Below are positions 1 through 64,000 of a stretch of DNA of 64,000 bases, piece by piece. The stretch is from Peptococcaceae bacterium. Its GTDB lineage: Bacteria > Bacillota > Peptococcia > Peptococcales > Peptococcaceae. The first letter of the stretch is position 1. Each line of letters begins with the position of its first letter. The stretch covers positions 62,001 to 126,000 of the forward strand of contig JAFQEO010000032.1 of assembly GCA_017399005.1 (NCBI GenBank). The letters are read 5' to 3'. The position numbers and the translations under genes are program-made. Under the pieces are notes generated by a model, which was given only the letters and a program-made list of their open reading frames with translations, made no database searches and was not told where the DNA came from.

Positions 1-122
1 AAAATTTTATCCAGTTCCAACTCCACAATACCGTCACGACCGCTGTGTGTTTCAATAATTTCTTCGTATTCAGGCAGCAATGCGCCCAGCCCGCGGCCTA
101 AACCGCCTTTTGCCTTAGCCAT
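1..122 (-). CDS. parB: ParB chromosome-partitioning protein, N-terminal fragment (cut by window edge)
   Basis: Only the first 40 codons are present. They read MAKAKGGLGRGLGALLPEY and continue into a VELELDKI segment, the usual beginning of Spo0J/ParB, where the basic Gly-rich start precedes the CTPase/ParB-N domain. The protein binds parS, loads as a CTP-dependent clamp and is moved by ParA. The ATG overlaps the parA stop codon by a few bases, so the pair is translationally coupled. The CTPase, HTH and dimerisation domains lie outside the window. Confidence 0.9.
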   Translation of the reverse strand, partial: MAKAKGGLGRGLGALLPEYEEIIETHSGRDGIVELELDKI

Positions 123-873
123 GCTTGATTACCTCCTTCGCCAGTGCCAGATATGTTTCTGCGCCTTTTGATTTTGCATCGTAATCCAGAATCGATTGCC
201 CGAAGCTTGGAGCTTCACTGAGACGCACATTGCGAGGAATTACCGTTTTAAATACCTTCTCTTTAAAGTTTTCACGCACATCGGCCACAACCTGATTACT
301 CAGATTGGTGCGGTTATCAAACATGGTAAGCAGAATCCCTTCCATCTGCAGGTTCGGATTCAGATTTTTCTGTACCAGTTTAATTGTGCTCAACAGCTGG
401 CTTAACCCTTCCAGCGCATAATATTCGCACTGAATCGGCACCAGGAAGGTATCGGCAGCAGTCAGCGCATTTAATGTGAGCAGCCCTAAAGACGGCGGAG
501 TATCAATAATAATGTAATCGTAGTTGTCTTTTACATCCTCCAGTGCGTTTTTCAGCCGTGTTTCACGGGAAATGGCAGCCACCAGCTCCATTTCTGCACC
601 GGCCAGCTCCACTTTAGCAGGCAGAACCGATAATTTTTTATTAACTTCCACAGTAATTTTATCTACCGGTACAAAGTTTACCAGCACATCATACGATGAA
701 TGTTCCAGCGCATTTTTATTAATACCAAGCCCGCTGCTTGCGTTGCCCTGCGGATCCAGGTCAATCAGTAAAACTTTCTTTTTATAATGAGCCAGACAGG
801 CAGCCAGATTCACCGAGGTAGTGGTTTTGGCAACGCCGCCCTTCTGATTGGCTATAACGATTGTTTTACCCAT
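115..873 (-). CDS. parA: ParA/Soj chromosome-partitioning ATPase
   Basis: 252 residues, a normal length for Soj. It begins with the deviant Walker A motif KGGVAKTT (residues 11-18; usually KGGVGKTT) and has Walker B-type IIIDTPPSLG near residue 121. The family dimerises on ATP, binds nucleoid DNA non-specifically and segregates ParB-parS complexes; in Bacillus it also modulates DnaA. The ATG is preceded by a GAGAGGAG ribosome site. It forms an operon with parB, whose start overlaps this stop. Five parS sites lie directly upstream, so its promoter may be inside ParB-covered DNA. The Gly-to-Ala change in the P-loop is mild; the signature Lys residues are kept. Confidence 0.96.
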   Translation of the reverse strand: MGKTIVIANQKGGVAKTTTSVNLAACLAHYKKKVLLIDLDPQGNASSGLGINKNALEHSSYDVLVNFVPVDKITVEVNKKLSVLPAKVELAGAEMELVAAISRETRLKNALEDVKDNYDYIIIDTPPSLGLLTLNALTAADTFLVPIQCEYYALEGLSQLLSTIKLVQKNLNPNLQMEGILLTMFDNRTNLSNQVVADVRENFKEKVFKTVIPRNVRLSEAPSFGQSILDYDAKSKGAETYLALAKEVIKHG

Positions 874-908
874 TTCATTTGCTCCTCTCTAAGGATTCTA
901 TTTTTGAT

Positions 909-1552
909 TGTTTCACGTGAAACAATGGAAATTTGTTATCTCAATTGCAAATGTTTCACGTGAAACATTTTAATTTCATTTTAACCCTATTATAAAGGAA
1001 AACGCTGAAAATGAATATAGAAAAGCACAAAATTTTGTGTAAAATTGCAAATTCGCTGTATTTTTCGATTTAAGCGACTACACGCTGTTTTATGAATAAG
1101 ATTATGCCTGACGTGTCATTCGCCCGTTAAACGCGAAAATACGAAGCCGATTTTTCTGTGATCGTCAAAAAAATTCCACAACACATGCTTCAAAAAATGT
1201 TTCACGTGAAACATTTGCAAATTTTACGGGTCGTCGAGACGCCGACCCCTACACGCTCTATTTCATATATTGCATATAAAACAAGACCGTATATGCAGAT
1301 TGAGATGGCATTCGCGAATTCTGTTTACGCTGAACGTCGACGCCGATTGTCTCAGTCGTGAAAGACGAAGTCTTACGAAGACAGACAATCAAGAATATGT
1401 GCGCATGCCCGACGCCTTTCTGGTCGGGTAAACAGTAAGAGGAATGACATCGAAACTGCATATCCGGTCTTGTAAACCGTTTCAAAATAAAAATGTTTCA
1501 CGTGAAACATTTTGAAAATCGATTCCCAAAATAAATTGTTTCACGTGAAACA
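909..1552. promoter_or_regulatory. parS: Cluster of five perfect parS sites
   Basis: The 16-bp palindrome TGTTTCACGTGAAACA occurs at 909-924, 952-967, 1198-1213, 1494-1509 and 1537-1552. All five are exact copies of the Bacillota parS consensus. They occupy the 692-bp gap between parA and the DUF2007 gene, which contains no credible gene. Spacing is irregular (43, 246, 296 and 43 bp between starts). The last two pairs of sites flank the long palindromic element at 1281-1473. Confidence 0.95.
1281..1473. ncRNA. Long imperfect palindrome A (possible structured RNA), inside the parS cluster
   Basis: The left arm 1281-1328 pairs with the right arm 1428-1473 (ACAAGACCG.ATATGCAG against CTGCATAT.CGGTCTTGT, then GTTTAC/GTAAAC). 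Inside, GATTGTCT (1345-1352) pairs with AGACAATC (1383-1390), and the tip AAGAC-GAA-GTCTT forms a small hairpin. The inner ~60 nt resembles the core of the palindrome at 2267-2422, while the outer arms have different sequences that still pair. I know no named family that matches. It could be an RNA, a mobile palindrome (MITE-like) or a DNA structure; orientation is unknown. Confidence 0.55.
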
Positions 1553-1565
1553 TTCGTAATTTATA

Positions 1566-2009
1566 TTATTGCAATATGGTAAACAGAAACAGCAACAGCA
1601 GAATTACAGCAATCAGAGGAATTGGAGAATTTCTTTTTGGAATTCCGGCTTCTTCCTCCCTTTTTTCAATCTGCGCCACTTCATACTGGTCAAAATCATC
1701 GGCATCAGCAAAAACTTCATCCTGTGCCGCCTGTTCTATATGAATTGCTTCTTCACTGCCCTGCTGCAATGCCAGCATAATCTCTCTGGCTCTTGGATAA
1801 TCGTAATCGTACACATACAGCGTTTCGCCAAAAATCGAATAGCCCATATAAATTTTCATGTAGCCGCCACTACCCGCTTCTTTGGTCAATACCGATATGC
1901 CCTCCTGCTGCAGAATATCCATCAGCATGTTGGCTTCCAGTTCTGTCTGCAGATTCACCAGCGCAACAAGTTGGCCGGTAAAAGCATCTGTGGAATGTTC
2001 TCTTTTCAT
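1566..2009 (-). CDS. DUF2007-type protein with C-terminal membrane anchor
   Basis: 147 residues, starting at MKREHSTDAF, where an AAGGAGG ribosome site sits at ideal spacing; longer upstream frames lack this. The N-terminal half (LVALVNLQTELEANMLMDIL, then EGISVLTKEAGSGG) has the ferredoxin-like fold pattern of DUF2007 'putative signal transducing' proteins. It is followed by an acidic linker and a hydrophobic tail (about residues 127-146) that would anchor it in the membrane with the domain in the cytoplasm. Function unknown. It lies between two palindromic elements, close to parA. Confidence 0.75.
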   Translation of the reverse strand: MKREHSTDAFTGQLVALVNLQTELEANMLMDILQQEGISVLTKEAGSGGYMKIYMGYSIFGETLYVYDYDYPRAREIMLALQQGSEEAIHIEQAAQDEVFADADDFDQYEVAQIEKREEEAGIPKRNSPIPLIAVILLLLFLFTILQ

Positions 2010-2156
2010 GTGAAACGCCTCCTTTATCATGAATAGCAAATTACTTATGCCGTCCGAGTTTTTAAATGGTATTCCGCTTGTTTTTATTTTACAATGGGAT
2101 AATATATATGGCAAGTATTATCTGACAACTACAAAAATATCCAGAATCAGGAATTT

Positions 2157-2170
2157 ATTTTCCGGGAAAT
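2157..2170. promoter_or_regulatory. Noc-binding-site-like palindrome (NBS 1)
   Basis: ATTTTCCGGGAAAT differs at one base from the Bacillus Noc site ATTTCCCGGGAAAT. A half-site ATTTCCCGACAT follows at 2179-2190. A gene with Noc-type DNA-recognition residues is at 14450-15538, so a matching protein is present. Binding is inferred, not shown. Confidence 0.55.
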
Positions 2171-2215
2171 ATTTTTTCATTTCCCGACATCATTCGACAA
2201 CCCAATCGACAAATT

Positions 2216-2229
2216 ATTTACCGGGAAAT
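2216..2229. promoter_or_regulatory. Noc-binding-site-like palindrome (NBS 2)
   Basis: ATTTACCGGGAAAT differs at one base from the Noc consensus and is embedded in the longer palindrome ATTATTTACCGGGAAATAAT. It is 59 bp from the first NBS-like site, about six helical turns. Both lie in the region upstream of the DUF2007 gene, next to palindrome B. Confidence 0.6.
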
Positions 2230-2262
2230 AATTCAGGAAATAATCAGATTCACAATATAAAC

Positions 2263-2426
2263 AAAAAACCCGATAGCGCAGAATGTATAAGATACCTTCT
2301 GTTTTAGCCGGACATCAGTGAAGATTGTTCAGACCGTAAAAGAGGAAATCTTGCAGCGTTGAACAATCAAGATGATGTCTTGCGTCAAACAGGAAAGCAA
2401 ATACATTCTGCCCTATCGGGTTCTTA
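2263..2426. ncRNA. Long imperfect palindrome B (possible structured RNA)
   Basis: The arm 2267-2288 pairs with 2401-2422 at 21 of 22 positions. Further pairing continues inward: TTCTGTTT with AAACAGGAA, GACATCA with TGATGTC, and GATTGTTCA with TGAACAATC. The tip AAGA-GGAAA-TCTT matches the tip of palindrome A. The shared core pattern is GATTGT..CAG..CGT.AAAGA.GAA.TCTT...ACAATCAAGA. It lies between the DUF2007 gene and a membrane-protein gene, both leftward, so if transcribed it could be a 5' leader or a 3' element. No strong T-tract is visible. Confidence 0.55.
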
Positions 2427-2446
2427 TTGCACTATCATATATTGTA

Positions 2447-2839
2447 TCATTGTTTCATAATTTCCTCACTGAGCCGCAGAATCTGTGGTGCAGCTTCGGC
2501 CTGTTTCCGCTTCAGCACAATTTTATGCAGCGGATAGGCCAGCGCCATAATCAGCAGCCCGATTACGCCAGCCACAATGCCGGGAATAAAATATGCACTC
2601 CACGAGGCAATGGAAACACAGCAGATGCCGATTCCCAGCAGCAAAACACCAAGGATTCCAAGCAATACAGCAGGAATGGTGCTGTATAAGGTTACGTTTT
2701 GGTCCAGTTTGCGAAGCTGTGCCATTTTATCTTCTTCTCTAGGCAGATATTTCTGCCGGATAGCCTGTACATCCTCTCTCTGTCTGGCAGAATAGGTGTA
2801 GGAAAAGCCGTCTTCTGACTGATGAATTTTCTGAATCAT
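2447..2839 (-). CDS. Hypothetical membrane protein with two transmembrane segments
   Basis: 130 residues. A charged N-terminal half (residues 1-47) is followed by two hydrophobic segments, near residues 53-75 and 83-103, and a charged C-terminus. That suggests both ends are in the cytoplasm. The ATG follows a GGGAG ribosome site. I do not recognise the family. It is leftward, 62 bp downstream of the sensor-kinase gene, and may belong to that transcription unit; no terminator is obvious between them. Confidence 0.7.
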   Translation of the reverse strand: MIQKIHQSEDGFSYTYSARQREDVQAIRQKYLPREEDKMAQLRKLDQNVTLYSTIPAVLLGILGVLLLGIGICCVSIASWSAYFIPGIVAGVIGLLIMALAYPLHKIVLKRKQAEAAPQILRLSEEIMKQ

Positions 2840-2901
2840 AGAATTACTCCCGTTTATCCTGCAATCAAGTTACATAGCATTATTACAACATTTTTCATAA
2901 A

Positions 2902-3969
2902 TTATTTCGGCAGACGAACCGTAAATACACTGCCCACACCCGGAGCGCTTTCCACAGAAATCTCGCCGTTCATAATATCTATCACCCGTTTTACCAGTGC
3001 AAGGCCAAGCCCGTTGCCCTGCGAACTGTGCGAGGAATCACCCTGATAAAACTTTTCAAAAATATGCCGCCCGGTTTCCGCTGTCATACCGCAGCCGGTA
3101 TCCCGCACCGAAACCACAGCCCATTGTTCTTCCTCTTTTACCGTTACACCGACTAAACCGCCCGGTCCGGTGAATTTCATCGCGTTTGACAGCAAATTGT
3201 TCCATACCAGTGTCAAAAGTTCCGGATCACCATTCAGCATCACGTCATCAATATCGATATCCAGGTCCAGTTCCTTCTGCTCCCACACATCCTCCAGAGA
3301 CAACACACATTCCCGCAGCTGTTCGCCCAGATTAAACCGGATGCTGTCTGGAAAAATAGTCTGGTTTTCCAGTTTATTGAGCCGCAGAATATTGGTAATC
3401 AATTCCGATAACCGTCTGGAGGCCTCCGCAATAGCACGGCCATATTCGATTCGTTTTTCTTCCGGTAAATCCGGTGCCTGTAACAGTGTGGCATAATTCT
3501 GCATAACCGCCAGCGGTGTTTTCAGTTCATGAGATACACTGGCAATAAAATCGGTACGCAGTGTTTCGATACCGGAAAGTTCCTCCGCCATTTTATTAAA
3601 ATCGGCAATAATAACATCAAATTCATTGTGCCGAAGCGGATCCTGACGCTGTTCAATACGTGCCGAAAAATCACCTCTGGTAAATCGCTGAGTGGCATCC
3701 AGAATCTGCCGTACCGGTTTTTCAACGGTATATTTCTGTCGGATACCGTCAAATGTGGCACCTAAAAAACTTAACAGCAGCACATTGCCAAAGGTCAGAA
3801 GAGCTGCCTTATGCACATCCTCGGCACGAATCTCCAGAAAGTGCAGGAACAGCAGAAAACAGGTGGTTACTACAAAGGCAATCAGCAGAAAAAATATCAG
3901 ATAACGCCGCGGTGAAAACAGGCTGCGTCCGATTTTAGGTTTCTCTTTTCTGTTTCCATCTTCACTCAT
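2902..3969 (-). CDS. Membrane sensor histidine kinase (HAMP-HisKA-HATPase)
   Basis: 355 residues. There are two transmembrane segments (about 23-46 and 55-73) with only a very short outside loop, then a HAMP region, HisKA with SHELKTP (phosphorylated His147), and an HATPase domain with N- and G-box motifs (NNLLSNAMKFT, DTGCGM, GNGLGLALV). The minimal external loop implies sensing in or at the membrane, as in the BceS/LiaS-like class, rather than a periplasmic ligand domain. The ATG overlaps the stop of the response-regulator gene (ATGA), a standard co-translated pair. The signal sensed cannot be deduced. Confidence 0.93.
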   Translation of the reverse strand: MSEDGNRKEKPKIGRSLFSPRRYLIFFLLIAFVVTTCFLLFLHFLEIRAEDVHKAALLTFGNVLLLSFLGATFDGIRQKYTVEKPVRQILDATQRFTRGDFSARIEQRQDPLRHNEFDVIIADFNKMAEELSGIETLRTDFIASVSHELKTPLAVMQNYATLLQAPDLPEEKRIEYGRAIAEASRRLSELITNILRLNKLENQTIFPDSIRFNLGEQLRECVLSLEDVWEQKELDLDIDIDDVMLNGDPELLTLVWNNLLSNAMKFTGPGGLVGVTVKEEEQWAVVSVRDTGCGMTAETGRHIFEKFYQGDSSHSSQGNGLGLALVKRVIDIMNGEISVESAPGVGSVFTVRLPK

Positions 3970-4637
3970 TTCGGCACCGCCTTATACCCCAGGCCGTGAA
4001 CCGTCACGATTTCAAAATCATCACAGGCAGCCAGCTTGTCCCGCAGTTTTGTAATATATACATCCACCACGCGAGGCCCCGATGCACTGTCTGCATCCCA
4101 GAATTCCTCCATCAGCTTTGCCCTTGTAAATGTTTTCTTTGGATAGGATAACAGCTTATACAATAAATCAAATTCCCGAACGGTCAGTGTAACTTCCTCA
4201 CCGTCCAGATAAGCGGTATGTTCTTCGGCATCCAGCAGAAGTTTGCCAACGGTCAGTTTTTTACTGCTGACAATTTTTGCACGACGAACCAGAGCCCCGA
4301 TACGTAACGCCAGTTCATCTAAATCCACCGGTTTTACCATATAATCATCGATTCCTGCACGGAATCCTTTCTGTTTGGCATCCATATCATCCCGTGCCGA
4401 CATAAATAAAATCGGAATCTCGCGGTTCATTTCACGCACCGTTTCTGCAAATTCAAAGCCGTCAATCTCCGGCATCATAATATCAGAAATAATCACATCC
4501 ACAGAATTTTCATACATGGCATCATAGGCATCGGCAGCACTCAGGCAGCCAATGGTCTCATAACCCTGCCGGTTTAAATAGGAACACACAGCATGATTTA
4601 AATCCTTATCGTCTTCCACAACCAGAATGCGAATCAT
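3966..4637 (-). CDS. OmpR-family response regulator
   Basis: 223 residues. The receiver domain has acidic D9/D10, phospho-acceptor D52 in SDIMMPEIDG, and the conserved Lys in MVKP near residue 102. A linker leads to a winged-helix DNA-binding domain (about 127-221) ending in VHGLGYKAVPK. It is transcribed first in the two-gene operon with the histidine kinase. It has no adjacent ABC transporter, so a bacitracin-type detoxification role is not indicated by context. Confidence 0.95.
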   Translation of the reverse strand: MIRILVVEDDKDLNHAVCSYLNRQGYETIGCLSAADAYDAMYENSVDVIISDIMMPEIDGFEFAETVREMNREIPILFMSARDDMDAKQKGFRAGIDDYMVKPVDLDELALRIGALVRRAKIVSSKKLTVGKLLLDAEEHTAYLDGEEVTLTVREFDLLYKLLSYPKKTFTRAKLMEEFWDADSASGPRVVDVYITKLRDKLAACDDFEIVTVHGLGYKAVPK

Positions 4638-4667
4638 TCTATCACTCCTCTGTCGTTTACTGGATTC

Positions 4668-4676
4668 ATTATAGCA
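4668..4676 (-). promoter_or_regulatory. Extended -10 promoter element for the two-component operon
   Basis: On the minus strand TGCTATAAT (TATAAT at 4673-4668 with an upstream TGn) lies about 31 bp before the response-regulator ATG. No convincing -35 at 17 bp is seen, which suits an extended -10 promoter. Confidence 0.5.
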
Positions 4677-4746
4677 TAAATGATACCATAAATATGTTAA
4701 TAAAATGTTTCCGGATTTTCGCGTAACAATTTATCTGCAAAAAAAT

Positions 4747-4773
4747 GCTGTCTCGATATAAAACCGGGACAGC
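4747..4773 (-). terminator. Rho-independent terminator after the 11-residue-repeat gene
   Basis: GCTGTC pairs with GACAGC around a ~15-nt loop. On the minus strand it is followed by a T-rich run (CATTTTTTTGC). It would end the leftward transcript from 4943-5392. The 170 bp between it and the stop codon contains no gene, only DnaA-box-like motifs and short direct repeats of GTCTGAA. Confidence 0.6.
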
Positions 4774-4860
4774 TTTTGATAACAGCCGGCAAAAGAGACG
4801 GCAAACAAAATCAGGAGGTCTGAAGTCAGAATGCACGTCTGAAATGGGGATTGCCAGCAG

Positions 4861-5048
4861 TTATACACAGAAATGAATGAAGTTATCCCCTGTTTGTGGA
4901 TTATTTGTGCTGTTTATGCACATCAGAACGGTTATTTTCTGCTTAATTCTGTTCTTCCGCAGGTTCGTTCACATTTTCTGTGGATGGTTCATCAGAGTTA
5001 TCCACATCTTGCACAGGGTTATCCACTTTTTCCAGGAACGTATCCACA
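4861..5048. other. Cluster of DnaA-box-like 9-mers outside oriC
   Basis: TTATACACA (4861-4869), TTATGCACA (4914-4922) and TTATCCACA (4998-5006) fit the consensus TTATNCACA. The one-mismatch sites are TGTGGATTA (4895-4903), TTATCCACT (5019-5027) and GTATCCACA (5040-5048). Part of the cluster lies in the 3' end of the repeat-protein gene, so some matches may be coding coincidence (Val-Asp-Asn codons). It is 19 kb from dnaA. Confidence 0.45.
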
Positions 5049-5392
5049 AATTTATCCTCAATTTTCTGATAGGTCCCTACTACCGTATCTTCAATTATTT
5101 CGTAGGCACCGGTTACACCGTCGCGGATTTTTTCATAGGTTTCAAAAATCTGTTCTTTGCGACTGGATGCTTTGTCGGCTGCTTCGCCGTCTGCATCTTC
5201 AAAAACCGGTTCATCCGCATTTTTTTCATTTTCCAGGAATGTATCCACAAATTTGTCTTCAATTTTCTGATAAGTACCCACTACAGTATCTTCAATTTTT
5301 TCATAGGTATCTACCACACCGTCACGAATTTTTTCATAGGTTTCAATCGCTTTGTCCAGCCCGGCTGGTGTTTTTAATTTGTAATCACTCAT
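4943..5392 (-). CDS. Small acidic protein built of 11-residue amphipathic repeats
   Basis: 149 residues with no signal peptide. Two blocks of three consecutive 11-mers are visible: residues 18-28, 29-39, 40-50 and again 85-95, 96-106, 107-117. The unit is T-Y-E/Q-K-I-E/R-D-x-V/F-V-D/G. The blocks are also similar at DNA level, so they arose by internal duplication. Eleven-residue periodicity with alternating charged and apolar faces is typical of lipid-surface-binding helices (synuclein, apolipoprotein, LEA types) or hendecad coiled coils. The acidic linker and tail would be disordered. Function unknown; it sits downstream of a membrane-protein gene on the same strand. Confidence 0.8.
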   Translation of the reverse strand: MSDYKLKTPAGLDKAIETYEKIRDGVVDTYEKIEDTVVGTYQKIEDKFVDTFLENEKNADEPVFEDADGEAADKASSRKEQIFETYEKIRDGVTGAYEIIEDTVVGTYQKIEDKFVDTFLEKVDNPVQDVDNSDEPSTENVNEPAEEQN

Positions 5393-5461
5393 AGCTCATT
5401 TCTCCTTTATAAATTTATTATTATATATTGTCTGATATTGTCTGTTGTATCCTGCTTTTTA

Positions 5462-6118
5462 TTATTTTTTCTCTTTCTTTTTTCCCGGCAGCGAAATGCC
5501 TTTAATATTCAATCCCGCAATCCCCTGCGACACCGCAACAATTGTTACAACGATGAAGTAAATACCCCACTGTTCATGCAGTATAAAACTGTCACCCAGC
5601 ATGGTCAGTACTGTGTTGGCAAATACCATAAACCCGATTTCCAGGTTGGCCAGCAGAATCCCCAGCATCAGTTTCTGCATGTTGTCCAGCTCACAGGTAA
5701 ACGGCACCATAACACTTACAAAAGCTACGTCACATACGTAAGTCAGTAAAAACATGGAGCGAATCACAGGGCTCGGTTCAAAGCCCGGCACATAAGCTTC
5801 GCCCAGCAAAGTTAATCCTTTCAGATACAGCATCCCTACTGTGATGAAAAACATAAACAGAAAATAATTACTAAAGATATCCTGTTTTTTTGTATATGTT
5901 TCATCGGCAACCGCATCGCTTCGCACCTGGGCAAAAAACGGCAGAAACGCAACACATAACCCGGTTAACATCACCCCGTTACCATCGGTTAAAGTGCGGA
6001 ACGTCATTAACAGAAACATCACAATCGGCAGAAAGCCAAACCGCAGCCCTTTTATTTTCTTGCCAGTCAGTCGTAAAATCTTGAATATATCTACTTCGCG
6101 CGTGCGCAATGTAATCAT
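5462..6118 (-). CDS. Hypothetical polytopic membrane protein (five to six transmembrane helices)
   Basis: 218 residues. Hydrophobic segments lie near residues 27-43, 50-64, 85-104, 121-141, 150-172 and 180-200, and the tail is very basic (PGKKKEKK). The arrangement resembles the permease half of ABC-2-type exporters, but no ATPase gene is adjacent and I see no defining motif. It is leftward, 69 bp upstream of the repeat-protein gene, and may be co-transcribed with it. That would place a membrane-surface helix protein beside a membrane protein, a suggestive but unproven link. Confidence 0.7.
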   Translation of the reverse strand: MITLRTREVDIFKILRLTGKKIKGLRFGFLPIVMFLLMTFRTLTDGNGVMLTGLCVAFLPFFAQVRSDAVADETYTKKQDIFSNYFLFMFFITVGMLYLKGLTLLGEAYVPGFEPSPVIRSMFLLTYVCDVAFVSVMVPFTCELDNMQKLMLGILLANLEIGFMVFANTVLTMLGDSFILHEQWGIYFIVVTIVAVSQGIAGLNIKGISLPGKKKEKK

Positions 6119-6287
6119 CCTTTCTGTATCACTTCAGATTTCGTTTTTTGATTTTGTTCTCTTCTATGCTGTTATTTTATCAGGATATGTTTATCAAGTT
6201 GTTTCTGAAATGTTTCTAAAATGTTAATGCCAAAAATTTTTCGTATTTTTTTAAAGTCATCCTTTTACAAATTATTCTGATTGCCTA

Positions 6288-6316
6288 TTGTTTCATTTGA
6301 TGGTTTGTGATAGAAT
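6288..6316 (+). promoter_or_regulatory. Promoter of brnQ
   Basis: A -35 candidate TTGTTT (6288-6293), a 17-bp spacer and a -10 TAGAAT (6311-6316) lie 77 bp before the BrnQ start. The leader has no T-box-like or riboswitch-like structure that I can recognise. Confidence 0.5.
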
Positions 6317-6393
6317 AAAACAGTTGGCTGTATGAAAACAGCTATTAATTTTGTGATTTGTAGTAATACAGTATACAGGAGGAAGTAATTTTC

Positions 6394-7713
6394 ATGAAAG
6401 AAAAACTGTCTTTTTCCCAGCTGATGGCATTATCTCTAATGCTTTTCGCACTGTTCTTCGGTGCCGGAAATATGATTTTCCCTCCGGCAATGGGGCAGCT
6501 GGCTGGTACAAATGTATGGCCCGCTTTAGCAGGTTTTATTTTCACCGACGTTGGTCTCCCGCTTTTAGCAATTGCAGCCGTTGTATTTGCTAATCGTTCG
6601 CTGGATACTATGGCTGGTCGTGCCGGAAAAAAATTCGGCAGATTCTTTATTATCCTGGTTTATTTATTAATCGGTCCGTTTTTTGCAATTCCGCGTACCG
6701 GCAGCGTATCCTTTGAACTGGTTGTAACACCATTCCTGGGTGCCGATACCAATCCGTTACTGTTTTCCTTTATTTTCACCACTATTTTCTTTACAGCCGT
6801 TTATATTCTGTCGGCAAATCCAAGTAAAATCGTTTCCATCGTAGGGAAAGTATTAACTCCGATTCTTCTGATTGCTGTATTTATTATCGGTTTAAGTGCG
6901 GTTATTCATCCAATCGGTCCTCTGGGAGAACCAGTTGGTGATTACAATTCCATCGCATTCTTTAAAGGCATGGTGGAAGGCTACATGGCAATGGATGCTC
7001 TGGCAGCAGGGATTTTCGCCCTGATTGTTATCCAGAACGTAGAAGCTATGGGCATTAAAAAAGAAAGCAATATCGTAAAATACACCATGCTGGCAGGCTT
7101 AATCGCTGCTATTGGTCTGGCAGTTGTTTACGGGATTCTGGCCTATGTTGGTGCAACTTCCGGTCCTCTGGGCGAATTTGCAAACGGCGGGCAGCTGTTA
7201 AGCGCTGTTTCTAAACACATGTTTGGCACCGCCGGTATGCTGATTCTGGGCATTGCCGTACTGTTTGCCTGCCTCACCACAGCCATCGGTTTAACTACTG
7301 CCTGCGGGGAATATTTCAGCGAACACTTCGCAAAACTGGAATACAACCATGTTATCATTGCCGTTGTACTGTTCAGTTTCGTAGTTAGTAACGTTGGCTT
7401 AACACAGCTGTTAAGTATCACTCTGCCGGGTCTGTTAATGGTTTATCCGGTGTTAATGGCTCTGGTTCTGTCCGGTTTTCTGGATAAATGGTTCAAAGGG
7501 CGTCAGCCAATTTACGCCGGCATTTTAATCGGTGCTGCACTCATCAGTATTCCAAACGGTCTGGAAACACTGGCTGCGAACTACAGCATTTCTACCGCAG
7601 CAATGAGCAATCTGCTGCAGATGGTTCCATTTTATAATCTGGGGCTGGGCTGGGTAATTCCTGCCATCATCGGCGGTGTTATCGGCTACATCGTAAGCGT
7701 TGTAAAAAAATAA
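6394..7713 (+). CDS. brnQ: Branched-chain amino acid:cation symporter BrnQ
   Basis: 439 residues, the usual length of LIVCS-family carriers. The protein begins with the family hallmark FFGAGNMIFPP (residues 21-31) and has about 12 hydrophobic segments. It imports Leu, Ile and Val with Na+ or H+ across the cytoplasmic membrane. Ribosome site AGGAGGAAG lies 11 bp before the ATG. It is monocistronic: its own promoter is upstream and a strong hairpin terminator follows directly. Confidence 0.95.
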   Translation: MKEKLSFSQLMALSLMLFALFFGAGNMIFPPAMGQLAGTNVWPALAGFIFTDVGLPLLAIAAVVFANRSLDTMAGRAGKKFGRFFIILVYLLIGPFFAIPRTGSVSFELVVTPFLGADTNPLLFSFIFTTIFFTAVYILSANPSKIVSIVGKVLTPILLIAVFIIGLSAVIHPIGPLGEPVGDYNSIAFFKGMVEGYMAMDALAAGIFALIVIQNVEAMGIKKESNIVKYTMLAGLIAAIGLAVVYGILAYVGATSGPLGEFANGGQLLSAVSKHMFGTAGMLILGIAVLFACLTTAIGLTTACGEYFSEHFAKLEYNHVIIAVVLFSFVVSNVGLTQLLSITLPGLLMVYPVLMALVLSGFLDKWFKGRQPIYAGILIGAALISIPNGLETLAANYSISTAAMSNLLQMVPFYNLGLGWVIPAIIGGVIGYIVSVVKK

Positions 7714-7725
7714 GATGCATATAAA

Positions 7726-7762
7726 AAAGTGAGGAGATTCCGAAAAATCTCCTCACTTTTTT
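7726..7762 (+). terminator. Terminator of brnQ
   Basis: A 14-bp stem (AAAGTGAGGAGATT with AATCTCCTCACTTT) with a short loop ends in a T-run. Confidence 0.9.
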
Positions 7763-7866
7763 GTTGCCTGATCTGTTTTCATTACAAAGAGGTGTATATG
7801 CGTACAAACACAGTATAACCATCTCTGCATCCTTCTACAAGGAACCCCTCTGCCGGATTTCAAAAA

Positions 7867-7882
7867 TGTTTCACGTGAAACA
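7867..7882. promoter_or_regulatory. parS: parS site 6
   Basis: Exact TGTTTCACGTGAAACA palindrome in the brnQ-map gap. Confidence 0.93.
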
Positions 7883-7898
7883 TTTTCAAAACTGCCAG

Positions 7899-7936
7899 AA
7901 CCCGCCATAAAATTCCAAAATTCTATGGCGGGTTTT
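7899..7936. terminator. Strong hairpin between brnQ and map
   Basis: AACCCGCCATA pairs with TATGGCGGGTT around a 16-nt loop; A- and T-runs lie at both ends. It sits just before the -10 TATAAT at 7949-7954 that probably serves map, so it insulates map from upstream transcripts. Confidence 0.7.
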
Positions 7937-8011
7937 CAGTTTTTATTGTATAATATATAGTTGCAATAGCGTCTTGCTATCAAATCTATTTTAAAAGGAC
8001 TGAGACAATCC

Positions 8012-8881
8012 ATGAGTATTGGACGTAATGACCCGTGCTGGTGCGGCAGCGGGCAGAAATATAAAAAATGTCATCTGAATGCGGATGCAAAAGTGGCTAC
8101 CTATGCGTTAAAAGGTTTTGAAGTGCCAGATTTTGAAGTAATCCGTACCATAAAAGAGCTGGAAGGAATCCGTGCAAGCGCTGCCATCAATACTGCAGTG
8201 CTGGATCATGTGGCAAAACATATCCACGCTGGGATGAGCACCGAGGAAATCAACACTCTGGTTCACGATTTTACTGTGGCGCATGGCGCTATCCCTGCTC
8301 CGCTGAACTACGAAGGTTTCCCGAAAAGTGTATGCACTTCTCTTAACAATGAAATATGCCACGGGATTCCATCGCCGGATATTATTTTAAAAGAAGGCGA
8401 TATTGTAAATGTAGACGTATCCACCATCTACAAAGGCTTTTATTCAGATGCTTCCCGCATGTTTATGATTGGCGAGGTTTCTCCGGAACGCAAACGTCTG
8501 GTGGAAGTGGCAAAAGAATGTTTAGATGCAGGGCTGGCTGCGGTTCGCCCATGGGGCTTTATGGGGGATGTTGGCGCAGCTGTGCAGGAATGTGCAGAAG
8601 CCAACGGATGCTCGGTTGTAACCAAATTTGGCGGTCACGGCTGTGGCGTGGAATTCCATGAAGAACCATTTGTTGCGCATGTGGGAAAACGGGGCACAGG
8701 CTGTCTGCTGGTCCCTGGCATGACATTTACTATCGAACCGATGATTAACGCCGGCGAATCTGATTTATTTATCGATGAAGAAAACGGCTGGACCGCTTAC
8801 ACAATCGACGGCAAAGATTCTGCTCAGTGGGAGCACATGATTCTGGTTACCGAAGACGGTTTTGAAATTCTGACTTACTAA
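8012..8881 (+). CDS. map: Type I methionine aminopeptidase with N-terminal SEC-C zinc motif
   Basis: 289 residues. The first ~40 form a SEC-C-type zinc motif (DPCWCGSGQKYKKCH), a ribosome/SecA-associated module also found on many Bacillota MetAPs. The catalytic pita-bread domain follows with the metal ligands in NVDVS, SDASR, GHGCG, TIEP and the final E of WEHM. It removes initiator Met from nascent proteins. It is followed 18 bp later by a small gene on the same strand, probably one transcript. Confidence 0.95.
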   Translation: MSIGRNDPCWCGSGQKYKKCHLNADAKVATYALKGFEVPDFEVIRTIKELEGIRASAAINTAVLDHVAKHIHAGMSTEEINTLVHDFTVAHGAIPAPLNYEGFPKSVCTSLNNEICHGIPSPDIILKEGDIVNVDVSTIYKGFYSDASRMFMIGEVSPERKRLVEVAKECLDAGLAAVRPWGFMGDVGAAVQECAEANGCSVVTKFGGHGCGVEFHEEPFVAHVGKRGTGCLLVPGMTFTIEPMINAGESDLFIDEENGWTAYTIDGKDSAQWEHMILVTEDGFEILTY

Positions 8882-8899
8882 TAATAACTGGAGGCTGCT

Positions 8900-9244
8900 A
8901 TGTTCTACGAAAAAAACGAATACAAAGCAATTAAAAAGAAAACCTCCCGCGACTCGATTCTCTGCTTCGGCAAATGCACCGGACATAAAGGCATCGATGA
9001 AAAAGACCCGGTTGGCATTCTGGTTGCCGATAAAGGCATTTTTCTGGAGCGAGCCAAAGGAGAAGATGCCATCGTTCTGATGGAAAACATTCAGGCCTAT
9101 AAACAGACAGAAAGCACAGTCGTAATGAAAACTACAGACCCGGATGCAAAAAAACTGACTCTGCACATTCGTCTGAAAGGTCAGCGAGACAAAGTCTGCA
9201 AAGTGCTGGATAAATACATGCCAAAACAGACCACAGCAGAATAA
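8900..9244 (+). CDS. Hypothetical protein, 114 residues
   Basis: No signal peptide or membrane segment. Alternating short hydrophobic strands (VGILVADKGIFL, DAIVLMENIQAY, KLTLHIRLKG) suggest a small beta-rich domain, with a basic N-terminus containing two Cys (LCFGKC). The ribosome site CTGGAGG is well placed. It is probably co-transcribed with map and closed by the terminator that follows. I do not recognise the family. Confidence 0.75.
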   Translation: MFYEKNEYKAIKKKTSRDSILCFGKCTGHKGIDEKDPVGILVADKGIFLERAKGEDAIVLMENIQAYKQTESTVVMKTTDPDAKKLTLHIRLKGQRDKVCKVLDKYMPKQTTAE

Positions 9245-9276
9245 TTCTGTTATCACACAAAAACTTTTACAGATTC

Positions 9277-9309
9277 AAACCGGTATAACGCACTGTTGTA
9301 CCGGTTTTT
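9277..9309 (+). terminator. Terminator after the map operon
   Basis: AAACCGGTA pairs with TACCGGTTT, followed by a T-run. Confidence 0.88.
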
Positions 9310-9380
9310 GTTGTCTGTGCAGATGATCCATGTTAGAATAAATTTATCAAATTTAATTTTTTAAAGGAGGCGGCTTCAAA

Positions 9381-10178
9381 ATGGAAGCTTTACTGAATCA
9401 GATGATTGAAGTCTGCACAAATGCAGGCTCCAAAATTTTACTGGCCATTATCGTTTTCTTTGCAGGGAAAATGCTCATCACCAAAATGATGCATATTTTA
9501 GAAAAGAACCCTGTAATGGATAAACTGGAAGGTGCCGTTCGCACATTTTCTCTGAGCGCGGCAAAAGGTACTCTCTATGTAATTCTTGTAGTAACAATTA
9601 TCGGTATTTTAGGGGTACCAATGGCATCGGTAATTACCGTAATTGCATCTGCCGGTGTGGCTGTGGGTCTGGCTCTGCAGGGGGCTTTATCAAACCTGGC
9701 GGGCGGTATTATGCTGGTAATCTTTAAACCATTCCGCGTTGGCGATTATGTAGATGCAGCCGGTGTTTCCGGTGTTGTAAAAGAAGTAACTCTCTTCTAC
9801 ACCGTTCTGATTACCGTTGATAACTGCCGCGTTACCATTCCAAACGGTACTTTAATGAATGCCAATGTAGTTGATTACTCCACAGAAGAAACACGCCGTG
9901 TAGATATCAATTTCGGCTGTGCCAAAAGCGAAAAACCAGCTCAGATTCAGAGCCTGGCAATGGGCGTAATGAGCGCAAACGAAAAAGTTTTAAGCGACCC
10001 GGCACCGATTGTATATGTAACCGGCGGCACCAATGAGGCAATGCAGTTTTCTGCCCGCGCCTGGTGCAAAAACGAAGATTACTGGGATGTTTATTTTGAA
10101 CTGACCCAGAATATCACCGAAGCATTAGGCGAAGCCGGCATCAATGCCCCAGGCGTACGCGTCATTGCAGATAAATAA
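9381..10178 (+). CDS. mscS: Small-conductance mechanosensitive channel MscS
   Basis: 265 residues, close to E. coli MscS. There are three N-terminal hydrophobic segments. The pore helix TM3 is Ala/Gly-rich (ASAGVAVGLALQGALSNLAGG, about residues 88-108). The beta domain follows with FKPFRVGDYV and VTIPNG motifs, then the alpha/beta C-terminal domain. It opens under membrane tension to release solutes. AAGGAGG ribosome site; its own terminator follows, so it is monocistronic. Confidence 0.95.
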   Translation: MEALLNQMIEVCTNAGSKILLAIIVFFAGKMLITKMMHILEKNPVMDKLEGAVRTFSLSAAKGTLYVILVVTIIGILGVPMASVITVIASAGVAVGLALQGALSNLAGGIMLVIFKPFRVGDYVDAAGVSGVVKEVTLFYTVLITVDNCRVTIPNGTLMNANVVDYSTEETRRVDINFGCAKSEKPAQIQSLAMGVMSANEKVLSDPAPIVYVTGGTNEAMQFSARAWCKNEDYWDVYFELTQNITEALGEAGINAPGVRVIADK

Positions 10179-10198
10179 TTATACTACTTTAAACAGAC

Positions 10199-10231
10199 AA
10201 ACCTCCGATAGATATTTTTATCGGAGGTTTT
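10199..10231 (+). terminator. Terminator of mscS
   Basis: AAACCTCCGATA pairs with TATCGGAGGTTT around an 8-9 nt loop. Confidence 0.92.
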
Positions 10232-10339
10232 CTATTTATCTTCACAATATCTTCATATTTTTTTCATCAAAATAAATTCTCAACTGCGTATTTTTCTGAT
10301 ACAATAAATATAATATGGCCTATGGAAAGGAAGCGTTTT

Positions 10340-11077
10340 ATGAAACGGCTTATCGGTTTATCAATAATCTGTGCGATGCTGCTTACGGGATGCGGAGGTG
10401 GCACCAGTGTTGCTGTGCAAACACCGGAGGAAACCATCAATACAGCGTTCACAGCTTTAAAAGAACTGGATATGGATACGTTCAATGCCTGCACCAATAA
10501 TAAAATGACAGGTGGATATCGCATGATGAGTGACCTGTTTGGCAAACAGGATACCGACACCTATCGCCAGATGGCAGAAACGATGGTGGAGCATCTTTCC
10601 TGGGAGATTCATTCTGTTGAAATAACCGATAACACAGCCAAAGCCAGCGTTACCATTCACAATAAAGATTTCTCCGATGCTGTGGGCATGTTTATTGCCG
10701 ATTTGATAAAAAAAGTAAACCAGAACCAGCAGGACGGCATGAATTTATCCTCGCTGATTCGCAGCACGATTGAAGAGGCAAAGGAAAGTCCGGAACGTAC
10801 ACTGCCTTATCTGCAGAACTGCAACGAAGAGTTTTCCATAGAGACAACGATTAACCTGAAACAAACCGACAAAGGCTGGCAGATTCTTCTGGACGAATCC
10901 CTTTGTGACAGCCTGACAGGGCATCTGGGCAGCCAGAAATTCAGCGACCATGTATCGGCAAAGGTTTCTGCCACAGAAGAACTTCTGCGTCGTAATCTGG
11001 AACGATGGGGCGTATCAGAACATGCCGACCAGTGGACGGAAAAACTGGAACAGCGTTTAAATGATTTCTTACATTAA
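10340..11077 (+). CDS. Lipoprotein of unknown function
   Basis: 245 residues from MKRLIGLSII. A lipobox LLTGC (Cys near residue 18) follows a short hydrophobic signal, so the mature protein is lipid-anchored outside the membrane. After a Gly-rich linker, the ETINTAFTALKELDMDTF stretch resembles the start of NTF2-like/DUF5105-type lipoprotein domains. The ATG at 10340 is chosen because GGAAAGG precedes it and it gives a proper signal peptide. Single gene with its own terminator. Ligand unknown. Confidence 0.8.
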   Translation: MKRLIGLSIICAMLLTGCGGGTSVAVQTPEETINTAFTALKELDMDTFNACTNNKMTGGYRMMSDLFGKQDTDTYRQMAETMVEHLSWEIHSVEITDNTAKASVTIHNKDFSDAVGMFIADLIKKVNQNQQDGMNLSSLIRSTIEEAKESPERTLPYLQNCNEEFSIETTINLKQTDKGWQILLDESLCDSLTGHLGSQKFSDHVSAKVSATEELLRRNLERWGVSEHADQWTEKLEQRLNDFLH

Positions 11078-11081
11078 AAAC

Positions 11082-11122
11082 AAAAGCTGATTTATGAGGA
11101 TTTCTCACAAATCAGCTTTTTT
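11082..11122 (+). terminator. Terminator of the lipoprotein gene
   Basis: AAAAGCTGATTT pairs with AAATCAGCTTTT, and a T-run follows. Confidence 0.9.
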
Positions 11123-11155
11123 GTTTGCGTTTTTCCGTTTTTCGATTATCGGTTA

Positions 11156-11521
11156 TTATTTCATCGGCAGAATTTCCAGCCAGTAACCATCCGGGTCGTT
11201 GATAAAATAAATGCCCATGGCTTCATTTTCAAAACAGATGCAGCCCATTTCTTTATGTTTTGCATGAGCAGCTTCAAAATCCTCAGTTACAAATGCCAGA
11301 TGAATTTCGTTATCGCCTAAATTATATGGACGATTCCAGTCGCGCAGCCAGGTTAATTCCAGTTCAAAACCGGTTTTTCCATCGCCCAGATACACCAGAA
11401 TAAAGCTGCCGTCTTCCGCTTCTTTGCGGCGAACTTCTTTTAAGCCCAGCGCTTCCTCATAAAACTTCATGGATTTTTCTAAATCCAGCACATTGTAATT
11501 ATAATGTGTAAACTGAAACAT
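11156..11521 (-). CDS. Glyoxalase I-like VOC metalloprotein (lactoylglutathione lyase family)
   Basis: 121 residues with the tandem beta-alpha-beta-beta-beta VOC fold. FTHYNYNVLDLEKSMKFYEEALG gives the first metal His, FELELTW gives an acidic ligand, HLAF the second His, and DPDGYWLEI the final Glu. Family members convert the methylglyoxal-thiol hemithioacetal to the lactoyl-thioester. Gene length fits the Ni/Co-dependent bacterial GloA class. Substrate assignment within VOC is uncertain. It is followed closely on the same strand by nothing related; the SdpI-like gene lies 20 bp upstream. Confidence 0.88.
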   Translation of the reverse strand: MFQFTHYNYNVLDLEKSMKFYEEALGLKEVRRKEAEDGSFILVYLGDGKTGFELELTWLRDWNRPYNLGDNEIHLAFVTEDFEAAHAKHKEMGCICFENEAMGIYFINDPDGYWLEILPMK

Positions 11522-11541
11522 AAAAATTCCTCCTTAGTATT

Positions 11542-11961
11542 TTAAATTTCCCGGCGATTTCCCTGCCAGTCAAAGATTTTATTTAATTCTTTTTCTGTTT
11601 TAAACCAGACAAAAAATACAGAAGCAACCGCAGGTAAAATCATTAATTCTGCAGTCCGTGCATCCGGCTGTAAAATAAATATTAACAATTCTACAACCGC
11701 TAACACAACAGTACTAACTTTCATCAGAAGTTTTCCACTGTAGGTATTAGCAAATTCCCAGGTATCTATATTTTTGCCAGATATACCTGACTGAAAACCA
11801 AAAGCACTCCCGATTTCATATCGCACCGAATATGCCGCACAGCCACTAATAAACAGCAATGCAGGAACAATAAATCCAATGTAATAAATATTTTTACGAA
11901 AAAATATTATTCCCACCAAAATCAACGCAGCATAACTAAGAAGAATAATTCCTTTTTTCAT
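11542..11961 (-). CDS. SdpI/YfhL-family membrane protein
   Basis: 139 residues with four hydrophobic segments. The stretch GFQSGISGKNIDTWEFANTY matches the SdpI/YfhL signature, in which a G-R/Q-x-T/S-x(4,6)-N-x(2)-T-W-x(2)-A-N pattern lies between transmembrane helices. In Bacillus SdpI is the immunity protein for the SdpC toxin, but most homologues have no known role. No sdpC- or sdpR-like gene is nearby, so immunity should not be assumed. It may be co-transcribed with the glyoxalase gene. Confidence 0.65.
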   Translation of the reverse strand: MKKGIILLSYAALILVGIIFFRKNIYYIGFIVPALLFISGCAAYSVRYEIGSAFGFQSGISGKNIDTWEFANTYSGKLLMKVSTVVLAVVELLIFILQPDARTAELMILPAVASVFFVWFKTEKELNKIFDWQGNRREI

Positions 11962-12101
11962 AATTTTCGCCCCTTAACTATATGTCTATTTTATCTTACC
12001 ACAAAAGGAAAGTATCTTACAATATATCGCATGCAAATTAAACAAATACACGCAAAATTTTGTAAAGAACCGGCAAAATTAATTTTATCACACTGCTTTT
12101 A

Positions 12102-12131
12102 ATGACAACGGAACTTCCGATATGGTATAAT
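12102..12131 (+). promoter_or_regulatory. Promoter of the glf operon
   Basis: -35 ATGACA (12102-12107) and extended -10 TGGTATAAT (TATAAT at 12126-12131), spacer 18 bp, 31 bp before the glf ATG. Confidence 0.65.
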
Positions 12132-12161
12132 AAAGGTATCTATGTCAAAGGAGGCATATTT

Positions 12162-13310
12162 ATGTTTGATAGTATTATCGTTGGCTGCGGCTTTGCCGGT
12201 GCTGTTGTAGCACGTGAGCTGGCAGAACGCGGCAATCAGAATGTATGTATTATTGAAAAACGCAGCCACATTGGCGGGAACTGTTATGACTTATATGATA
12301 ACGAAGGAATTTTAATTCACCAGTACGGTCCTCATATTTTCCATACCAACAACAAAGATGTGTACGAGTATCTGTCCCGTTTTACCGAATGGTACAATTA
12401 CAAGCACGAGGTTGTGGCAAATATCCGCGGCGAATTTATGCCGGTACCATTTAATCTGAATACCTTAAAACTGGTTTACGGTGAAGAAAAAGCGGCAGAA
12501 CTGCGCGAAAAATTAATCAACAACTACGGGCTGGAAAGTCGTGTGCCGATTTTAAAACTGCGCGAAAATCCGGATAAAGATATCCAGACTATCGCTGACT
12601 ATGTTTACAACAACATCTTCCTGCACTATACCTTAAAACAGTGGGGCCAGAAACCGGAAGATATTGATCCTAGCGTAAGTGCTCGCGTACCGGTGCTGAT
12701 TTCTGAAGACAACGGCTATTTCCAGGATGCTTATCAGGGGATGCCGTTAGAAGGCTACACACCATTATTTGAAAAAATGCTGGATTATCCAGGCATCACT
12801 GTGAAACTGGACACGGATGCAAACGAGCTGCTCCGTCTGGAAGACGGTCAGATTTATTTTGAAGGAGAACCATTTAACGGTCAGGTAATTTTCACCGGCC
12901 CAATCGATGAATTTTTCTCCTGCTGCTATGGTCAGCTGCCATATCGCTCTTTAAACTTTGTATTTGAGCATCACGAAAAAAGCGATTACCAGCCAAAAGC
13001 TGTTGTAAACTACACTGTCAGTGAAGATTACACACGCATTACCGAATTTAAAAAACTGACCGGCCAGAAAAAACCGGAACACACCACTATCGTAAAGGAA
13101 TATCCGATTCCTTACACCGGCATGAACGGTGAAATCCCGTATTATTCCATCGTAAACGATGACAATCTGGCTTTATACGCAAAATACTGCGAGCTGGTAA
13201 AAGATTATCCAAACTTCCATCTGTTAGGTCGTCTGGCAGAATATAAATATTACAACATCGATGCCATTGTTGATAAGGCTCTGACACTGGCAAACACCTT
13301 GTTAGGTTAA
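12162..13310 (+). CDS. glf: UDP-galactopyranose mutase
   Basis: 382 residues from MFDSIIVGCGFAGAV, chosen because GGAGG precedes this ATG. The N-terminal FAD Rossmann motif GCGFAGAVVARELAERG, the IGGNCYD segment and HQYGPHIFHT are diagnostic of Glf. The enzyme interconverts UDP-galactopyranose and UDP-galactofuranose for cell-surface glycans and needs reduced FAD. The next gene, 13 bp downstream, is a glycosyltransferase, which fits a small galactofuranose-glycan operon. Confidence 0.95.
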   Translation: MFDSIIVGCGFAGAVVARELAERGNQNVCIIEKRSHIGGNCYDLYDNEGILIHQYGPHIFHTNNKDVYEYLSRFTEWYNYKHEVVANIRGEFMPVPFNLNTLKLVYGEEKAAELREKLINNYGLESRVPILKLRENPDKDIQTIADYVYNNIFLHYTLKQWGQKPEDIDPSVSARVPVLISEDNGYFQDAYQGMPLEGYTPLFEKMLDYPGITVKLDTDANELLRLEDGQIYFEGEPFNGQVIFTGPIDEFFSCCYGQLPYRSLNFVFEHHEKSDYQPKAVVNYTVSEDYTRITEFKKLTGQKKPEHTTIVKEYPIPYTGMNGEIPYYSIVNDDNLALYAKYCELVKDYPNFHLLGRLAEYKYYNIDAIVDKALTLANTLLG

Positions 13311-13323
13311 TCCGGAGGTACTT

Positions 13324-14349
13324 ATGAAAGTTTTATCCATTGCAATTCCATCCTATAACTCGGAAGCATATATGGCCAACTGTATTGAATCCCTGCTCAC
13401 CGGCGGCGACGATGTAGAAATTCTGGTAGTAAACGACGGTTCCAAAGACGGTACTGCCCGTATTGCTGACGAATATGCAGCAAAATATCCAAACATTGTA
13501 CGCGCGATTCATCAGGAAAACGGCGGTCACGGTGAAGCGGTAAATGCAGGGCTGCGCAATGCAACCGGTGCTTACTACAAAGTAGTAGACAGCGATGACT
13601 GGGTAGATACCAAAGCATACAAAGAAATTCTGACTCTTCTGAAAAAAATGCTGGCCGACGGTACACAGCTGGATATGCTCATTTCCAACTTCGTATATGA
13701 TAAACAGGGCGCATCATTCAAAAAAGTTATGAACTATCGCTCCGTTCTGCCTCAGAACCAGATTTTCACCTGGGATCAGATTGGCAATTTTAAAAAAGGC
13801 CAGTATATTCTGATGCATTCGGTTATCTACCGTACCCAGATGATGCGTGACTGTGAACTGGAACTGCCAAAACACACCTTCTATGTAGATAACATCTTTG
13901 TTTATCAGCCGCTTCCAGCTGTTAAGACCATTTATTATTTAGATGTGGATTTCTATCATTATTTTATCGGCCGCGATGATCAGTCGGTAAATGAAAAAGT
14001 TATGATTAAACGTATCGATCAGCAGCTTCGTGTAAACAAACTGATGATTGACTATTACGATTTATCTGACAAAAATCTGGTGAAAAACAAAAAACTGCGC
14101 CATTATATGTACAACTATCTGGAAATCATGATGACCATCTCGTCTATCATGCTCATTCTGTCCCATGAGGAAGAAAATCTGAAAAAACGGGAAGAATTGT
14201 GGGAGTACCTGCAGCTCAGCAATCCAAATATGTATAAAAAACTGCGCTACGGTTTATTTGGCCGTGTAATGACCGCCAAAACACCAGCAGGTCGCAAATT
14301 TGCAGAAATCTGTTACAAAATTTCTCAGAAAATTTACGGTTTCAACTGA
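13324..14349 (+). CDS. GT2-family glycosyltransferase
   Basis: 341 residues. The N-terminal GT-A fold shows SIAIPSYNSEAYMANCIESL, VVNDGSKDGT and the DxD-like VDSDDWVD. The C-terminal half is helical and rich in charged residues, with no clear transmembrane segment. With glf directly upstream it probably transfers galactofuranose or another sugar onto a surface polymer; acceptor unknown. The pair is closed by a strong bidirectional terminator. Confidence 0.9.
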   Translation: MKVLSIAIPSYNSEAYMANCIESLLTGGDDVEILVVNDGSKDGTARIADEYAAKYPNIVRAIHQENGGHGEAVNAGLRNATGAYYKVVDSDDWVDTKAYKEILTLLKKMLADGTQLDMLISNFVYDKQGASFKKVMNYRSVLPQNQIFTWDQIGNFKKGQYILMHSVIYRTQMMRDCELELPKHTFYVDNIFVYQPLPAVKTIYYLDVDFYHYFIGRDDQSVNEKVMIKRIDQQLRVNKLMIDYYDLSDKNLVKNKKLRHYMYNYLEIMMTISSIMLILSHEEENLKKREELWEYLQLSNPNMYKKLRYGLFGRVMTAKTPAGRKFAEICYKISQKIYGFN

Positions 14350-14372
14350 TTTATTATTTCTGATGTATACAA

Positions 14373-14404
14373 AAAGGGTATCATTCACTCGAATGATACC
14401 CTTT
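14373..14404. terminator. Bidirectional terminator between the glf operon and noc
   Basis: A 14-bp perfect stem AAAGGGTATCATTC / GAATGATACCCTTT with a 4-nt loop. A- and T-runs on either side let it serve both convergent transcripts. Confidence 0.92.
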
Positions 14405-14430
14405 ATTATTTCATTTTCAAATTTTCAAAA

Positions 14431-14446
14431 TGTTTCACGTGAAACA
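14431..14446. promoter_or_regulatory. parS: parS site 7
   Basis: Exact palindrome TGTTTCACGTGAAACA, 4 bp beyond the end of noc. Confidence 0.93.
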
Positions 14447-14449
14447 ATT

Positions 14450-15538
14450 TTACTGTGCCACGTCATTCTGAAGTTCTTTCTTTGGCAGACGGATAACAAC
14501 CTCCATATATTCATCGTTTTCATTTTCGATGATTTCTGCCGGCATCCCGGCATCCTGAATGGTTTTTACCGTTCCTTTGATGGTATTAACGAAGATTTTC
14601 ATATCTTTGATGGCTTTCATCATTTTCTTTTTCTTCTGTTCACGGATATTTTTTTCTTCGGCAATCAGCAGAGTCTCAATATAATCATCGGTCTGACGTA
14701 CATTCAGATTATTTTTGTAAATGCGATTCAGCACATCCAGCTGCTGCTCTTCATTTTTCAGTTTGAGCAGTGAACGAACATGGCGCTCGGTAATCACATC
14801 CACGGAGATTTCACGACGAACCCGCTCCGGAATATGCAGCAGGCGAAGTTTATTGGCAATCGTCGGCTGGCTTTTGCCCATTTTTTTCGCCACTTCCTCC
14901 TGAGTAATCTGAAACTCCTGAATCAGACGGGCATAACCCTCAGCTTCTTCAAAATAATTCAGATCCTCACGCTGCAGATTTTCAATCAGCGCCATCTCGG
15001 CAACTTCCCGATCACTTAACTGACGTACCAGAGCAGGAATGGTTTCTTTCTGCGCCAGTTTGCTGGCACGGAATCTTCGCTCCCCGCTCACCAGCTGATA
15101 CTGCCCATCAACTACACGCACAATTACCGGCTGCAGTACCCCGTATTCCCGAATAGAACTGGACAGTTCCTCCAGCTGAGCCGGGTCAAAATATAATCTA
15201 GGCTGAAATGGATTAGCCTGTATTTCCGCAATGGATAATTCCAGAATGGCTTCTCCTCTATTATCTTCCATCGATTTTTCTTCTTCTGCCACAGGCAATT
15301 CCTCCTGCACCTCATCGTTTGTTTCAACTGGTATCATTTCCGGCTGCTCTGTTTTCTTTAACGCTTCGGTATATGGTTCTGCAGGTTCTTCAAAAAGAGA
15401 CTGCATGACCGCTTCATTATTTTGTTTTTCTGTTTCTTCTGCAGTTATTTTTTCTTCCACCGCTGTTTCTTTTAGGGATTCTCTGCTGGTCACATCAGCC
15501 AGTTCCTCCTGAAACAGGTGTCGTATGGTTTTCAGCAT
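14450..15538 (-). CDS. noc: Noc-type nucleoid-occlusion protein (ParB paralogue)
   Basis: 362 residues from MLKTIRHLFQEEL. This ATG has the best spacing to AAAGGA and exposes an amphipathic membrane-targeting helix, as in Bacillus Noc. An acidic linker (about 20-95) is followed by the ParB/Noc CTPase core (GERRFRA 152-158, ENLQRED 186-192) and HTH (211-234). In the HTH, GKSQPTIANK has Gln224 and Lys230 where Spo0J-type proteins have Arg and Thr/His, the change I recall as switching specificity from parS to NBS. Position next to rsmG-mnmG matches noc. Noc blocks division over the nucleoid. A second Spo0J-like parB is less likely because true parB follows parA at the window start. Confidence 0.85.
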   Translation of the reverse strand: MLKTIRHLFQEELADVTSRESLKETAVEEKITAEETEKQNNEAVMQSLFEEPAEPYTEALKKTEQPEMIPVETNDEVQEELPVAEEEKSMEDNRGEAILELSIAEIQANPFQPRLYFDPAQLEELSSSIREYGVLQPVIVRVVDGQYQLVSGERRFRASKLAQKETIPALVRQLSDREVAEMALIENLQREDLNYFEEAEGYARLIQEFQITQEEVAKKMGKSQPTIANKLRLLHIPERVRREISVDVITERHVRSLLKLKNEEQQLDVLNRIYKNNLNVRQTDDYIETLLIAEEKNIREQKKKKMMKAIKDMKIFVNTIKGTVKTIQDAGMPAEIIENENDEYMEVVIRLPKKELQNDVAQ

Positions 15539-15639
15539 AGACATGTTCCTTTTCTGTATCAATTATAAAAATCTGTTCAAAAAGTAATTCTCGATGAATT
15601 TATAATTTCCTGCTTTTTACATTTATGATTATACAAAAA

Positions 15640-15655
15640 TGTTTCACGTGAAACA
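15640..15655. promoter_or_regulatory. parS: parS site 8
   Basis: Exact TGTTTCACGTGAAACA between noc and the DUF5714 gene, just after the stop of the latter. Confidence 0.93.
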
Positions 15656-15664
15656 TTTTCGAAA

Positions 15665-16372
15665 TTATTTTAAACTTCTATCTGCAAAATACGGACAATC
15701 CTGTTTTTTACACTGTTCATTAAACTTTGAGAAACCGCAGATTATTTTATCCGGCAATTCCATTTTAATCTGCAGATGTTCCTCTGTAAATAAAACGGCT
15801 TCCTTCACAGCTGTAAAGGAATCTCTCTTGCAGCAGCGAGGTCCCCCTAAACTGCCGATTGCCTGTAATGCTCTGGCAGTCATCTGATTGGCCAGTCCCC
15901 ACTCTTCTCTGTGAAGCGGTGTTGCTTCTGTTACAATGCTGATAAAAATACCGGCACTGACCCCTGCCCCGCAGCATCCCCAGAATCCGCAGGCACCTCC
16001 CGGCACCTGTTTGCCACGGCGAATCATTTCCTGCAGAGCCTGCGCAAAATCCAGTTTCCCTCCGCTGTTTTTATACGCAGTCAGTAATGCAGCCCCCACC
16101 ATCACATGATGTTCCGGGCCATGCATATAAATTTCGGGCCGGGCCATAATCTGCTGCAGAATAGCGATTGGATTGCGGCTTTCTGATTCTGTACAGAATT
16201 GCTGAATCAGCGCAATACCTTTTTCCATATGACAGGCATCACAGATAAAATGCCCTTCTTTACACGCTGCTGTGGTTTCATATTCTTTTCCACAGATAGC
16301 ACATTTCATTTTGCGCGGTGTATTAAAATATTCCAGCTCGGCACCGCAAATCAGACAATCTGGCGTTGGCAT
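15665..16372 (-). CDS. DUF5714-type Cys-rich protein
   Basis: 235 residues from MPTPDCLICGAELEYF, chosen for the ATGGAGG ribosome site. N-terminal paired Cys motifs (CLICG, CAICG, CKEGHFICDACH) look like two zinc ribbons. Later the Cys/Gly-rich GGACGFWGCCGAGVSAG and a C-terminal CKKQDCPYF could bind metal or an Fe-S cluster. Similar DUF5714 proteins in anaerobes are sometimes linked to methylation or radical enzymes, but no activity is established. It lies in the rsmG-noc interval, 20 bp after rsmG, on the same strand. Confidence 0.75.
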   Translation of the reverse strand: MPTPDCLICGAELEYFNTPRKMKCAICGKEYETTAACKEGHFICDACHMEKGIALIQQFCTESESRNPIAILQQIMARPEIYMHGPEHHVMVGAALLTAYKNSGGKLDFAQALQEMIRRGKQVPGGACGFWGCCGAGVSAGIFISIVTEATPLHREEWGLANQMTARALQAIGSLGGPRCCKRDSFTAVKEAVLFTEEHLQIKMELPDKIICGFSKFNEQCKKQDCPYFADRSLK

Positions 16373-16391
16373 CAGAAAACCTCCATTCTTG

Positions 16392-17102
16392 TTACAGTGG
16401 TTTTTTCTGCGGAGTACCCGCTTTGCGCGGATATTTTTTCGGTGTATCTTTGATTTTTTCAATTACAGCCAGGTTACGGGTATAGGCACCATCTGCCAGT
16501 GTAAACTGCTGCACATCCACCACTTTACCGCCCAGCTCTTTTAATGCATTACTGCTTTCTTTAATTTCATTTTCCAGTTCCGGACCTTTCAGTGCAATGA
16601 AAATCCCGCCTTTTTTCACAAAAGGCAGACAGATTTCTAACAGCACCGGCATTCGGGCAACCGCACGGGCAGTTGCCATATCAAACTGCTGGCGATAATC
16701 CGGTTTGATTCCAAATTCTTCAGCACGACCATGAACAGCGCGAATATTTTTCAGCTCCAGCTTCTTACAAAGCTCCTGCAAAAATACGATTCGTTTATTC
16801 AAGGAATCAAACAGTGTCACATTCAGTTCCGGTTCCATAATATTTAATGGAACACCTGGAAATCCTGCACCAGTACCGATATCAATCATGGATTTTCCTT
16901 TTAAATCCGGTACTACACGCATCAAACAGGCCGAATCCACAAAATGTTTATAAGCAACCTCTACCGGTTCTTCAATGGCAGTTAAATTAATCTTCTGATT
17001 CCATTCAATCAGCATATCAAAATAATTTACAAACTGCTGGTTCTGTTTTTCGGTCAGGTTGAAACCTTCACTGGTAAATGCCTGATTTAAAATATCTTTC
17101 AT
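16392..17102 (-). CDS. rsmG: 16S rRNA (guanine527-N7)-methyltransferase RsmG
   Basis: 236 residues. The SAM-binding motif [17 protein letters not shown] and the later [24 protein letters not shown] are typical of GidB/RsmG. It methylates G527 of 16S rRNA. The start codon overlaps the stop of mnmG (ATGA type), giving translational coupling in the standard mnmG-rsmG pair. Confidence 0.96.
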
Positions 17103-18997
17103 TCACTTGCTCCTTCCTGACGACGCTGCTGCTCTAAATAAACCAGCAGCACCGAAATATCCGCAGGCGATACCCCGGAAATACGGGATGCCTGTCCAAC
17201 CGATACCGGTTTGATATTGTTCAGTTTCTGTTTTGCTTCGTTGCGCAGTCCGGTAATCAGGCTGTAATCCAGATCTTCCGGCAGACGGCGGTTTTCGATT
17301 TTTTCCATGCGGGAAACCTGATCCATCTGCATTTTAATATAGCCTTCGTATTTAATCTGCACTTCTACCTGTTCTTTTACATTGGCCGGTAAATCATCCC
17401 GTCCAACGCCAACGGCAATCAGATCCTTATAAAATACTTCCGGGCGTTTTAATAATTCAGCAGCCGGTAAACCATGTTTTAAAGGTGCACTTCCCCGTTC
17501 TGCCAGAATATCCTGCATTGCCTGTAAATTGCAGGATACCGTTGTATGACTTAAGCGCTCAATTTCTTCTTCGATAGCTGTTTTTCGCGCACAGAATGCT
17601 GCATAACGTTCGTCATTTACCAGACCAACTTCACGACCTTTTTCGGTTAAACGTAAATCGGCATTATCCTGACGAAGCAGTAAGCGATATTCTGCACGGG
17701 ATGTCAGCATACGGTAAGGCTCATTGGTACCTTTGGTTACTAAATCATCGATTAATACACCGATATAACCCTCATAGCGTTTTAAAATCAGCGGTTCTCT
17801 TCCTTCCAGTTTTAAACACGCATTAATACCTGCAATCAGCCCCTGCGCTGCTGCTTCTTCATAACCGGATGTACCGTTAATCTGACCGGCAGTAAACAGA
17901 TTTTCCACCACTTTCGTTTCCAGAGAAGGTTTTAACTGTAACGGGTCAATGCAGTCATATTCGATTGCATAAGCCGGACGCATCATCTCAACCTTTTCCA
18001 GCCCAGGAATAGTGCGAATCATCTGTAACTGAACTTCCTCCGGTAAACTAGATGAAAAACCCTGCACATACATTTCCTGTGTATTCAAACCTTCCGGTTC
18101 TACAAATAACTGATGCTGACTTTTATCACTGAACCGCACAATCTTATCTTCAATTGACGGACAATAGCGAGGGCCTGTCCCCTCAATAAAGCCAGAGAAT
18201 AAAGGAGAGCGACTCAGATTATCACGAATAATCTGATGGGTCTTTTCATTGGTATACGTCAGCCAGCAAGGCTGCATTTCATTGGTATTGCTTTCTTCTG
18301 TCATAAAAGAAAAAAACAGATTTTCATTCCCGTCCTGGCGGGACATTTTGCTGAAATCTACCGTTCTTTTATCTACACGAGCCGGTGTTCCGGTTTTAAA
18401 ACGCACAATTTTTAAGCCCAGCTCTTTCATATTGCCTGATAATAATTTGGCAGAACGCTGCCCGTTTGGCCCGCATTCCTCCGAATATTCACCGATAATT
18501 ACACGGCCTTTCAAATAGGTACCGGTGGCTAAAATAACAGCTTTTGCCAGATAGGTGGCCCCTGTCTGACCCACTACCCCTTTTACCATACCATCTTCCA
18601 CAACCAGACGGTCTACAATCATCTGCTTTACTGCCAGATTTTCCTGTGTCTGCAGAGTTTTTGTCATTTCCATCTGATAATCGTATTTATCGGCCTGAGC
18701 GCGTAAAGAATGTACCGCCGGCCCTTTTGTGGTATTCAGCATACGAACCTGAATCTGTGTTTTATCGATATTGCGCCCCATCTCACCGCCTAGTGCATCA
18801 ATTTCACGCACCAGATGACCTTTCGCAGGACCACCGATAGACGGATTGCACGGCATAAAGGCAATATTGCTCATATCCACTGTTACAATCAGTGTTTTAT
18901 GCCCCATACGAGCCGCAGCCAGAGCCGCTTCACAGCCTGCATGACCGGCACCTACCACAATCACATCATATTCATCTGCAATATATTCAATCGGCAT
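17099..18997 (-). CDS. mnmG: tRNA uridine-5-carboxymethylaminomethyl synthesis enzyme MnmG
   Basis: 632 residues from [11 protein letters not shown]. This second ATG has GAGGTG 7 bp before it, whereas the upstream ATG at 19003 abuts the ribosome site. The FAD motif [44 protein letters not shown] and the C-terminal helical MnmE-binding domain are all present. With MnmE it installs cmnm5U34 on tRNAs reading split codon boxes. A small membrane-protein gene separates it from mnmE. Confidence 0.97.
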
Positions 18998-19008
18998 ATA
19001 CATTCACC

Positions 19009-19218
19009 TCATCCAACTTCATTTTTATTTTCATTGAATCCTTTTTGAAGACTTTCAATATACTCTTCTTCACTTGTTATACCTTTCATATCTCGAAAGG
19101 CTTCTTTTATTCCATTTTTTACTGCCCATTTAATAATAAAATATAATAAAACTGCACCAAGAACAGGAACTGCTATACATAATAAAACTGTTAATATACT
19201 AATAACCATAGAAAACAT
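19009..19218 (-). CDS. Small single-pass membrane protein between mnmE and mnmG
   Basis: 69 residues. An AAGGAGGG ribosome site lies 7 bp before the ATG. A long hydrophobic stretch (about residues 3-31) ends in FIIKWAVKNGIKEAF, followed by a charged cytoplasmic tail with an EEEYIESLQ helix. The FIIKWAVKNGI pattern resembles the DUF6019 small-membrane family. Function unknown; it is an insertion into the otherwise conserved mnmE-mnmG order. Confidence 0.75.
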   Translation of the reverse strand: MFSMVISILTVLLCIAVPVLGAVLLYFIIKWAVKNGIKEAFRDMKGITSEEEYIESLQKGFNENKNEVG

Positions 19219-19238
19219 AATAGTTCCCTCCTTGACAC

Positions 19239-20621
19239 TTATTTTCCTAAGCAGAATTTTGAGAAAATCTGGTCCAGTAAATCCTCTTCCACGGTTTCAC
19301 CGGTGATTTTACCCAGTTTTTCCCACGCATTCTGTAAATCAATTACTAAAAAGTCAACGGATAATCCCATCATAATACCGTTCAGGAACCCCTCCATATG
19401 AGCCAGACTTTCCTCTAAAATCTGAATATGGCGTACATTTGTCACCATAATGTCATTGCTTACCTCTAATGTACCGGCAAAGAATAAATCAGTAATTTTT
19501 TCTTCCAGCTGTTCCAGACCGATTTTTTCACGAGCCGAAATTTCCAGCACTGGTGCATCTCCAATAGCATCGTTTAATTGCTGACGGATGGCATCACTTA
19601 TCCCCATGTCGCTCTTATTCAGCAGATAGATAACCGGCTGATTGTGGATATCAGCCATCATCTGTTCATCCTGTTTGGTCAGACCCTGCACTGCATCCAC
19701 AACATATAATACTAAATCAGCATTTTTCACAAACTGCTGCGCTTTATCCACACCAATCTGCTCTACTACATTATCGGTTTCGCGAATCCCTGCAGTATCC
19801 ACAATTTTTAACGGAATACCGTTCAAATTAATATACTCTTCGATTACATCGCGGGTTGTCCCCGGAATATCGGTTACAATAGCACGTTCCTGCCCCAGCA
19901 GCGCATTTAATAAACTGGATTTCCCCACATTCGGTTTACCGGCAATCACGACTTTTAAACCATCGCGAATCATTTTGCCTTTCTGTGCATTTTTTAAAAC
20001 TGCATTTACCTGTGCCTTTAAATTTAAAATACGTTCCTGCTGCTGATCCATAGTTAATCGTTCAATATCATCATCCGGATAATCAATATCAGCCTGAATA
20101 AAGGCAATCAGCTCCAGTAAATCAGCGCGCAGTGTTTTTACCATGCCGGATAAATTCCCCTGCAGCTGCGATAAAGCCAGATCCACACCTTTATCGGTTT
20201 TTGCCTGCACAATATCCATAATAGATTCGGCCTGCGCCAGGTCTAAACGGCCATTCAGAAAGGCACGTTTACTGTATTCGCCCTGTTCGGCAAGACGCGC
20301 ACCGGATAATAAAATCAGCTGCAGAACCTGCTTTAATACCACCATACCGCCATGGCACTGTACTTCTACAACATCCTCTCCAGTAAAGCTGCGAGACCCC
20401 CGCATCAGCATAAACAGTGCCTCATCTATTTTTTTATCCTGTTTCCAGTCATACACATATCCATAATGAATGGTGTGTGTATCAGCTTTCAATAAATCCG
20501 ATTTTCCCTGATATATTTTAGCTGCGATGCTTACAGCTTCCGGGCCGCTGATACGGATAATTCCTACACTGCTTTCCCCTACGGCTGTTACTAATGCTGC
20601 AATGGTATCCTGCTGTAACAA
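19239..20621 (-). CDS. mnmE: tRNA modification GTPase MnmE
   Basis: 460 residues, starting at TTG with GAGGTGA upstream. The N-terminal folate-binding domain (GIIRISGPEA) is followed by a helical domain, an inserted G domain with GKPNVGKSSLLNALL, DIPGTTRD, DTAGI and NKSD, and the terminal CLGK, the variant of the essential C-I/L-G-K motif. It partners with MnmG to form cmnm5U34. No promoter is evident right upstream of it; the jag terminator at 20758-20792 separates it from the yidC block, so it probably starts its own transcript. Confidence 0.97.
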   Translation of the reverse strand: MLQQDTIAALVTAVGESSVGIIRISGPEAVSIAAKIYQGKSDLLKADTHTIHYGYVYDWKQDKKIDEALFMLMRGSRSFTGEDVVEVQCHGGMVVLKQVLQLILLSGARLAEQGEYSKRAFLNGRLDLAQAESIMDIVQAKTDKGVDLALSQLQGNLSGMVKTLRADLLELIAFIQADIDYPDDDIERLTMDQQQERILNLKAQVNAVLKNAQKGKMIRDGLKVVIAGKPNVGKSSLLNALLGQERAIVTDIPGTTRDVIEEYINLNGIPLKIVDTAGIRETDNVVEQIGVDKAQQFVKNADLVLYVVDAVQGLTKQDEQMMADIHNQPVIYLLNKSDMGISDAIRQQLNDAIGDAPVLEISAREKIGLEQLEEKITDLFFAGTLEVSNDIMVTNVRHIQILEESLAHMEGFLNGIMMGLSVDFLVIDLQNAWEKLGKITGETVEEDLLDQIFSKFCLGK

Positions 20622-20757
20622 AACGGTTCACCTCTGATTTTTTATAAACGTATTTTTATCCGATAAATGAAATAAAATTTATGTAAAATGCCACACACTG
20701 ATGACATCTAAAATTCTGCATATCGTTTTTATTTTATCATAATTTCATTAAAAATAA

Positions 20758-20792
20758 AACAGGCTGCGCATATTCAAATGCCTCAGCCTGTT
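20758..20792 (-). terminator. Terminator of the rpmH-jag transcript
   Basis: AACAGGCTG pairs with CAGCCTGTT around a 17-nt loop. The minus strand continues into TTTATTTTT. Confidence 0.82.
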
Positions 20793-20801
20793 ATAAATTC
20801 T

Positions 20802-21746
20802 TTATGCCTGTTTGTTTGTGTAATCTTTCCGGCTGCTGTTTTCTTTTACTTCCGGAACAATTACCACTTTGCGGTAAGGTTCTTCCCCTTCACTATAAGT
20901 GCTAACACGGCGGTCATTCTGCAGCGCCATATGGATAATACGGCGTTCCTGCGGATTCATTGGTTCCAGTACCACTTTCTGGCCGGTTTTTCTCGCTTTT
21001 GCAGCCAGTTTGTGACTTAAACCAATCAGGGTTTCCTCACGTTTTGCACGATAGTTTTCGATATCGATGATACCTTTTACTTTCGCACCGTTTTTCTCGT
21101 TAATTACCAGATTCAGCAGGAACTGCAGAGAATCCAGTGTATCGCCTCTGCGACCAATCAGAATCCCCAGATTTTTGCCTTTTAAATCAAATACCAGATA
21201 ACCGTTTTTCTCTTTTACATCAATGGTAACATCCAGTTTCATTTCTTTAAAAATCTGGCTCAGGAATTCTTTCCCTTTCACTTCTGCATTGGCGAAAGCT
21301 TCTTTTTTATCTGCTTTTTCAGCAGGTTTCTGAACTGGTGCAGATTCTTCCACAACAGGAGCAAATTCCACTTCCTGTACAGGTTCTTCAGGAATTTCTT
21401 CCAGAACTTCTTCTTTTACCTCTGCTGCAGTTTCAACAACTTCTTCTGCAACAGGTTCTTCATGAACAGCAGGCTCCTCTTTCAGTTCAACAGCCACTGG
21501 CTCTTCTTTTACTGCTTCCTGCACTGCTTTGCGTTCTTCTTTAATATCTTCAACGATATTTTTCAGTTCTTTAATTACTTTTTTCTTTACGCGAACTACT
21601 GCATCGCGTTTGCCGAAGCCCAGCAGACCTTTAGAAGGCTGTACCAGAACTTCATATTCAATATCTTCACGAGTCAGCATCATCTCGTTTAATGCTTTTT
21701 CCAGTGCTTCCTCGATGGATTTTGCAGTATATTCTTTTCCGGACAT
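20802..21746 (-). CDS. jag: RNA-binding protein Jag/KhpB (Jag-N, KH, R3H)
   Basis: 314 residues from MSGKEYTAKSIEEAL. This ATG is 9 bp from AAGGAG, whereas the ATG at 21755 has no spacing. A Jag-N domain (1-50) is followed by a long Glu/Val/Pro-rich acidic linker (about 60-150), a KH domain with LIGRRGDTLDSLQ, and R3H (NPQERRIIHMAL). KhpB pairs with KhpA in RNA binding linked to cell elongation. It is 34 bp downstream of yidC, the standard neighbour. Confidence 0.93.
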   Translation of the reverse strand: MSGKEYTAKSIEEALEKALNEMMLTREDIEYEVLVQPSKGLLGFGKRDAVVRVKKKVIKELKNIVEDIKEERKAVQEAVKEEPVAVELKEEPAVHEEPVAEEVVETAAEVKEEVLEEIPEEPVQEVEFAPVVEESAPVQKPAEKADKKEAFANAEVKGKEFLSQIFKEMKLDVTIDVKEKNGYLVFDLKGKNLGILIGRRGDTLDSLQFLLNLVINEKNGAKVKGIIDIENYRAKREETLIGLSHKLAAKARKTGQKVVLEPMNPQERRIIHMALQNDRRVSTYSEGEEPYRKVVIVPEVKENSSRKDYTNKQA

Positions 21747-21780
21747 GATAATCATCTCCTTGCTTATAACTTGACTATAA

Positions 21781-22602
21781 TTATTCTTCCTCAGAAACAG
21801 CAGCTTCTTCTAATGCAGTTTTTTTGCCTTTTACACCGCTTTTTTTGTCAGCAACCATTTTTGCTTTTTTTGCTGCGATTCTTTTTTCTTTTTCTTCTGC
21901 TTCACGAGCTTCGCGAGCAGCCATTTCTTTTCTCTTTGCTTTATTCATAAAGTGCTGCTGAATAATACTTAACACACTAAAGAATGCCCAGTATAAGCAT
22001 AAACCGGCCGGCATGGACCAGCACACAAACAGCATCATAGCCGGCATCATATACAGCATGGTTTTCATCATCTGTGCAGTCTGTTCATTGCCACCGGAAG
22101 TAGCCATACTCAGTTTCTGCTGCAGATACATCGTTAATGCAACCAGAACCGGCATAATATGCAGCGGGTCTGATTCACCCAGGTTTGGAACCCACAGGAA
22201 TACAGCATGCTCAATCGGTGTAAAATCATACTGGCGTAATGCCATAAACAAACCAATTAAAATAGGGAACTGAATTAATAAAGGCAGACAGCCGGATGCA
22301 GGATTTACATCGTATTCCTTATACAGCTTCATCATTTCCTCATTCAGTTTATCCGGATTATTTTTGTATTTTTTTTGCAGATATTCCAGTTTTGGCTGTA
22401 TTTCCTGCATATTCATAGTAGATTTCATCTGTTTCTGCATCAATGGATATAAAATCAGTTTCAACAGAATAGAAATCAAAATGATTGCCAGTGCATAACT
22501 TGGAAAACCAATTGTCACTGTTAAGCCGTACAGAATATCAATCACTTTACTGATTAAATCTGCCACCGGCTGTAAAAAACCATAGCCATAGGTTTCATTC
22601 AT
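21781..22602 (-). CDS. yidC: Membrane protein insertase YidC/OxaA
   Basis: 273 residues, the short Gram-positive-type core without the large periplasmic domain. Five hydrophobic segments; the core contains KYKNNPDKLNEEMMKLY in the cytoplasmic hairpin and NPASGCLPLLIQFPILIGLF. The C-terminus is a highly basic, disordered tail typical of ribosome contact. The N-terminus has no lipobox Cys, so it is not a lipoprotein form like Bacillus SpoIIIJ. It inserts and folds membrane proteins with or without Sec. Confidence 0.95.
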   Translation of the reverse strand: MNETYGYGFLQPVADLISKVIDILYGLTVTIGFPSYALAIILISILLKLILYPLMQKQMKSTMNMQEIQPKLEYLQKKYKNNPDKLNEEMMKLYKEYDVNPASGCLPLLIQFPILIGLFMALRQYDFTPIEHAVFLWVPNLGESDPLHIMPVLVALTMYLQQKLSMATSGGNEQTAQMMKTMLYMMPAMMLFVCWSMPAGLCLYWAFFSVLSIIQQHFMNKAKRKEMAAREAREAEEKEKRIAAKKAKMVADKKSGVKGKKTALEEAAVSEEE

Positions 22603-22622
22603 AAGCTATTTTCCTCCTATAT

Positions 22623-22874
22623 TCATTTGACAGGATCATACCCTCCAGGATGAAATGGATGACATTTGCATATGCGTTTAACTGCCATCCAGCCACCCTT
22701 TAAAAAGCCATATTTGCTGACCGCTTCGTAAGCATACTGAGAACAGGTTGGATAAAAACGACAGGTCGGCTGCATTTTTAAAGCCGACAGATATTTCCGA
22801 TAAAAATCAATCAGAGACAACAGTATCTTTTTTGGCAGTTCCTTTATGTTCAGACCCTTCAATCCAGACACCAC
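22623..22874 (-). CDS. yidD: Membrane protein insertion efficiency factor YidD
   Basis: Up to 83 residues. The core is unmistakable: [28 protein letters not shown] and HPGGYDPV. The start is uncertain. The frame is open from a GTG at 22874 inside rnpA, while family members usually begin close to the KKILLSLI segment, about 14 residues later. The reading frame overlaps the 3' end of rnpA, as is common. It associates with the inner membrane and assists YidC-dependent insertion. Confidence 0.9.
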
Positions 22875-23196
22875 TTTTCTTCAGTAAATATTTCACATTT
22901 TTTTCCAACTCATGATATCCAAGTTCCGTTACAGGCACTCTTGTCAGAATAATCAAATCATATCCAGGTTTGATATGGTTAAGATTATGCCGTACAATTT
23001 CCCGCAATCTACGCTTATAATAATTTCGTACATTTGCTTTTCCTACTTTTTTCGAAATAGAAAAACCAACCCGAATACCGTCTCCCTTACGGGCCTTTGG
23101 ATAAAGCACCAGATATCTGGTTGATATCGATTTGGCACTGCGATATACTTTTCGGAAATCAGCATTTTTTCTTAGTCTGTATTCCTTCTTTAACAT
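22807..23196 (-). CDS. rnpA: Ribonuclease P protein component
   Basis: 129 residues. It begins [21 protein letters not shown] and carries the RNR-type motif [17 protein letters not shown] that contacts RNase P RNA. It binds the catalytic RNA and pre-tRNA leaders. The C-terminus is longer than in Bacillus by about a dozen residues, in the part overlapping yidD. GGAGGG ribosome site present. Confidence 0.95.
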
Positions 23197-23229
23197 CAGA
23201 AACCCTCCAGAAAAATGCCCGAATAATAT

Positions 23230-23252
23230 AAAAAGGCCACGAGGGCCTTTTT
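23230..23252 (-). terminator. Partial terminator/attenuator between rpmH and rnpA
   Basis: AAAAAGGCC and GGCCTTTTT form a stem around a short loop, with a T-run on the minus strand. It would reduce read-through from the highly expressed rpmH into rnpA. Confidence 0.75.
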
Positions 23253-23278
23253 CTTTTAAGAGCTATATTTTGAAAAAA

Positions 23279-23413
23279 TTATGCGCTTAATTTTTTTCTC
23301 CCTTTTGCTCTTCTTCTTTTCAGTACGTTTCTGCCATTAGCGCTTAACATTCTTTTTCTGAAACCATGAACTCTTTTATGTTTTTTATTTTTTGGCTGCC
23401 AGGTTCTTTTCAC
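23279..23413 (-). CDS. rpmH: 50S ribosomal protein L34
   Basis: 44 residues beginning at [23 protein letters not shown], then [20 protein letters not shown] and LSA. Length and sequence are canonical for bL34. GGGAGGT lies 8 bp upstream. First gene of the leftward rpmH-rnpA-yidD-yidC-jag block, starting from the edge of oriC. Confidence 0.97.
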
Positions 23414-23539
23414 CTTACAACACCTCCCTTTCATACTCGTTGACAGACTATCTCAATCTTACGATTAAAATTTTCATTTACAATGTGATATTATATAATA
23501 TCGGGTTTAAGCGGTCAAGTCCCCGACCCGATTTTTTTT

Positions 23540-23703
23540 CATTTCTATCCATAAGAAATACTTAAAGTTATACACTTGTGGATAATTTTTTATAGTATTT
23601 TGAAAAATTTGTTGATAATTTTCGCTGATTCTGCTATTATTTTAAGGCACTCTCTTTATTTTTGTGGATAATTCTTTTACTTATCAACAGATTTTGTGGA
23701 TAA
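23540..23703. other. oriC: oriC, upstream DnaA-box cluster (rpmH-dnaA interval)
   Basis: Boxes: TTATACACT 23568-23576, TGTGGATAA 23577-23585, TGTTGATAA 23610-23618, TGTGGATAA 23663-23671, TTATCAACA 23681-23689, TGTGGATAA 23695-23703. The interval is AT-rich and holds the divergent promoters of rpmH and dnaA. Together with the boxes after dnaA this is a bipartite Bacillota origin. No gene lies between 23414 and 23823. Confidence 0.88.
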
Positions 23704-23823
23704 GTTTTATAATATAAAATTTTTTCTTACATATAGACTGTACCTGTGAACATATTACATTTCACATTATAATACTACAAAAACCGGCTCTAAAAACAGC
23801 CTGTTTTTTCTGGGGGAATTTGC

Positions 23824-25263
23824 ATGAACGACGCAAATAATATCAATGCCATGATCTGGAGCGACGCATTAAAATTACTGGAAAACGATGTAAACAAACC
23901 AACCTTTGATCTCTGGTTCCGCTCCACCGAACTGGTTGCCTATTATGGGGAAAACATCATCATTAAAGTACAGAATGACTATGCAAAAAATTATCTGAAA
24001 AACAATTTCGTGCATATCATTAAAAATCATCTGGAATCCATGCTGAATCACACAGTAAAACTGCAGTTTGTGACACCACAGGAAAAAGACCAGGCCATCG
24101 ACTATCTGCTTCAGCAGCAGGGCTATACCGATGAACCAGTGCAGCAGCTGGAGCCTGAAATTCCAGAAGCTGTTCATGAACCGGTTACCTATTTTGAAAC
24201 AGAACCTCGTTTATTCACCAGAGATACTGGTTTAAACCCAAAATATACATTTGATACTTTCGTAGTAGGCAGCAGCAACCGTTTAACACACGCTGCCTGC
24301 ATGGGCGTGGCTGATAATATCGCAAATAATGCAGCTACCAGAGTCTATAACCCGCTGTTTATTCACGGCGGTTCCGGGCTTGGAAAAACCCATCTGATGC
24401 ATGCTATCGGCAATCATATTCTGGCACACAAACCGAATACCCGCATTACCTATTTATCATCGGAAACATTCACAAACGAAATTATCGATGCCATCATGAA
24501 AAATAAACGGAAAGAATTCCGCGACAAATATCGCACGGTTGATGTGCTGCTGATTGATGATATCCAGTTTATCGCTGATAAAGAATCCACACAGGAAGAA
24601 TTTTTCCATACATTCAATGCATTAAGAGAAGCAGAAAAACAGATTATTATTTCCAGCGACCGTCAGCCAAATGAAATTCCAAAACTGGAAGAACGTCTGC
24701 GTACCCGCTTTAATCAGGGGCTTCTGACCGATATCCAGCCGCCGGATCTGGAAACCAGAATTGCTATCCTGCGTAAAAAGGCCCACACAGAAGGGCTGGA
24801 TATTCCAGATGAAGTATTCGATTATATTGCAGAAAATATCCACTCCAATATTCGTGAACTGGAAGGCATGTTAACCAGACTGTCGGCATACTCCAGCTTA
24901 AGCAGCCGTAAAATTGATCTTGCCTTAACAAAAGAATGTTTACAAAATCTAATTACACCAAATGATCCAGTTATCGTTACCGGTGAACTGATTCAGGAAA
25001 AAGTGGCAGAATACTATAAAATGCGTGTGGAAGACTTTAAAGCAAAAAAACGCACCAAAAATATTGCATTCCCGCGTCAGATTGCCATGTATCTCTGCCG
25101 TGAGATGACTGACCTTTCTCTGCCAAAAATCGGCGAACTGTTTGGAGGCCGGGATCATACCACTGTCATTCATGCCTGTGAAAAAATCTCAGAAGAAATG
25201 CGCAACGACCAGACACTGCAGATGACTATCAATAATATTAAACATTCGATTACCAATCGATAG
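23824..25263 (+). CDS. dnaA: Chromosomal replication initiator DnaA
   Basis: 479 residues. Domain I (1-85) mediates DnaA/DnaD-type contacts, followed by a Glu/Pro-rich linker. The AAA+ core has Walker A GGSGLGKTH near residue 181 and LLIDDIQF. Domain IV ends with the box-recognising GGRDHTTVIHA. It binds the DnaA boxes on both sides of its own gene and melts the adjacent AT-rich DNA. ATG preceded by GGGGGAA. Presence of boxes in its promoter implies autoregulation. Confidence 0.98.
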   Translation: MNDANNINAMIWSDALKLLENDVNKPTFDLWFRSTELVAYYGENIIIKVQNDYAKNYLKNNFVHIIKNHLESMLNHTVKLQFVTPQEKDQAIDYLLQQQGYTDEPVQQLEPEIPEAVHEPVTYFETEPRLFTRDTGLNPKYTFDTFVVGSSNRLTHAACMGVADNIANNAATRVYNPLFIHGGSGLGKTHLMHAIGNHILAHKPNTRITYLSSETFTNEIIDAIMKNKRKEFRDKYRTVDVLLIDDIQFIADKESTQEEFFHTFNALREAEKQIIISSDRQPNEIPKLEERLRTRFNQGLLTDIQPPDLETRIAILRKKAHTEGLDIPDEVFDYIAENIHSNIRELEGMLTRLSAYSSLSSRKIDLALTKECLQNLITPNDPVIVTGELIQEKVAEYYKMRVEDFKAKKRTKNIAFPRQIAMYLCREMTDLSLPKIGELFGGRDHTTVIHACEKISEEMRNDQTLQMTINNIKHSITNR

Positions 25264-25270
25264 ACAAGCT

Positions 25271-25321
25271 GTCCCGCAGCGGAAATCTTTATGTATAAGA
25301 TATCCTCCTGCGGGATTTTTT
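25271..25321 (+). terminator. Terminator of dnaA
   Basis: TCCCGCAG pairs with CTGCGGGA around a long loop, followed by a T-run. Confidence 0.75.
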
Positions 25322-25388
25322 ATTGTGTTTCGGCACATTTATGAATTCTTTACTCTCAATTTTATCGAAACTGCAACAAAACATTGAA

Positions 25389-25580
25389 TGTGGATATTTT
25401 TTTTGATAAACTGTTAATAACGTGTGGACAATTCAAATTGTTGAAAAAACCTGTGAATTCTGTTGATAATTCAATACTATTATCAACAGGATTATCTACA
25501 GGGTTAAACCGTTGTGGATACTGGCTTTGCACCACTTTTAAACATTTCCACAGCGCCTGATACTAATACTACTAAAATAT
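25389..25580. other. oriC: oriC, downstream DnaA boxes with DnaA-trio and unwinding element
   Basis: Boxes: TGTGGATAT 25389-25397, TGTTGATAA 25461-25469, TTATCAACA 25480-25488, TTATCTACA 25492-25500, TGTGGATAC 25513-25521 and the degenerate ATTTCCACA 25544-25552. A GC patch (GCGCC) follows, then the trinucleotide run TAC-TAA-TAC-TAC-TAA at 25561-25575 and an AT-rich stretch. Box, GC spacer, trio and AT-rich DNA is the order of the basal unwinding system described for Bacillus oriC, so initial melting is predicted here. Confidence 0.85.
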
Positions 25581-25615
25581 ATAAGAAGAAGAGGCAGAAG
25601 GAGTGTCATTGTGTT

Positions 25616-26725
25616 ATGAAATTTACATCGACCAAAGAGAACCTGTTAACAGGAATCAATACTGTGCAGAAAGCCATCTCGAATAAAGGAGCCGTACCGG
25701 TACTGACTGGTATCTATCTGAGAACAGATGGCAACAAACTTATTTTTTCCGCTACAGACCTGGAAATCGGTATTACCTGTAGTCAGCCTGTTCAGGTGAT
25801 TGAAGAAGGACATGTCGTAATTCCAGCCCACTTCTTTGCAGAAATCGTGCGTCGTCTGCCAAATACCAATCTGATTTTCAGTTACGATGAAGAGACCGTA
25901 TCAGTGAAAATTGAATATGACCAGGCAGAAACCAATATCAAATGCTGGAGAGGGGAAGAATTCCCTGGCGTTGCATCACTGGAAGAAGGTCATATGATTA
26001 CGGTAAATCCGGCTGTTTTCAAATCGATGGTAAAACAGACTGGTTTCTGTGCTAATATGAACGACCCTCGTCCAATTTTTACTGGTGCTTTATTAGAAGC
26101 AGACGGTAATAATCTGACTATGGTGGGAACCGACAGCCATCGTCTGGCAGTAAAAACATGCAAAATGGACAACCTGACAAATAATAATTTTAAAGTGATT
26201 GTGCCGGTAAAATCGCTGTATGAAATCAGCCGTATTCTGAAAGATGATGTTGAGGATGTATTAACCATTCGCAGTAATGGTCGTCAGGTAAGTTTTGAAT
26301 GCAATGATATCCGTCTGGTATCCCGTCTGGTGGAAGGCACCTTCCCGAACTACCGTCAGGTAATTCCGGAAGATTATCAGCTGCTGCTGAAAGCAAAAAA
26401 GAAACAGCTGCAGGAATCCATCGAACGCGCCAGTTTGTTTGTGCCAGAACGGGATGGTTCCAGCGTACTGCGTTTTAATATTTCGGACAGCAATTTAAAT
26501 ATCGTTTCGAAATCCGAATACGGGATGGTAAATGAAAACATTAATATTTATACGGAAGGCAGTGAATTATCCATTCTGTTTAATGCAAAATATCTGCTGG
26601 ATGCATTTAAAACTATGGATTTTGATGACTTGGATGTGAAAATGGGTGGTCCATTAAGCCCGGCTATCTTCCGTCCGTTAAATGATGAAAGCTATCTGTA
26701 TCTGCTGCTGCCATTAAGAGGCTGA
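25616..26725 (+). CDS. dnaN: DNA polymerase III sliding clamp (beta subunit)
   Basis: 369 residues from MKFTSTKENLLTGINTVQKAI. Three tandem clamp domains with VPVLTGIYLRTDGN, GTDSHRLA and the C-terminal YLLLPLRG. The family dimerises into a ring and tethers polymerases. The ribosome site AAGGAG lies 12 bp upstream, longer than usual, and the frame stays open further upstream, but homology supports this ATG. It has its own terminator, unlike the dnaA-dnaN operon of Bacillus. Confidence 0.97.
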   Translation: MKFTSTKENLLTGINTVQKAISNKGAVPVLTGIYLRTDGNKLIFSATDLEIGITCSQPVQVIEEGHVVIPAHFFAEIVRRLPNTNLIFSYDEETVSVKIEYDQAETNIKCWRGEEFPGVASLEEGHMITVNPAVFKSMVKQTGFCANMNDPRPIFTGALLEADGNNLTMVGTDSHRLAVKTCKMDNLTNNNFKVIVPVKSLYEISRILKDDVEDVLTIRSNGRQVSFECNDIRLVSRLVEGTFPNYRQVIPEDYQLLLKAKKKQLQESIERASLFVPERDGSSVLRFNISDSNLNIVSKSEYGMVNENINIYTEGSELSILFNAKYLLDAFKTMDFDDLDVKMGGPLSPAIFRPLNDESYLYLLLPLRG

Positions 26726-26743
26726 TAAAATAAAGAGTTTGAT

Positions 26744-26779
26744 AAAAGGGCGGATGGCTGTAAAGAATCTGCCCTTTTA
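26744..26779 (+). terminator. Terminator of dnaN
   Basis: AAAAGGGCGGAT pairs with ATCTGCCCTTTT (with a G-T pair) and runs into TTTTAT. Confidence 0.75.
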
Positions 26780-26801
26780 TATTTCGCTATGGGGTGATGT
26801 T

Positions 26802-27269
26802 ATGAATGAGGAAAAACAGAAAACGAAGAAAAAGTATAGAATTCTGCCTACTATCCTGCTGATTTCTCTGGCAATTAATCTGTTTTTGGGTGCAGCTCTG
26901 AATTATAAACTGAATGATACGTCAAAATATGAGGATATGTTTAGTACAGAAATCAGTTTTGCCATTCAGCGGTTTGAAGAAGTCGATAAAAAATACGATC
27001 AGGGGAATTATATGGTAGGTGTTGCTCATTTATATACTGCCTGCGTTCTGACAGAGGAATTCAATGAGGAGAATATTTATCATCAGAATTACAATGAATT
27101 TTATGATTTATGGAATCTGGCGGCATCCTATCCAACGGAATTTCGTAAACATCTGGATGATTTGATTCCAGTTCTGAAAGATATGAAGAAAGACCGTAAT
27201 TTTAATGATTCGGATGCTATAATTGCATTGCAGGAACTGAATAGTCTCATGCGTGTGAATGTGGAATAA
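26802..27269 (+). CDS. Hypothetical membrane-anchored protein between dnaN and recF
   Basis: 155 residues from MNEEKQKTKKKYRILPT, with GGGGTGATG upstream. A basic N-terminus is followed by one transmembrane segment (about 17-37), so the remaining ~115 residues are probably outside. That part is helical, acidic and Tyr-rich (DKKYDQGNYMVGVAHLYTACVL). Family not recognised. In many Bacillota this interval holds yaaA (S4-domain protein); nothing like it is here. Flanked by terminators on both sides, so it is its own unit. Confidence 0.75.
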   Translation: MNEEKQKTKKKYRILPTILLISLAINLFLGAALNYKLNDTSKYEDMFSTEISFAIQRFEEVDKKYDQGNYMVGVAHLYTACVLTEEFNEENIYHQNYNEFYDLWNLAASYPTEFRKHLDDLIPVLKDMKKDRNFNDSDAIIALQELNSLMRVNVE

Positions 27270-27280
27270 TATATGGAAAG

Positions 27281-27308
27281 GCAGTCTGTTATAAGCAGGC
27301 TGCTTTTT
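27281..27308 (+). terminator. Terminator before recF
   Basis: GCAGTCTG pairs with CAGGCTGC (one G-T) and a T-run follows. Confidence 0.75.
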
Positions 27309-27379
27309 GTTGTGTGTTATTTTAAATCATGATAAAATAATAAGAAATATCATATTGTATTTATAAGGAGGTGAGTACC

Positions 27380-28501
27380 TTGTATCTGCAGCATCTGCAT
27401 TTAATCAATTATCGAAATTATAAAAATCAGGAGATTCATTTAAATCGTGGTATTAATATTCTGATTGGAGCTAATGGTCAGGGGAAAACCAATCTTCTGG
27501 AAGCAGTTTATTATTTGTCTACGGGAGGGAATTTCCGGGGAAATAAGGATTTAGAACTGATTCAGTGGGGACAGCCTTATTTTCGTCTGGTGGGACAGAT
27601 GAAAAAAGAGGGCAGTGACCGCTGTTATGATTTAGAAATTTATCTGGATAATGAAAAGAATAAACAGTTAAAAATTAACGGTGTGAAATATAAAAGTATG
27701 TCGGAACTGCACAATTATCTGCGGGTAGTTTTATTTTCTCCCGATGATTTAAAAATAATAAAAGGTTCTCCAGCGGAACGTCGCCGTTATCTGGATGTGG
27801 TGATGTGTCAGATGGATAAAAGCTATCACCGGTTAATTCGGGATTATGAACGCATTGTTGTGCAGCGGAATAATCTTTTAAAAGAACTGCAGTACAAAAA
27901 GCAGAATCATAATCAGCTTGCTGTCTGGAATCAGTATCTGATCAGTTATGGAAGCCAGATTATTTTTAAAAGGATTCAGTTTTTAAAAATGCTGGTTCCT
28001 ATGGCCAGAAAAGTGCAGCATGAATTAACCCAGCAGGCTGAACGATTTACAGTAACCTATCACTGTTCTATGGGGGCTATCGGTGATTTTTCGGTAGAGC
28101 AGATTCAGGCTCTGTTTCAGAAAATTGTGGAACAGAAGCAGGAAGAGGAAATTATGCGGGGTACTACGCTTTGGGGACCGCATAGAGATGATCTTATTTT
28201 TTATCTGAACAGCATGGATTTAAAAAGATATGGTTCACAGGGGCAGCAGCGTACGGGAATTTTATCTTTAAAAATGGCCGAACTTCAGGTATTTTATAAG
28301 TGTTTTGGAGAATATCCGCTGCTTCTTTTAGATGATGTTATGAGTGAGCTGGATGACAGCAGACGACAGTATCTGATTGAAATGGTGAAAAAAAATCAAA
28401 TTCAGACAATTATCACAGGTGCAAATATAGATTTAATAAGCGAAGAAATTGCGAAAGACGAGGTTTTTTCGGTGTTCGAGGGAAAAATTATTACAAAATG
28501 A
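27380..28501 (+). CDS. recF: DNA replication/repair protein RecF
   Basis: 373 residues from a TTG start, MYLQHLHLINYRNYKN, 8 bp after AAGGAGG; the in-frame GTG at 27371 overlaps the ribosome site. Walker A GANGQGKTNLLEA, signature SQGQQRT and Walker B LLLLDDVMSELDDSRR identify the SMC-like ATPase. It loads RecA at gaps with RecO and RecR. Confidence 0.97.
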   Translation: MYLQHLHLINYRNYKNQEIHLNRGINILIGANGQGKTNLLEAVYYLSTGGNFRGNKDLELIQWGQPYFRLVGQMKKEGSDRCYDLEIYLDNEKNKQLKINGVKYKSMSELHNYLRVVLFSPDDLKIIKGSPAERRRYLDVVMCQMDKSYHRLIRDYERIVVQRNNLLKELQYKKQNHNQLAVWNQYLISYGSQIIFKRIQFLKMLVPMARKVQHELTQQAERFTVTYHCSMGAIGDFSVEQIQALFQKIVEQKQEEEIMRGTTLWGPHRDDLIFYLNSMDLKRYGSQGQQRTGILSLKMAELQVFYKCFGEYPLLLLDDVMSELDDSRRQYLIEMVKKNQIQTIITGANIDLISEEIAKDEVFSVFEGKIITK

Positions 28502-28585
28502 TTTTTCCCTCTTTATTTGCAAAAATTTAAGTTTTCTGTTATAATAAATTATTAAAAAAAAACAGTAGACGGAGTATTTTGAACG

Positions 28586-28620
28586 AGGGTTATTTGCATA
28601 AAAATATCCCTGCTTTTTTT
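28586..28620 (+). terminator. Terminator of recF
   Basis: AGGGTTATTT pairs with AAATATCCCT, followed by seven T. The remaining ~95 bp to gyrB contains no gene; remB, often found here, is absent. Confidence 0.75.
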
Positions 28621-28669
28621 CTGAAAAGATTATGAAGAAAATGGACAAATAATCAATTTCTTAATATAG

Positions 28670-30643
<1,974 letters not shown>

Positions 30644-30654
30644 GAGGTGCCCGA

Positions 30655-33117
30655 ATGGAAATGGAATTTACACATGGAAAGATTCTGCCTACTATTATGG
30701 AAACAGAAGTGCAGGAATCTTTTATTGACTATGCCATGAGCGTTATTACCAGTCGTGCACTGCCGGATGTGCGTGACGGTTTAAAACCGGTACATCGCCG
30801 TATTTTATTCTCTCTGTATAAAAACGGTATGACACCGGACAAAAAACACAAAAAATCGGCCCATATCGTCGGGGATGTACTGGCGAAGTATCATCCACAC
30901 GGCGACAGTTCTGTATATGATGCAATGGTTCGTTTAGCGCAGGATTTTAATATCCGTTATCCGTTAGTGGATGGTCAGGGGAACTTCGGTTCTGTCGATG
31001 GCGACTCTGCTGCTGCGATGCGTTATACCGAAGCCAGAATGACAAAACTGACACTGGAAATGCTGGCTGATCTTGAAAAAGAAACGGTTGATTTTGGTTT
31101 AAACTATGACGAATCGGAAAAAGAACCTCTGGTACTGCCAAGCCGTTTTCCAAACCTGATTGTTAACGGTTCTTCCGGGATTGCGGTAGGGATGGCAACC
31201 AATATTCCGCCTCATAATCTGGGAGAAGTAATCGATGGTACCATTGCTTTAATTGATAATCGCGATTTACCGGATCGTGAGTTATTAAACTATGTAAAAG
31301 GGCCTGATTTTCCGGGCGGCGGTATTATTTTAGGTCGCAAAGGTATTGAAGATGCTTATCTGACAGGCCGTGGCTCTATCAAAGTTCGCTCCAGAAGTGA
31401 AATTGAACCGATGAACAATGGCAAAAATCGCATTGTAGTAACCGAAATTCCTTATCAGGTAAATAAGGCCCGTCTGATTGAAAAAATTGCAGAACTGGCT
31501 CGCGATAAAAAAATCGACGGGATTACAGACCTGCGTGATGAATCGGACCGTAAAGGGATGCGCATTGTTATTGAGTTGCGCCGAGATGTAAATCCGCAGG
31601 TAATTCTGAATCAGCTGTATAAAAATACCCAGCTGCAGGACAACTTTGGTGTTATTATGCTGGCACTGGTTGACGGTATGCCGAAAATCCTGACTCTGAA
31701 ACAGGCACTGAATCATTATATTGACCATCAGGAAGATGTAGTGACACGCCGTACGAAACATGATTTAAGAAAAGCGGAAGAACGGGCGCATATCGTGGAA
31801 GGTTTAAAAATTGCGGTAGATAATATTGATGAAGTAATCAAAATTATCCGTTCCTCCTATACCGATGCTGAATCGAAAGAACGTCTGAATCAGCGGTTCG
31901 GTTTGAGTGATCGTCAGGCACAGGCAGTCATTGAAATGCAGATTCGCCGTTTAACTGGTCTGGCTCGTGAAAAACTGGAAGAGGAACTGGCCGAATTATA
32001 CGATAAAATCGCTTATTATAAATCTATTCTGGCTGATGAAGGTAAATTGCTGGGCATTATCAAAGAAGAACTGCTGCAGATTAAAGAAAAACACAGCGAT
32101 GTGAGAAGAAGTCAGATTAGCAGTCATGAGGACAAGCTGGAACTGGAAGACTTAATCGAAGATGAAGATGTGGTAATTACTATCAGTCATACCGGTTATA
32201 TTAAACGCATGCCGAGTGATACCTATAAGAGTCAGAAACGCGGAGGCCGCGGTATCACTGCGATGACCACCAAAGAGGAAGACTTTGTAGAACAAATCTT
32301 CACCACCAGCACACATAACTTCCTGATTTTCTTTACAAACAAAGGTAAATGTTATCGCCTGAAAGTATATGAAATTCCGGAAGCAGGTCGTCAGGCAAAA
32401 GGTACAGCTATCGTAAATCTGCTGAATATTACCGGGGATGAAAAAATTACAACGGTTATTCCGCTGAAAAAATTCGATGATGAATTATTCCTGATGGCAG
32501 CAACAAAAATGGGTGTTGTGAAGAAAACACCTCTGGCTGAATATGATACTTCTCGTCGTGACGGTATTATCGCAATCAATCTGGAAGATAACGATGAACT
32601 GATTGGTGTTCAGTTGACCGATGGCAAACAGGATATGATTCTGGTAACAGCCGGCGGTCAGGCAATTCGTTTCGCTGAGGAAGAAGCCCGTCCAATGGCG
32701 AGAGCAACCAAAGGTGTGCGCGGTATCAAACTGATGGATGACGACTATGTTGTTGGAATGGAAGTTGTACGGGATGAAGGTGAACTGCTGGTAATCACTG
32801 CAAACGGCTACGGGAAACGCACACCTCTGGAAGAATACCGTCAGCAGGCAAGAGGCGGCAAAGGGGTATTCACCGTTCGTCCAAGTGCAAGAAACGGCGA
32901 AATCGTAGGTGCTCTAGTTGTAAAAGATGATGAGGAAATCATGGCAATCTCTAAAGACGGGATTATCATCCGTATCAAAGTAGCGGATATTTCTTCTATG
33001 GGTAGAACAACTCAGGGTGTAACTATTATGAAGATGGGTGAACACGATACTGTTGTTTCCATGGCTCGTGTGGCAGAACACGAACATGAAGAAAAAGAAC
33101 AGAAACTGTTTGACTAA
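30655..33117 (+). CDS. gyrA: DNA gyrase subunit A
   Basis: 820 residues. The breakage-reunion domain shows the QRDR ([19 protein letters not shown]) with catalytic Tyr in [10 protein letters not shown] coiled-coil segment is followed by six C-terminal beta-pinwheel blades. The GyrA-box QKRGGRGI (near residue 525) marks gyrase rather than ParC. Residue Ser at the usual quinolone-resistance position is Ser (GDSSVYD), i.e. not an obvious resistance allele. GGAGG 7 bp before ATG. Confidence 0.98.
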
Positions 33118-33129
33118 ATTATGAATTAA

Positions 33130-33354
33130 AAAAGAGACTGAGAAAATAGACTAGAATAAAAGAAACAGCATAGTATATTTCCAGGAATTCCGACTATAGA
33201 CGAACATGATGTGTACTATACAGAAGCATGACGGACAGCATTTATGCTGTTCCGAAAATGCTGTACAGTGCACAGGTAGTGTCCGTGTATGGAGGGAGAT
33301 GGAAATGATACTATGCTGTTTCTATGTTTTGTTTTATAATTCTCAGTCTCTTTT
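33130..33354. repeat. 225-bp long imperfect hairpin between gyrA and a convergent gene
   Basis: The outer 15 bp 33130-33144 pairs perfectly with 33340-33354 (AAAAGAGACTGAGAA / TTCTCAGTCTCTTTT). A second perfect 16-bp arm is 33161-33176 with 33308-33323 (AGAAACAGCATAGTAT and complement). Smaller stems sit inside, including the near-palindrome GGACAGCAT/ATGCTGTTCC. T-rich ends on both strands suggest that the outer stem could also terminate gyrA and the convergent PTS gene. The sequence is not obviously related to the other palindromes in the window. Confidence 0.65.
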
Positions 33355-33358
33355 GTTT

Positions 33359-34423
33359 TTAAATATCCAGTTTCATATCGCCGTCTTTGATAATACCTTT
33401 TTTCCGCATAAATTCCGATACGGCAAAAGCAATAACTGCCGGAAGCACAAAGTGCATCAGAATAATCTGGAATAATACGACTCCTGTCGGCAAAGTTGCA
33501 CTCATAGTCTGGAAGGTCATAATCTGACCAACTAAACCGGCACTGCCCATACCGGAACCGGTAGCATTGCTTGTCATGCCAAGAACAATAGTAGATACCG
33601 GACCTAAAATAGCACTGGCAATGATAGCAGGCAGCCAGATAACCGGTTTTCGCATGATATTGCCAATCTGCAGCATACTGGTGCCCAGACCCTGTGCCAG
33701 TAATCCGCCGATTTTATTTTCGCGGTAACTTGCAACGGCAAAGCCTACCATATTACAGCAGCAGCCAACTACAGCTGCCCCGGCAGCTAATCCGTTCAGG
33801 TCTAAAATAATACCCAGTGCTGCGGAACTGATTGGCAGTGTCAGAATAATGCCCATTAATACCGAAACAATAATCCCCATTAAAAGAGGCTGCTGAACAG
33901 TTCCCCAGTTAATCAGAGAACCGAGCCATACCATGAAAGCAGAGATTGGAGGCCCGAAGAAAAGCCCCACTGCCGAACCGGCTAAAATCCCGCAGAATGG
34001 TGTTACCAGAATATCTACTTTTGTTTTGCCGGAAACCAGATGCCCGATTTCGATGGCAATGTAAGCGGCAATGAATGCTCCCAGCGGTTCACCAGGCCCT
34101 GCCAGATGGATAACACCGTCTGTAAATACAGTGCCTGCCTGAATTTTGGAAGCAAATGCGCCTACCATACCGGCTGTGGCTGCCGATAATAATACCAGAG
34201 GCGGTTCTTTAAATTTATAGGCAACCCCGCAGCCAATCCCTGCACCGGTAACAGCTGCCGCCATTTTACCAATAATAAAAACGGTATCCCCGATAGCCCC
34301 TCCAATTAAAGTACCAACCTGCTGAATAATGGTACCGATAATCAGCGTAGCGAACAGACCGGTTGCCATGCCGCTAAGCCCATCGATGAATACTTTATTG
34401 AGCCATTGTTTAAATGTTTGCAA
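33359..34423 (-). CDS. Stand-alone PTS EIIC-type membrane protein (EIIC_2 family)
   Basis: 354 residues with about ten hydrophobic segments, Gly/Ala-rich throughout (IIGGAIGDTVFIIGKMAAAVTGAGIG, GPGEPLGAFIAAYIAIEIGHLVSGKTKVDI). The pattern fits the EIIC-like family PF13303. No EIIA or EIIB domain or gene is nearby, so phosphorylation-coupled transport is doubtful; these proteins may be transporters or sensors of another kind. Leftward, convergent to gyrA. Its upstream region is shared with the lut genes. Confidence 0.8.
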   Translation of the reverse strand: MQTFKQWLNKVFIDGLSGMATGLFATLIIGTIIQQVGTLIGGAIGDTVFIIGKMAAAVTGAGIGCGVAYKFKEPPLVLLSAATAGMVGAFASKIQAGTVFTDGVIHLAGPGEPLGAFIAAYIAIEIGHLVSGKTKVDILVTPFCGILAGSAVGLFFGPPISAFMVWLGSLINWGTVQQPLLMGIIVSVLMGIILTLPISSAALGIILDLNGLAAGAAVVGCCCNMVGFAVASYRENKIGGLLAQGLGTSMLQIGNIMRKPVIWLPAIIASAILGPVSTIVLGMTSNATGSGMGSAGLVGQIMTFQTMSATLPTGVVLFQIILMHFVLPAVIAFAVSEFMRKKGIIKDGDMKLDI

Positions 34424-34510
34424 GATAAATCCCCCTTGACAGCATTATCATAAAAAGATATATACATAATATACAGAAAAAAAGAAAGAAACAAGCAAAA
34501 GGTGACGAAT

Positions 34511-34570
34511 TTGAACCTGCCAGTTCATACAATTCGTTTATTACAATAATCTTTACAGCTGTCAATAAAG
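34511..34570 (+). pseudogene. Decayed fragment of the 5' end of mnmM
   Basis: Twenty codons from a TTG (N-L-P-V-H-T-I-R-L-L-Q-stop-S-L-Q-L-S-I-K) align without gaps with the first 20 codons of the intact gene at 37941, which reads S-Q-S-I-N-T-I-R-L-L-H-Q-S-L-Q-L-V-V-K. 47 of 60 bases are identical, and similarity extends upstream into the ribosome-site region (AGGTG-C). A stop has replaced the Gln codon. The two copies are direct repeats 3,430 bp apart and flank the lut genes. Confidence 0.75.
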
Positions 34571-34621
34571 TAAATATTGTATACATTTTTTATTTCAGGT
34601 ACGATTAATTTTATTCTGTGT

Positions 34622-34627
34622 TATACT
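34622..34627 (+). promoter_or_regulatory. Extended -10 for the lut operon
   Basis: TGTTATACT provides an extended -10 (TATACT at 34622-34627), 55 bp before the start codon. The palindrome TGTATACA lies ~40 bp upstream and could be a repressor operator; that is a guess. Confidence 0.4.
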
Positions 34628-34681
34628 AAAAAGTATAAATTTATTAATATAAAGTAGTTTTTTAATATTGGGGGCATTTTT

Positions 34682-36859
34682 ATGTCAAATACAACATTGC
34701 AGAAAAAAATCGATGAAGGTCTTTCTGATCATCCGTCATGGATTGGACGGCATACTACAATTAATCATCTTCGTCCGGCTATTATAAAAACAGTTGCAGC
34801 TCATCCGGAACTGTCTCCTGCTTTAGTGAAGCTAAAAGATGATGCAGTCGGTCATTTAGAAGAACTGTTGCCGCAGACTATAGAAGCTATGAAACAGAAT
34901 GGTTTTCAGGTTTATATGGCGGAAGATGCAAAACAGGCATGTGATTATATCGCTGATATCGTAGAAAATCATCTGGTTGTAAAATCGAAAACAAATACCG
35001 GTAAAGAAATTGGTATTACAAAACGGCTTCTGGAACAAGGTGCAACAGTTTATGAAACAGACCTTGGTGATAGACTGGCACAGCTGGAAGGTAAGGGAAA
35101 AGCGGCTCATACACTGGCACCTGCCTGTCATTTAACCCGTGTTGAGTGTGCGGAATTATTATCGAAAGATTTGGGTGAAAATCTGCCTGCTGATCCGGAA
35201 ATTCTGGTTGGTGCGGCTCGTCGTTCTCTTCGTGAGGCTTTTTTAAAAGCAGAAGTGGGGATTTCGGGAGCAAATGCAATTGCAGCTGATACCGGTGCAG
35301 TATTTTTGACAGAAAATGAAGGGAATATTCGTTGTGTAACCAGTATACCCAAGGTGCATATTGTAATTGCCGGTATTGAAAAAATCGTACGTCATTTTTC
35401 TGATGGTCTTACAGTTGTAAGAAGTGCTTCTACTTATGGATGCGGGCAGGATATTGGAACATATGTATCAATTATTGATGGGGTAAGCCGTTTTTCTCAT
35501 CCGGCTATAAATTCTCTTGGTGGAGCTCAGGGGCCAGAGGAAGTTCATGTAGTTTTTCTGAAACAGGGCAGAAAAGAAGCGATTGATGCAGGCTGTCAGT
35601 TGGTTCTGTATTGTTTGAACTGCGGAGGTTGTCTGAATACCTGCCCGGTTTATAATTCCATCGGGGAAAATTTTGGCTATAAGTATCTTGGCGGGCGTGG
35701 TACAGTATTTACTATGTTCCATACAGGAAACAGTGAAAAAGTAGAGGAAGCAGGGCTTTCCCTCTGTATTGGATGTGGACGATGTGAAGAATCATGTCCA
35801 TTACAAATGCCTACACCGCAGATGATTCTGAAACTACGTGCAGATAAGGCAGAAAAAGAAGGAAATGGCTTTGTAAAAGAAAGTGTTTTCCATGTGCTGG
35901 GTTCTAATGTATTAGCGCCACTGATGCAGGTGGGAAGAAATGTTCAGCATCTGCCGTTTAAACAGGAAAACAGAAATGATGCTACAATGCGCTTTGATAT
36001 TTCAAAATTAGTGCCGGGTGCTCCAAAAGATCGTTTACTGCCGACATTGGCAAAACAGAATTTTACAGAAATTATAAAAAATAAATCGCCGCTGAAACAT
36101 CCAAAAGGGCGTGTAGCAGTGTTTGGAGGCTGTATGGTAAATTATGCTTATCCGCAGCTTGGCCTGGATTTATTTGATGTGCTGACAGCAAATCAGATTT
36201 CTGTGTACCATTATGAGAAAGAAGCATGTTGCGGGCTTCCGGCGATTATGAGCGGTGATACAAAAGAAGCCACCCGCATGGCAATTGAAAATGTGGAAGG
36301 ATTCAGTAATGAGGATTTCGATTATCTGCTGTTCCTTTGCCCTTCCTGTGCAACAACTGTAAAAGAAAAATGGGAAGCTTTGATTGAAAATATCGGTGAT
36401 GAGAAACTGATTCAGAAATACAAAAATATTCAGAACAAAGTAATGGATGTAAGCGATTATCTGGTGAATGTACTCCAAATCACTCCGCCAAAATTGCCAG
36501 AACCGGTATCGGTTACCTGGCATGATCCATGCCATCTGGTAAGAGGACTTGGTATCTCAAAAGAGCCTCGGCAGCTGTTAGAAAAACTTGGAGCTGCATT
36601 TACAGAAATGGATGAACCGGACAGCTGCTGCGGGTTCGGAGGAAGTTTCAGTCTGTTCCACTATGATGTATCCCGCAGTGTAAATGATGAAAAAATCAGC
36701 CGAATTTCTGATACTGGTGTGCAATATGTGGCAACTGGATGTCCGGGCTGTATTATGCACTTAAAAGACGGGCTTTATCGCAATCAGAAAAATCAGGAGG
36801 CTGTTCATATTATCAGCCTTCTGGCAAAAGCTTATCGTCAGGGAGGAAATACAAAATGA
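34682..36859 (+). CDS. LutB-LutA fusion: LUD domain, two 4Fe-4S clusters and CCG domains
   Basis: 725 residues. Residues ~1-300 form a LUD domain (as in LutB/LldF). Two ferredoxin motifs follow, CLNCGGCLNTCPVY (~311) and CIGCGRCEESCPLQ (~361). The C-terminal part has CCG-type Fe-S/heterodisulfide-reductase-like motifs, CCGLPAIMSG (~515), CCGFGGSFS (~648) and CPGC (~687), as in LutA/LldE. In Bacillus these are separate genes (LutA, LutB). The complex oxidises L-lactate to pyruvate, but LUD proteins can serve other substrates. No lactate permease or lutR is adjacent. The ribosome site GGGGGC is modest. Confidence 0.88.
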   Translation: MSNTTLQKKIDEGLSDHPSWIGRHTTINHLRPAIIKTVAAHPELSPALVKLKDDAVGHLEELLPQTIEAMKQNGFQVYMAEDAKQACDYIADIVENHLVVKSKTNTGKEIGITKRLLEQGATVYETDLGDRLAQLEGKGKAAHTLAPACHLTRVECAELLSKDLGENLPADPEILVGAARRSLREAFLKAEVGISGANAIAADTGAVFLTENEGNIRCVTSIPKVHIVIAGIEKIVRHFSDGLTVVRSASTYGCGQDIGTYVSIIDGVSRFSHPAINSLGGAQGPEEVHVVFLKQGRKEAIDAGCQLVLYCLNCGGCLNTCPVYNSIGENFGYKYLGGRGTVFTMFHTGNSEKVEEAGLSLCIGCGRCEESCPLQMPTPQMILKLRADKAEKEGNGFVKESVFHVLGSNVLAPLMQVGRNVQHLPFKQENRNDATMRFDISKLVPGAPKDRLLPTLAKQNFTEIIKNKSPLKHPKGRVAVFGGCMVNYAYPQLGLDLFDVLTANQISVYHYEKEACCGLPAIMSGDTKEATRMAIENVEGFSNEDFDYLLFLCPSCATTVKEKWEALIENIGDEKLIQKYKNIQNKVMDVSDYLVNVLQITPPKLPEPVSVTWHDPCHLVRGLGISKEPRQLLEKLGAAFTEMDEPDSCCGFGGSFSLFHYDVSRSVNDEKISRISDTGVQYVATGCPGCIMHLKDGLYRNQKNQEAVHIISLLAKAYRQGGNTK

Positions 36860-37851
36860 GTCAGACAAATATTTATAATCCTGCAGTTATACGGAATGAA
36901 TGCATAAAAGAACATAAACAGCTTCTGGAACTGGCGATAAAAACTCTTACAGCAAAAGGATGTACTGTGCATCTGGCAAAAGATTCTGCAGAGGCGGCAT
37001 CTATAATTCATTCACTTTGCAAAGAAAATCAGAATGCATTATGTACGTTTTCCTCAGAACTGGAGGAAATTGCTCTTTCAGAAATTGTTCCACAGGCAAT
37101 GCAGACTGATATCGAAAAAATTGTGGCAGATGGACTTGGAAAAGGTTTCTATAATCGTCGCAGAGCCCCTTTTGATGATGTATCTCCAGATGAAATTACC
37201 GGTGTTTTAAAAGAATTTATAAATACAGCAGAAGCTGAAAATATTATAAATGCAGCCAGTCGTTATGTAAAAGAGAAAGCCAATGAATCAGACTGGGGAA
37301 TTACCGGACTGGATGCAATTGCTGCAGATACTGGTACAATTATTCTTGCAGAGGATCAGGGGAATGAGCGTGTGGTATCCAACATTCCGGCACGGCATTT
37401 AGCTGTAGCAGGACTGGAAAAACTGTATCCTTCTAATGATACAGCACTGGAAAGTATTCATGCCGCATGGAAAGCCGGTACACAATATAATGCACCGGTA
37501 TATTATTCTTACATTACAGGGCCAAGCCGTACAGGTGACATTGAAGGCGCTATGGTATGTGGTATGCACGGTCCATTAGCAGTACATGTTATTCTGCTGG
37601 ATAATGGACGCAGTACATTGTTAGAACAGAGTAAAGCAGATGTGCTGAAATGTATCGAATGTGGAAAATGCAGTGCTTCGTTGATGAATGTGCTGGATGG
37701 GATGAATATTCTGGTTCCGTTGAATTGCAAAACACTGGCACTGGCAAATTTAAAAAACTCCTATCAGATAACAGATGAAAAATGGGATGCATGTTCTTTT
37801 GAATGTCCGGTCAATATTACAGTAGACGATTTAAGAAAAGCGATGCAGTAA
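36856..37851 (+). CDS. LUD-domain protein (LutC/LutB-like) with a degenerate Fe-S tail
   Basis: 331 residues from MSQTNIYNPAV; the ATG overlaps the previous stop (ATGA) and GGGAGGA precedes it. The LUD domain occupies ~20-255 (WGITGLDAIAADTGTIILAEDQGNERVVSNIPARH). The tail has CIECGKC (~266) without the expected fourth Cys-Pro, then NCK and CSFECPVNI (~312). The layout resembles an RnfC-like double-cluster domain with one cluster damaged. LutC proper (~240 residues) lacks such a tail. It probably works with the fusion protein upstream; exact role unclear. Confidence 0.8.
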   Translation: MSQTNIYNPAVIRNECIKEHKQLLELAIKTLTAKGCTVHLAKDSAEAASIIHSLCKENQNALCTFSSELEEIALSEIVPQAMQTDIEKIVADGLGKGFYNRRRAPFDDVSPDEITGVLKEFINTAEAENIINAASRYVKEKANESDWGITGLDAIAADTGTIILAEDQGNERVVSNIPARHLAVAGLEKLYPSNDTALESIHAAWKAGTQYNAPVYYSYITGPSRTGDIEGAMVCGMHGPLAVHVILLDNGRSTLLEQSKADVLKCIECGKCSASLMNVLDGMNILVPLNCKTLALANLKNSYQITDEKWDACSFECPVNITVDDLRKAMQ

Positions 37852-37875
37852 AATTACTATAATAAATACAGAAAG

Positions 37876-37908
37876 AGTACCGGTTTATGTTATAATGAGA
37901 CCGGTACT
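37876..37908 (+). terminator. Terminator of the lut operon, with a -10-like sequence in the loop
   Basis: AGTACCGGT pairs with ACCGGTACT, followed by T-rich DNA. The loop contains TATAAT (37891-37896), which may serve as the -10 of mnmM. Confidence 0.75.
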
Positions 37909-37940
37909 TTTATTTTTATACAGGAAAAGAGGTGGCAGAT

Positions 37941-38510
37941 TTGAGCCAGTCTATTAATACCATTCGTTTATTACATCAATCTTTACAGCTGGTAGTAAAA
38001 GAAGGTGCATTCTGTATCGATGCCACAGCCGGAAAAGGTAACGATACATTGTTTCTGGCGAAGCTGGCCGGTGATTCCGGTCGTGTGCTGGCTATGGATA
38101 TTCAGCCGGCAGCGCTGGAAAAAACGGAAGAACTTCTGAATAAAAATCAGATGATACATCGTGTGCAGCTGATTCTGGATGGGCATGAAAATATCGGTCA
38201 GTATGCAGAGCCGGAATCTGTAGATTGTATTATGTTTAATCTGGGCTATCTGCCGGGCGGAGACCATACGATTGCTACAAAAGCTGAAACAACTCTTCAG
38301 GCATTGAAACAGAGTCTGAATTTACTGAAACCACTTGGAATGATTTCACTGGCTGTTTATCATGGAGGTGATACCGGTTTTGTAGAGAAAGATGCAGTTC
38401 TGGCATGGCTTAAAAATCTGGATAGTAAAAAATATACTGTGATAGTGACAGAGTTTTATAACCGGCCAAATCATCCGCCTCTGGCAGTGCAGATTATAAA
38501 AGAACGGTAA
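37941..38510 (+). CDS. mnmM: tRNA 5-aminomethyl-2-thiouridine methyltransferase MnmM (YtqB) family
   Basis: 189 residues from TTG (MSQSINTIRLLHQSLQL), 8 bp after GAGGTG; a GTG at 37932 overlaps the ribosome site. The SAM motif CIDATAGKGNDTLFLAKLA, MFNLGYLPGGDHTIATK and AVYHGG match the YtqB family, now known to complete mnm5s2U34 in Bacillota that use MnmEG. MnmE and MnmG are encoded in this window, which fits. The first 20 codons exist in a second, decayed copy at 34511. Confidence 0.88.
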   Translation: MSQSINTIRLLHQSLQLVVKEGAFCIDATAGKGNDTLFLAKLAGDSGRVLAMDIQPAALEKTEELLNKNQMIHRVQLILDGHENIGQYAEPESVDCIMFNLGYLPGGDHTIATKAETTLQALKQSLNLLKPLGMISLAVYHGGDTGFVEKDAVLAWLKNLDSKKYTVIVTEFYNRPNHPPLAVQIIKER

Positions 38511-38515
38511 AAAGA

Positions 38516-38560
38516 ATATTTAGTATGTATACAGTATGCACAACTAAATATAGTTTTTTT
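38516..38560 (+). terminator. Terminator of mnmM
   Basis: ATATTTAGT pairs with ACTAAATAT, with a second small stem inside, followed by seven T. Confidence 0.8.
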
Positions 38561-38667
38561 AGAAAATTTCTTAGTAAAAACAGATAAATACTAGAAATTT
38601 ACTTAATAAATTTTATGGACAATGTGTTATTTATAAGAAAAAAATGAATAAAAATTCACAAAATATC

Positions 38668-38696
38668 TTGCAATCCATGAAATGATTGAGTAAAAT
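38668..38696 (+). promoter_or_regulatory. Promoter of the first substrate-binding protein gene
   Basis: TTGCAA (38668-38673), 17-bp spacer, TAAAAT (38691-38696). The same -35/-10 pair with the same spacing occurs before the permease gene at 43458-43486. Confidence 0.6.
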
Positions 38697-38774
38697 AATT
38701 AACAAGTTATCTTACGAAGAATGGAAGAAAGGCAGCCTGTAAGAGGCAATCTAAATCGAAAGGTCGAGAAATTT

Positions 38775-39800
38775 ATGATGAAAAACAGAAAATTTGTAAA
38801 AGGCATTGCAGTAGCAGCAATTGCAGCAATGTCTATGGGCATGCTGGCCGGCTGCGGTGGCGGTGAGGATACACAGCAGGAAGCAGCAGAAACTTATAAA
38901 GTAGGCCTTGTACAGTTAGTACAGCACGGCTCTCTGGACCAGGCAAATGAAGGTATGGTTGCAGGTCTGGCAGCAGAAGGTTTTGTAGTAGGTGAAAATC
39001 TGGAAATTGATCAGCAGAATGCGCAGGGTGATCAGTCCAACTTACAGAGTATTGCACAGCAGTTCCTGTCCAATGAAGTAGATGTAATTATGGCAATTGC
39101 AACACCGGCAGCACAGGTAATGGCTGCAGCAACCGAAGAAATCCCAATCGTAGGGACTGCAATTACCAGCTATACAGAAGCTGATCTGGTAGAAAGTGAT
39201 GAAGCACCTGGTACAAACGTAACAGGTACACATGATATGACACCAATCGAAGATCAGATTGACTTATTACTGCAGGTAGTGCCTGATGCAAAAGTAATCG
39301 GTACCATTTATACTTCCAGCGAAGCAAACTCTATCGTTCAGGTTGATATTCTGGAAGAAATCTGTGCGGCAAAAGGTTTAACTGTTGAAAAACGTACAAT
39401 TTCTACTGTAAACGATATTCAGCAGGCAGCACAGAGTATGGTTGGTGAAGTAGATGCTGTATGGCTGCCAACTGATAACAACGTGGCATCCGCTATGCCG
39501 CAGGTTGTTGGTGTGACCGATGAAGCTGGTCTGGTAACTGTATGTGGTGCTACTTCCATGGTAGAAGCAGGCGGTACATTAACTTATGGTATCAACTACT
39601 ATTATATCGGTTATGATGCTGGTGTAATGGCAGCACAGATTCTGAAAGGCGAAGCAGAACCTGCTACTATGGCTGTTCAGGGTCCAAAAGTAGAAAATAT
39701 GGACTTAATCGTGAACATGGACGCAGTGGAATACATGGGTCTGGAAATTCCTGCAGAATTAATGGAAGGTGCAACTCAGGTTAGCACTGTTGCCGAATAA
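38775..39800 (+). CDS. TrpX-like ABC substrate-binding lipoprotein, paralogue 1
   Basis: 341 residues. Signal peptide with lipobox MLAGC (Cys27), then a Gly-rich spacer and a type I periplasmic-binding fold (ABC_sub_bind family: YKVGLVQLVQHGSLDQANEG, AIATPAAQVMAAATEEIPIVGTAI, LPTDNNVASAMPQV). Family members include the tryptophan-binding TrpX and other small-molecule receptors. It is the first of four tandem paralogues; the nearest permease and ATPase are 3.7 kb downstream. ATG chosen by the signal peptide. Substrate not determinable. Confidence 0.9.
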   Translation: MMKNRKFVKGIAVAAIAAMSMGMLAGCGGGEDTQQEAAETYKVGLVQLVQHGSLDQANEGMVAGLAAEGFVVGENLEIDQQNAQGDQSNLQSIAQQFLSNEVDVIMAIATPAAQVMAAATEEIPIVGTAITSYTEADLVESDEAPGTNVTGTHDMTPIEDQIDLLLQVVPDAKVIGTIYTSSEANSIVQVDILEEICAAKGLTVEKRTISTVNDIQQAAQSMVGEVDAVWLPTDNNVASAMPQVVGVTDEAGLVTVCGATSMVEAGGTLTYGINYYYIGYDAGVMAAQILKGEAEPATMAVQGPKVENMDLIVNMDAVEYMGLEIPAELMEGATQVSTVAE

Positions 39801-39833
39801 AAAATAGAAGATAGTATTGGTAAAATAGAGATG

Positions 39834-39855
39834 CTGAAAGGCATCTCTATTTTTT
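39834..39855 (+). terminator. Terminator after paralogue 1
   Basis: AATAGAGATGC / GCATCTCTATT, 6-nt loop, T-run. It separates paralogue 1 from the rest. Confidence 0.9.
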
Positions 39856-40037
39856 AAAATACATGAAAAATACTGTATTATGGTAGAAAAACCTATTGAA
39901 ATTTAAAACAAAAGAGAATAAAATATACTTTAACATATTAAAGTGTTAATTTAAATAAAAGTGCCTCAGGCATTTTTATAAAAACTGCAGCTGTCGCAGA
40001 TAAAGACAGTAAAATGAAGGATGGAAGGATGAGTAGT

Positions 40038-41069
40038 ATGAGAAAAAACAGAAAATTTATGAAGGGTATTGCAGTTGCGGCAATCGCAGCAATGTCTATG
40101 GGTATGCTGGCTGGATGCGGCGGCGGAAGCGATACACAGCAGGAAGGCGCAGAAACTTATAAAGTAGGGGTTGTGCAGTTAGTACAGCATGGTGCTCTGG
40201 ATCAGGCAAATCAGGGGATGATTGACGGTCTGGAAGCTAACGGCTATGTAGAAGGCGAAAATCTGGTAATTGACCAGCAGAACGCACAGGGTGACCAGTC
40301 CAATCTGCAAAACATTGCACAGCAGTTTGTTTCTAATGAAAGTGATATTATTTTAGCAATTGCAACACCTGCAGCGCAGGTAATGGCTTCTGCCACAGAA
40401 GAAATCCCAATTGTAGGGACTGCAATTACCAGCTTTGTGGATGCGAAACTGGTAGAAAGTGATGAAGCTCCTGGTGCAAATGTAACCGGTACCAGTGATA
40501 TGAACCCGATTGAAGCACAGGTAAACCTGTTATTACAGCTGGTTCCAGATGCAAAAGTAATTGGCACCATTTATACCTCCAGTGAAACAAACTCCCAGGT
40601 TCAGTTTGATATTCTGGAAAAAGTAGCGGAAGCAAAAGGTTTAACCGTTGAAGCTAGAACTGTATCTACCGTAAATGATATTCAGCAGGCAGCACAGAGC
40701 CTGGTTGGTCAGGTAGATGCTATCTGGCTGCCAACTGATAATAATGTGGCATCTGCTATGCCTCAGGTAATCGGTGTAACCGATGAAGCAGGTATCGTAA
40801 CTATCTGCGGTGAAGAATCCATGGTAAGAGCAGGCGGTACTGCAACTTACGGCTTCAGCTACTACCAGCTGGGCTACAATGCAGGTGTAATGGCAGCTCA
40901 GATTCTGAGTGGTGAAGGCGACCCTGCTACTATGCCGGTTCAGTACATGGCAGAAGAAGACTGCGTTCCAATCGTGAATACCGATGCCGTTGCAGAACTG
41001 GGCATCGAAGTACCTGCTGATTTACTGGATGCAGCAACAAAAGTAACCACCGGTTCTGTTGCAGAGTAA
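40038..41069 (+). CDS. TrpX-like ABC substrate-binding lipoprotein, paralogue 2
   Basis: 343 residues from MRKNRKFMKGIAV, with GAAGGA 8 bp before. Lipobox MLAGC at Cys27. Closely similar to paralogue 1 through the whole length (same signal peptide, EIPIVGTAITSF, YTSSETNSQVQ, PTDNNVASAMPQV) but with changes near the binding cleft (GEESMVRAGGTATYGFSYYQLG). Only 47 bp separate it from paralogue 3, with no terminator, so those two are co-transcribed. A small GCCT-c-AGGC hairpin lies in its upstream region. Confidence 0.9.
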   Translation: MRKNRKFMKGIAVAAIAAMSMGMLAGCGGGSDTQQEGAETYKVGVVQLVQHGALDQANQGMIDGLEANGYVEGENLVIDQQNAQGDQSNLQNIAQQFVSNESDIILAIATPAAQVMASATEEIPIVGTAITSFVDAKLVESDEAPGANVTGTSDMNPIEAQVNLLLQLVPDAKVIGTIYTSSETNSQVQFDILEKVAEAKGLTVEARTVSTVNDIQQAAQSLVGQVDAIWLPTDNNVASAMPQVIGVTDEAGIVTICGEESMVRAGGTATYGFSYYQLGYNAGVMAAQILSGEGDPATMPVQYMAEEDCVPIVNTDAVAELGIEVPADLLDAATKVTTGSVAE

Positions 41070-41116
41070 AAAAGTTAAAAATATTCATTGAAATAATAAT
41101 GAAAGGTTGATTTATT

Positions 41117-42142
41117 ATGATGAACAGTAGAAAATTCCGGAAAGGGATTGCAATGGCAGCCATTGCGGCAATGTCTATGGGGATGCTGGCCGGTTGTGGC
41201 GGCGGTGAAGATGTACAGCAGGATGCAGAAATGTATAAAGTAGGCGTTGTTCAGCTGATGCAGCACGGTGCATTGGACCAGTCCAATAAAGGGTTAATTG
41301 ACGGTTTGGCGGCAGAAGGTTTCGTAGAAGGCGAAAATATTAAAGTAGATCAGCAGAATGCACAGGGTGACCAGTCCAATCTGCAGAGTATTGCACAGCA
41401 GTTTTTATCCAACGAAGTAGATATTATTCTGTCGATTGCAACTCCATCGACTCAGGTAATGGCAGCTGCAACGGAAGAAATTCCAATCGTCGGTACTGCA
41501 ATCACCAGTTTTGAACAGGCTGGTCTGGTAGAAAGCGATGAAGCGCCTGGCACAAATGTAACCGGTACTCACGATATGACACCGATTGCAGAACAGATTG
41601 ACCTGTTGCTGCAGATTGTTCCAGATGCAAAAGTAATCGGTACTGTATATACTTCCAGTGAAAAGAATTCTCAGGTTCAGGTTGACATTCTGAAAGAAGT
41701 ATGTGAGGCAAAAGGCTTAACTGTGGTAGAACGTACCATTTCTACTGTAAATGATATTCAGCAGGCAACTCAGAGCCTGGTAGAAGAAAAAGTAGATGCT
41801 GTATGGCTGTCTACTGATAACAACGTGGCATCTGCTATGCCTCAGGTTGTTGGTGTAACCGATGCAGCCGGCATTATTACCGTCTGCGGTGAAGAGTCTA
41901 TGGTAAAATCCGGCGGTACCGTTACCTATGGTATCAATTTCTACCAGATTGGTTACGATGCCGGTGTAATGGCAGCACAGATTCTGCGTGGCGAAGCTGT
42001 ACCTGCTGAAATGCCGATTCAGGGTCCAAAACAGGAAGATCTGAAACTGGTAATCAATCCGGAAGCAGTTGAAATTATCGGTGTGGAAATTCCGGCCGAA
42101 TTAATGGAACAGGCTACCTTAACAACAGATGAAGCGGAATAA
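41117..42142 (+). CDS. TrpX-like ABC substrate-binding lipoprotein, paralogue 3
   Basis: 341 residues. Lipobox MLAGC (Cys27), same fold and motifs as paralogues 1 and 2 (GVVQLMQHGALDQSNKG, LSTDNNVASAMPQV). One residue longer in the EEKVDAVWLS segment and Ser replaces Pro before TDNN. It is co-transcribed with paralogue 2. Divergence among copies at cleft positions suggests different ligands or affinities that share one permease. Confidence 0.9.
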   Translation: MMNSRKFRKGIAMAAIAAMSMGMLAGCGGGEDVQQDAEMYKVGVVQLMQHGALDQSNKGLIDGLAAEGFVEGENIKVDQQNAQGDQSNLQSIAQQFLSNEVDIILSIATPSTQVMAAATEEIPIVGTAITSFEQAGLVESDEAPGTNVTGTHDMTPIAEQIDLLLQIVPDAKVIGTVYTSSEKNSQVQVDILKEVCEAKGLTVVERTISTVNDIQQATQSLVEEKVDAVWLSTDNNVASAMPQVVGVTDAAGIITVCGEESMVKSGGTVTYGINFYQIGYDAGVMAAQILRGEAVPAEMPIQGPKQEDLKLVINPEAVEIIGVEIPAELMEQATLTTDEAE

Positions 42143-42175
42143 GAATTAACAGATTTATAATTCAGATGACAAAAG

Positions 42176-42211
42176 CTGCTGTATGGGATTACCTTCATAC
42201 AGCAGTTTTTT
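42176..42211 (+). terminator. Terminator after paralogue 3
   Basis: CTGCTGTATG pairs with CATACAGCAG; a T-run follows. Confidence 0.9.
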
Positions 42212-42382
42212 CTTACATAATGGACATATCGAATGGTTTTATAAAAACAGGCAGAATCTTTGTAGATACTGTTATGATTTTATTGAAAAACATTAATGAA
42301 ACCGTTACAATAAAAGGAAGTGAATTTTAGCGGAATGCATGAAAATATTCCGTGTGGCAATAAGAAAACAGGGGGAAAGAAG

Positions 42383-43387
42383 ATGAAGTTTAAAACAACA
42401 TTAAAAAAATGCTGTGCTGTTGTAACTATGGCTGCACTGGCAGCCGGTATGATGGCTGGCTGTGGCGGACAGAGTGAGGCAGAAACACACAAAATCGGAA
42501 TTGTAAAACTGGTAACCCATACTGCTGCTGATACTGCAAGCGATGGCTTTAAACAGGCACTGGCGGATAACGGTTTTGTAGAAGGTGAAAATCTTGAGAT
42601 TCTGGAACAGAATGGCCAGAATGAACAGAGCAACCTGCAGAGTATTGCACAGAACTTTATCAATGAAGAGGTGGATTTAATCTGTGCTGTTTCCACTTCT
42701 ACCGCACAGGTAATGGCTGCTGCCACTTCCGATATTCCAATCGTGGGCACTGCTATTACAAACTATGAAGAAGCAAAACTGGTAAAAAGCAATGAAGAAC
42801 CTGGTTATAACGTAACCGGTACCAGCGACCAGAACCCGATTGAAAGACAGGGGGAACTGATTATTGAACTGGTTCCGGATGTAAAATCGGTAGGGATTGT
42901 TTATAATGCCAGTGAAGTAAATTCCCAGTTACAGGTTGCGCATATGAAAACCTATCTGGCAACAAAAGACGTTGCTGTTGTAGAATCTGCATTCTCCGAT
43001 ATTAACAATATGCAGCAGGCAACAGAAGCACTGGTAGGAAAAGTAGAGGCAATCTTCCTGCCAACAGACAATACTGTGGCATCGGCGATTCCGCAGGTAG
43101 TTACCATTGCAGAGCAGGCAAAACTGCCGGTTATCTGCGGGGCTGATACCATGGTAGAAGCCGGCGGTACTGCAACTTACGGCATTGACTATTATAATCT
43201 GGGTTATAAAACCGGTGAGATGGCTGTAAAAATTCTGAACGGGGATGCAGAACCATCCACTATGCCGATTGAATATGCCAACGAAGATGAACTGACTCTG
43301 GTAATCAACAAAGAAGAAGCCGATTTAATCGGTCTGGAAATTCCGCAGGAACTGCTGGACAGTGCAAAAATCGTGGAAACAAAATAA
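42383..43387 (+). CDS. TrpX-like ABC substrate-binding lipoprotein, paralogue 4 (divergent)
   Basis: 334 residues from MKFKTTLKKCCAV; GGGGGAAAG precedes. Lipobox MMAGC (Cys27). It shares the fold with paralogues 1-3 (AVSTSTAQVMAAATSDIPIVGTAI, LPTDNTVASAIPQV) but is clearly more distant in sequence. As the gene nearest the permease it is likely the ancestral partner, with paralogues 1-3 a later amplification. Confidence 0.9.
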   Translation: MKFKTTLKKCCAVVTMAALAAGMMAGCGGQSEAETHKIGIVKLVTHTAADTASDGFKQALADNGFVEGENLEILEQNGQNEQSNLQSIAQNFINEEVDLICAVSTSTAQVMAAATSDIPIVGTAITNYEEAKLVKSNEEPGYNVTGTSDQNPIERQGELIIELVPDVKSVGIVYNASEVNSQLQVAHMKTYLATKDVAVVESAFSDINNMQQATEALVGKVEAIFLPTDNTVASAIPQVVTIAEQAKLPVICGADTMVEAGGTATYGIDYYNLGYKTGEMAVKILNGDAEPSTMPIEYANEDELTLVINKEEADLIGLEIPQELLDSAKIVETK

Positions 43388-43457
43388 ATTTGTAAACAAT
43401 TAAAGAACAGTCTTAAAAATATTCTAACTGTTGTATAACATTTTTTCAGCAGTGTTA

Positions 43458-43486
43458 TTGCAAAAATGCAGAAATTGGTCTAAAAT
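43458..43486 (+). promoter_or_regulatory. Promoter of the permease-ATPase operon
   Basis: TTGCAA (43458-43463), 17-bp spacer, TAAAAT (43481-43486), identical in both boxes and spacing to the promoter at 38668. Confidence 0.6.
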
Positions 43487-43533
43487 AGAGGCAGACTTTT
43501 TTATTGCAGGATGGTAGAGAGGAGTTTTGCTGA

Positions 43534-44418
43534 ATGAGTATGAGTTTATTGACATCCACACTGTGGCAGGGGCTGCTGTGGGGGATTCTGGCACTTGGCG
43601 TATTTTTAACATACCGCGTGCTGGATATTGCCGATCTGACTGTGGAAGGCAGTTATCCGTTAGGCGCTGCTGTAGGGGTTTCCTACATTGCAGGAGGCGG
43701 TTCGCCGGTTATGGCAGTGGTACTGGCATTTTTAGCCGGTTCTGTTGCCGGGATTGTAACCGGGTTATTACACACAAAATTAAAAATTCCGGCTCTGCTG
43801 GCTGGTATTTTAACCATGATTGGTCTGTATTCCATTAACATCCGCGTAATGGGTGACAAATCCAACGTATCCATTCTGCGTATGGATACCATCTATACCT
43901 TCTTTGAAAACTTCGGTTTAGGCAAAAACGAAAGTATTCTGGTATGCGGTCTGATTTTCGTAGTTGTTCTGATTGCTTTTCTGTACTGGTTCTTTGGTAC
44001 AGAAATCGGTGCCGCTATCCGTGCAACCGGCTGCAACAAGCAGATGATTCGTGCACAGGGTGTTGACACCGACATTACCATTATCCTGGGCCTGTTAATC
44101 AGTAACGGTATGGTAGCTATGGCCGGTGCATTAATCGGTCAGAGCCAGGGCTTTGCCGATGTTGGTATGGGTACCGGTACCATCGTTATTGGTCTGGCAT
44201 CTGTTATCATCGGGGAAGTATTATTTGGCACCCGTAACTTTATGAACTGGCTCCTGGCAGTTGTGGGCGGCTCTATCGTATACCGTGTTGTTATCGCATT
44301 CGTACTGAAAATGGGTATGAACCAGAATGATATGAAACTGTTAACAGCAATCATTGTAGTGGTTGCTCTTGCGATGCCGCTGATTAAAGAAAAAATCAAA
44401 AAGGTGAAAGGGGCGTAA
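43534..44418 (+). CDS. ABC transporter permease (TrpY-like, BPD_transp_2 family)
   Basis: 294 residues with eight or nine hydrophobic segments. DIADLTVEGSYPLGAA near the N-terminus and the coupling-helix region GTEIGAAIRATGCNKQMIRAQGVDTD are typical of this permease family, related to branched-chain amino acid and sugar importers (LivH/RbsC type). It forms the membrane channel, probably as a homodimer since only one permease gene is present. It is 3 bp from the ATPase gene. Confidence 0.92.
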   Translation: MSMSLLTSTLWQGLLWGILALGVFLTYRVLDIADLTVEGSYPLGAAVGVSYIAGGGSPVMAVVLAFLAGSVAGIVTGLLHTKLKIPALLAGILTMIGLYSINIRVMGDKSNVSILRMDTIYTFFENFGLGKNESILVCGLIFVVVLIAFLYWFFGTEIGAAIRATGCNKQMIRAQGVDTDITIILGLLISNGMVAMAGALIGQSQGFADVGMGTGTIVIGLASVIIGEVLFGTRNFMNWLLAVVGGSIVYRVVIAFVLKMGMNQNDMKLLTAIIVVVALAMPLIKEKIKKVKGA

Positions 44419-44421
44419 TCC

Positions 44422-45216
44422 ATGTTAGATGTAAAAGATATCCGAAAAACATTTAATAAAGGGACTGTTAATGAAAAACGGGCTCTGCAGGGATTAAGCC
44501 TGCATCTGAATGATGGTGACTTTGTTACCGTAATCGGTGGGAATGGTGCCGGGAAATCCACCATGCTGAATGCTATTGCCGGTTTATGGCCGGTAGACAG
44601 CGGCAGCATCACAATTGATGGTGTGGATGTAACAAAACAGCCGGAATATAAACGCGCAAAATATATCGGCCGCGTATTCCAGGACCCAATGATGGGTACA
44701 GCAGCAAATATGCAGATTGAAGAAAATCTGGCCATTGCCAGCCGCCGCGGAAAATTTCCGGGCCTGGCATGGAGTTCTAAAGCAAGTCAGAGAGAAAAAT
44801 TCCGTGAAATGGTGGCAGAGCTGGATTTGGGTCTGGAAGATCGTTTATCCAGTAAAGTAGGTCTGTTATCCGGTGGTCAGCGTCAGGCGGTAACCTTGCT
44901 GATGGCTACCATCAATCGTCCGAAACTGTTGCTGTTAGACGAACACACTGCTGCACTTGACCCGAAAACAGCTGCAAAAGTACTGGAACTGACCGAAAAA
45001 ATCGTAGAACGCGATCATTTAACAACACTGATGATTACACACAACATGAGAGATGCACTGCGTTGCGGGAACCGGTTAATCATGCTGCACAACGGCCAGA
45101 TTATTATCGATGTGGCCGGGGAAGAAAAGAAAAACCTGGATGTACCGGATTTATTGAAAATGTTTGAAAAAGCGTCCGGCGACGAAATGGTTAATGACCG
45201 TATGCTGCTGGGCTAA
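44422..45216 (+). CDS. ABC transporter ATPase (TrpZ-like)
   Basis: 264 residues. Walker A GGNGAGKST (39-47), Q-loop FQDPMMGT, signature LSGGQRQ (~153), Walker B LLLLDEHTAALD (~173) and switch His in MITHN. It energises import through the adjacent permease. A strong terminator follows. Confidence 0.95.
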   Translation: MLDVKDIRKTFNKGTVNEKRALQGLSLHLNDGDFVTVIGGNGAGKSTMLNAIAGLWPVDSGSITIDGVDVTKQPEYKRAKYIGRVFQDPMMGTAANMQIEENLAIASRRGKFPGLAWSSKASQREKFREMVAELDLGLEDRLSSKVGLLSGGQRQAVTLLMATINRPKLLLLDEHTAALDPKTAAKVLELTEKIVERDHLTTLMITHNMRDALRCGNRLIMLHNGQIIIDVAGEEKKNLDVPDLLKMFEKASGDEMVNDRMLLG

Positions 45217-45243
45217 GGCCTGTTCTGCAAAATATAGATTTTT

Positions 45244-45270
45244 AAGGATATCCGTCTGGATATCCTTTTT
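45244..45270 (+). terminator. Terminator of the permease-ATPase operon
   Basis: AAGGATATCC-gtct-GGATATCCTT then a T-run. Confidence 0.92.
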
Positions 45271-45273
45271 GTT

Positions 45274-45313
45274 TTATGTATATATTTCTCAGGTTATGTA
45301 TATATTTCTCAGG
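45274..45313 (+). repeat. Two perfect tandem 20-bp direct repeats upstream of the amidohydrolase promoter
   Basis: The 20-bp unit (TTATGTATAT, ATTTCTCAGG) occurs at 45274-45293 and again at 45294-45313 without change. The second copy ends 6 bp before the -35 box, the position of an activator or repressor operator. Confidence 0.85.
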
Positions 45314-45319
45314 TATTAT

Positions 45320-45348
45320 TAGACAAAACTATAAGTACAGATTATACT
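45320..45348 (+). promoter_or_regulatory. Promoter of the amidohydrolase gene
   Basis: -35 TAGACA (45320-45325), 17-bp spacer, -10 TATACT (45343-45348); start codon 49 bp further. Confidence 0.7.
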
Positions 45349-45397
45349 TACTATAGTGGGCAAGAACGAACATGTAAAAATGAAAGGGGACATTCCA

Positions 45398-47473
45398 ATG
45401 AACAGAAAGAAATTAATCAGTGCTCTGTGTATCGGCGCTATGCTGGCTACTTCTGTACCAACTGCAGCATTTGCAAATGAAGAAGCGGCTGTAGAAGCGG
45501 TGTTAATTGCAGAAGCACCAAAAACACTGGATTTAGACAGATACAGTGTTACCGAGTACTACTACAATGGTACTATCATTACTGTTGACGCTGAAAACGG
45601 CGAAGACAGCGAGGGCAATCCAATTTATGCAAAAGCGGTAATTACCGGCGATACTAAAATCGCAGCTGTTGCATATACCGATGAAGAAGCTGAAATTTTA
45701 GCAAGAACTGCTGAAAAATATAACAGCAGACGTATCAATCTGGAAGGCAAAACTATGATGCCAAGCTTTATTGACCCACACAGCCATGTTGATATGACAG
45801 CACAGTATCCGGATACTTCTCCATCCAGCGATATCACAAGCCTGGAAATGTTGGTGGAACACGGCAAACAGGAACTGGCAAAATGGGAAAACGACCACAC
45901 TTACGATGATGTTTACGGCCCGATTGAAAAAGGCGGCAAACACTGGTTTGTAACCAGCGGTTATGATAACACTGCATTTGCCACAGACAACTTTGACCGT
46001 CATGAATATGCAATGCCAGACAAAGAAATTCTGGATAAAATTTCTACCGAATACCCGATTATTTATGTACACGCTAGTAACCATCTGTGTGCGGTAAACT
46101 CTCTGGGTCTGAAACTGCTGAAAGAACAGATGGATATTATGAAAACCGCAGTACCTCAGCAGTATGCATACTTCAATCCGGAAGTAAACTGGGACAAAGA
46201 TGAAAACGGCGAATACACCGGTGTGTTAAGAGAAAACGGTTTCTATGCATTATACATGGCAATCCCTGTACTGGTTGACGGTTCCCGTACCAGAACTCCA
46301 GATGCTCTGGGTGTAATGGCAAATGCTCTGGAATACTATGCAAGCAACGGTATTACAACAGCGGTATCCAGTGCCGGCGGCCATAACAAATATCCAAAAA
46401 TGCCTGCGAAAGATAAAATTATTGATATGCAGGATGTTGTAGGCTATGAAAACTATAAAACCGAGTTTAAAGGGTTAACCAGTGCTGAAACCGAAATGGT
46501 AGACGGCTTCAAACACGGCTGCGTAAAAATTTACCTGGATGGTTCTCCACAGGGTAAAACCGCATGGTTCGCAGTAGATACCACTGACCCATCCGGCGGC
46601 GGTTACTACAGAGATACAAAAGAACAGCTGTTAGACGGCGTGAATAATCCATGGTGGTACGGCGAAGCTGAAGGCAAAAAAATGGATGCTGCAACGTTAA
46701 CTGCGCAGTTTACCGATATGATTCGTGATAAAATTCAGTTCACCTGTCATACAAACGGGACTGCTTCCATTCAGCAGTTTATCGACAGCTACCGTGCAGC
46801 ATTAATTGCAAATGGTGTAGATATCAACGATAAAGAAGCAGTGAAAAAAGTACAGAACGATGTACGTGCGGTACTGATTCACGCACAGACCATCACTCCG
46901 GAACAGCTGGCAGAATGTAAAGAACTGGGCATCAACATTTCCTTCTTCGTAGACCATGTGTACTACTATGGTGACTACCATCTGTACTCCACATTAGGTC
47001 CTGTTAGAGGCCAGTATGTAAGCCCTATGGCAGATGCTATGGCAGAAGATATGGGTATCAATGTAACCGTTCATCAGGACTCTCCTGTATCTTCTCCTAA
47101 TATGGTATTCTCCATCTTTAACGCAGCAAACCGTATTACCCGTGACGGTCAGGCAATCGGCCGCGGTTCTGCAGATGGCAGCAGCGATGCAGATGCACGT
47201 ATTACCAACTGGACCAACAAACAGTATGATACAAGCGACCAGCGTATCAGTGCTTATGATGCTCTGAAATGTACTACCATCAACAGCGCATGGCAGCACT
47301 TTGATGAAGATATCAAAGGTTCCATCACAGCTGGCAAACAGGCAGACTTCGTAATTCTGAACACCAACATTCTGAGTGACGAATTCCTGAGCCTGGACCC
47401 TCTGACAGCGAAAAACACTCCAATCGTTGAACAGACTATCAACGATGGCATTATCGTTTACGACCGCGTGTAA
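45398..47473 (+). CDS. Exported amidohydrolase (YtcJ-like, Amidohydro_3)
   Basis: 691 residues from MNRKKLISALCIGAM with GAAAGGGG upstream. A Sec signal peptide ends near PTAAFA-NEE (about residue 24), with no lipobox, so the protein is secreted or wall-retained. The metal-dependent TIM barrel has PSFIDPHSHVD, HASNHLCAVN, KIYLDGSPQG, CHTNGT, HAQ and VHQDSPV, and ends in the beta-sandwich ITAGKQADFVIL. YtcJ-like enzymes hydrolyse amide or related bonds, mostly of unknown substrates. Placement beside the ABC importer suggests that it may release the imported ligand, an inference only. Confidence 0.9.
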   Translation: MNRKKLISALCIGAMLATSVPTAAFANEEAAVEAVLIAEAPKTLDLDRYSVTEYYYNGTIITVDAENGEDSEGNPIYAKAVITGDTKIAAVAYTDEEAEILARTAEKYNSRRINLEGKTMMPSFIDPHSHVDMTAQYPDTSPSSDITSLEMLVEHGKQELAKWENDHTYDDVYGPIEKGGKHWFVTSGYDNTAFATDNFDRHEYAMPDKEILDKISTEYPIIYVHASNHLCAVNSLGLKLLKEQMDIMKTAVPQQYAYFNPEVNWDKDENGEYTGVLRENGFYALYMAIPVLVDGSRTRTPDALGVMANALEYYASNGITTAVSSAGGHNKYPKMPAKDKIIDMQDVVGYENYKTEFKGLTSAETEMVDGFKHGCVKIYLDGSPQGKTAWFAVDTTDPSGGGYYRDTKEQLLDGVNNPWWYGEAEGKKMDAATLTAQFTDMIRDKIQFTCHTNGTASIQQFIDSYRAALIANGVDINDKEAVKKVQNDVRAVLIHAQTITPEQLAECKELGINISFFVDHVYYYGDYHLYSTLGPVRGQYVSPMADAMAEDMGINVTVHQDSPVSSPNMVFSIFNAANRITRDGQAIGRGSADGSSDADARITNWTNKQYDTSDQRISAYDALKCTTINSAWQHFDEDIKGSITAGKQADFVILNTNILSDEFLSLDPLTAKNTPIVEQTINDGIIVYDRV

Positions 47474-47504
47474 GAAGGTTAGGAAATTAACGGACTGCAA
47501 TCTG

Positions 47505-47532
47505 GGGATATCCTTCGGGATATCCCTTTTTT
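47505..47532 (+). terminator. Terminator of the amidohydrolase gene
   Basis: GGGATATCC-ttc-GGGATATCCC then a T-run. Confidence 0.9.
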
Positions 47533-47559
47533 GTGTCTGTTTTTATGCCTGTATACCAT

Positions 47560-47575
47560 TGTTTCACGTGAAACA
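47560..47575. promoter_or_regulatory. parS: parS site 9
   Basis: Exact palindrome TGTTTCACGTGAAACA, 22 kb right of dnaN. It is the only parS found to the right of the origin in this window. Confidence 0.93.
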
Positions 47576-47660
47576 TTCTGAAAACCTGATTCTGCATGTA
47601 TGGTAGTGTAGGATTGGTGTAGCTTTGATGCAGGAAGAAATGGCTCAACCAATACGTTTA

Positions 47661-47754
47661 TGTAGGAATGTAGGATTCGTCAGAAAAAATTAGAAAATAG
47701 AAATAAAATATAAAAAAGTTTAGTGAAACTGCCTACATATCCTACATTCCTACA
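47661..47754. repeat. 16-bp perfect inverted repeat with AT-rich spacer
   Basis: TGTAGGAATGTAGGAT (47661-47676) and its exact complement ATCCTACATTCCTACA (47739-47754) flank 62 bp of AT-rich DNA. Related TGTAGGATTGG and GTGTAG words lie just left (47608-47621). Function unknown: possibly a protein-binding array or a mobile-element scar. The rest of the 402-bp gap 47474-47875 holds a parS and two terminators, no gene. Confidence 0.7.
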
Positions 47755-47771
47755 TCACAGGCATAAAAAAA

Positions 47772-47802
47772 CAGGGAACACACAGTTATTGTGCATTCCC
47801 TG
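47772..47802 (-). terminator. Terminator of the DUF2232-rplI operon
   Basis: CAGGGAA pairs with TTCCCTG, with CACA/TGTG inside. On the minus strand it runs into TTTTTTTA. Confidence 0.82.
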
Positions 47803-47875
47803 AAGGATTCATTCTTATAGATTCCAAAATCATACTTGCTTTATCTACAAACCAGTAGAAATTATGGAGAACTGC

Positions 47876-48325
47876 TTAGCCCTGTTCGATAATTTTAACA
47901 GCCAGTTCTACATGAACATCTGGATGCAGTTTTACAGTTGGACGGTAGGTGCCCAGTGTTTTGATGTTTTCTTCCAGATTGATTTTGCGTTTATCGATTT
48001 TGTAGCCAGTGGATTTTTCCAGCTGTTCTGCGATTTCCTTGCTGGTTACTGCGCCGAACAGTTTACCGCCGGCACCGCATTTTACCTGCATGGTAACGGT
48101 GATTTCTTTTAATTTTTCGCCCAGTGCAATGGCTTCTGCTTTCTGTGCAGCGGCTTTATCGGCACGGATTTTTTCCTGACGCTGCAGTTCTTTCATATTG
48201 GCAGGGGTAGCTTCTACTGCCAGTTTTTTTGGAAACAGGTAGTTGCGTGCATACCCTTCTTTTGCTTCTAATACCTGGTCTTTTTTACCAACCTTCGGTA
48301 CATCCTGTAATAAAATAACTTTCAT
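47876..48325 (-). CDS. rplI: 50S ribosomal protein L9
   Basis: 149 residues. MKVILLQDVPKVGKKDQVLEAKEGYARNYLFPK is the N-terminal rRNA-binding domain, followed by the long helix and the C-terminal domain (GKLFGAVTSKEIAEQL). TAGGAGG ribosome site. Follows a DUF2232 gene by 11 bp, the common Bacillota arrangement (yybS-rplI). Confidence 0.97.
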   Translation of the reverse strand: MKVILLQDVPKVGKKDQVLEAKEGYARNYLFPKKLAVEATPANMKELQRQEKIRADKAAAQKAEAIALGEKLKEITVTMQVKCGAGGKLFGAVTSKEIAEQLEKSTGYKIDKRKINLEENIKTLGTYRPTVKLHPDVHVELAVKIIEQG

Positions 48326-48336
48326 GATGATTCCTC

Positions 48337-49335
48337 CTAACCTTTTTGCTCTTTCTTATTATCCACCCTCAGCTTGCGGAAGTCAAACAATAAATCTGCC
48401 AGACCGGCTAAAATAAATGATACGATAAAGCCGGTGAAGAACAGCATAAACGCAAATACGGTAAACATTTTCATCCCGGCGGACATTTCTTTAAATTTAA
48501 ACAGATGCATCGACATTGCCATTCCGTCCAGAAACAGCAGTGCAGCAAATACCAGCAGCAGATTCAGAATCAGAATATTCATCCAGCTGATGCTGATATA
48601 ATCTCCAGCCAGCCACAGTGCCCATACTGCGATTAAACCCCATATAAAACCGCCTGGCAGAATCCAGTTCTGGAAACCGTGTACGCGCGGAATACGGATT
48701 TTCAGCCGTTTTAAAATGTATGTGGTAATAAAGTAGGTTACAATGGCCATTGCCCCATGGCTGATAATCATCAGAGCCGGCATAATGCGGATGGCAATAT
48801 TGATAATCTGTACCAGAAAATCGCTGGCCTGGGTTTGAGTCATGCCCTGCTGAATTAACATACCGGTCATACCGGTTGCCTCATACATGGCCAGCATTTC
48901 TTTCTGATATTCATCCAGATAGGCAGCAATACTTTCCGGAGAAAAGCCCATCAGCGCCAGATTAATAAGCAGCAGAGCCACAGTGGCAAAGGCTGCGGTA
49001 ATTACGCTGGCATGGATTGTTTTAACGGCGCTTTTGCGGCGATGCAGCATATAACCCATCACCCAGCCAAGCAGAACATACTGCAGCCCGGCAGAAACTG
49101 CGGTTAAAGGCCCCATAAACAGTGCCAGAAGCAAAACGGAGAGTACACTGATTAGCCCTCCGGCAAAAGAACCGTGGCGTGTTGTCACAATGGTAATCGG
49201 GATACTGCTGAATAACAGGGCCAGCATTCCAATTAGAGGAAGGTTGCCCAGCAGTATTAAAATAATAGTCAGTCCGGCCATGATTGCCCCTTCGGTTAAG
49301 GCTGGAACTGTCAGTTTTGGATTCAAGTCTGTCAC
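48337..49335 (-). CDS. DUF2232 (YybS-like) membrane protein
   Basis: 332 residues with eight or nine hydrophobic segments (TEGAIMAGLTIILILLGNLP at the N-terminus, GFIWGLIAVWALWL later). The family is predicted to resemble energy-coupling S-components but has no proven substrate. It lies directly upstream of rplI on the same strand, as in Bacillus yybS. Confidence 0.85.
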   Translation of the reverse strand: MTDLNPKLTVPALTEGAIMAGLTIILILLGNLPLIGMLALLFSSIPITIVTTRHGSFAGGLISVLSVLLLALFMGPLTAVSAGLQYVLLGWVMGYMLHRRKSAVKTIHASVITAAFATVALLLINLALMGFSPESIAAYLDEYQKEMLAMYEATGMTGMLIQQGMTQTQASDFLVQIINIAIRIMPALMIISHGAMAIVTYFITTYILKRLKIRIPRVHGFQNWILPGGFIWGLIAVWALWLAGDYISISWMNILILNLLLVFAALLFLDGMAMSMHLFKFKEMSAGMKMFTVFAFMLFFTGFIVSFILAGLADLLFDFRKLRVDNKKEQKG

Positions 49336-49534
49336 CTCATTATAAAATTATAAAATCTGTTTCATCGTTTTTAATTCTATTTGCAAATGGATTTTACCTT
49401 GTTTTTGTTGCAATTTTCTGCGGATTTCGATGCCTCTCGCACGAAAAAGGATAATTATGATATAATACAGAACATAAACAACAATTGTGAACAGCAATCG
49501 TGAACAGAAAACGAGAAAGACAGGGGGAATTACC

Positions 49535-50515
49535 ATGCAGCAGAATCATTGCAGTTATGCAACCAATGGCTGTGTCATCGCAGAAAAATATGAGAAAAAG
49601 AAACGGCATCGCGGAATCCGGATTATCGGCGGGATTCTAATCATTTCTTTGCTGCTGGGCATTTTTGCATCGGCAGGCGGTACCGGTACTCCGTCGGAAA
49701 ATTATATTGCAGTGCTGAATATTGAGGGAACCATTTCAGAGAACGACGGCTATACTTATGATCAGCAGTTTCTGCTGGACAGCGTGGAGGAACTGATGGA
49801 GGATGAGTATAATCTGGGGCTGCTTCTGCATATTGATTCGCCTGGCGGCGCTGTGTATCAGATTGACGAACTGTATCTGAAACTGATGGAATACAAAGAG
49901 AGCACAGGGCGGCCTGTTTATGCAGCCATTGAGAGCTATGCGGCATCGGGCGGTTATTATGTGGCCTGTGCAGCTGATAAAATCTACGCAAACCGCAATG
50001 CTATCACTGGTTCTATCGGTGTGATTATGGGAGAATTTGTTGATGTAAGCGGATTGCTTGACAGTCTGGGTGTGGATGTAACCTATGTTTCTACCGGTGC
50101 CAACAAGGCAATGGGCAGTTCTTTTGAGCCGCTGACCGAAGAACAGAAAGCGATTTATCAGTCGATTGTGGATGAATCCTACGACCGGTTTGTGGACATT
50201 ATTGCAGAGAGCCGCGGGCTGGATGAGGCAGTGGTGCGTACTCTGGCCGACGGCCGTATTTATACTGCAACGCAGGCGCTGAATCACGGAATGATTGACG
50301 GTGTGGAAGCTTATGATACTACCCTGCAGCGCATGACAGCCGATTTAGGCTATGAGAGTCTAAAGGCCTGGACCTACAGCTATCAGGCACCAGCTGGATT
50401 GTTTGATTATCTGGCCAGTGGCAATATTCAGAAACTGGCCGATACGCTGACTAGCGAAAAACGCATGGAAAGTCCGGAACCGCCACAGGTTATGATGTAC
50501 TTTAACGGATACTAA
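49535..50515 (+). CDS. sppA: Signal peptide peptidase SppA
   Basis: 326 residues from MQQNHCSYATNGC, where CAGGGGGAA precedes the ATG. One transmembrane segment (about 29-48) anchors the protease domain outside. The catalytic Ser is in SYAASGGYYVA and the Lys in STGANKAMGSSFEP, the Ser/Lys dyad of S49 peptidases. It digests leftover signal peptides in the membrane. The stop codon lies within palindrome copy 3. Confidence 0.93.
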   Translation: MQQNHCSYATNGCVIAEKYEKKKRHRGIRIIGGILIISLLLGIFASAGGTGTPSENYIAVLNIEGTISENDGYTYDQQFLLDSVEELMEDEYNLGLLLHIDSPGGAVYQIDELYLKLMEYKESTGRPVYAAIESYAASGGYYVACAADKIYANRNAITGSIGVIMGEFVDVSGLLDSLGVDVTYVSTGANKAMGSSFEPLTEEQKAIYQSIVDESYDRFVDIIAESRGLDEAVVRTLADGRIYTATQALNHGMIDGVEAYDTTLQRMTADLGYESLKAWTYSYQAPAGLFDYLASGNIQKLADTLTSEKRMESPEPPQVMMYFNGY

Positions 50516-50592
50516 GACTCGTTAAATTTTCATATCGCTGTGTTGCTTTGAATTTTTTTCGCCTTGCGAAATAAAAATTTTCCTGCGTCTTT
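50514..50592. repeat. Palindromic element family, copy 3 (internally shortened)
   Basis: The outer arms AAGAC-TTAAATTTT (from 50514) and AAAATTTT-GTCTT (to 50592) pair. The interior keeps the family words GCTGTGTTG and GCCTTGCG but lacks the central TACCTCAAAGTACGC hairpin. It starts inside the sppA stop codon. Confidence 0.7.
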
Positions 50593-50632
50593 GGAATGGA
50601 AGGATTTTTTCTTTTTATAAATAATTTTTTTA

Positions 50633-50661
50633 TTGCGCGGTAAATATTTCTGTGCTATACT
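50633..50661 (+). promoter_or_regulatory. Promoter of rpsF-ssb-rpsR
   Basis: -35 TTGCGC (50633-50638), 17-bp spacer, -10 TATACT (50656-50661), 68 bp before the rpsF ATG. Confidence 0.7.
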
Positions 50662-50675
50662 AAACAAGTTATGAA

Positions 50676-50720
50676 TCCCTGCTCTGACAAAGTCGGAGCC
50701 ATTAGTCCGGGGGGAGGAGG
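50676..50720 (+). promoter_or_regulatory. Possible S6:S18-responsive rpsF leader hairpin
   Basis: GCTCTGACAAAGTCGGAGC forms a stem (CTC.GAC/GTC.GAG). Shortly after, a CCG sits next to the ribosome site (TCCGGGGGGAGGAGG). The known rpsF leader motif binds the S6-S18 complex through a CCG trinucleotide. The match is by eye only. Confidence 0.4.
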
Positions 50721-50728
50721 TGCACAAG

Positions 50729-51019
50729 ATGCGTGATTACGAATTACTGTATATCATTAAACCAGAAGTAGCTGAAGAAGCAATTGATGGCATCGTTGAA
50801 AAATTCAATGGTATCCTGGTTAATGAAGGCGCAACTGTAGCTGAAGTTGATAAATGGGGCAAACGTAAACTGGCCTATGAAATCGACAAAAAATATCGTG
50901 AAGGTTACTATGTATTAGTAAAATTCAACGGTCCAGCTGCTGCTGTTGACGAATGCGACCGTCTGATGAAAATCGACGAAAACATTCTGCGTCATTTAAC
51001 AACTAAAGTCGGCGAATAA
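50729..51019 (+). CDS. rpsF: 30S ribosomal protein S6
   Basis: 96 residues from MRDYELLYIIKPE. ATG at 50729 follows GGAGGAGGTG; the GTG nine bases earlier overlaps the ribosome site. Contains the conserved WGKRKLAYEI strand. Binds 16S rRNA together with S18, encoded two genes downstream. Confidence 0.97.
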   Translation: MRDYELLYIIKPEVAEEAIDGIVEKFNGILVNEGATVAEVDKWGKRKLAYEIDKKYREGYYVLVKFNGPAAAVDECDRLMKIDENILRHLTTKVGE

Positions 51020-51040
51020 TTTCTTAATGGAGAGTTTATC

Positions 51041-51472
51041 ATGAACAAAATTATGTTAATTGGTCGTCTGACAAAAGATCCTGAATTACGTTATACACAG
51101 AGCGGCAGTGCAGTAGCAAGCTTTACACTGGCAGTAAACCGCCGGTTTGCAAATCAGAACGGTGAACGGGAAGCCGATTTCATCAACTGTGTTGCATGGC
51201 AGAAATCTGCTGAGTTTGTTGCAAACTACTTCAAAAAAGGCCAGCAGATGGCTTTAGAAGGCAGACTGCAGGTTCGCAGCTATGACGGTAATGATGGACA
51301 GAGACGCTGGGTGACAGAAGTCGTTGCTGAACAGATTGAATTTGTTGGCTCTAAAAACGACAATGCTGGCTCCGGCAGACAGGATTATCAGAATAATAAC
51401 AATGCTTCTGCAGGCTCTAGTCTGGGTCTGGGTGAAGAAATCGTATTTGATGATAATGACTTACCTTTCTAA
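51041..51472 (+). CDS. ssb: Single-stranded DNA-binding protein
   Basis: 143 residues. The OB fold begins [22 protein letters not shown] and includes [15 protein letters not shown] Gly/Asn/Gln-rich disordered linker follows, then the acidic tip DDNDLPF that recruits repair and replication partners. Central gene of the rpsF-ssb-rpsR operon. Confidence 0.97.
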
Positions 51473-51490
51473 CAAAGGAGGAACTAGATC

Positions 51491-51727
51491 ATGGCAAAAC
51501 GTGAACGTAACCCAAGAAAAATGAAGAAAAAAGTTTGCGCTTTCTGTGTAGATAAAGCTGAAACCATCGATTACAAAGATGTTGCAAAACTGAAAAAATA
51601 CGTAACTGAAAGAGGTAAAATCCTGCCAAGACGTATTTCCGGTAACTGTGCAAAACATCAGAGAGCTCTGACCGTTGCTATCAAACGTGCTAGAGTTATG
51701 GCTTTATTACCATACACAACCGAGTAA
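51491..51727 (+). CDS. rpsR: 30S ribosomal protein S18
   Basis: 78 residues. Basic, with the core [35 protein letters not shown] near the N-terminus with the later Cys-x-x-His indicates a zinc-binding (C+) form. Preceded by AAAGGAGGAAC and followed by a strong terminator. Confidence 0.97.
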
Positions 51728-51737
51728 TAGCGATATT

Positions 51738-51772
51738 AAAACCCTGTGTCGAATCTGACACAGGGTTTTTTT
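51738..51772 (+). terminator. Terminator of rpsF-ssb-rpsR
   Basis: AAACCCTGTGTC / GACACAGGGTTT with a 6-nt loop and a T-run. Confidence 0.95.
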
Positions 51773-51784
51773 GTATCCGCTTGC

Positions 51785-51888
51785 TATATTTTAGCCTGGC
51801 TGTGTTGTTTTTGATTTTCCTCGCCTTGCGTACCTCAAAGTACGCGTCGCTCGAAAAATCAAAAGCCGCCTTGCCAGTCAAAAATATA
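51785..51888. repeat. Palindromic element family, copy 1
   Basis: Core words: GCTGTGTTG, TTTTGATTTTCC, GCCTTGCG, the hairpin GCGTAC-CTCAAA-GTACGC, then CGAAAAATCA and GCCGCCTTGCCAG. Outer arms TATATTTTAGCCTGGC (51785-51800) and GCCAGTCAAAAATATA (51873-51888) pair. The central 82 nt differ from copy 2 at only four positions, two of which are paired with each other (G-C to T-A). Confidence 0.85.
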
Positions 51889-52004
51889 CCTGCGCTCTGA
51901 TTTAATATTTTTTAAAAAATGTTGCAAATATCACATACAAATACGGCTTTTTCGGGTAAGATATCCTTGTAAACAAATAATCCAACGCGAAGGGGCGTAT
52001 TCAT

Positions 52005-52712
52005 ATGATTCGTAAAATTGTAAAAATTGATGCAGAGAAATGTAATGGCTGCGGGGCATGTGCAAAGGCCTGTCTGGAAGATGCTATCGGTATTATCGAT
52101 GGCAAGGCGGTATTACTGCGGGATGACTATTGTGATGGCTTAGGCAACTGTCTGCCGGTTTGTCCGATGGATGCTATTAGCTTTGAAGAACGGGAGGCAG
52201 CAGCTTTTGACGAGGAAGCAGTAAAACGTAATCAGGAGCAGAAAAAACAGAATCAGCTGCTCGGTGCTAGCTGTTCTGGGATTCAGATGCAGAGTTTTGC
52301 CCGTCCTGCGGCAAATTTCAGTGCCGGTAATGTGCAGAGTGAGCTCCGTCAGTGGCCGGTACAAATCAAACTGGCTCCGCTTACCGCACCGTATTTTGAT
52401 AACGCAGATATTTTAGTTGCGGCTGATTGCAGTGCCTATGCCTATGGCAATTTCCATGCTGAATTTATTCGCGGCAGAGTTACCTTAATCGGCTGTCCGA
52501 AACTGGACAGCGTGGATTACGCAGAAAAACTGACTGCTATTTTTGCACAGAATGGCATTAAGAGTATTCTGCTGGCCCGTATGGAGGTGCCATGCTGCGG
52601 CGGTATGCAGAAAGCCGTTCAGACAGCCCGTGATTTAAGCGGCAAACAGATTCCGGTGCGCGTGGTAACCATTTCCGCACAGGGACAGATTGTAAAAGAA
52701 GAAATCGTATAA
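52005..52712 (+). CDS. 4Fe-4S ferredoxin-domain protein with C-terminal Cys-rich domain
   Basis: 235 residues. Residues 1-60 are a two-cluster ferredoxin: CNGCGACAKACLEDAI and the second cluster with Cys spaced YCDGLGNCLPVCPMDAI, where the first Cys is displaced. The rest holds DCSAYAYGNFH, IGCPKLD and VPCCGGMQKAV, resembling domains of CO-dehydrogenase/ferredoxin-linked redox proteins found in many anaerobes. Electron partner unknown. Own transcript: no link to rpsR past its terminator. Confidence 0.85.
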   Translation: MIRKIVKIDAEKCNGCGACAKACLEDAIGIIDGKAVLLRDDYCDGLGNCLPVCPMDAISFEEREAAAFDEEAVKRNQEQKKQNQLLGASCSGIQMQSFARPAANFSAGNVQSELRQWPVQIKLAPLTAPYFDNADILVAADCSAYAYGNFHAEFIRGRVTLIGCPKLDSVDYAEKLTAIFAQNGIKSILLARMEVPCCGGMQKAVQTARDLSGKQIPVRVVTISAQGQIVKEEIV

Positions 52713-52724
52713 ACCAAAATACAG

Positions 52725-52754
52725 GACCGTTGGAACCCATCCAGCGGTCTTTTT
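52725..52754 (+). terminator. Terminator of the ferredoxin-like gene
   Basis: GACCGTTGG pairs with CCAGCGGTC (one G-T), followed by TTTTT. Confidence 0.82.
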
Positions 52755-52841
52755 ATGTGAGTAAAATATTGCAATACGGAATACGAGATGATAGAATGAT
52801 TTTAGTAAAATAAAAAAGAGCATTAAACAGGAGGGGTCTAT

Positions 52842-53144
52842 ATGACATTTCTTTCTGGCTGGTGGGTGTTCTTTGGGGCACTGGCGTTTTTTACAGGGGC
52901 AGCAAATCTTGTGCGTAATATCAGGGGCAATCATAACGGCTGGGAGTTTCTGATGTTTGTGAGTTTATCCAGCGGGCTTCTGGCATTGCTTTCACAATAT
53001 CATATGATAGGCAAATGGGCTCTGGCTGGAGACTGGAGTGCGATTCAGGATGTGGCACCATCGATGGGCAGCATCTTAATGTGGGCAGTTATTGCAGGGA
53101 TTTTGTTAAACAGCGTGGTTGTGTATCTGAACAGAAAAGAATAA
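52842..53144 (+). CDS. Small membrane protein, three transmembrane segments
   Basis: 100 residues. Hydrophobic segments at about 5-24, 34-52 and 74-95; short basic ends. ACAGGAGGGG ribosome site 7 bp before the ATG. I do not recognise the family. It stands alone between two terminators, just before the leftward tRNA genes. Confidence 0.72.
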   Translation: MTFLSGWWVFFGALAFFTGAANLVRNIRGNHNGWEFLMFVSLSSGLLALLSQYHMIGKWALAGDWSAIQDVAPSMGSILMWAVIAGILLNSVVVYLNRKE

Positions 53145-53158
53145 AGGCAAAACAAAAA

Positions 53159-53180
53159 ACACTGACCAATTGGTCAGTGT
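53159..53180. terminator. Bidirectional terminator between the small membrane gene and tRNA-Gly
   Basis: Perfect palindrome ACACTGACC-aatt-GGTCAGTGT bounded by an A-run and a T-run, so it works both ways. Confidence 0.92.
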
Positions 53181-53186
53181 TTTTTC

Positions 53187-53260
53187 TGGAGCGGGTAATG
53201 GGAATCGAACCCACATATTCAGCTTGGGAAGCTGATGTTCTACCACTAAACTATACCCGC
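53187..53260 (-). tRNA. tRNA-Gly (anticodon CCC)
   Basis: The acceptor stem GCGGGTA/TACCCGC, anticodon stem TCAGC/GCTGA with loop TTCCCAA, and the T-arm GTGGGTTCGATTCCCAT are all present. The 3' TCCA is encoded. Confidence 0.95.
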
Positions 53261-53329
53261 ACAAATATCTGCTAGATATTATAGCATAACGGAGATGCTG
53301 TGTCAAAATAATTTTGAAAATAAAAAAGA

Positions 53330-53402
53330 AGCCAATGGCGGGAATCGAACCCGCGACCTGCTGATTACGAATCAGACGCTCTACCGACTGAGCTACACCG
53401 GC
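53330..53402 (-). tRNA. tRNA-Thr (anticodon CGT)
   Basis: The acceptor GCCGGTG pairs with CATTGGC (two G-T pairs). D-arm GCTCAGTCGGTAGAGC, anticodon loop TTCGTAA, T-arm CGGGTTCGATTCCCG. The CCA end is not encoded. It lies 69 bp upstream of tRNA-Gly on the same strand. Confidence 0.94.
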
Positions 53403-53483
53403 AACCGACTATTATTATAAATGGTTTCACGTAAAAATGCAATGAATTTCAAATCATTTTCTGAAAGCTGTTGTGAAATAAAA

Positions 53484-53526
53484 AAGCAATGACGATACCG
53501 TTTTCTGCGGAAATCCGTCATTGCTT
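53484..53526 (-). terminator. Terminator of the holB-rsmI operon
   Basis: AAAGCAATGACG pairs with CGTCATTGCTTT around a 19-nt loop that has its own partial pairing. T-run on the minus strand. Confidence 0.88.
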
Positions 53527-53534
53527 TTGTTTTG

Positions 53535-54368
53535 TTATTTATTCTGTACGATAAAGTTGTACACGTCTCGTTTGCTTAAACCGGCTTCTTTGGCGGCCTG
53601 TTTGATAGCATCTTTCTGGGAGATGCCTTCGGCTTCTAATTGTGTTACACGGTTTACGGCCCAGTCAATATCCCGTTCTTCGGGCGGAGCAGGGTTGGCA
53701 CCGTGCAGAAGCAGTACAAATTCACCGCGAATACCTTCGGCTTCAAAGTGAGCCAGCACTTCAGCAGGGGTACCGCGCACAATTTCCTCAAATTTTTTGG
53801 TTAGTTCCCGTGCTGCGGCCATGGAGCGGTCCGGAAAAACTTCTATCATGGTTTTCAGTGTATCTTCCAGCCGGTGAGGTGATTCGTAAAAAATCATGGT
53901 GCGTTCTTCCTGTGTCAGATTCTGAAAATACTGCAGCCGTTCTTTTTTCTGCCGCGGGATGAAGCCTTCAAAGGCAAAGCGGTCAGTCGGCAGTCCGGAT
54001 AATACCAGCCCTGTAATGGCTGCAACGGCTCCCGGCAATACGGTGAACGGAATATCCTCTTCCAGGCACTGCTGCACTAAATCATAGCCCGGGTCGGAAA
54101 TTCCAGGCATACCGGCATCGGATACCAGAGCAATATTTTTGCCTTCTTTCAACTGCTGGATAATCACATTTCCTTTGGCCATTTTGTTGTGTTCGTAATA
54201 ACTGGTGACCGGTTTGGAAATTTCAAAATGGTTCAACAGCTGGAGGGTTTTCCGGGTGTCTTCACAGGCAACCAGATCAACGGTTTTCAGTGTTTCCAGT
54301 ACCCGCAGAGTGATATCTTGCAGATTTCCAATAGGTGTGGCACATAAATATAAGGTTCCGTAGGACAT
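53535..54368 (-). CDS. rsmI: 16S rRNA (cytidine1402-2'-O)-methyltransferase RsmI
   Basis: 277 residues. The SAM-dependent tetrapyrrole-methylase fold shows LYLCATPIGNLQDITLRVLETL, VACEDTR, LVSDAGMPGISDPG and FYESPHRL. It methylates the ribose of C1402 in the decoding centre. Last gene of the leftward holB-ricT-yabA-trmN6-rsmI block, the same order as in Bacillus (without yazA). Confidence 0.96.
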   Translation of the reverse strand: MSYGTLYLCATPIGNLQDITLRVLETLKTVDLVACEDTRKTLQLLNHFEISKPVTSYYEHNKMAKGNVIIQQLKEGKNIALVSDAGMPGISDPGYDLVQQCLEEDIPFTVLPGAVAAITGLVLSGLPTDRFAFEGFIPRQKKERLQYFQNLTQEERTMIFYESPHRLEDTLKTMIEVFPDRSMAAARELTKKFEEIVRGTPAEVLAHFEAEGIRGEFVLLLHGANPAPPEERDIDWAVNRVTQLEAEGISQKDAIKQAAKEAGLSKRDVYNFIVQNK

Positions 54369-54383
54369 AGGCGACCTCCTGGA

Positions 54384-55142
54384 TTATCGGTAATAGGTTA
54401 ATACTTCGTCGGAATAGGTGGATTTATCACTGGTTATTTTTGCAATACTGCGGTAAATCGGAAGCGGCGGCATTACGGTAATACCGTTTCGTCCGTCTTT
54501 GATGGCTTCCAGAAGCAGCAGGTTGGCCGGCTGTTCCAAAGTAGGATGCACCATGCGCAGACGGTAAGGTGCCAGTTTGTATTTCATACAGCAGTTCAGA
54601 ATATCGGTTAATCGTTCTGCCCGGTGAATCAGAGCAAAATGGCCTCTGGATTTCAGGCAGTAGGCTGCGCTCTGAATGAGCTGGTCCAGTGTGCAGGCAA
54701 TTTCGTGACGGGCCAGTGCAATCTGCGGATTGGGGTTCTGTTTTCCGGTGCCTACCGGAAAGAACGGCGGATTGCTGGTAACCCAGTCATACTGCTGCTG
54801 ATACTGGCTCGGCATTTGCGTGATATCCTGTTCAATAATCTGAATCTGTTCCTGCAGCTGGTTATAAGCTACCGAGCGCCGTGCCATATCGGCAATGTCG
54901 GGCTGCAGTTCCATGGCATCGATGGAAACCTGTGGATGACGGGCCGCAATCAGGTGCGGAATCACACCGGAACCGGTTCCCAGATCCAGCACCCGATGTC
55001 TGGCTGAGGGCTGAATAAAATGGGCCAGCAGAACAGCATCGATAGAAAATCGAAAGCCCTGCGTTTTCTGCAGGACTTTCCATTGCTGACTGATACATAA
55101 ATCGGTGAGTTCTTCGTCGGGAAGCATGTTATCTGGAAACAT
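54384..55142 (-). CDS. tRNA1(Val) (adenine37-N6)-methyltransferase-like protein (YabB/TrmN6)
   Basis: 252 residues from MFPDNMLPDEELTDL, 9 bp after GGAGG and overlapping the end of yabA by 14 bp. The longer upstream frame is shadow of yabA. SAM motif VLDLGTGSGVIPHLIA and the N6-adenine catalytic motif NPPFF (near residue 130) define the family. Substrate in Bacillota not certain. Confidence 0.92.
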   Translation of the reverse strand: MFPDNMLPDEELTDLCISQQWKVLQKTQGFRFSIDAVLLAHFIQPSARHRVLDLGTGSGVIPHLIAARHPQVSIDAMELQPDIADMARRSVAYNQLQEQIQIIEQDITQMPSQYQQQYDWVTSNPPFFPVGTGKQNPNPQIALARHEIACTLDQLIQSAAYCLKSRGHFALIHRAERLTDILNCCMKYKLAPYRLRMVHPTLEQPANLLLLEAIKDGRNGITVMPPLPIYRSIAKITSDKSTYSDEVLTYYR

Positions 55143-55413
55143 TCTGCAATACCTCCATACAGAACAGGCACCCGCCGTCATGTTCCCGGCCGAAATAAGT
55201 GGCACATACATGATAGCCTTCATCGTAAAGCTGTTGTAATGCCATCTGACCGCCGGCAGTCTCTTTATTTTCGTTAATAACAGGTGTAATCTGCTGGCGA
55301 AGGCGTTCGTTCTCTTCTTCCAGTTTTGCCACCTGTGCCTGCATTTCCTGCAGAGCAAAGGTTAATTGCTGCAGCGTTGTTTCCATTGCTGCCAGTTGTG
55401 CACTTAAATTCAT
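55129..55413 (-). CDS. yabA: Replication initiation control protein YabA
   Basis: 94 residues. An N-terminal coiled coil (about 5-50) forms tetramers. The C-terminal zinc domain has the pattern H-x-C-x(10)-CLFC in YHVCATYFGREHDGGCLFC, matching YabA. In Bacillus it bridges DnaA and DnaN to restrain re-initiation. Both partners are encoded in this window. Confidence 0.92.
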   Translation of the reverse strand: MNLSAQLAAMETTLQQLTFALQEMQAQVAKLEEENERLRQQITPVINENKETAGGQMALQQLYDEGYHVCATYFGREHDGGCLFCMEVLQNVSR

Positions 55414-55440
55414 CTGATCACCTGCATTTCCCGCAGCTGT

Positions 55441-56181
55441 TTAGTCTTCCAGCCTGGATAAGTCAAAATCGTTTACATCTTCGTCTACATTGTTCAGTGC
55501 ATCCAGATTTTTTACTTTACAGCCGCATTTTCTATTTTCTACATAAACATCATTTTCGTATTTCAAACAGCAGAGCAGGCGACCGCAAATCCCGGAGATT
55601 TTAGATGGATTCAGCGACAGATTCTGCTCTTTTGCCATTTTAATGGAGACTGGTGCGAAATCGCCCAGGAAGGTGTGGCAGCACAGCTCACGGCCGCAGA
55701 ACCCGATACCGCCCAGCATTTTCGCTTCATCACGCACACCAATCTGGCGCAGTTCAATGCGGGTGCGGAATACGGTTGCCAGGTCTTTTACCAGTTCACG
55801 GAAATCTACACGGCCATCGGCAGTGAAGAAGAAAATCACCTTGCTGTTATCAAATGTATATTCCACATCAATCAGTTTCATCGGCAGATTATGCTGAAAG
55901 ATTTTTTCCAGACAGATATCGAATGCCTCTTTCTCACGCAGTTTATTTTCTGCAACACGTGCATCATCGTCGGCATCTGCTATGCGGATTACTTTTTTCA
56001 GAGGGGGAACGACTTCGCTGTCGTCCACCTGTTTTAAACCTACTACCACGCTGCCGTATTCGACACCGCGTGCCGTTTCTACGATAACATGATCGCTGGT
56101 GGTGATATTCAAATCGCCAGGATCAAAGTAATATATTTTGCCGGCTTCCTTAAAACGGACGCCAATTACAGTAACGGTCAT
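55441..56181 (-). CDS. ricT: PSP1-domain protein RicT (YaaT)
   Basis: 246 residues. PSP1 core with GGIGFCGRELCCHTFLGDF and the Cys cluster ISGICGRLLCCLKYE. With RicA and RicF it forms the Fe-S Y-complex that assists RNase Y in mRNA maturation. A C-terminal acidic tail follows CGCK. Gene order holB-ricT-yabA is canonical. Confidence 0.94.
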   Translation of the reverse strand: MTVTVIGVRFKEAGKIYYFDPGDLNITTSDHVIVETARGVEYGSVVVGLKQVDDSEVVPPLKKVIRIADADDDARVAENKLREKEAFDICLEKIFQHNLPMKLIDVEYTFDNSKVIFFFTADGRVDFRELVKDLATVFRTRIELRQIGVRDEAKMLGGIGFCGRELCCHTFLGDFAPVSIKMAKEQNLSLNPSKISGICGRLLCCLKYENDVYVENRKCGCKVKNLDALNNVDEDVNDFDLSRLED

Positions 56182-56197
56182 AAGGAACCTCCTTCAG

Positions 56198-57190
56198 TTA
56201 TACAGTACACGCAGCCTGTGTTTTTAACAGTACAATCTCCATTATCAGACGGGGCGATGCATTGTTTTCCAGCTGTGCCATACCGGTCTGAAAGTACTGG
56301 AGAATCTGTAAGAGCTGCTGCGGTGCAATTTTTTGAGATTTTAGCGGGGCAAGATAATCCTGATTAACCAGAAGTGTCATCTGTCCCGAGGTATTCACCA
56401 TCAGTGCATCATGGTACCAGAGCTGGCCCAGTTCCAGCAGCGCTTTCACCATTTTTTTATTTTTGTCCCACTGCTCGCACCAGCCGATAATCTGGGCCGG
56501 GCGCATCTGGTGCAGCTTCATTAGCAAATCATAAAATTCCTGCCGTGCTCCGGCAATTTCTTCGTTGGCCAGCAGATTTTCCGCAGTGCTGACCGAGCCT
56601 TTTGCCAGTGCGGTTACCAGCCCGATTTGCGATTGCCGCTCCGGATGGAGTTTCTGCAGAATATCCTGAATAACAGAGGGCGACAGCAGATGAAAAGAAA
56701 TCTGCTGACAGCGGGATAAAATGGTGACCGGTAGATTCTGCACCTGCGCGGTGATTAAAATAAAGACAGTGTTGTCTGTCGGCTCTTCCAATGTTTTGAG
56801 CAGGCAGTTGGCTGCCTGTTCTGTCATCAGATGGGCATCGTTTATGATGATTACTTTATATGCATTTTCATAGCTGCGCAACGAAACTTTGCTGAGCAGA
56901 GTCCGAATCTGTTCAATTTTGATGCTGGCGCCGTCAGGTTCCAGCATCAGTATATCCGGCTGGCTTCCGCTAACCGACTGAATACAGGACGGACAGTTCC
57001 CGCAGCTTGTGAATGTGTTTAAATCCGGTGCAGCACAGTTCAGATACTGGGCCAGTGCCAGTGCGGTCTGTTTTTTACCGACACCTTCCGGTCCGGCAAA
57101 CAGATAGGCATGCGCAATGTGCCTGTTCTGGATAGCACACTGCAGAATATGAATGGCTTTTTCCTGTCCCTGAATGTCCGAAAACTGCAT
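56198..57190 (-). CDS. holB: DNA polymerase III delta' subunit
   Basis: 330 residues. Clamp-loader AAA+ fold: HAYLFAGPEGVGKKQTALALAQ as P-loop-like motif, zinc-module Cys in CGNCPSC, IINDAHLMTEQAANCLLKTLEEP, and LSRCQQ sensor. It loads the DnaN clamp with DnaX and HolA. First gene of the leftward block; promoter would lie in 57191-57350, AT-rich and without a clear match. Confidence 0.93.
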   Translation of the reverse strand: MQFSDIQGQEKAIHILQCAIQNRHIAHAYLFAGPEGVGKKQTALALAQYLNCAAPDLNTFTSCGNCPSCIQSVSGSQPDILMLEPDGASIKIEQIRTLLSKVSLRSYENAYKVIIINDAHLMTEQAANCLLKTLEEPTDNTVFILITAQVQNLPVTILSRCQQISFHLLSPSVIQDILQKLHPERQSQIGLVTALAKGSVSTAENLLANEEIAGARQEFYDLLMKLHQMRPAQIIGWCEQWDKNKKMVKALLELGQLWYHDALMVNTSGQMTLLVNQDYLAPLKSQKIAPQQLLQILQYFQTGMAQLENNASPRLIMEIVLLKTQAACTV

Positions 57191-57353
57191 ATTGTACCTC
57201 GAATCTGCATAAAAATAAAGCTTATTGATGCTTTACCCTTAATTGTATCCTATTGATGTTAAGAAATCAACGAAAATAAAAGGAATTGTTTTGTTGCAGA
57301 GAGAAACAAAATGTGATAAAAAAAGAGAAATGTATCGCAAACAGGAGGATTTG

Positions 57354-57395
57354 ATGCTATATTTCTTTTTTTCTGCGTGGTATAATGTGCCGTGA
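57354..57395 (+). CDS. Possible 13-residue leader ORF before cardiolipin synthase
   Basis: MLYFFFSAWYNVP, with AGGAGG 5 bp before the ATG. Its stop TGA overlaps a GTG (57392) in frame with the cardiolipin synthase gene, a translational-coupling layout. Equally, TATAAT at 57381-57386 could be a promoter -10 and the ORF fortuitous. Confidence 0.35.
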   Translation: MLYFFFSAWYNVP

Positions 57396-58987
57396 CAGCA
57401 AAATTCATTTATGAAAAATGTTTTCGAAAAGAGATGATATCTGTGCAGGCGGAAGAAGTGAAAGAACGAATCAAAAATGATGGCGGCCGGGCATTTCTTG
57501 TGGCGCTCAGTGTCTTGCTGCAGATTTTATGGTTTGTTGGAATGGGACTGCATGTGTTCCAGTATTACGGAGCACTGAACAACGTGATTACGGTAATCAG
57601 CTGGATTCTGGCACTGCATGTTTTCAGCCGTTATATGAATTCAGCCTATAAGCTTTCCTGGATTATTCTGATTCTGTTTTTACCGGTTCTGGGTATCAGT
57701 ATGTATGTAATGTTTGGTTCGCAGATGTCACATGTGTGGGTTCGCAGGCATCTGAAAACGCGTACTGTTACAAGCCGCGGATTTCTGCCGGAAAACTATA
57801 GTGTGCAGGAGCGGCTACGTACGGAAGACCTGGCAATGGCCAACCAGACCCGCTATATACAGCGTACGGTGGGATATCCGGTTTATCAGAATACGGATGT
57901 GGTATTTCACAATGATACCGGTGTAGCGTTAGACGATATTAAGGCGGAACTTCGCAAAGCGAAATGCTTTATTTTTATGGAGTATCATGCCATTGAAGAT
58001 TCAACGGCATGGGCCGGAATTGAAGAAATCCTGACAGAAAAGGCCGCTTCCGGCGTAGAGGTACGCGTGCTGTACGATGATGTAGGAAGCATCTTTTTTA
58101 TCAGTCAGCCGTTTACAAAACGGCTGCAGAATAAAGGAATTCAGTGCAGAGCATTTAACCGGATTTCGCCCCTTTTGAACGGCTTCATGAATAACCGGGA
58201 CCATCGCAAAATTACAGTTGTGGATGGAAAAGTGGGGTTCACCGGCGGATATAATCTGGCAGACCGGTATTTTAATATCGCAAGTCCTTATGGGTATTGG
58301 AAAGATACTGGCGTTAAACTGACCGGTGATGCGGTTCGCAGCCTGACGGCTATTTTTCTTGAAATGTGGAATACCACCCAGAAGGAAAAAGAAGACCAGA
58401 GCCGGTTTTTCCCGATACTGCATTACAAGTCACAGGAGAATGGCTATGTGCAGCCATATTCGGATACACCGCTGGATTATGAAAAAGTAGGCGAAAATGT
58501 TTATCTGAATCTGATTAAAAATGCCAAACGCTATGTATATATTACAACACCATATCTGATTATCGACGATGAGATGCACAGTGAACTGACGCTGGCTGCT
58601 CAGCGCGGTGTGGATGTTCGAATTGTAACTCCGGGCATTCCGGATAAAAAAATGGCGTATAATACAACCAGAAGTTTTTATGCCCGTCTGGTATCCTGCG
58701 GTGTGCGAATTTATGAATATACACCAGGGTTTATGCATTCCAAGCAGTTTGTCTGCGATGATGAGGTGGCAACAGTGGGTACCATCAATCTGGATTTCCG
58801 CAGTCTGTATCTTCATTTTGAAAACGGCTGCTGGTTTTATAACTGCCAGGCTGTGCATGATGTAAAAGCGGATTTTGAGCAGGTGTTTAAGGTGAGTGAA
58901 GAGGTAACCAGCCGGTACAAAGGCAACCGAAGTCTGACACTGCGGTTCGGGGAATGTATTCTGCGTCTGCTCAGCCCGTTAATGTAA
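57392..58987 (+). CDS. cls: Cardiolipin synthase (phospholipase D family)
   Basis: Up to 531 residues; the start is uncertain between GTG 57392 (coupled to the leader ORF), ATG 57434 and GTG 57443. Two N-terminal transmembrane segments are followed by two PLD domains, each with HxK(x)4D: HRKITVVDG and HSKQFVCDD, the second with the usual GTINLDFRS. It condenses two phosphatidylglycerols to cardiolipin. It is convergent to the SpoIIE-like gene across a shared terminator. Confidence 0.93.
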   Translation: MTAKFIYEKCFRKEMISVQAEEVKERIKNDGGRAFLVALSVLLQILWFVGMGLHVFQYYGALNNVITVISWILALHVFSRYMNSAYKLSWIILILFLPVLGISMYVMFGSQMSHVWVRRHLKTRTVTSRGFLPENYSVQERLRTEDLAMANQTRYIQRTVGYPVYQNTDVVFHNDTGVALDDIKAELRKAKCFIFMEYHAIEDSTAWAGIEEILTEKAASGVEVRVLYDDVGSIFFISQPFTKRLQNKGIQCRAFNRISPLLNGFMNNRDHRKITVVDGKVGFTGGYNLADRYFNIASPYGYWKDTGVKLTGDAVRSLTAIFLEMWNTTQKEKEDQSRFFPILHYKSQENGYVQPYSDTPLDYEKVGENVYLNLIKNAKRYVYITTPYLIIDDEMHSELTLAAQRGVDVRIVTPGIPDKKMAYNTTRSFYARLVSCGVRIYEYTPGFMHSKQFVCDDEVATVGTINLDFRSLYLHFENGCWFYNCQAVHDVKADFEQVFKVSEEVTSRYKGNRSLTLRFGECILRLLSPLM

Positions 58988-59013
58988 AAAATCTGTTATG
59001 AACAGAACATAAA

Positions 59014-59063
59014 AAAGCGTGTAAATGATATAGGGGTCTGTTTTCCCGGTCATTTACACGCTT
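59014..59063. terminator. Bidirectional terminator between cls and the hydrogenase-sensor operon
   Basis: AAAGCGTGTAAATGA pairs with TCATTTACACGCTTT. A- and T-runs at both ends. Confidence 0.92.
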
Positions 59064-59092
59064 TCTTTTTTGTTTTTGGCAGTGCTATGTTA

Positions 59093-60232
59093 TCAATACT
59101 GGTGAATGATAACTTCTTTCCCCAGTCGCTGCAGCTGTACGGTCAGTTTTTCAATGACTACATTGCGCAGACGAATCCCCGGTTTAATCTGTTCATAGGC
59201 CGGGTTCAGCTGTGTGCCGAAGAAAAGGGTGATACGATCCGCCCGCAGAAGCTGATTCAGCAACATAGTCGCCCCGTTTTCCGGCAGGTTATCCAGCTGA
59301 TTGTTTTCCAGCAGCTCACAACAGCGGTTCATGGTGATAATCCCTTCGGTTACCAGATCGATGCCGTTGATATGAGAAATCGGCGGAACTTCACTGGTCA
59401 GAAGATCGTGGTCATCGGTGGTCAGTTCCATGCCGCTTTCACGGGAAAATACCTGAGCAGTGGTGCCGCCGCAGATAATTTTGCGCCCGTGGGAACGCAT
59501 AAACTCATCCACCATACGGCTATCGTCTTCTTTATTCTGCGGCAGACCGGTCAGGATTGCACATTCCCGTGCCTGACGCATCTGTACGGCAACACCGGTG
59601 GTGTCATCGCCCGGTTCGCTGATGTAATAACTCATACAGATGGCAATGATCTGGTCTACCAGTTCCTGAGCGCTGCATTTCAGATTTACATTTTCTTTCA
59701 GAGCTTTTACAAGCCCTTTTGTCTGCAGCCCCATCGGCAGAGTAAGGCCCAGACCGGCTTCTGTTACCCCGTCACTGCTGATAAACAGCAAATCCCCTTC
59801 GTTCAGTTTCAGATGGGCTTTGTTAATCAGTTTGCCGAAAATCTCTTCGCTTTCCCGTTCTACCACTTCTACAAAGCCGTTTTTAATCAGAATCGGCGGC
59901 AGCCCGTCAAAGTCAATGATTTCCACGTCGCCGTCCGGTGAAATTTTCAGAATGGTAAAAGTGGAATAGGCAACTCCTCGCACCGAACATACCGGCAGAG
60001 TCCCTACAATTGTCTCAACAATGTCCTGCATCGGAACTTTGCTGCTGACCATTTTCGAGATAATCTTTGTTGTCAGATTTGACAGAATATTGGCTTTTAC
60101 GCCGCTGCCAAGCCCGTCAGAAAGCACAACCACTGTTTCGTCTGGATTACGAACGATTTCAACCGAATCGCCGCAGGTAACTTCACCATGTTTAATTAAC
60201 TGGGTTTTACCAACTTCGCAGATTAAACTCAT
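59093..60232 (-). CDS. SpoIIE/PP2C-type serine phosphatase linked to a sensory hydrogenase
   Basis: 379 residues. The PP2C-type metal motifs are present: VVLSDGLGSG, LFISSDGVTEAG and EPGDDTTGVAV. No transmembrane or PAS region is present, unlike sporulation SpoIIE; the phosphatase core fills residues ~1-240 and a C-terminal ~140-residue domain of unknown type follows (GRKIICGGTTAQVFSRESG). The ATG overlaps the stop of the hydrogenase-like gene (ATGA), so they act together. Its likely role is output of a redox or H2 signal by dephosphorylating an unknown partner. Confidence 0.88.
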   Translation of the reverse strand: MSLICEVGKTQLIKHGEVTCGDSVEIVRNPDETVVVLSDGLGSGVKANILSNLTTKIISKMVSSKVPMQDIVETIVGTLPVCSVRGVAYSTFTILKISPDGDVEIIDFDGLPPILIKNGFVEVVERESEEIFGKLINKAHLKLNEGDLLFISSDGVTEAGLGLTLPMGLQTKGLVKALKENVNLKCSAQELVDQIIAICMSYYISEPGDDTTGVAVQMRQARECAILTGLPQNKEDDSRMVDEFMRSHGRKIICGGTTAQVFSRESGMELTTDDHDLLTSEVPPISHINGIDLVTEGIITMNRCCELLENNQLDNLPENGATMLLNQLLRADRITLFFGTQLNPAYEQIKPGIRLRNVVIEKLTVQLQRLGKEVIIHQY

Positions 60233-61920
60233 TGATCAAGCTCCTTTTCCTGATTGAACTGTTTGATTAAGTCGAGCAGAATAATTTTGGTGTCAGCGGT
60301 TGTTTCCCCTAACAGGCTGGCAATCTGCTGAGCAACATACATCTGGTTATTGATAACCTGAGTTGCTTTACTCAGAGTTTCCTCACGCATTTTATCCAGC
60401 TCGGCACGTTTCATTTCATCTTTTGTAATATCGGAAATAATAGCCATATACAGATTCTGGGTACCCTGCATTCGCACTACATTCTGGCGGGTTACCAGAT
60501 TCAGATCATCGTAGTGTACAATCAGATCTTTCATACCGCGGCCAGTCTCTACAACCTGTTCAAAATCGCGGTGGTCGATGTATTCAAATACCGCATTTCC
60601 CACCTGAAGATTATACGCTTTAAACATATCGCGGGCTGCCGGATTGAATTCCTGAATGATGAAGTCCTGGTCAAAGATAATGATAGCACTCGGATTGCTT
60701 CGAATTGCGGTGTTTGCAGTGGATTCCGCACGACCACGCATATAGGTCTGGCACATTTTTTCCTCTGCCTGACCTCTTGCCACTGCCAGTGCTTTTTCAT
60801 AGCAGCTGTCGTAACCGCAGGCACCACAGTTCATTACTTTTTTGTTGTACTGTTTCAGATTAGACAGAATTTCGCGGATACGAGCGGTTTCTACTTTCGC
60901 CGGTTCTTTGTAGCGATTTTCAAATACGCGGCTGGTATCTGGTGTTTCAGCAAAATGACGGATTGGTTTATTGCTGTATTTATGGTAATAGTTTTTGATT
61001 TCCATTTTCTTTTCCAGAATACCGCGTTTTTCTAAACCGAACCCGCCCACACATCCGTTGCGGCAGCCATCCAGTTCCAGAAAACGACAGGCGAAATCCG
61101 GTGTTTTTTCCAGCTCTTCCAGTGCAGCAATACAGGTACTTAAACCAGACAGATACTGCACTTCGTTGCTGTTTACAACACCCCGGTCTACCATAATCTG
61201 CATCAGTTCACCGGCCATGGCCAGCGGTGCCCCCAGAGGTTTATACTGGGTCAGTTCCACTTCCACTTTCGCCAGTTCTTCCTTGTCCACTTTGCGGCTG
61301 AAAATAAAATCCAGTGCCTGGTCAAGAGTCAGAGTTAAATCGATATCGCTGTCTCGTCCTACCATGCTGAGGCACGGAGAAATATGCACTACTTTAATAT
61401 CCGAACCATATTTCTGTTTTAAGAGACGAGCATGCACCACGGCTTCATCTTCAATTGGAGCCAGATGTTCTAGCAGTTTCGGGAATTTTTGCTCGATTAA
61501 GTTGACTATAATCGGGCAATGACTGGAAATAATATATTTGTCAGTATTCTGAAGCAGGTTTGCATAAGTATCAAGGAATGGTTCTGCATTGACAGCGATT
61601 TCTTCAATGGCGTAAAAACCAATCAGTTTTAAGCGGGCCCATAGTTCTTCCTGGCTCCACTGATTAAAATGATTTACGAAAACCGGAGTCAGACTGAGAA
61701 CCACTTTTTCGGTTTTCAGCATCTGCTCCAGTTTTGGAATCTGATCGATGATACTTTTGGTATACTGCGGGCATTCTTTTACACAGCGACCGCACAAAAC
61801 GCACTGATCCGTCATGATTTTGGCCTGACCGGTACGGAAACTGATTGCTTTTACATCACAGTTTCGCAGGCAGCGGTAACAGTCCCGGCAGTTACCCATA
61901 TTATTAATAATTGGAAACAT
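60229..61920 (-). CDS. Sensory [FeFe]-hydrogenase-like protein (group C/HydS type) with PAS domain
   Basis: 563 residues. Two N-terminal 4Fe-4S clusters (CRDCYRCLRNC, CVLCGRCVKEC) lead to a [FeFe]-hydrogenase core with all four H-cluster Cys: C135 in SSHCP, C183 in SPCLSM, and C286/C290 in GCRNGCVGG. The proton-transfer Cys of catalytic enzymes (TSCCP) is His here and the L2 Lys region is altered. A further 4Fe-4S motif (NCGACGYDSC...C, 365-390) and a PAS domain (~405-510) follow. This architecture matches sensory hydrogenases paired with a phosphatase. H2 sensing is inferred, not shown; fast catalysis is unlikely. Confidence 0.85.
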   Translation of the reverse strand: MFPIINNMGNCRDCYRCLRNCDVKAISFRTGQAKIMTDQCVLCGRCVKECPQYTKSIIDQIPKLEQMLKTEKVVLSLTPVFVNHFNQWSQEELWARLKLIGFYAIEEIAVNAEPFLDTYANLLQNTDKYIISSHCPIIVNLIEQKFPKLLEHLAPIEDEAVVHARLLKQKYGSDIKVVHISPCLSMVGRDSDIDLTLTLDQALDFIFSRKVDKEELAKVEVELTQYKPLGAPLAMAGELMQIMVDRGVVNSNEVQYLSGLSTCIAALEELEKTPDFACRFLELDGCRNGCVGGFGLEKRGILEKKMEIKNYYHKYSNKPIRHFAETPDTSRVFENRYKEPAKVETARIREILSNLKQYNKKVMNCGACGYDSCYEKALAVARGQAEEKMCQTYMRGRAESTANTAIRSNPSAIIIFDQDFIIQEFNPAARDMFKAYNLQVGNAVFEYIDHRDFEQVVETGRGMKDLIVHYDDLNLVTRQNVVRMQGTQNLYMAIISDITKDEMKRAELDKMREETLSKATQVINNQMYVAQQIASLLGETTADTKIILLDLIKQFNQEKELDQ

Positions 61921-61923
61921 AGA

Positions 61924-62175
61924 CTAGTCCTCCTGTAAGCAGATTTCAACAAGACGAGGCACGTCGGCTACGGTGATATGCTGGTAGGTTTCTCCGTTCA
62001 CACGCACAATTACACCGTCAGCACACTGGCTCTGGCAGAAAGAGCCAGCCAGTTCAAACAGCACTTCACCGGCAGCTTCGCGGCGTTCCAGCTCAACCTG
62101 TAAAGCCTGTGCAATTAATGGTGCGCCTTTTAAATGGCAGGCGCTGCCCATACAAATCTGAATTTTTTTGGTCAT
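61924..62175 (-). CDS. Thioredoxin-like [2Fe-2S] ferredoxin
   Basis: 83 residues. MTKKIQICMGSACHLKGA and SFCQSQCADGVIVRV give the C-x(4)-C ... C-x(3)-C ligand pattern of NuoE/HydC-like thioredoxin-fold [2Fe-2S] proteins. First gene of the operon, 3 bp before the hydrogenase-like gene, so it probably exchanges electrons with that sensor. Confidence 0.9.
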   Translation of the reverse strand: MTKKIQICMGSACHLKGAPLIAQALQVELERREAAGEVLFELAGSFCQSQCADGVIVRVNGETYQHITVADVPRLVEICLQED

Positions 62176-62324
62176 GTCGCATTCCCCTTATGATTTATCT
62201 AATAAATTAATTATACTTATTAACAGGAGATAGAGCAAGGGGGGAAAATTCGTTTCCATCCATTCCCTAATGAAATACCGGCAGCTATGGGTTATACTGA
62301 CAAAGACGAAAACAAGGAGGTAGT

Positions 62325-63125
62325 ATGATGAATCAGCGAAAAACCTTGGCGGTAGTCACAGCATGTATTCTAAGCTGTAGCCTTATGTTTGGTGGCGGGC
62401 CGGCCCTGGCCGATACGACTTATAAAGTAAAAGCAGGTGATTCCCTGTATAGTATCGCCAGCAATCATAAGATTACCGTGGAAGAACTGAAACAGGCCAA
62501 TAATCTGAAAAACTCCCGCATTCTTGCCGGGCAGACACTGCAGATTCCGGCCGACTATGCATCCCATCGTGTGGTCAGCGGAGAATCGCTTTATAAGCTG
62601 GCGAAACAGTATGGATGCACAGTCAGTGAAATTAAAAAGTTAAACGGCCTGTCAGGCAATGTCATTCAGCCTGGACAGATTTTGAAAATGCCGGCTGGCG
62701 GCAGTAAAACAGGCAGTAATACGACTGTAAAAGTTACGTCCTCCCGCGGGGGAGCCTATCAGCGCACCTACACGCAGGCCGAGTGGGATATGCTGGCGCA
62801 GGTGGTTTACGGAGAGGCTCGCGGTGAAATCTATGATGGTCAGGTAGCCGTGGCGGCTGTTGTGCTGAACCGTATGGAGCATGACGGATTTCCGGATACT
62901 ATGCGCGGTGTTGTATTTCAAAAAAATGCGTTCACTTGTGTCAGTGACGGCCAGTATTATATGACGCCAGACCGTACGGCCTATCAGGCAGCTCTGGAAG
63001 CTATGCAGGGCACTGACCCGACCGGCGGATGTCTGTATTACTGGAATCCGGTGACGGCAACGAGCCGGTGGATCTGGACAAGGACGATTGAGATGCGAAT
63101 TGGTAACCACGTATTTGGTAACTAG
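62325..63125 (+). CDS. Secreted LysM cell-wall hydrolase (SleB/Hydrolase_2 family)
   Basis: 266 residues. Signal peptide ending near ALAD (about residue 30), two LysM repeats (YKVKAGDSLYSIASNHKI and HRVVSGESLYKLAKQYG), a Ser/Gly linker and a C-terminal SleB-type domain with LAQVVYGEARGEIYDGQVAVAAVVLNR. In spore-formers SleB opens cortex; here it may act on the vegetative wall. AAGGAGG ribosome site before ATGATG. It starts a divergent transcript opposite the hydrogenase-sensor operon. Confidence 0.92.
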   Translation: MMNQRKTLAVVTACILSCSLMFGGGPALADTTYKVKAGDSLYSIASNHKITVEELKQANNLKNSRILAGQTLQIPADYASHRVVSGESLYKLAKQYGCTVSEIKKLNGLSGNVIQPGQILKMPAGGSKTGSNTTVKVTSSRGGAYQRTYTQAEWDMLAQVVYGEARGEIYDGQVAVAAVVLNRMEHDGFPDTMRGVVFQKNAFTCVSDGQYYMTPDRTAYQAALEAMQGTDPTGGCLYYWNPVTATSRWIWTRTIEMRIGNHVFGN

Positions 63126-63250
63126 AAGGACACGCTAATTTTTCATCTGGCTGTGTTGTTTTGGATTTTTCTTGCCTTGCGTACCTCAAAGTACGCGTCG
63201 CTCGAAAAATCCAAAGCCGCCTTGCCAGATAAAAAAATTTCTGTGTCCTT
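63126..63250. repeat. Palindromic element family, copy 2
   Basis: Outer arms AAGGACAC (63126-63133) and GTGTCCTT (to 63250) pair, then CATCTGGC with GCCAGAT, GGATTTTTC with GAAAAATCC, and the tip GCGTAC-CTCAAA-GTACGC. Compared with copy 1 the core is nearly identical but the outermost arms are completely different, yet still complementary. Lies between two convergent genes and may also end their transcripts. Confidence 0.85.
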
Positions 63251-63254
63251 TTGT

Positions 63255-64000
63255 TTATGTATCTAGATTTCTGTACCCTGTATATTTAATCCCGTTTTCT
63301 TCTCTTGTAACTGGCTGACGATTTACATATTGCAGTGCTTCAATGCAGTCGCCGATGATTGTATCGGCAATTTTCTGATTGTGTATATCTCCGCGCTGAG
63401 CCGAGAACCACTGGCTGGCGTTGAGTCGGGCACCTACCCGGATGGTTAGTTTTGCCTCTGCAGCTTTTGCAAGCATCAGCGGCGGGATAGAGAGACACTC
63501 TGTGCCGATGGCACTGAGCAGGCGTCTGGATACACAATGCGGCCCGTGAGAAGGTGTTGCCAGCCCGATGAAGGGAAACAGTTTTAACCTCCGGTTCAGC
63601 TTCTCACGGTAATGAAGAACCAGACGGGCTGTTTCCGAGCGAAAGCCGATATACGGGTAGCAGTTGGTCAGCGCCAGGTCACAGTTTCGATACAGAGTCT
63701 CACAGATTAAATCCTGCAGGCAGGATGCATAATCGCCCTGTAAATCACCGTCTGTAAATAATACGGCATCGGCTCCCAGTTTTAAAGCGCATTCGGCACC
63801 CCAGCTGCGCGGCACATCGATACCCAGCGGCAGCGGATATTCAATCAGTGCAAGGCGGGAGGCCAGAGGATGTGCCAGCACCGCGTTGCGGGTATTATCG
63901 GTGCAGCCGTTTAATACCGGGATTACCACATCCAGCGAGAATAACTGCGCCAGATTATCCAGAACCGCCTGTATATTTTCTTCTTCATTGTAAGCCGGAA
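63255..64000 (-). CDS. GT2-family glycosyltransferase, 5' part outside the window
   Basis: At least 248 residues are visible. The frame continues past the internal GTG at 63929 to the window edge: PAYNEEENIQAVLDNLAQLF, then SLDVVIPVLNGCTDNT. The GT-A motifs are the N-terminal PAYNEE, GCTDNT and the DxD-like FTDGDLQGD. No transmembrane segment is seen in the visible part. The substrate is unknown. It is convergent to the LysM-SleB gene. Confidence 0.85.
   Translation of the reverse strand, partial: PAYNEEENIQAVLDNLAQLFSLDVVIPVLNGCTDNTRNAVLAHPLASRLALIEYPLPLGIDVPRSWGAECALKLGADAVLFTDGDLQGDYASCLQDLICETLYRNCDLALTNCYPYIGFRSETARLVLHYREKLNRRLKLFPFIGLATPSHGPHCVSRRLLSAIGTECLSIPPLMLAKAAEAKLTIRVGARLNASQWFSAQRGDIHNQKIADTIIGDCIEALQYVNRQPVTREENGIKYTGYRNLDT

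Follow-up and report, generated by a model that had tools for sequence, protein, structure and literature searches.

The window, a stretch of 64,000 nucleotides of genomic DNA from a Peptococcaceae bacterium, carries on its minus strand a compact operon in which a [2Fe-2S] thioredoxin-like gene is followed by a HydS-like gene and then by a SpoIIE/PP2C phosphatase gene. An earlier note, made from the sequence alone, had described a three-gene module here, with translational coupling between its last two genes and a [2Fe-2S] gene in front; all three open reading frames are indeed found on this strand with Pfam matches, and the gene junctions agree with that description. The first gene, in the hfsA position (61924-62175, minus strand, 83 aa), matches 2Fe-2S_thioredx (PF01257; 38.6 bits, E 1.2e-9) and has the cysteine pattern C-x4-C ... 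C-x3-C. It lies 3 nt upstream of the gene for the HydS-like sensor (60229-61920, minus strand, 563 aa), which was assigned by Pfam, alignment, model and tree. The stop codon of the latter and the ATG start of the phosphatase gene (59093-60232, minus strand, 379 aa, in the hfsC position) share the ATGA at 60229-60232.

The operon is flanked by a divergent LysM/cell-wall hydrolase gene and by a convergent cardiolipin-synthase-like gene of the phospholipase D family. The latter comes directly after the phosphatase gene, with no hydrogenase gene there, i.e., the hfsD-type order is absent. Between the two lies a symmetric, terminator-like inverted repeat (59014-59064, bidirectional, with 15-bp arms AAAGCGTGTAAATGA and TCATTTACACGCTTT), which was read from the sequence; it was not callable in a terminator scan, as its loop exceeds the length allowed by that scan. 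PADLOC gave no match, and neither did Rfam near the operon.

The phosphatase and its C-terminal domain

The phosphatase matches Pfam SpoIIE with 61.1 bits and has both the metal-binding Asp/Gly motifs and the PP2C fold; its model (pLDDT 90.6) matches SpoIIE structure 5ucg with Z 26.1 and rmsd 2.6 over 215 residues. Asp 22, 39, 154, 209 and 210 are present in all ten proteins that accompany the derived clade of sensors defined below, and in 84-85 of 85 canonical ones. Residues ~224-379 (59096-59563, minus strand) form an additional α/β domain, delimited from the model, where pLDDT is mostly above 90, and from the family alignment; the phosphatase of locus L067, which has an apparent frameshift in its C-terminal part, was left out of that domain alignment. 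The domain occurs family-wide and thus is not special to the window. As the earlier note had remarked, it has no clear family: there is no match in Pfam or NCBIfam, a profile search of PDB gives only a weak match to phosphoheptose isomerase (E 0.15), and in structure searches with the whole phosphatase the matches are filled by the PP2C domain. The genome also has STAS proteins and anti-sigma kinases. None of them could be assigned as the phosphatase target, as plausible partners are already present both for the SpoIIAA-AB-sigF-like set and for a STAS gene that adjoins its own response-regulator phosphatase.

Domains and phylogenetic position of the HydS-like sensor

HydS matches Fe_hyd_lg_C (88.5 bits), FeS (30.5 bits) and, at its N-terminus, 2x4Fe-4S. 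The N-terminal domain (residues 11-53, 61762-61890, minus strand) would hold two [4Fe-4S] clusters on Cys 11, 14, 17, 21, 40, 43, 46 and 50, all invariant in alignment A3 of 48 sequences except for Cys43, which is conserved in at least 90%. The H-domain follows (residues 59-300, 61021-61746, minus strand), delimited by structural match to CbA5H and by the pocket comparisons given below. The ligands of the H-cluster [4Fe-4S] cubane are Cys135, Cys183, Cys286 and Cys290. In the alignment, loop L1 (61516-61521) contains His134 and Cys135, equivalent to CpI C299 and C300; L2 (61354-61374) retains Cys183 and has Met186 in place of K358 and Arg189 in place of E361; and L3 (61051-61065) retains both Cys286 and Cys290 (CpI C499 and C503), all three loops being on the minus strand. 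Further along the chain, Cys 365, 368, 373 and 390 form the motif Cx2Cx4Cx16C (60751-60828, minus strand), invariant in the alignment and the same as that described for group C/D enzymes (PMC8163306). The C-terminal part (60256-60735, minus strand), defined by model and alignment, consists of a PAS domain (396-500) and a helix (501-555, QMxVAQxIAxLLGETTAETK) whose conserved residues are found in nearly all derived sequences. The PAS_8 match is below threshold (19.3 bits, cut-off 21.8), and in the model residues 396-500 form a mixed helix/strand region compatible with this domain. The AlphaFold2 model has mean pLDDT 88.9 and matches [FeFe]-hydrogenases over approximately residues 1-340, the best being CbA5H (Z 30.2, rmsd 3.1, 329 aligned residues), so that the hydrogenase fold evidently persists.

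We compared the operon with 80 related loci taken from GTDB genomes, mostly metagenome assemblies of varying completeness. A phosphatase gene is adjacent in 78 of the 80 and a [2Fe-2S] gene lies upstream in 70; a further hydrogenase-like gene is found close downstream in 40. Canonical relatives have such a hydrogenase gene after the phosphatase. In a tree of 62 sequences the window HydS falls into a clade of ten sequences from four genera of one family (SH-aLRT 100), which is nested within the canonical members of HydDB group C3 and has as its sister the sequences of G017 and G018, from the same order. We refer to these ten sequences as the derived clade. Across a branch with support of 100 lie the window genome's own group A enzymes, and the window HydS has neither the tree placement nor the TSCCP and MPCxAK motifs of group A. 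Membership in C3 is based on synteny and on nesting among phosphatase-linked relatives apart from group A; the architecture (2x4Fe-4S, H-domain, Fe-S motif, PAS), the linked phosphatase gene and the four cubane cysteines are those of the group. The earlier note had proposed a group C sensory layout and had called for a phylogeny, which gives this placement; the four H-cluster cysteines, the His at the site of the proton-transfer Cys, and the PAS domain of that description are likewise present.

The [2Fe] pocket, selection and maturases

To transfer CpI numbering we used a multiple alignment and, as a bridge, a group A enzyme of the window genome that aligns to CpI. Pocket columns were picked by CpI positions known from hydrogenase structures. 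Some of these positions are named in published work (PMC10055695, PMC6100070). Among 92 canonical C3 sequences, 32 columns of the H-domain reach conservation of 90% or more; a canonical sequence has 23-32 of these (median 32), a derived one 14-18. Among 11 pocket columns conserved at the same level, members of the derived clade keep 1-3, and the sister sequences of G017 and G018 keep 10-11. The canonical residue is absent from all ten derived sequences at A230 and at positions 325, 353, K358, E361 and 418, and is found in two of ten at S323 and in one of ten at P324 and G422; P231 (8/10) and P354 (7/10) are mostly retained. K358 and E361 are each present in 91 of the 92 canonical sequences versus none of the derived ones, and their replacements vary by genus (M, L or E at 358; K, R, N or D at 361). 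Mean retention in the derived clade is 17% for the pocket columns, 62% for the other conserved H-domain columns, and 87% for columns outside the H-domain, where derived sequences keep 43-51 of 56 conserved positions. When labels were shuffled over columns, 0 of 20,000 trials were as extreme, a result which is descriptive only, as the shuffle takes no account of the single phylogenetic origin or of the columns having been chosen by hand. All four cubane cysteines are present in 10/10 derived sequences, the positions of Cys286 and Cys290 being Cys also in 92/92 canonical ones.

The residue at CpI C299, His in all ten derived sequences and in none of the 92 canonical ones, could be taken for the key diagnostic. 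We rejected it as weak: Cys is found there in 57 of the 92 canonical sequences and, among the sensory sequences of HydDB, in just 17% (PMC10055695), so its replacement means little by itself. Changes at C299, M353 and M497 are tolerated in sensory enzymes (PMC10055695), and some pocket changes must be tolerable, since M497 and C299 vary even in those sensory enzymes that have been shown to take up the H-cluster. On the other hand, sensory enzymes are reported to conserve residues that hydrogen-bond the [2Fe] cofactor (PMC10055695), and a lysine in the active-site niche is proposed to form a salt bridge with the distal cyanide (PMC6100070). The conserved surroundings of the [2Fe] subsite that a functional [FeFe]-hydrogenase has are largely absent from the window HydS. 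Pocket loss has a single origin, in the clade of one family, and suggests that the [2Fe] subsite itself was lost there.

The module is under strong purifying selection rather than in decay. For HydS, comparison with three sibling species gives dN/dS of 0.029-0.050 (with a fourth, the pair is saturated); phosphatase pN/pS is 0.13-0.20, and no frameshifts are seen in the ten derived members.

Four group A-type hydrogenases are encoded in the window genome; of the maturases HydE, HydF and HydG it has only HydF, as searches of the assembly for HydE and HydG returned only a ThiH-like protein. In sibling G001, hydE and hydG are side by side. Contig C34 of the window genome has the flanks of this pair in collinear order with 308 bp between them, and at the junction hydE runs into a stop after its first 12 codons; we therefore rejected a contig gap as the cause. 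The scar region has no match in sibling G006. Judged by this junction, the absence of hydE and hydG looks like a real deletion. The four other hydrogenases, however, look intact, which is hard to square with lack of H-cluster synthesis and leaves room for an error of assembly or binning, a recent loss, or an unbinned copy of hydE/hydG. A TSCSP motif in the genome's HydA (L001) was dismissed as a sign of decay, as each of the eight genomes in the genus has it. HydG, HydE and HydF are still present in several relatives that carry the derived module; since pocket loss is shared with genomes of this kind, it is older than loss of hydE/hydG and was not caused by it. Three of the genomes, G001, G003 and G008, carry canonical and derived modules together, so the two are not redundant in these genomes. 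The derived module of G008 and that of G010 come directly after a bifurcating-type (hydABC-type) hydrogenase operon; the one in G008 is also near hydE-hydG-hydF.

A candidate redox sensor and its known relatives

We propose, with a probability of about 0.6, that this operon belongs to the hfsABC/HydDB-C3 type in a derived form, and encodes an Fe-S redox sensor that is built on a hydrogenase, acts via a phosphatase, and probably no longer senses H2. The whole clade has lost the pocket for the [2Fe] subsite, so the input is probably not H2; redox poise or Fe-S status is the likeliest candidate. The two N-terminal [4Fe-4S] clusters of HydS might receive electrons from a ferredoxin or the operon's [2Fe-2S] protein, and the signal might be the redox state or occupancy of the H-domain cubane and of the Cx2Cx4Cx16C cluster. 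This state would change the PAS domain and the C-terminal helix, which in turn would switch the co-translated PP2C phosphatase, leading to dephosphorylation of a Ser/Thr phosphoprotein. To our knowledge, the mechanism of signal transduction has not been shown for any sensory [FeFe]-hydrogenase. A [4Fe-4S]H can be made by housekeeping machinery (PMC7450098). Of the 'H2/redox-sensing' function and the sensory hydrogenase put forward in the earlier note, the four cysteines stand and redox sensing is the better supported part; H2 is the least supported word, given the lost pocket and an assembly without hydE/hydG, and most of the remaining [2Fe] pocket is gone. That note would have given up its reading if no H-cluster were incorporated; going by the residues and the assembly, a full H-cluster probably is not, and the [4Fe-4S] cubane probably is kept.

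The main competing view, which we hold to be possible yet unlikely, is that HydS still is a true H2 sensor, with an inserted H-cluster and a re-engineered second shell in which His134 serves as proton relay or ligand and other groups stand in for K358. It draws on the C3 phylogeny, on the four cubane cysteines and the retained hydrogenase fold, on the HydEFG kept by several siblings, on the tolerance of sensory enzymes to changes at C299, M353 and M497, and above all on the hydABC-type genes that adjoin the modules of G008 and G010, which are the best argument for a lasting link to H2. Yet residues kept by 91-92 of 92 canonical sensors are lost, their replacements at 358 and 361 differ from genus to genus in a way that looks like release of constraint, and the organism's own assembly has no hydE or hydG.

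If instead the H-domain were a mere scaffold or Fe-S carrier, with the signal passing only via PAS or the [2Fe-2S] partner, the precedent would be Nar1 (PMC12991071), and the better conservation of the accessory-cluster domains would fit; retention of all four cubane cysteines in 10/10 and a gene order typical of sensor-effector operons make this improbable. Still less credible is a module on its way out with the H-domain as a relic: between genera, H-domain and linker diverge more than any other part (26-36% identity), but dN/dS of 0.03-0.05, ten members free of frameshifts, and retention of all cysteines and phosphatase residues argue against it. A catalytic group A hydrogenase, with which HydS has the Fe_hyd_lg_C domain in common, has next to no probability, as the genome's own group A enzymes lie across the fully supported branch and the pocket is lost; the tree rules this placement out. 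We give about even odds to the idea that a whole bacterial family converted an H2-sensing hydrogenase into a signalling protein, keeping its [4Fe-4S] half and phosphatase output and discarding the [2Fe] half, which would make it a bacterial signalling counterpart of Nar1. A natural clade with output and [4Fe-4S] sites in place and the H2 pocket dismantled offers a clean comparison of redox and H2 sensing, and annotation that goes by the domains Fe_hyd_lg_C, PAS and SpoIIE will name too many proteins H2 sensors, for example in gut metagenomes.

The layout as such is already known from C3, hfs and Ruminococcus albus HydS. HydDB group C3, the putative 'phosphatase-linked' sensory [FeFe]-hydrogenases (PMC5037454), shares with the window domain architecture, phosphatase linkage and nesting, whereas the window lacks the residues that hold the [2Fe] subsite. 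The hfsABCD operon of Thermoanaerobacterium is reported to be regulatory. Its HfsB is a hydrogenase with PAS, HfsC a serine phosphatase and HfsD a further hydrogenase; when hfsA or hfsB is deleted, the yield of ethanol goes up ~1.8-fold with higher expression of adhE, and hfsC and hfsD are required for this effect (PMC5707799, PMC11837493). Likened by gene layout and descriptions, the window has the first three genes in the same order, a PAS sensor hydrogenase followed by a serine phosphatase, but no hfsD-type hydrogenase, and its pocket is eroded. R. albus HydS, as far as it is described in these papers (Zheng et al. 2014 via PMC5707799, PMC11837493), is a proposed H2 sensor with PAS and an hfs-comparable arrangement; going by that account, the window operon differs in having no neighbouring HydA2-type hydrogenase. 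Sensory hydrogenases that bind the H-cluster, e.g., TmHydS, are similar in their 2x[4Fe-4S] domain, H-domain, Cx2Cx4Cx16C motif and non-conserved C299, and PAS is found in TmHydS; they turn H2 over slowly, and the window protein has lost K358, E361, P324 and A230. The phosphatase shares its catalytic domain and metal-binding Asp residues with SpoIIE/RsbU-type PP2C enzymes, and differs by the extra C-terminal α/β domain, which has CGGTT and DLVTEG motifs. Nar1/CIAO3 is a hydrogenase-derived scaffold that persists without the H-cluster and keeps its cluster cysteines (PMC12991071); the likeness is by analogy only, as this is a eukaryotic Fe-S assembly factor without a sensor-phosphatase operon.

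Maturation genes and the hydrogenases of the genus

In the genome of the window, the apparent deletion of hydE-hydG has left a scar (contig C34:143352-143661; about 5350-5700 of locus L164) in which 12 codons of hydE survive as a stub; despite this, the genome still carries HydF and four intact-looking [FeFe]-hydrogenases. One bifurcating-type HydA (contig C31:41526-42383) has an L1 motif that reads TSCSP, with Ser at the expected site of the cubane ligand C300; the motif and the Ser are common to this protein and its orthologues in the genus (8/8 genomes). HydS-like genes are also present in genomes G032, G034 and G041, whose assemblies (85-96% complete) gave no HydG or HydF match above the cut-off.

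Other gene clusters

Four paralogous ABC-transporter substrate-binding lipoproteins lie in tandem at 38721-43387 of the window, followed by permease and ATPase genes. In G017, of the sister lineage, the hfsABCD-type cluster is adjoined downstream by a putative Rex-like redox repressor gene, judged by eye (L154:5105-5761).

Other HydS-like proteins

HydS of a distant relative, a Lachnospiraceae MAG (L124), keeps 5/11 pocket positions, and its L2 motif has K358 and E361 both replaced by D; this pocket erosion is partial and independent of that in the derived clade. Two further HydS-like proteins, of about 860 aa (L059:121-2691 and L060:121-2697), are fusions that include the AAA domain of a sigma-54 activator and a DNA-binding domain, and their L3 motif is CxxC, as against CxxxC in other sequences.
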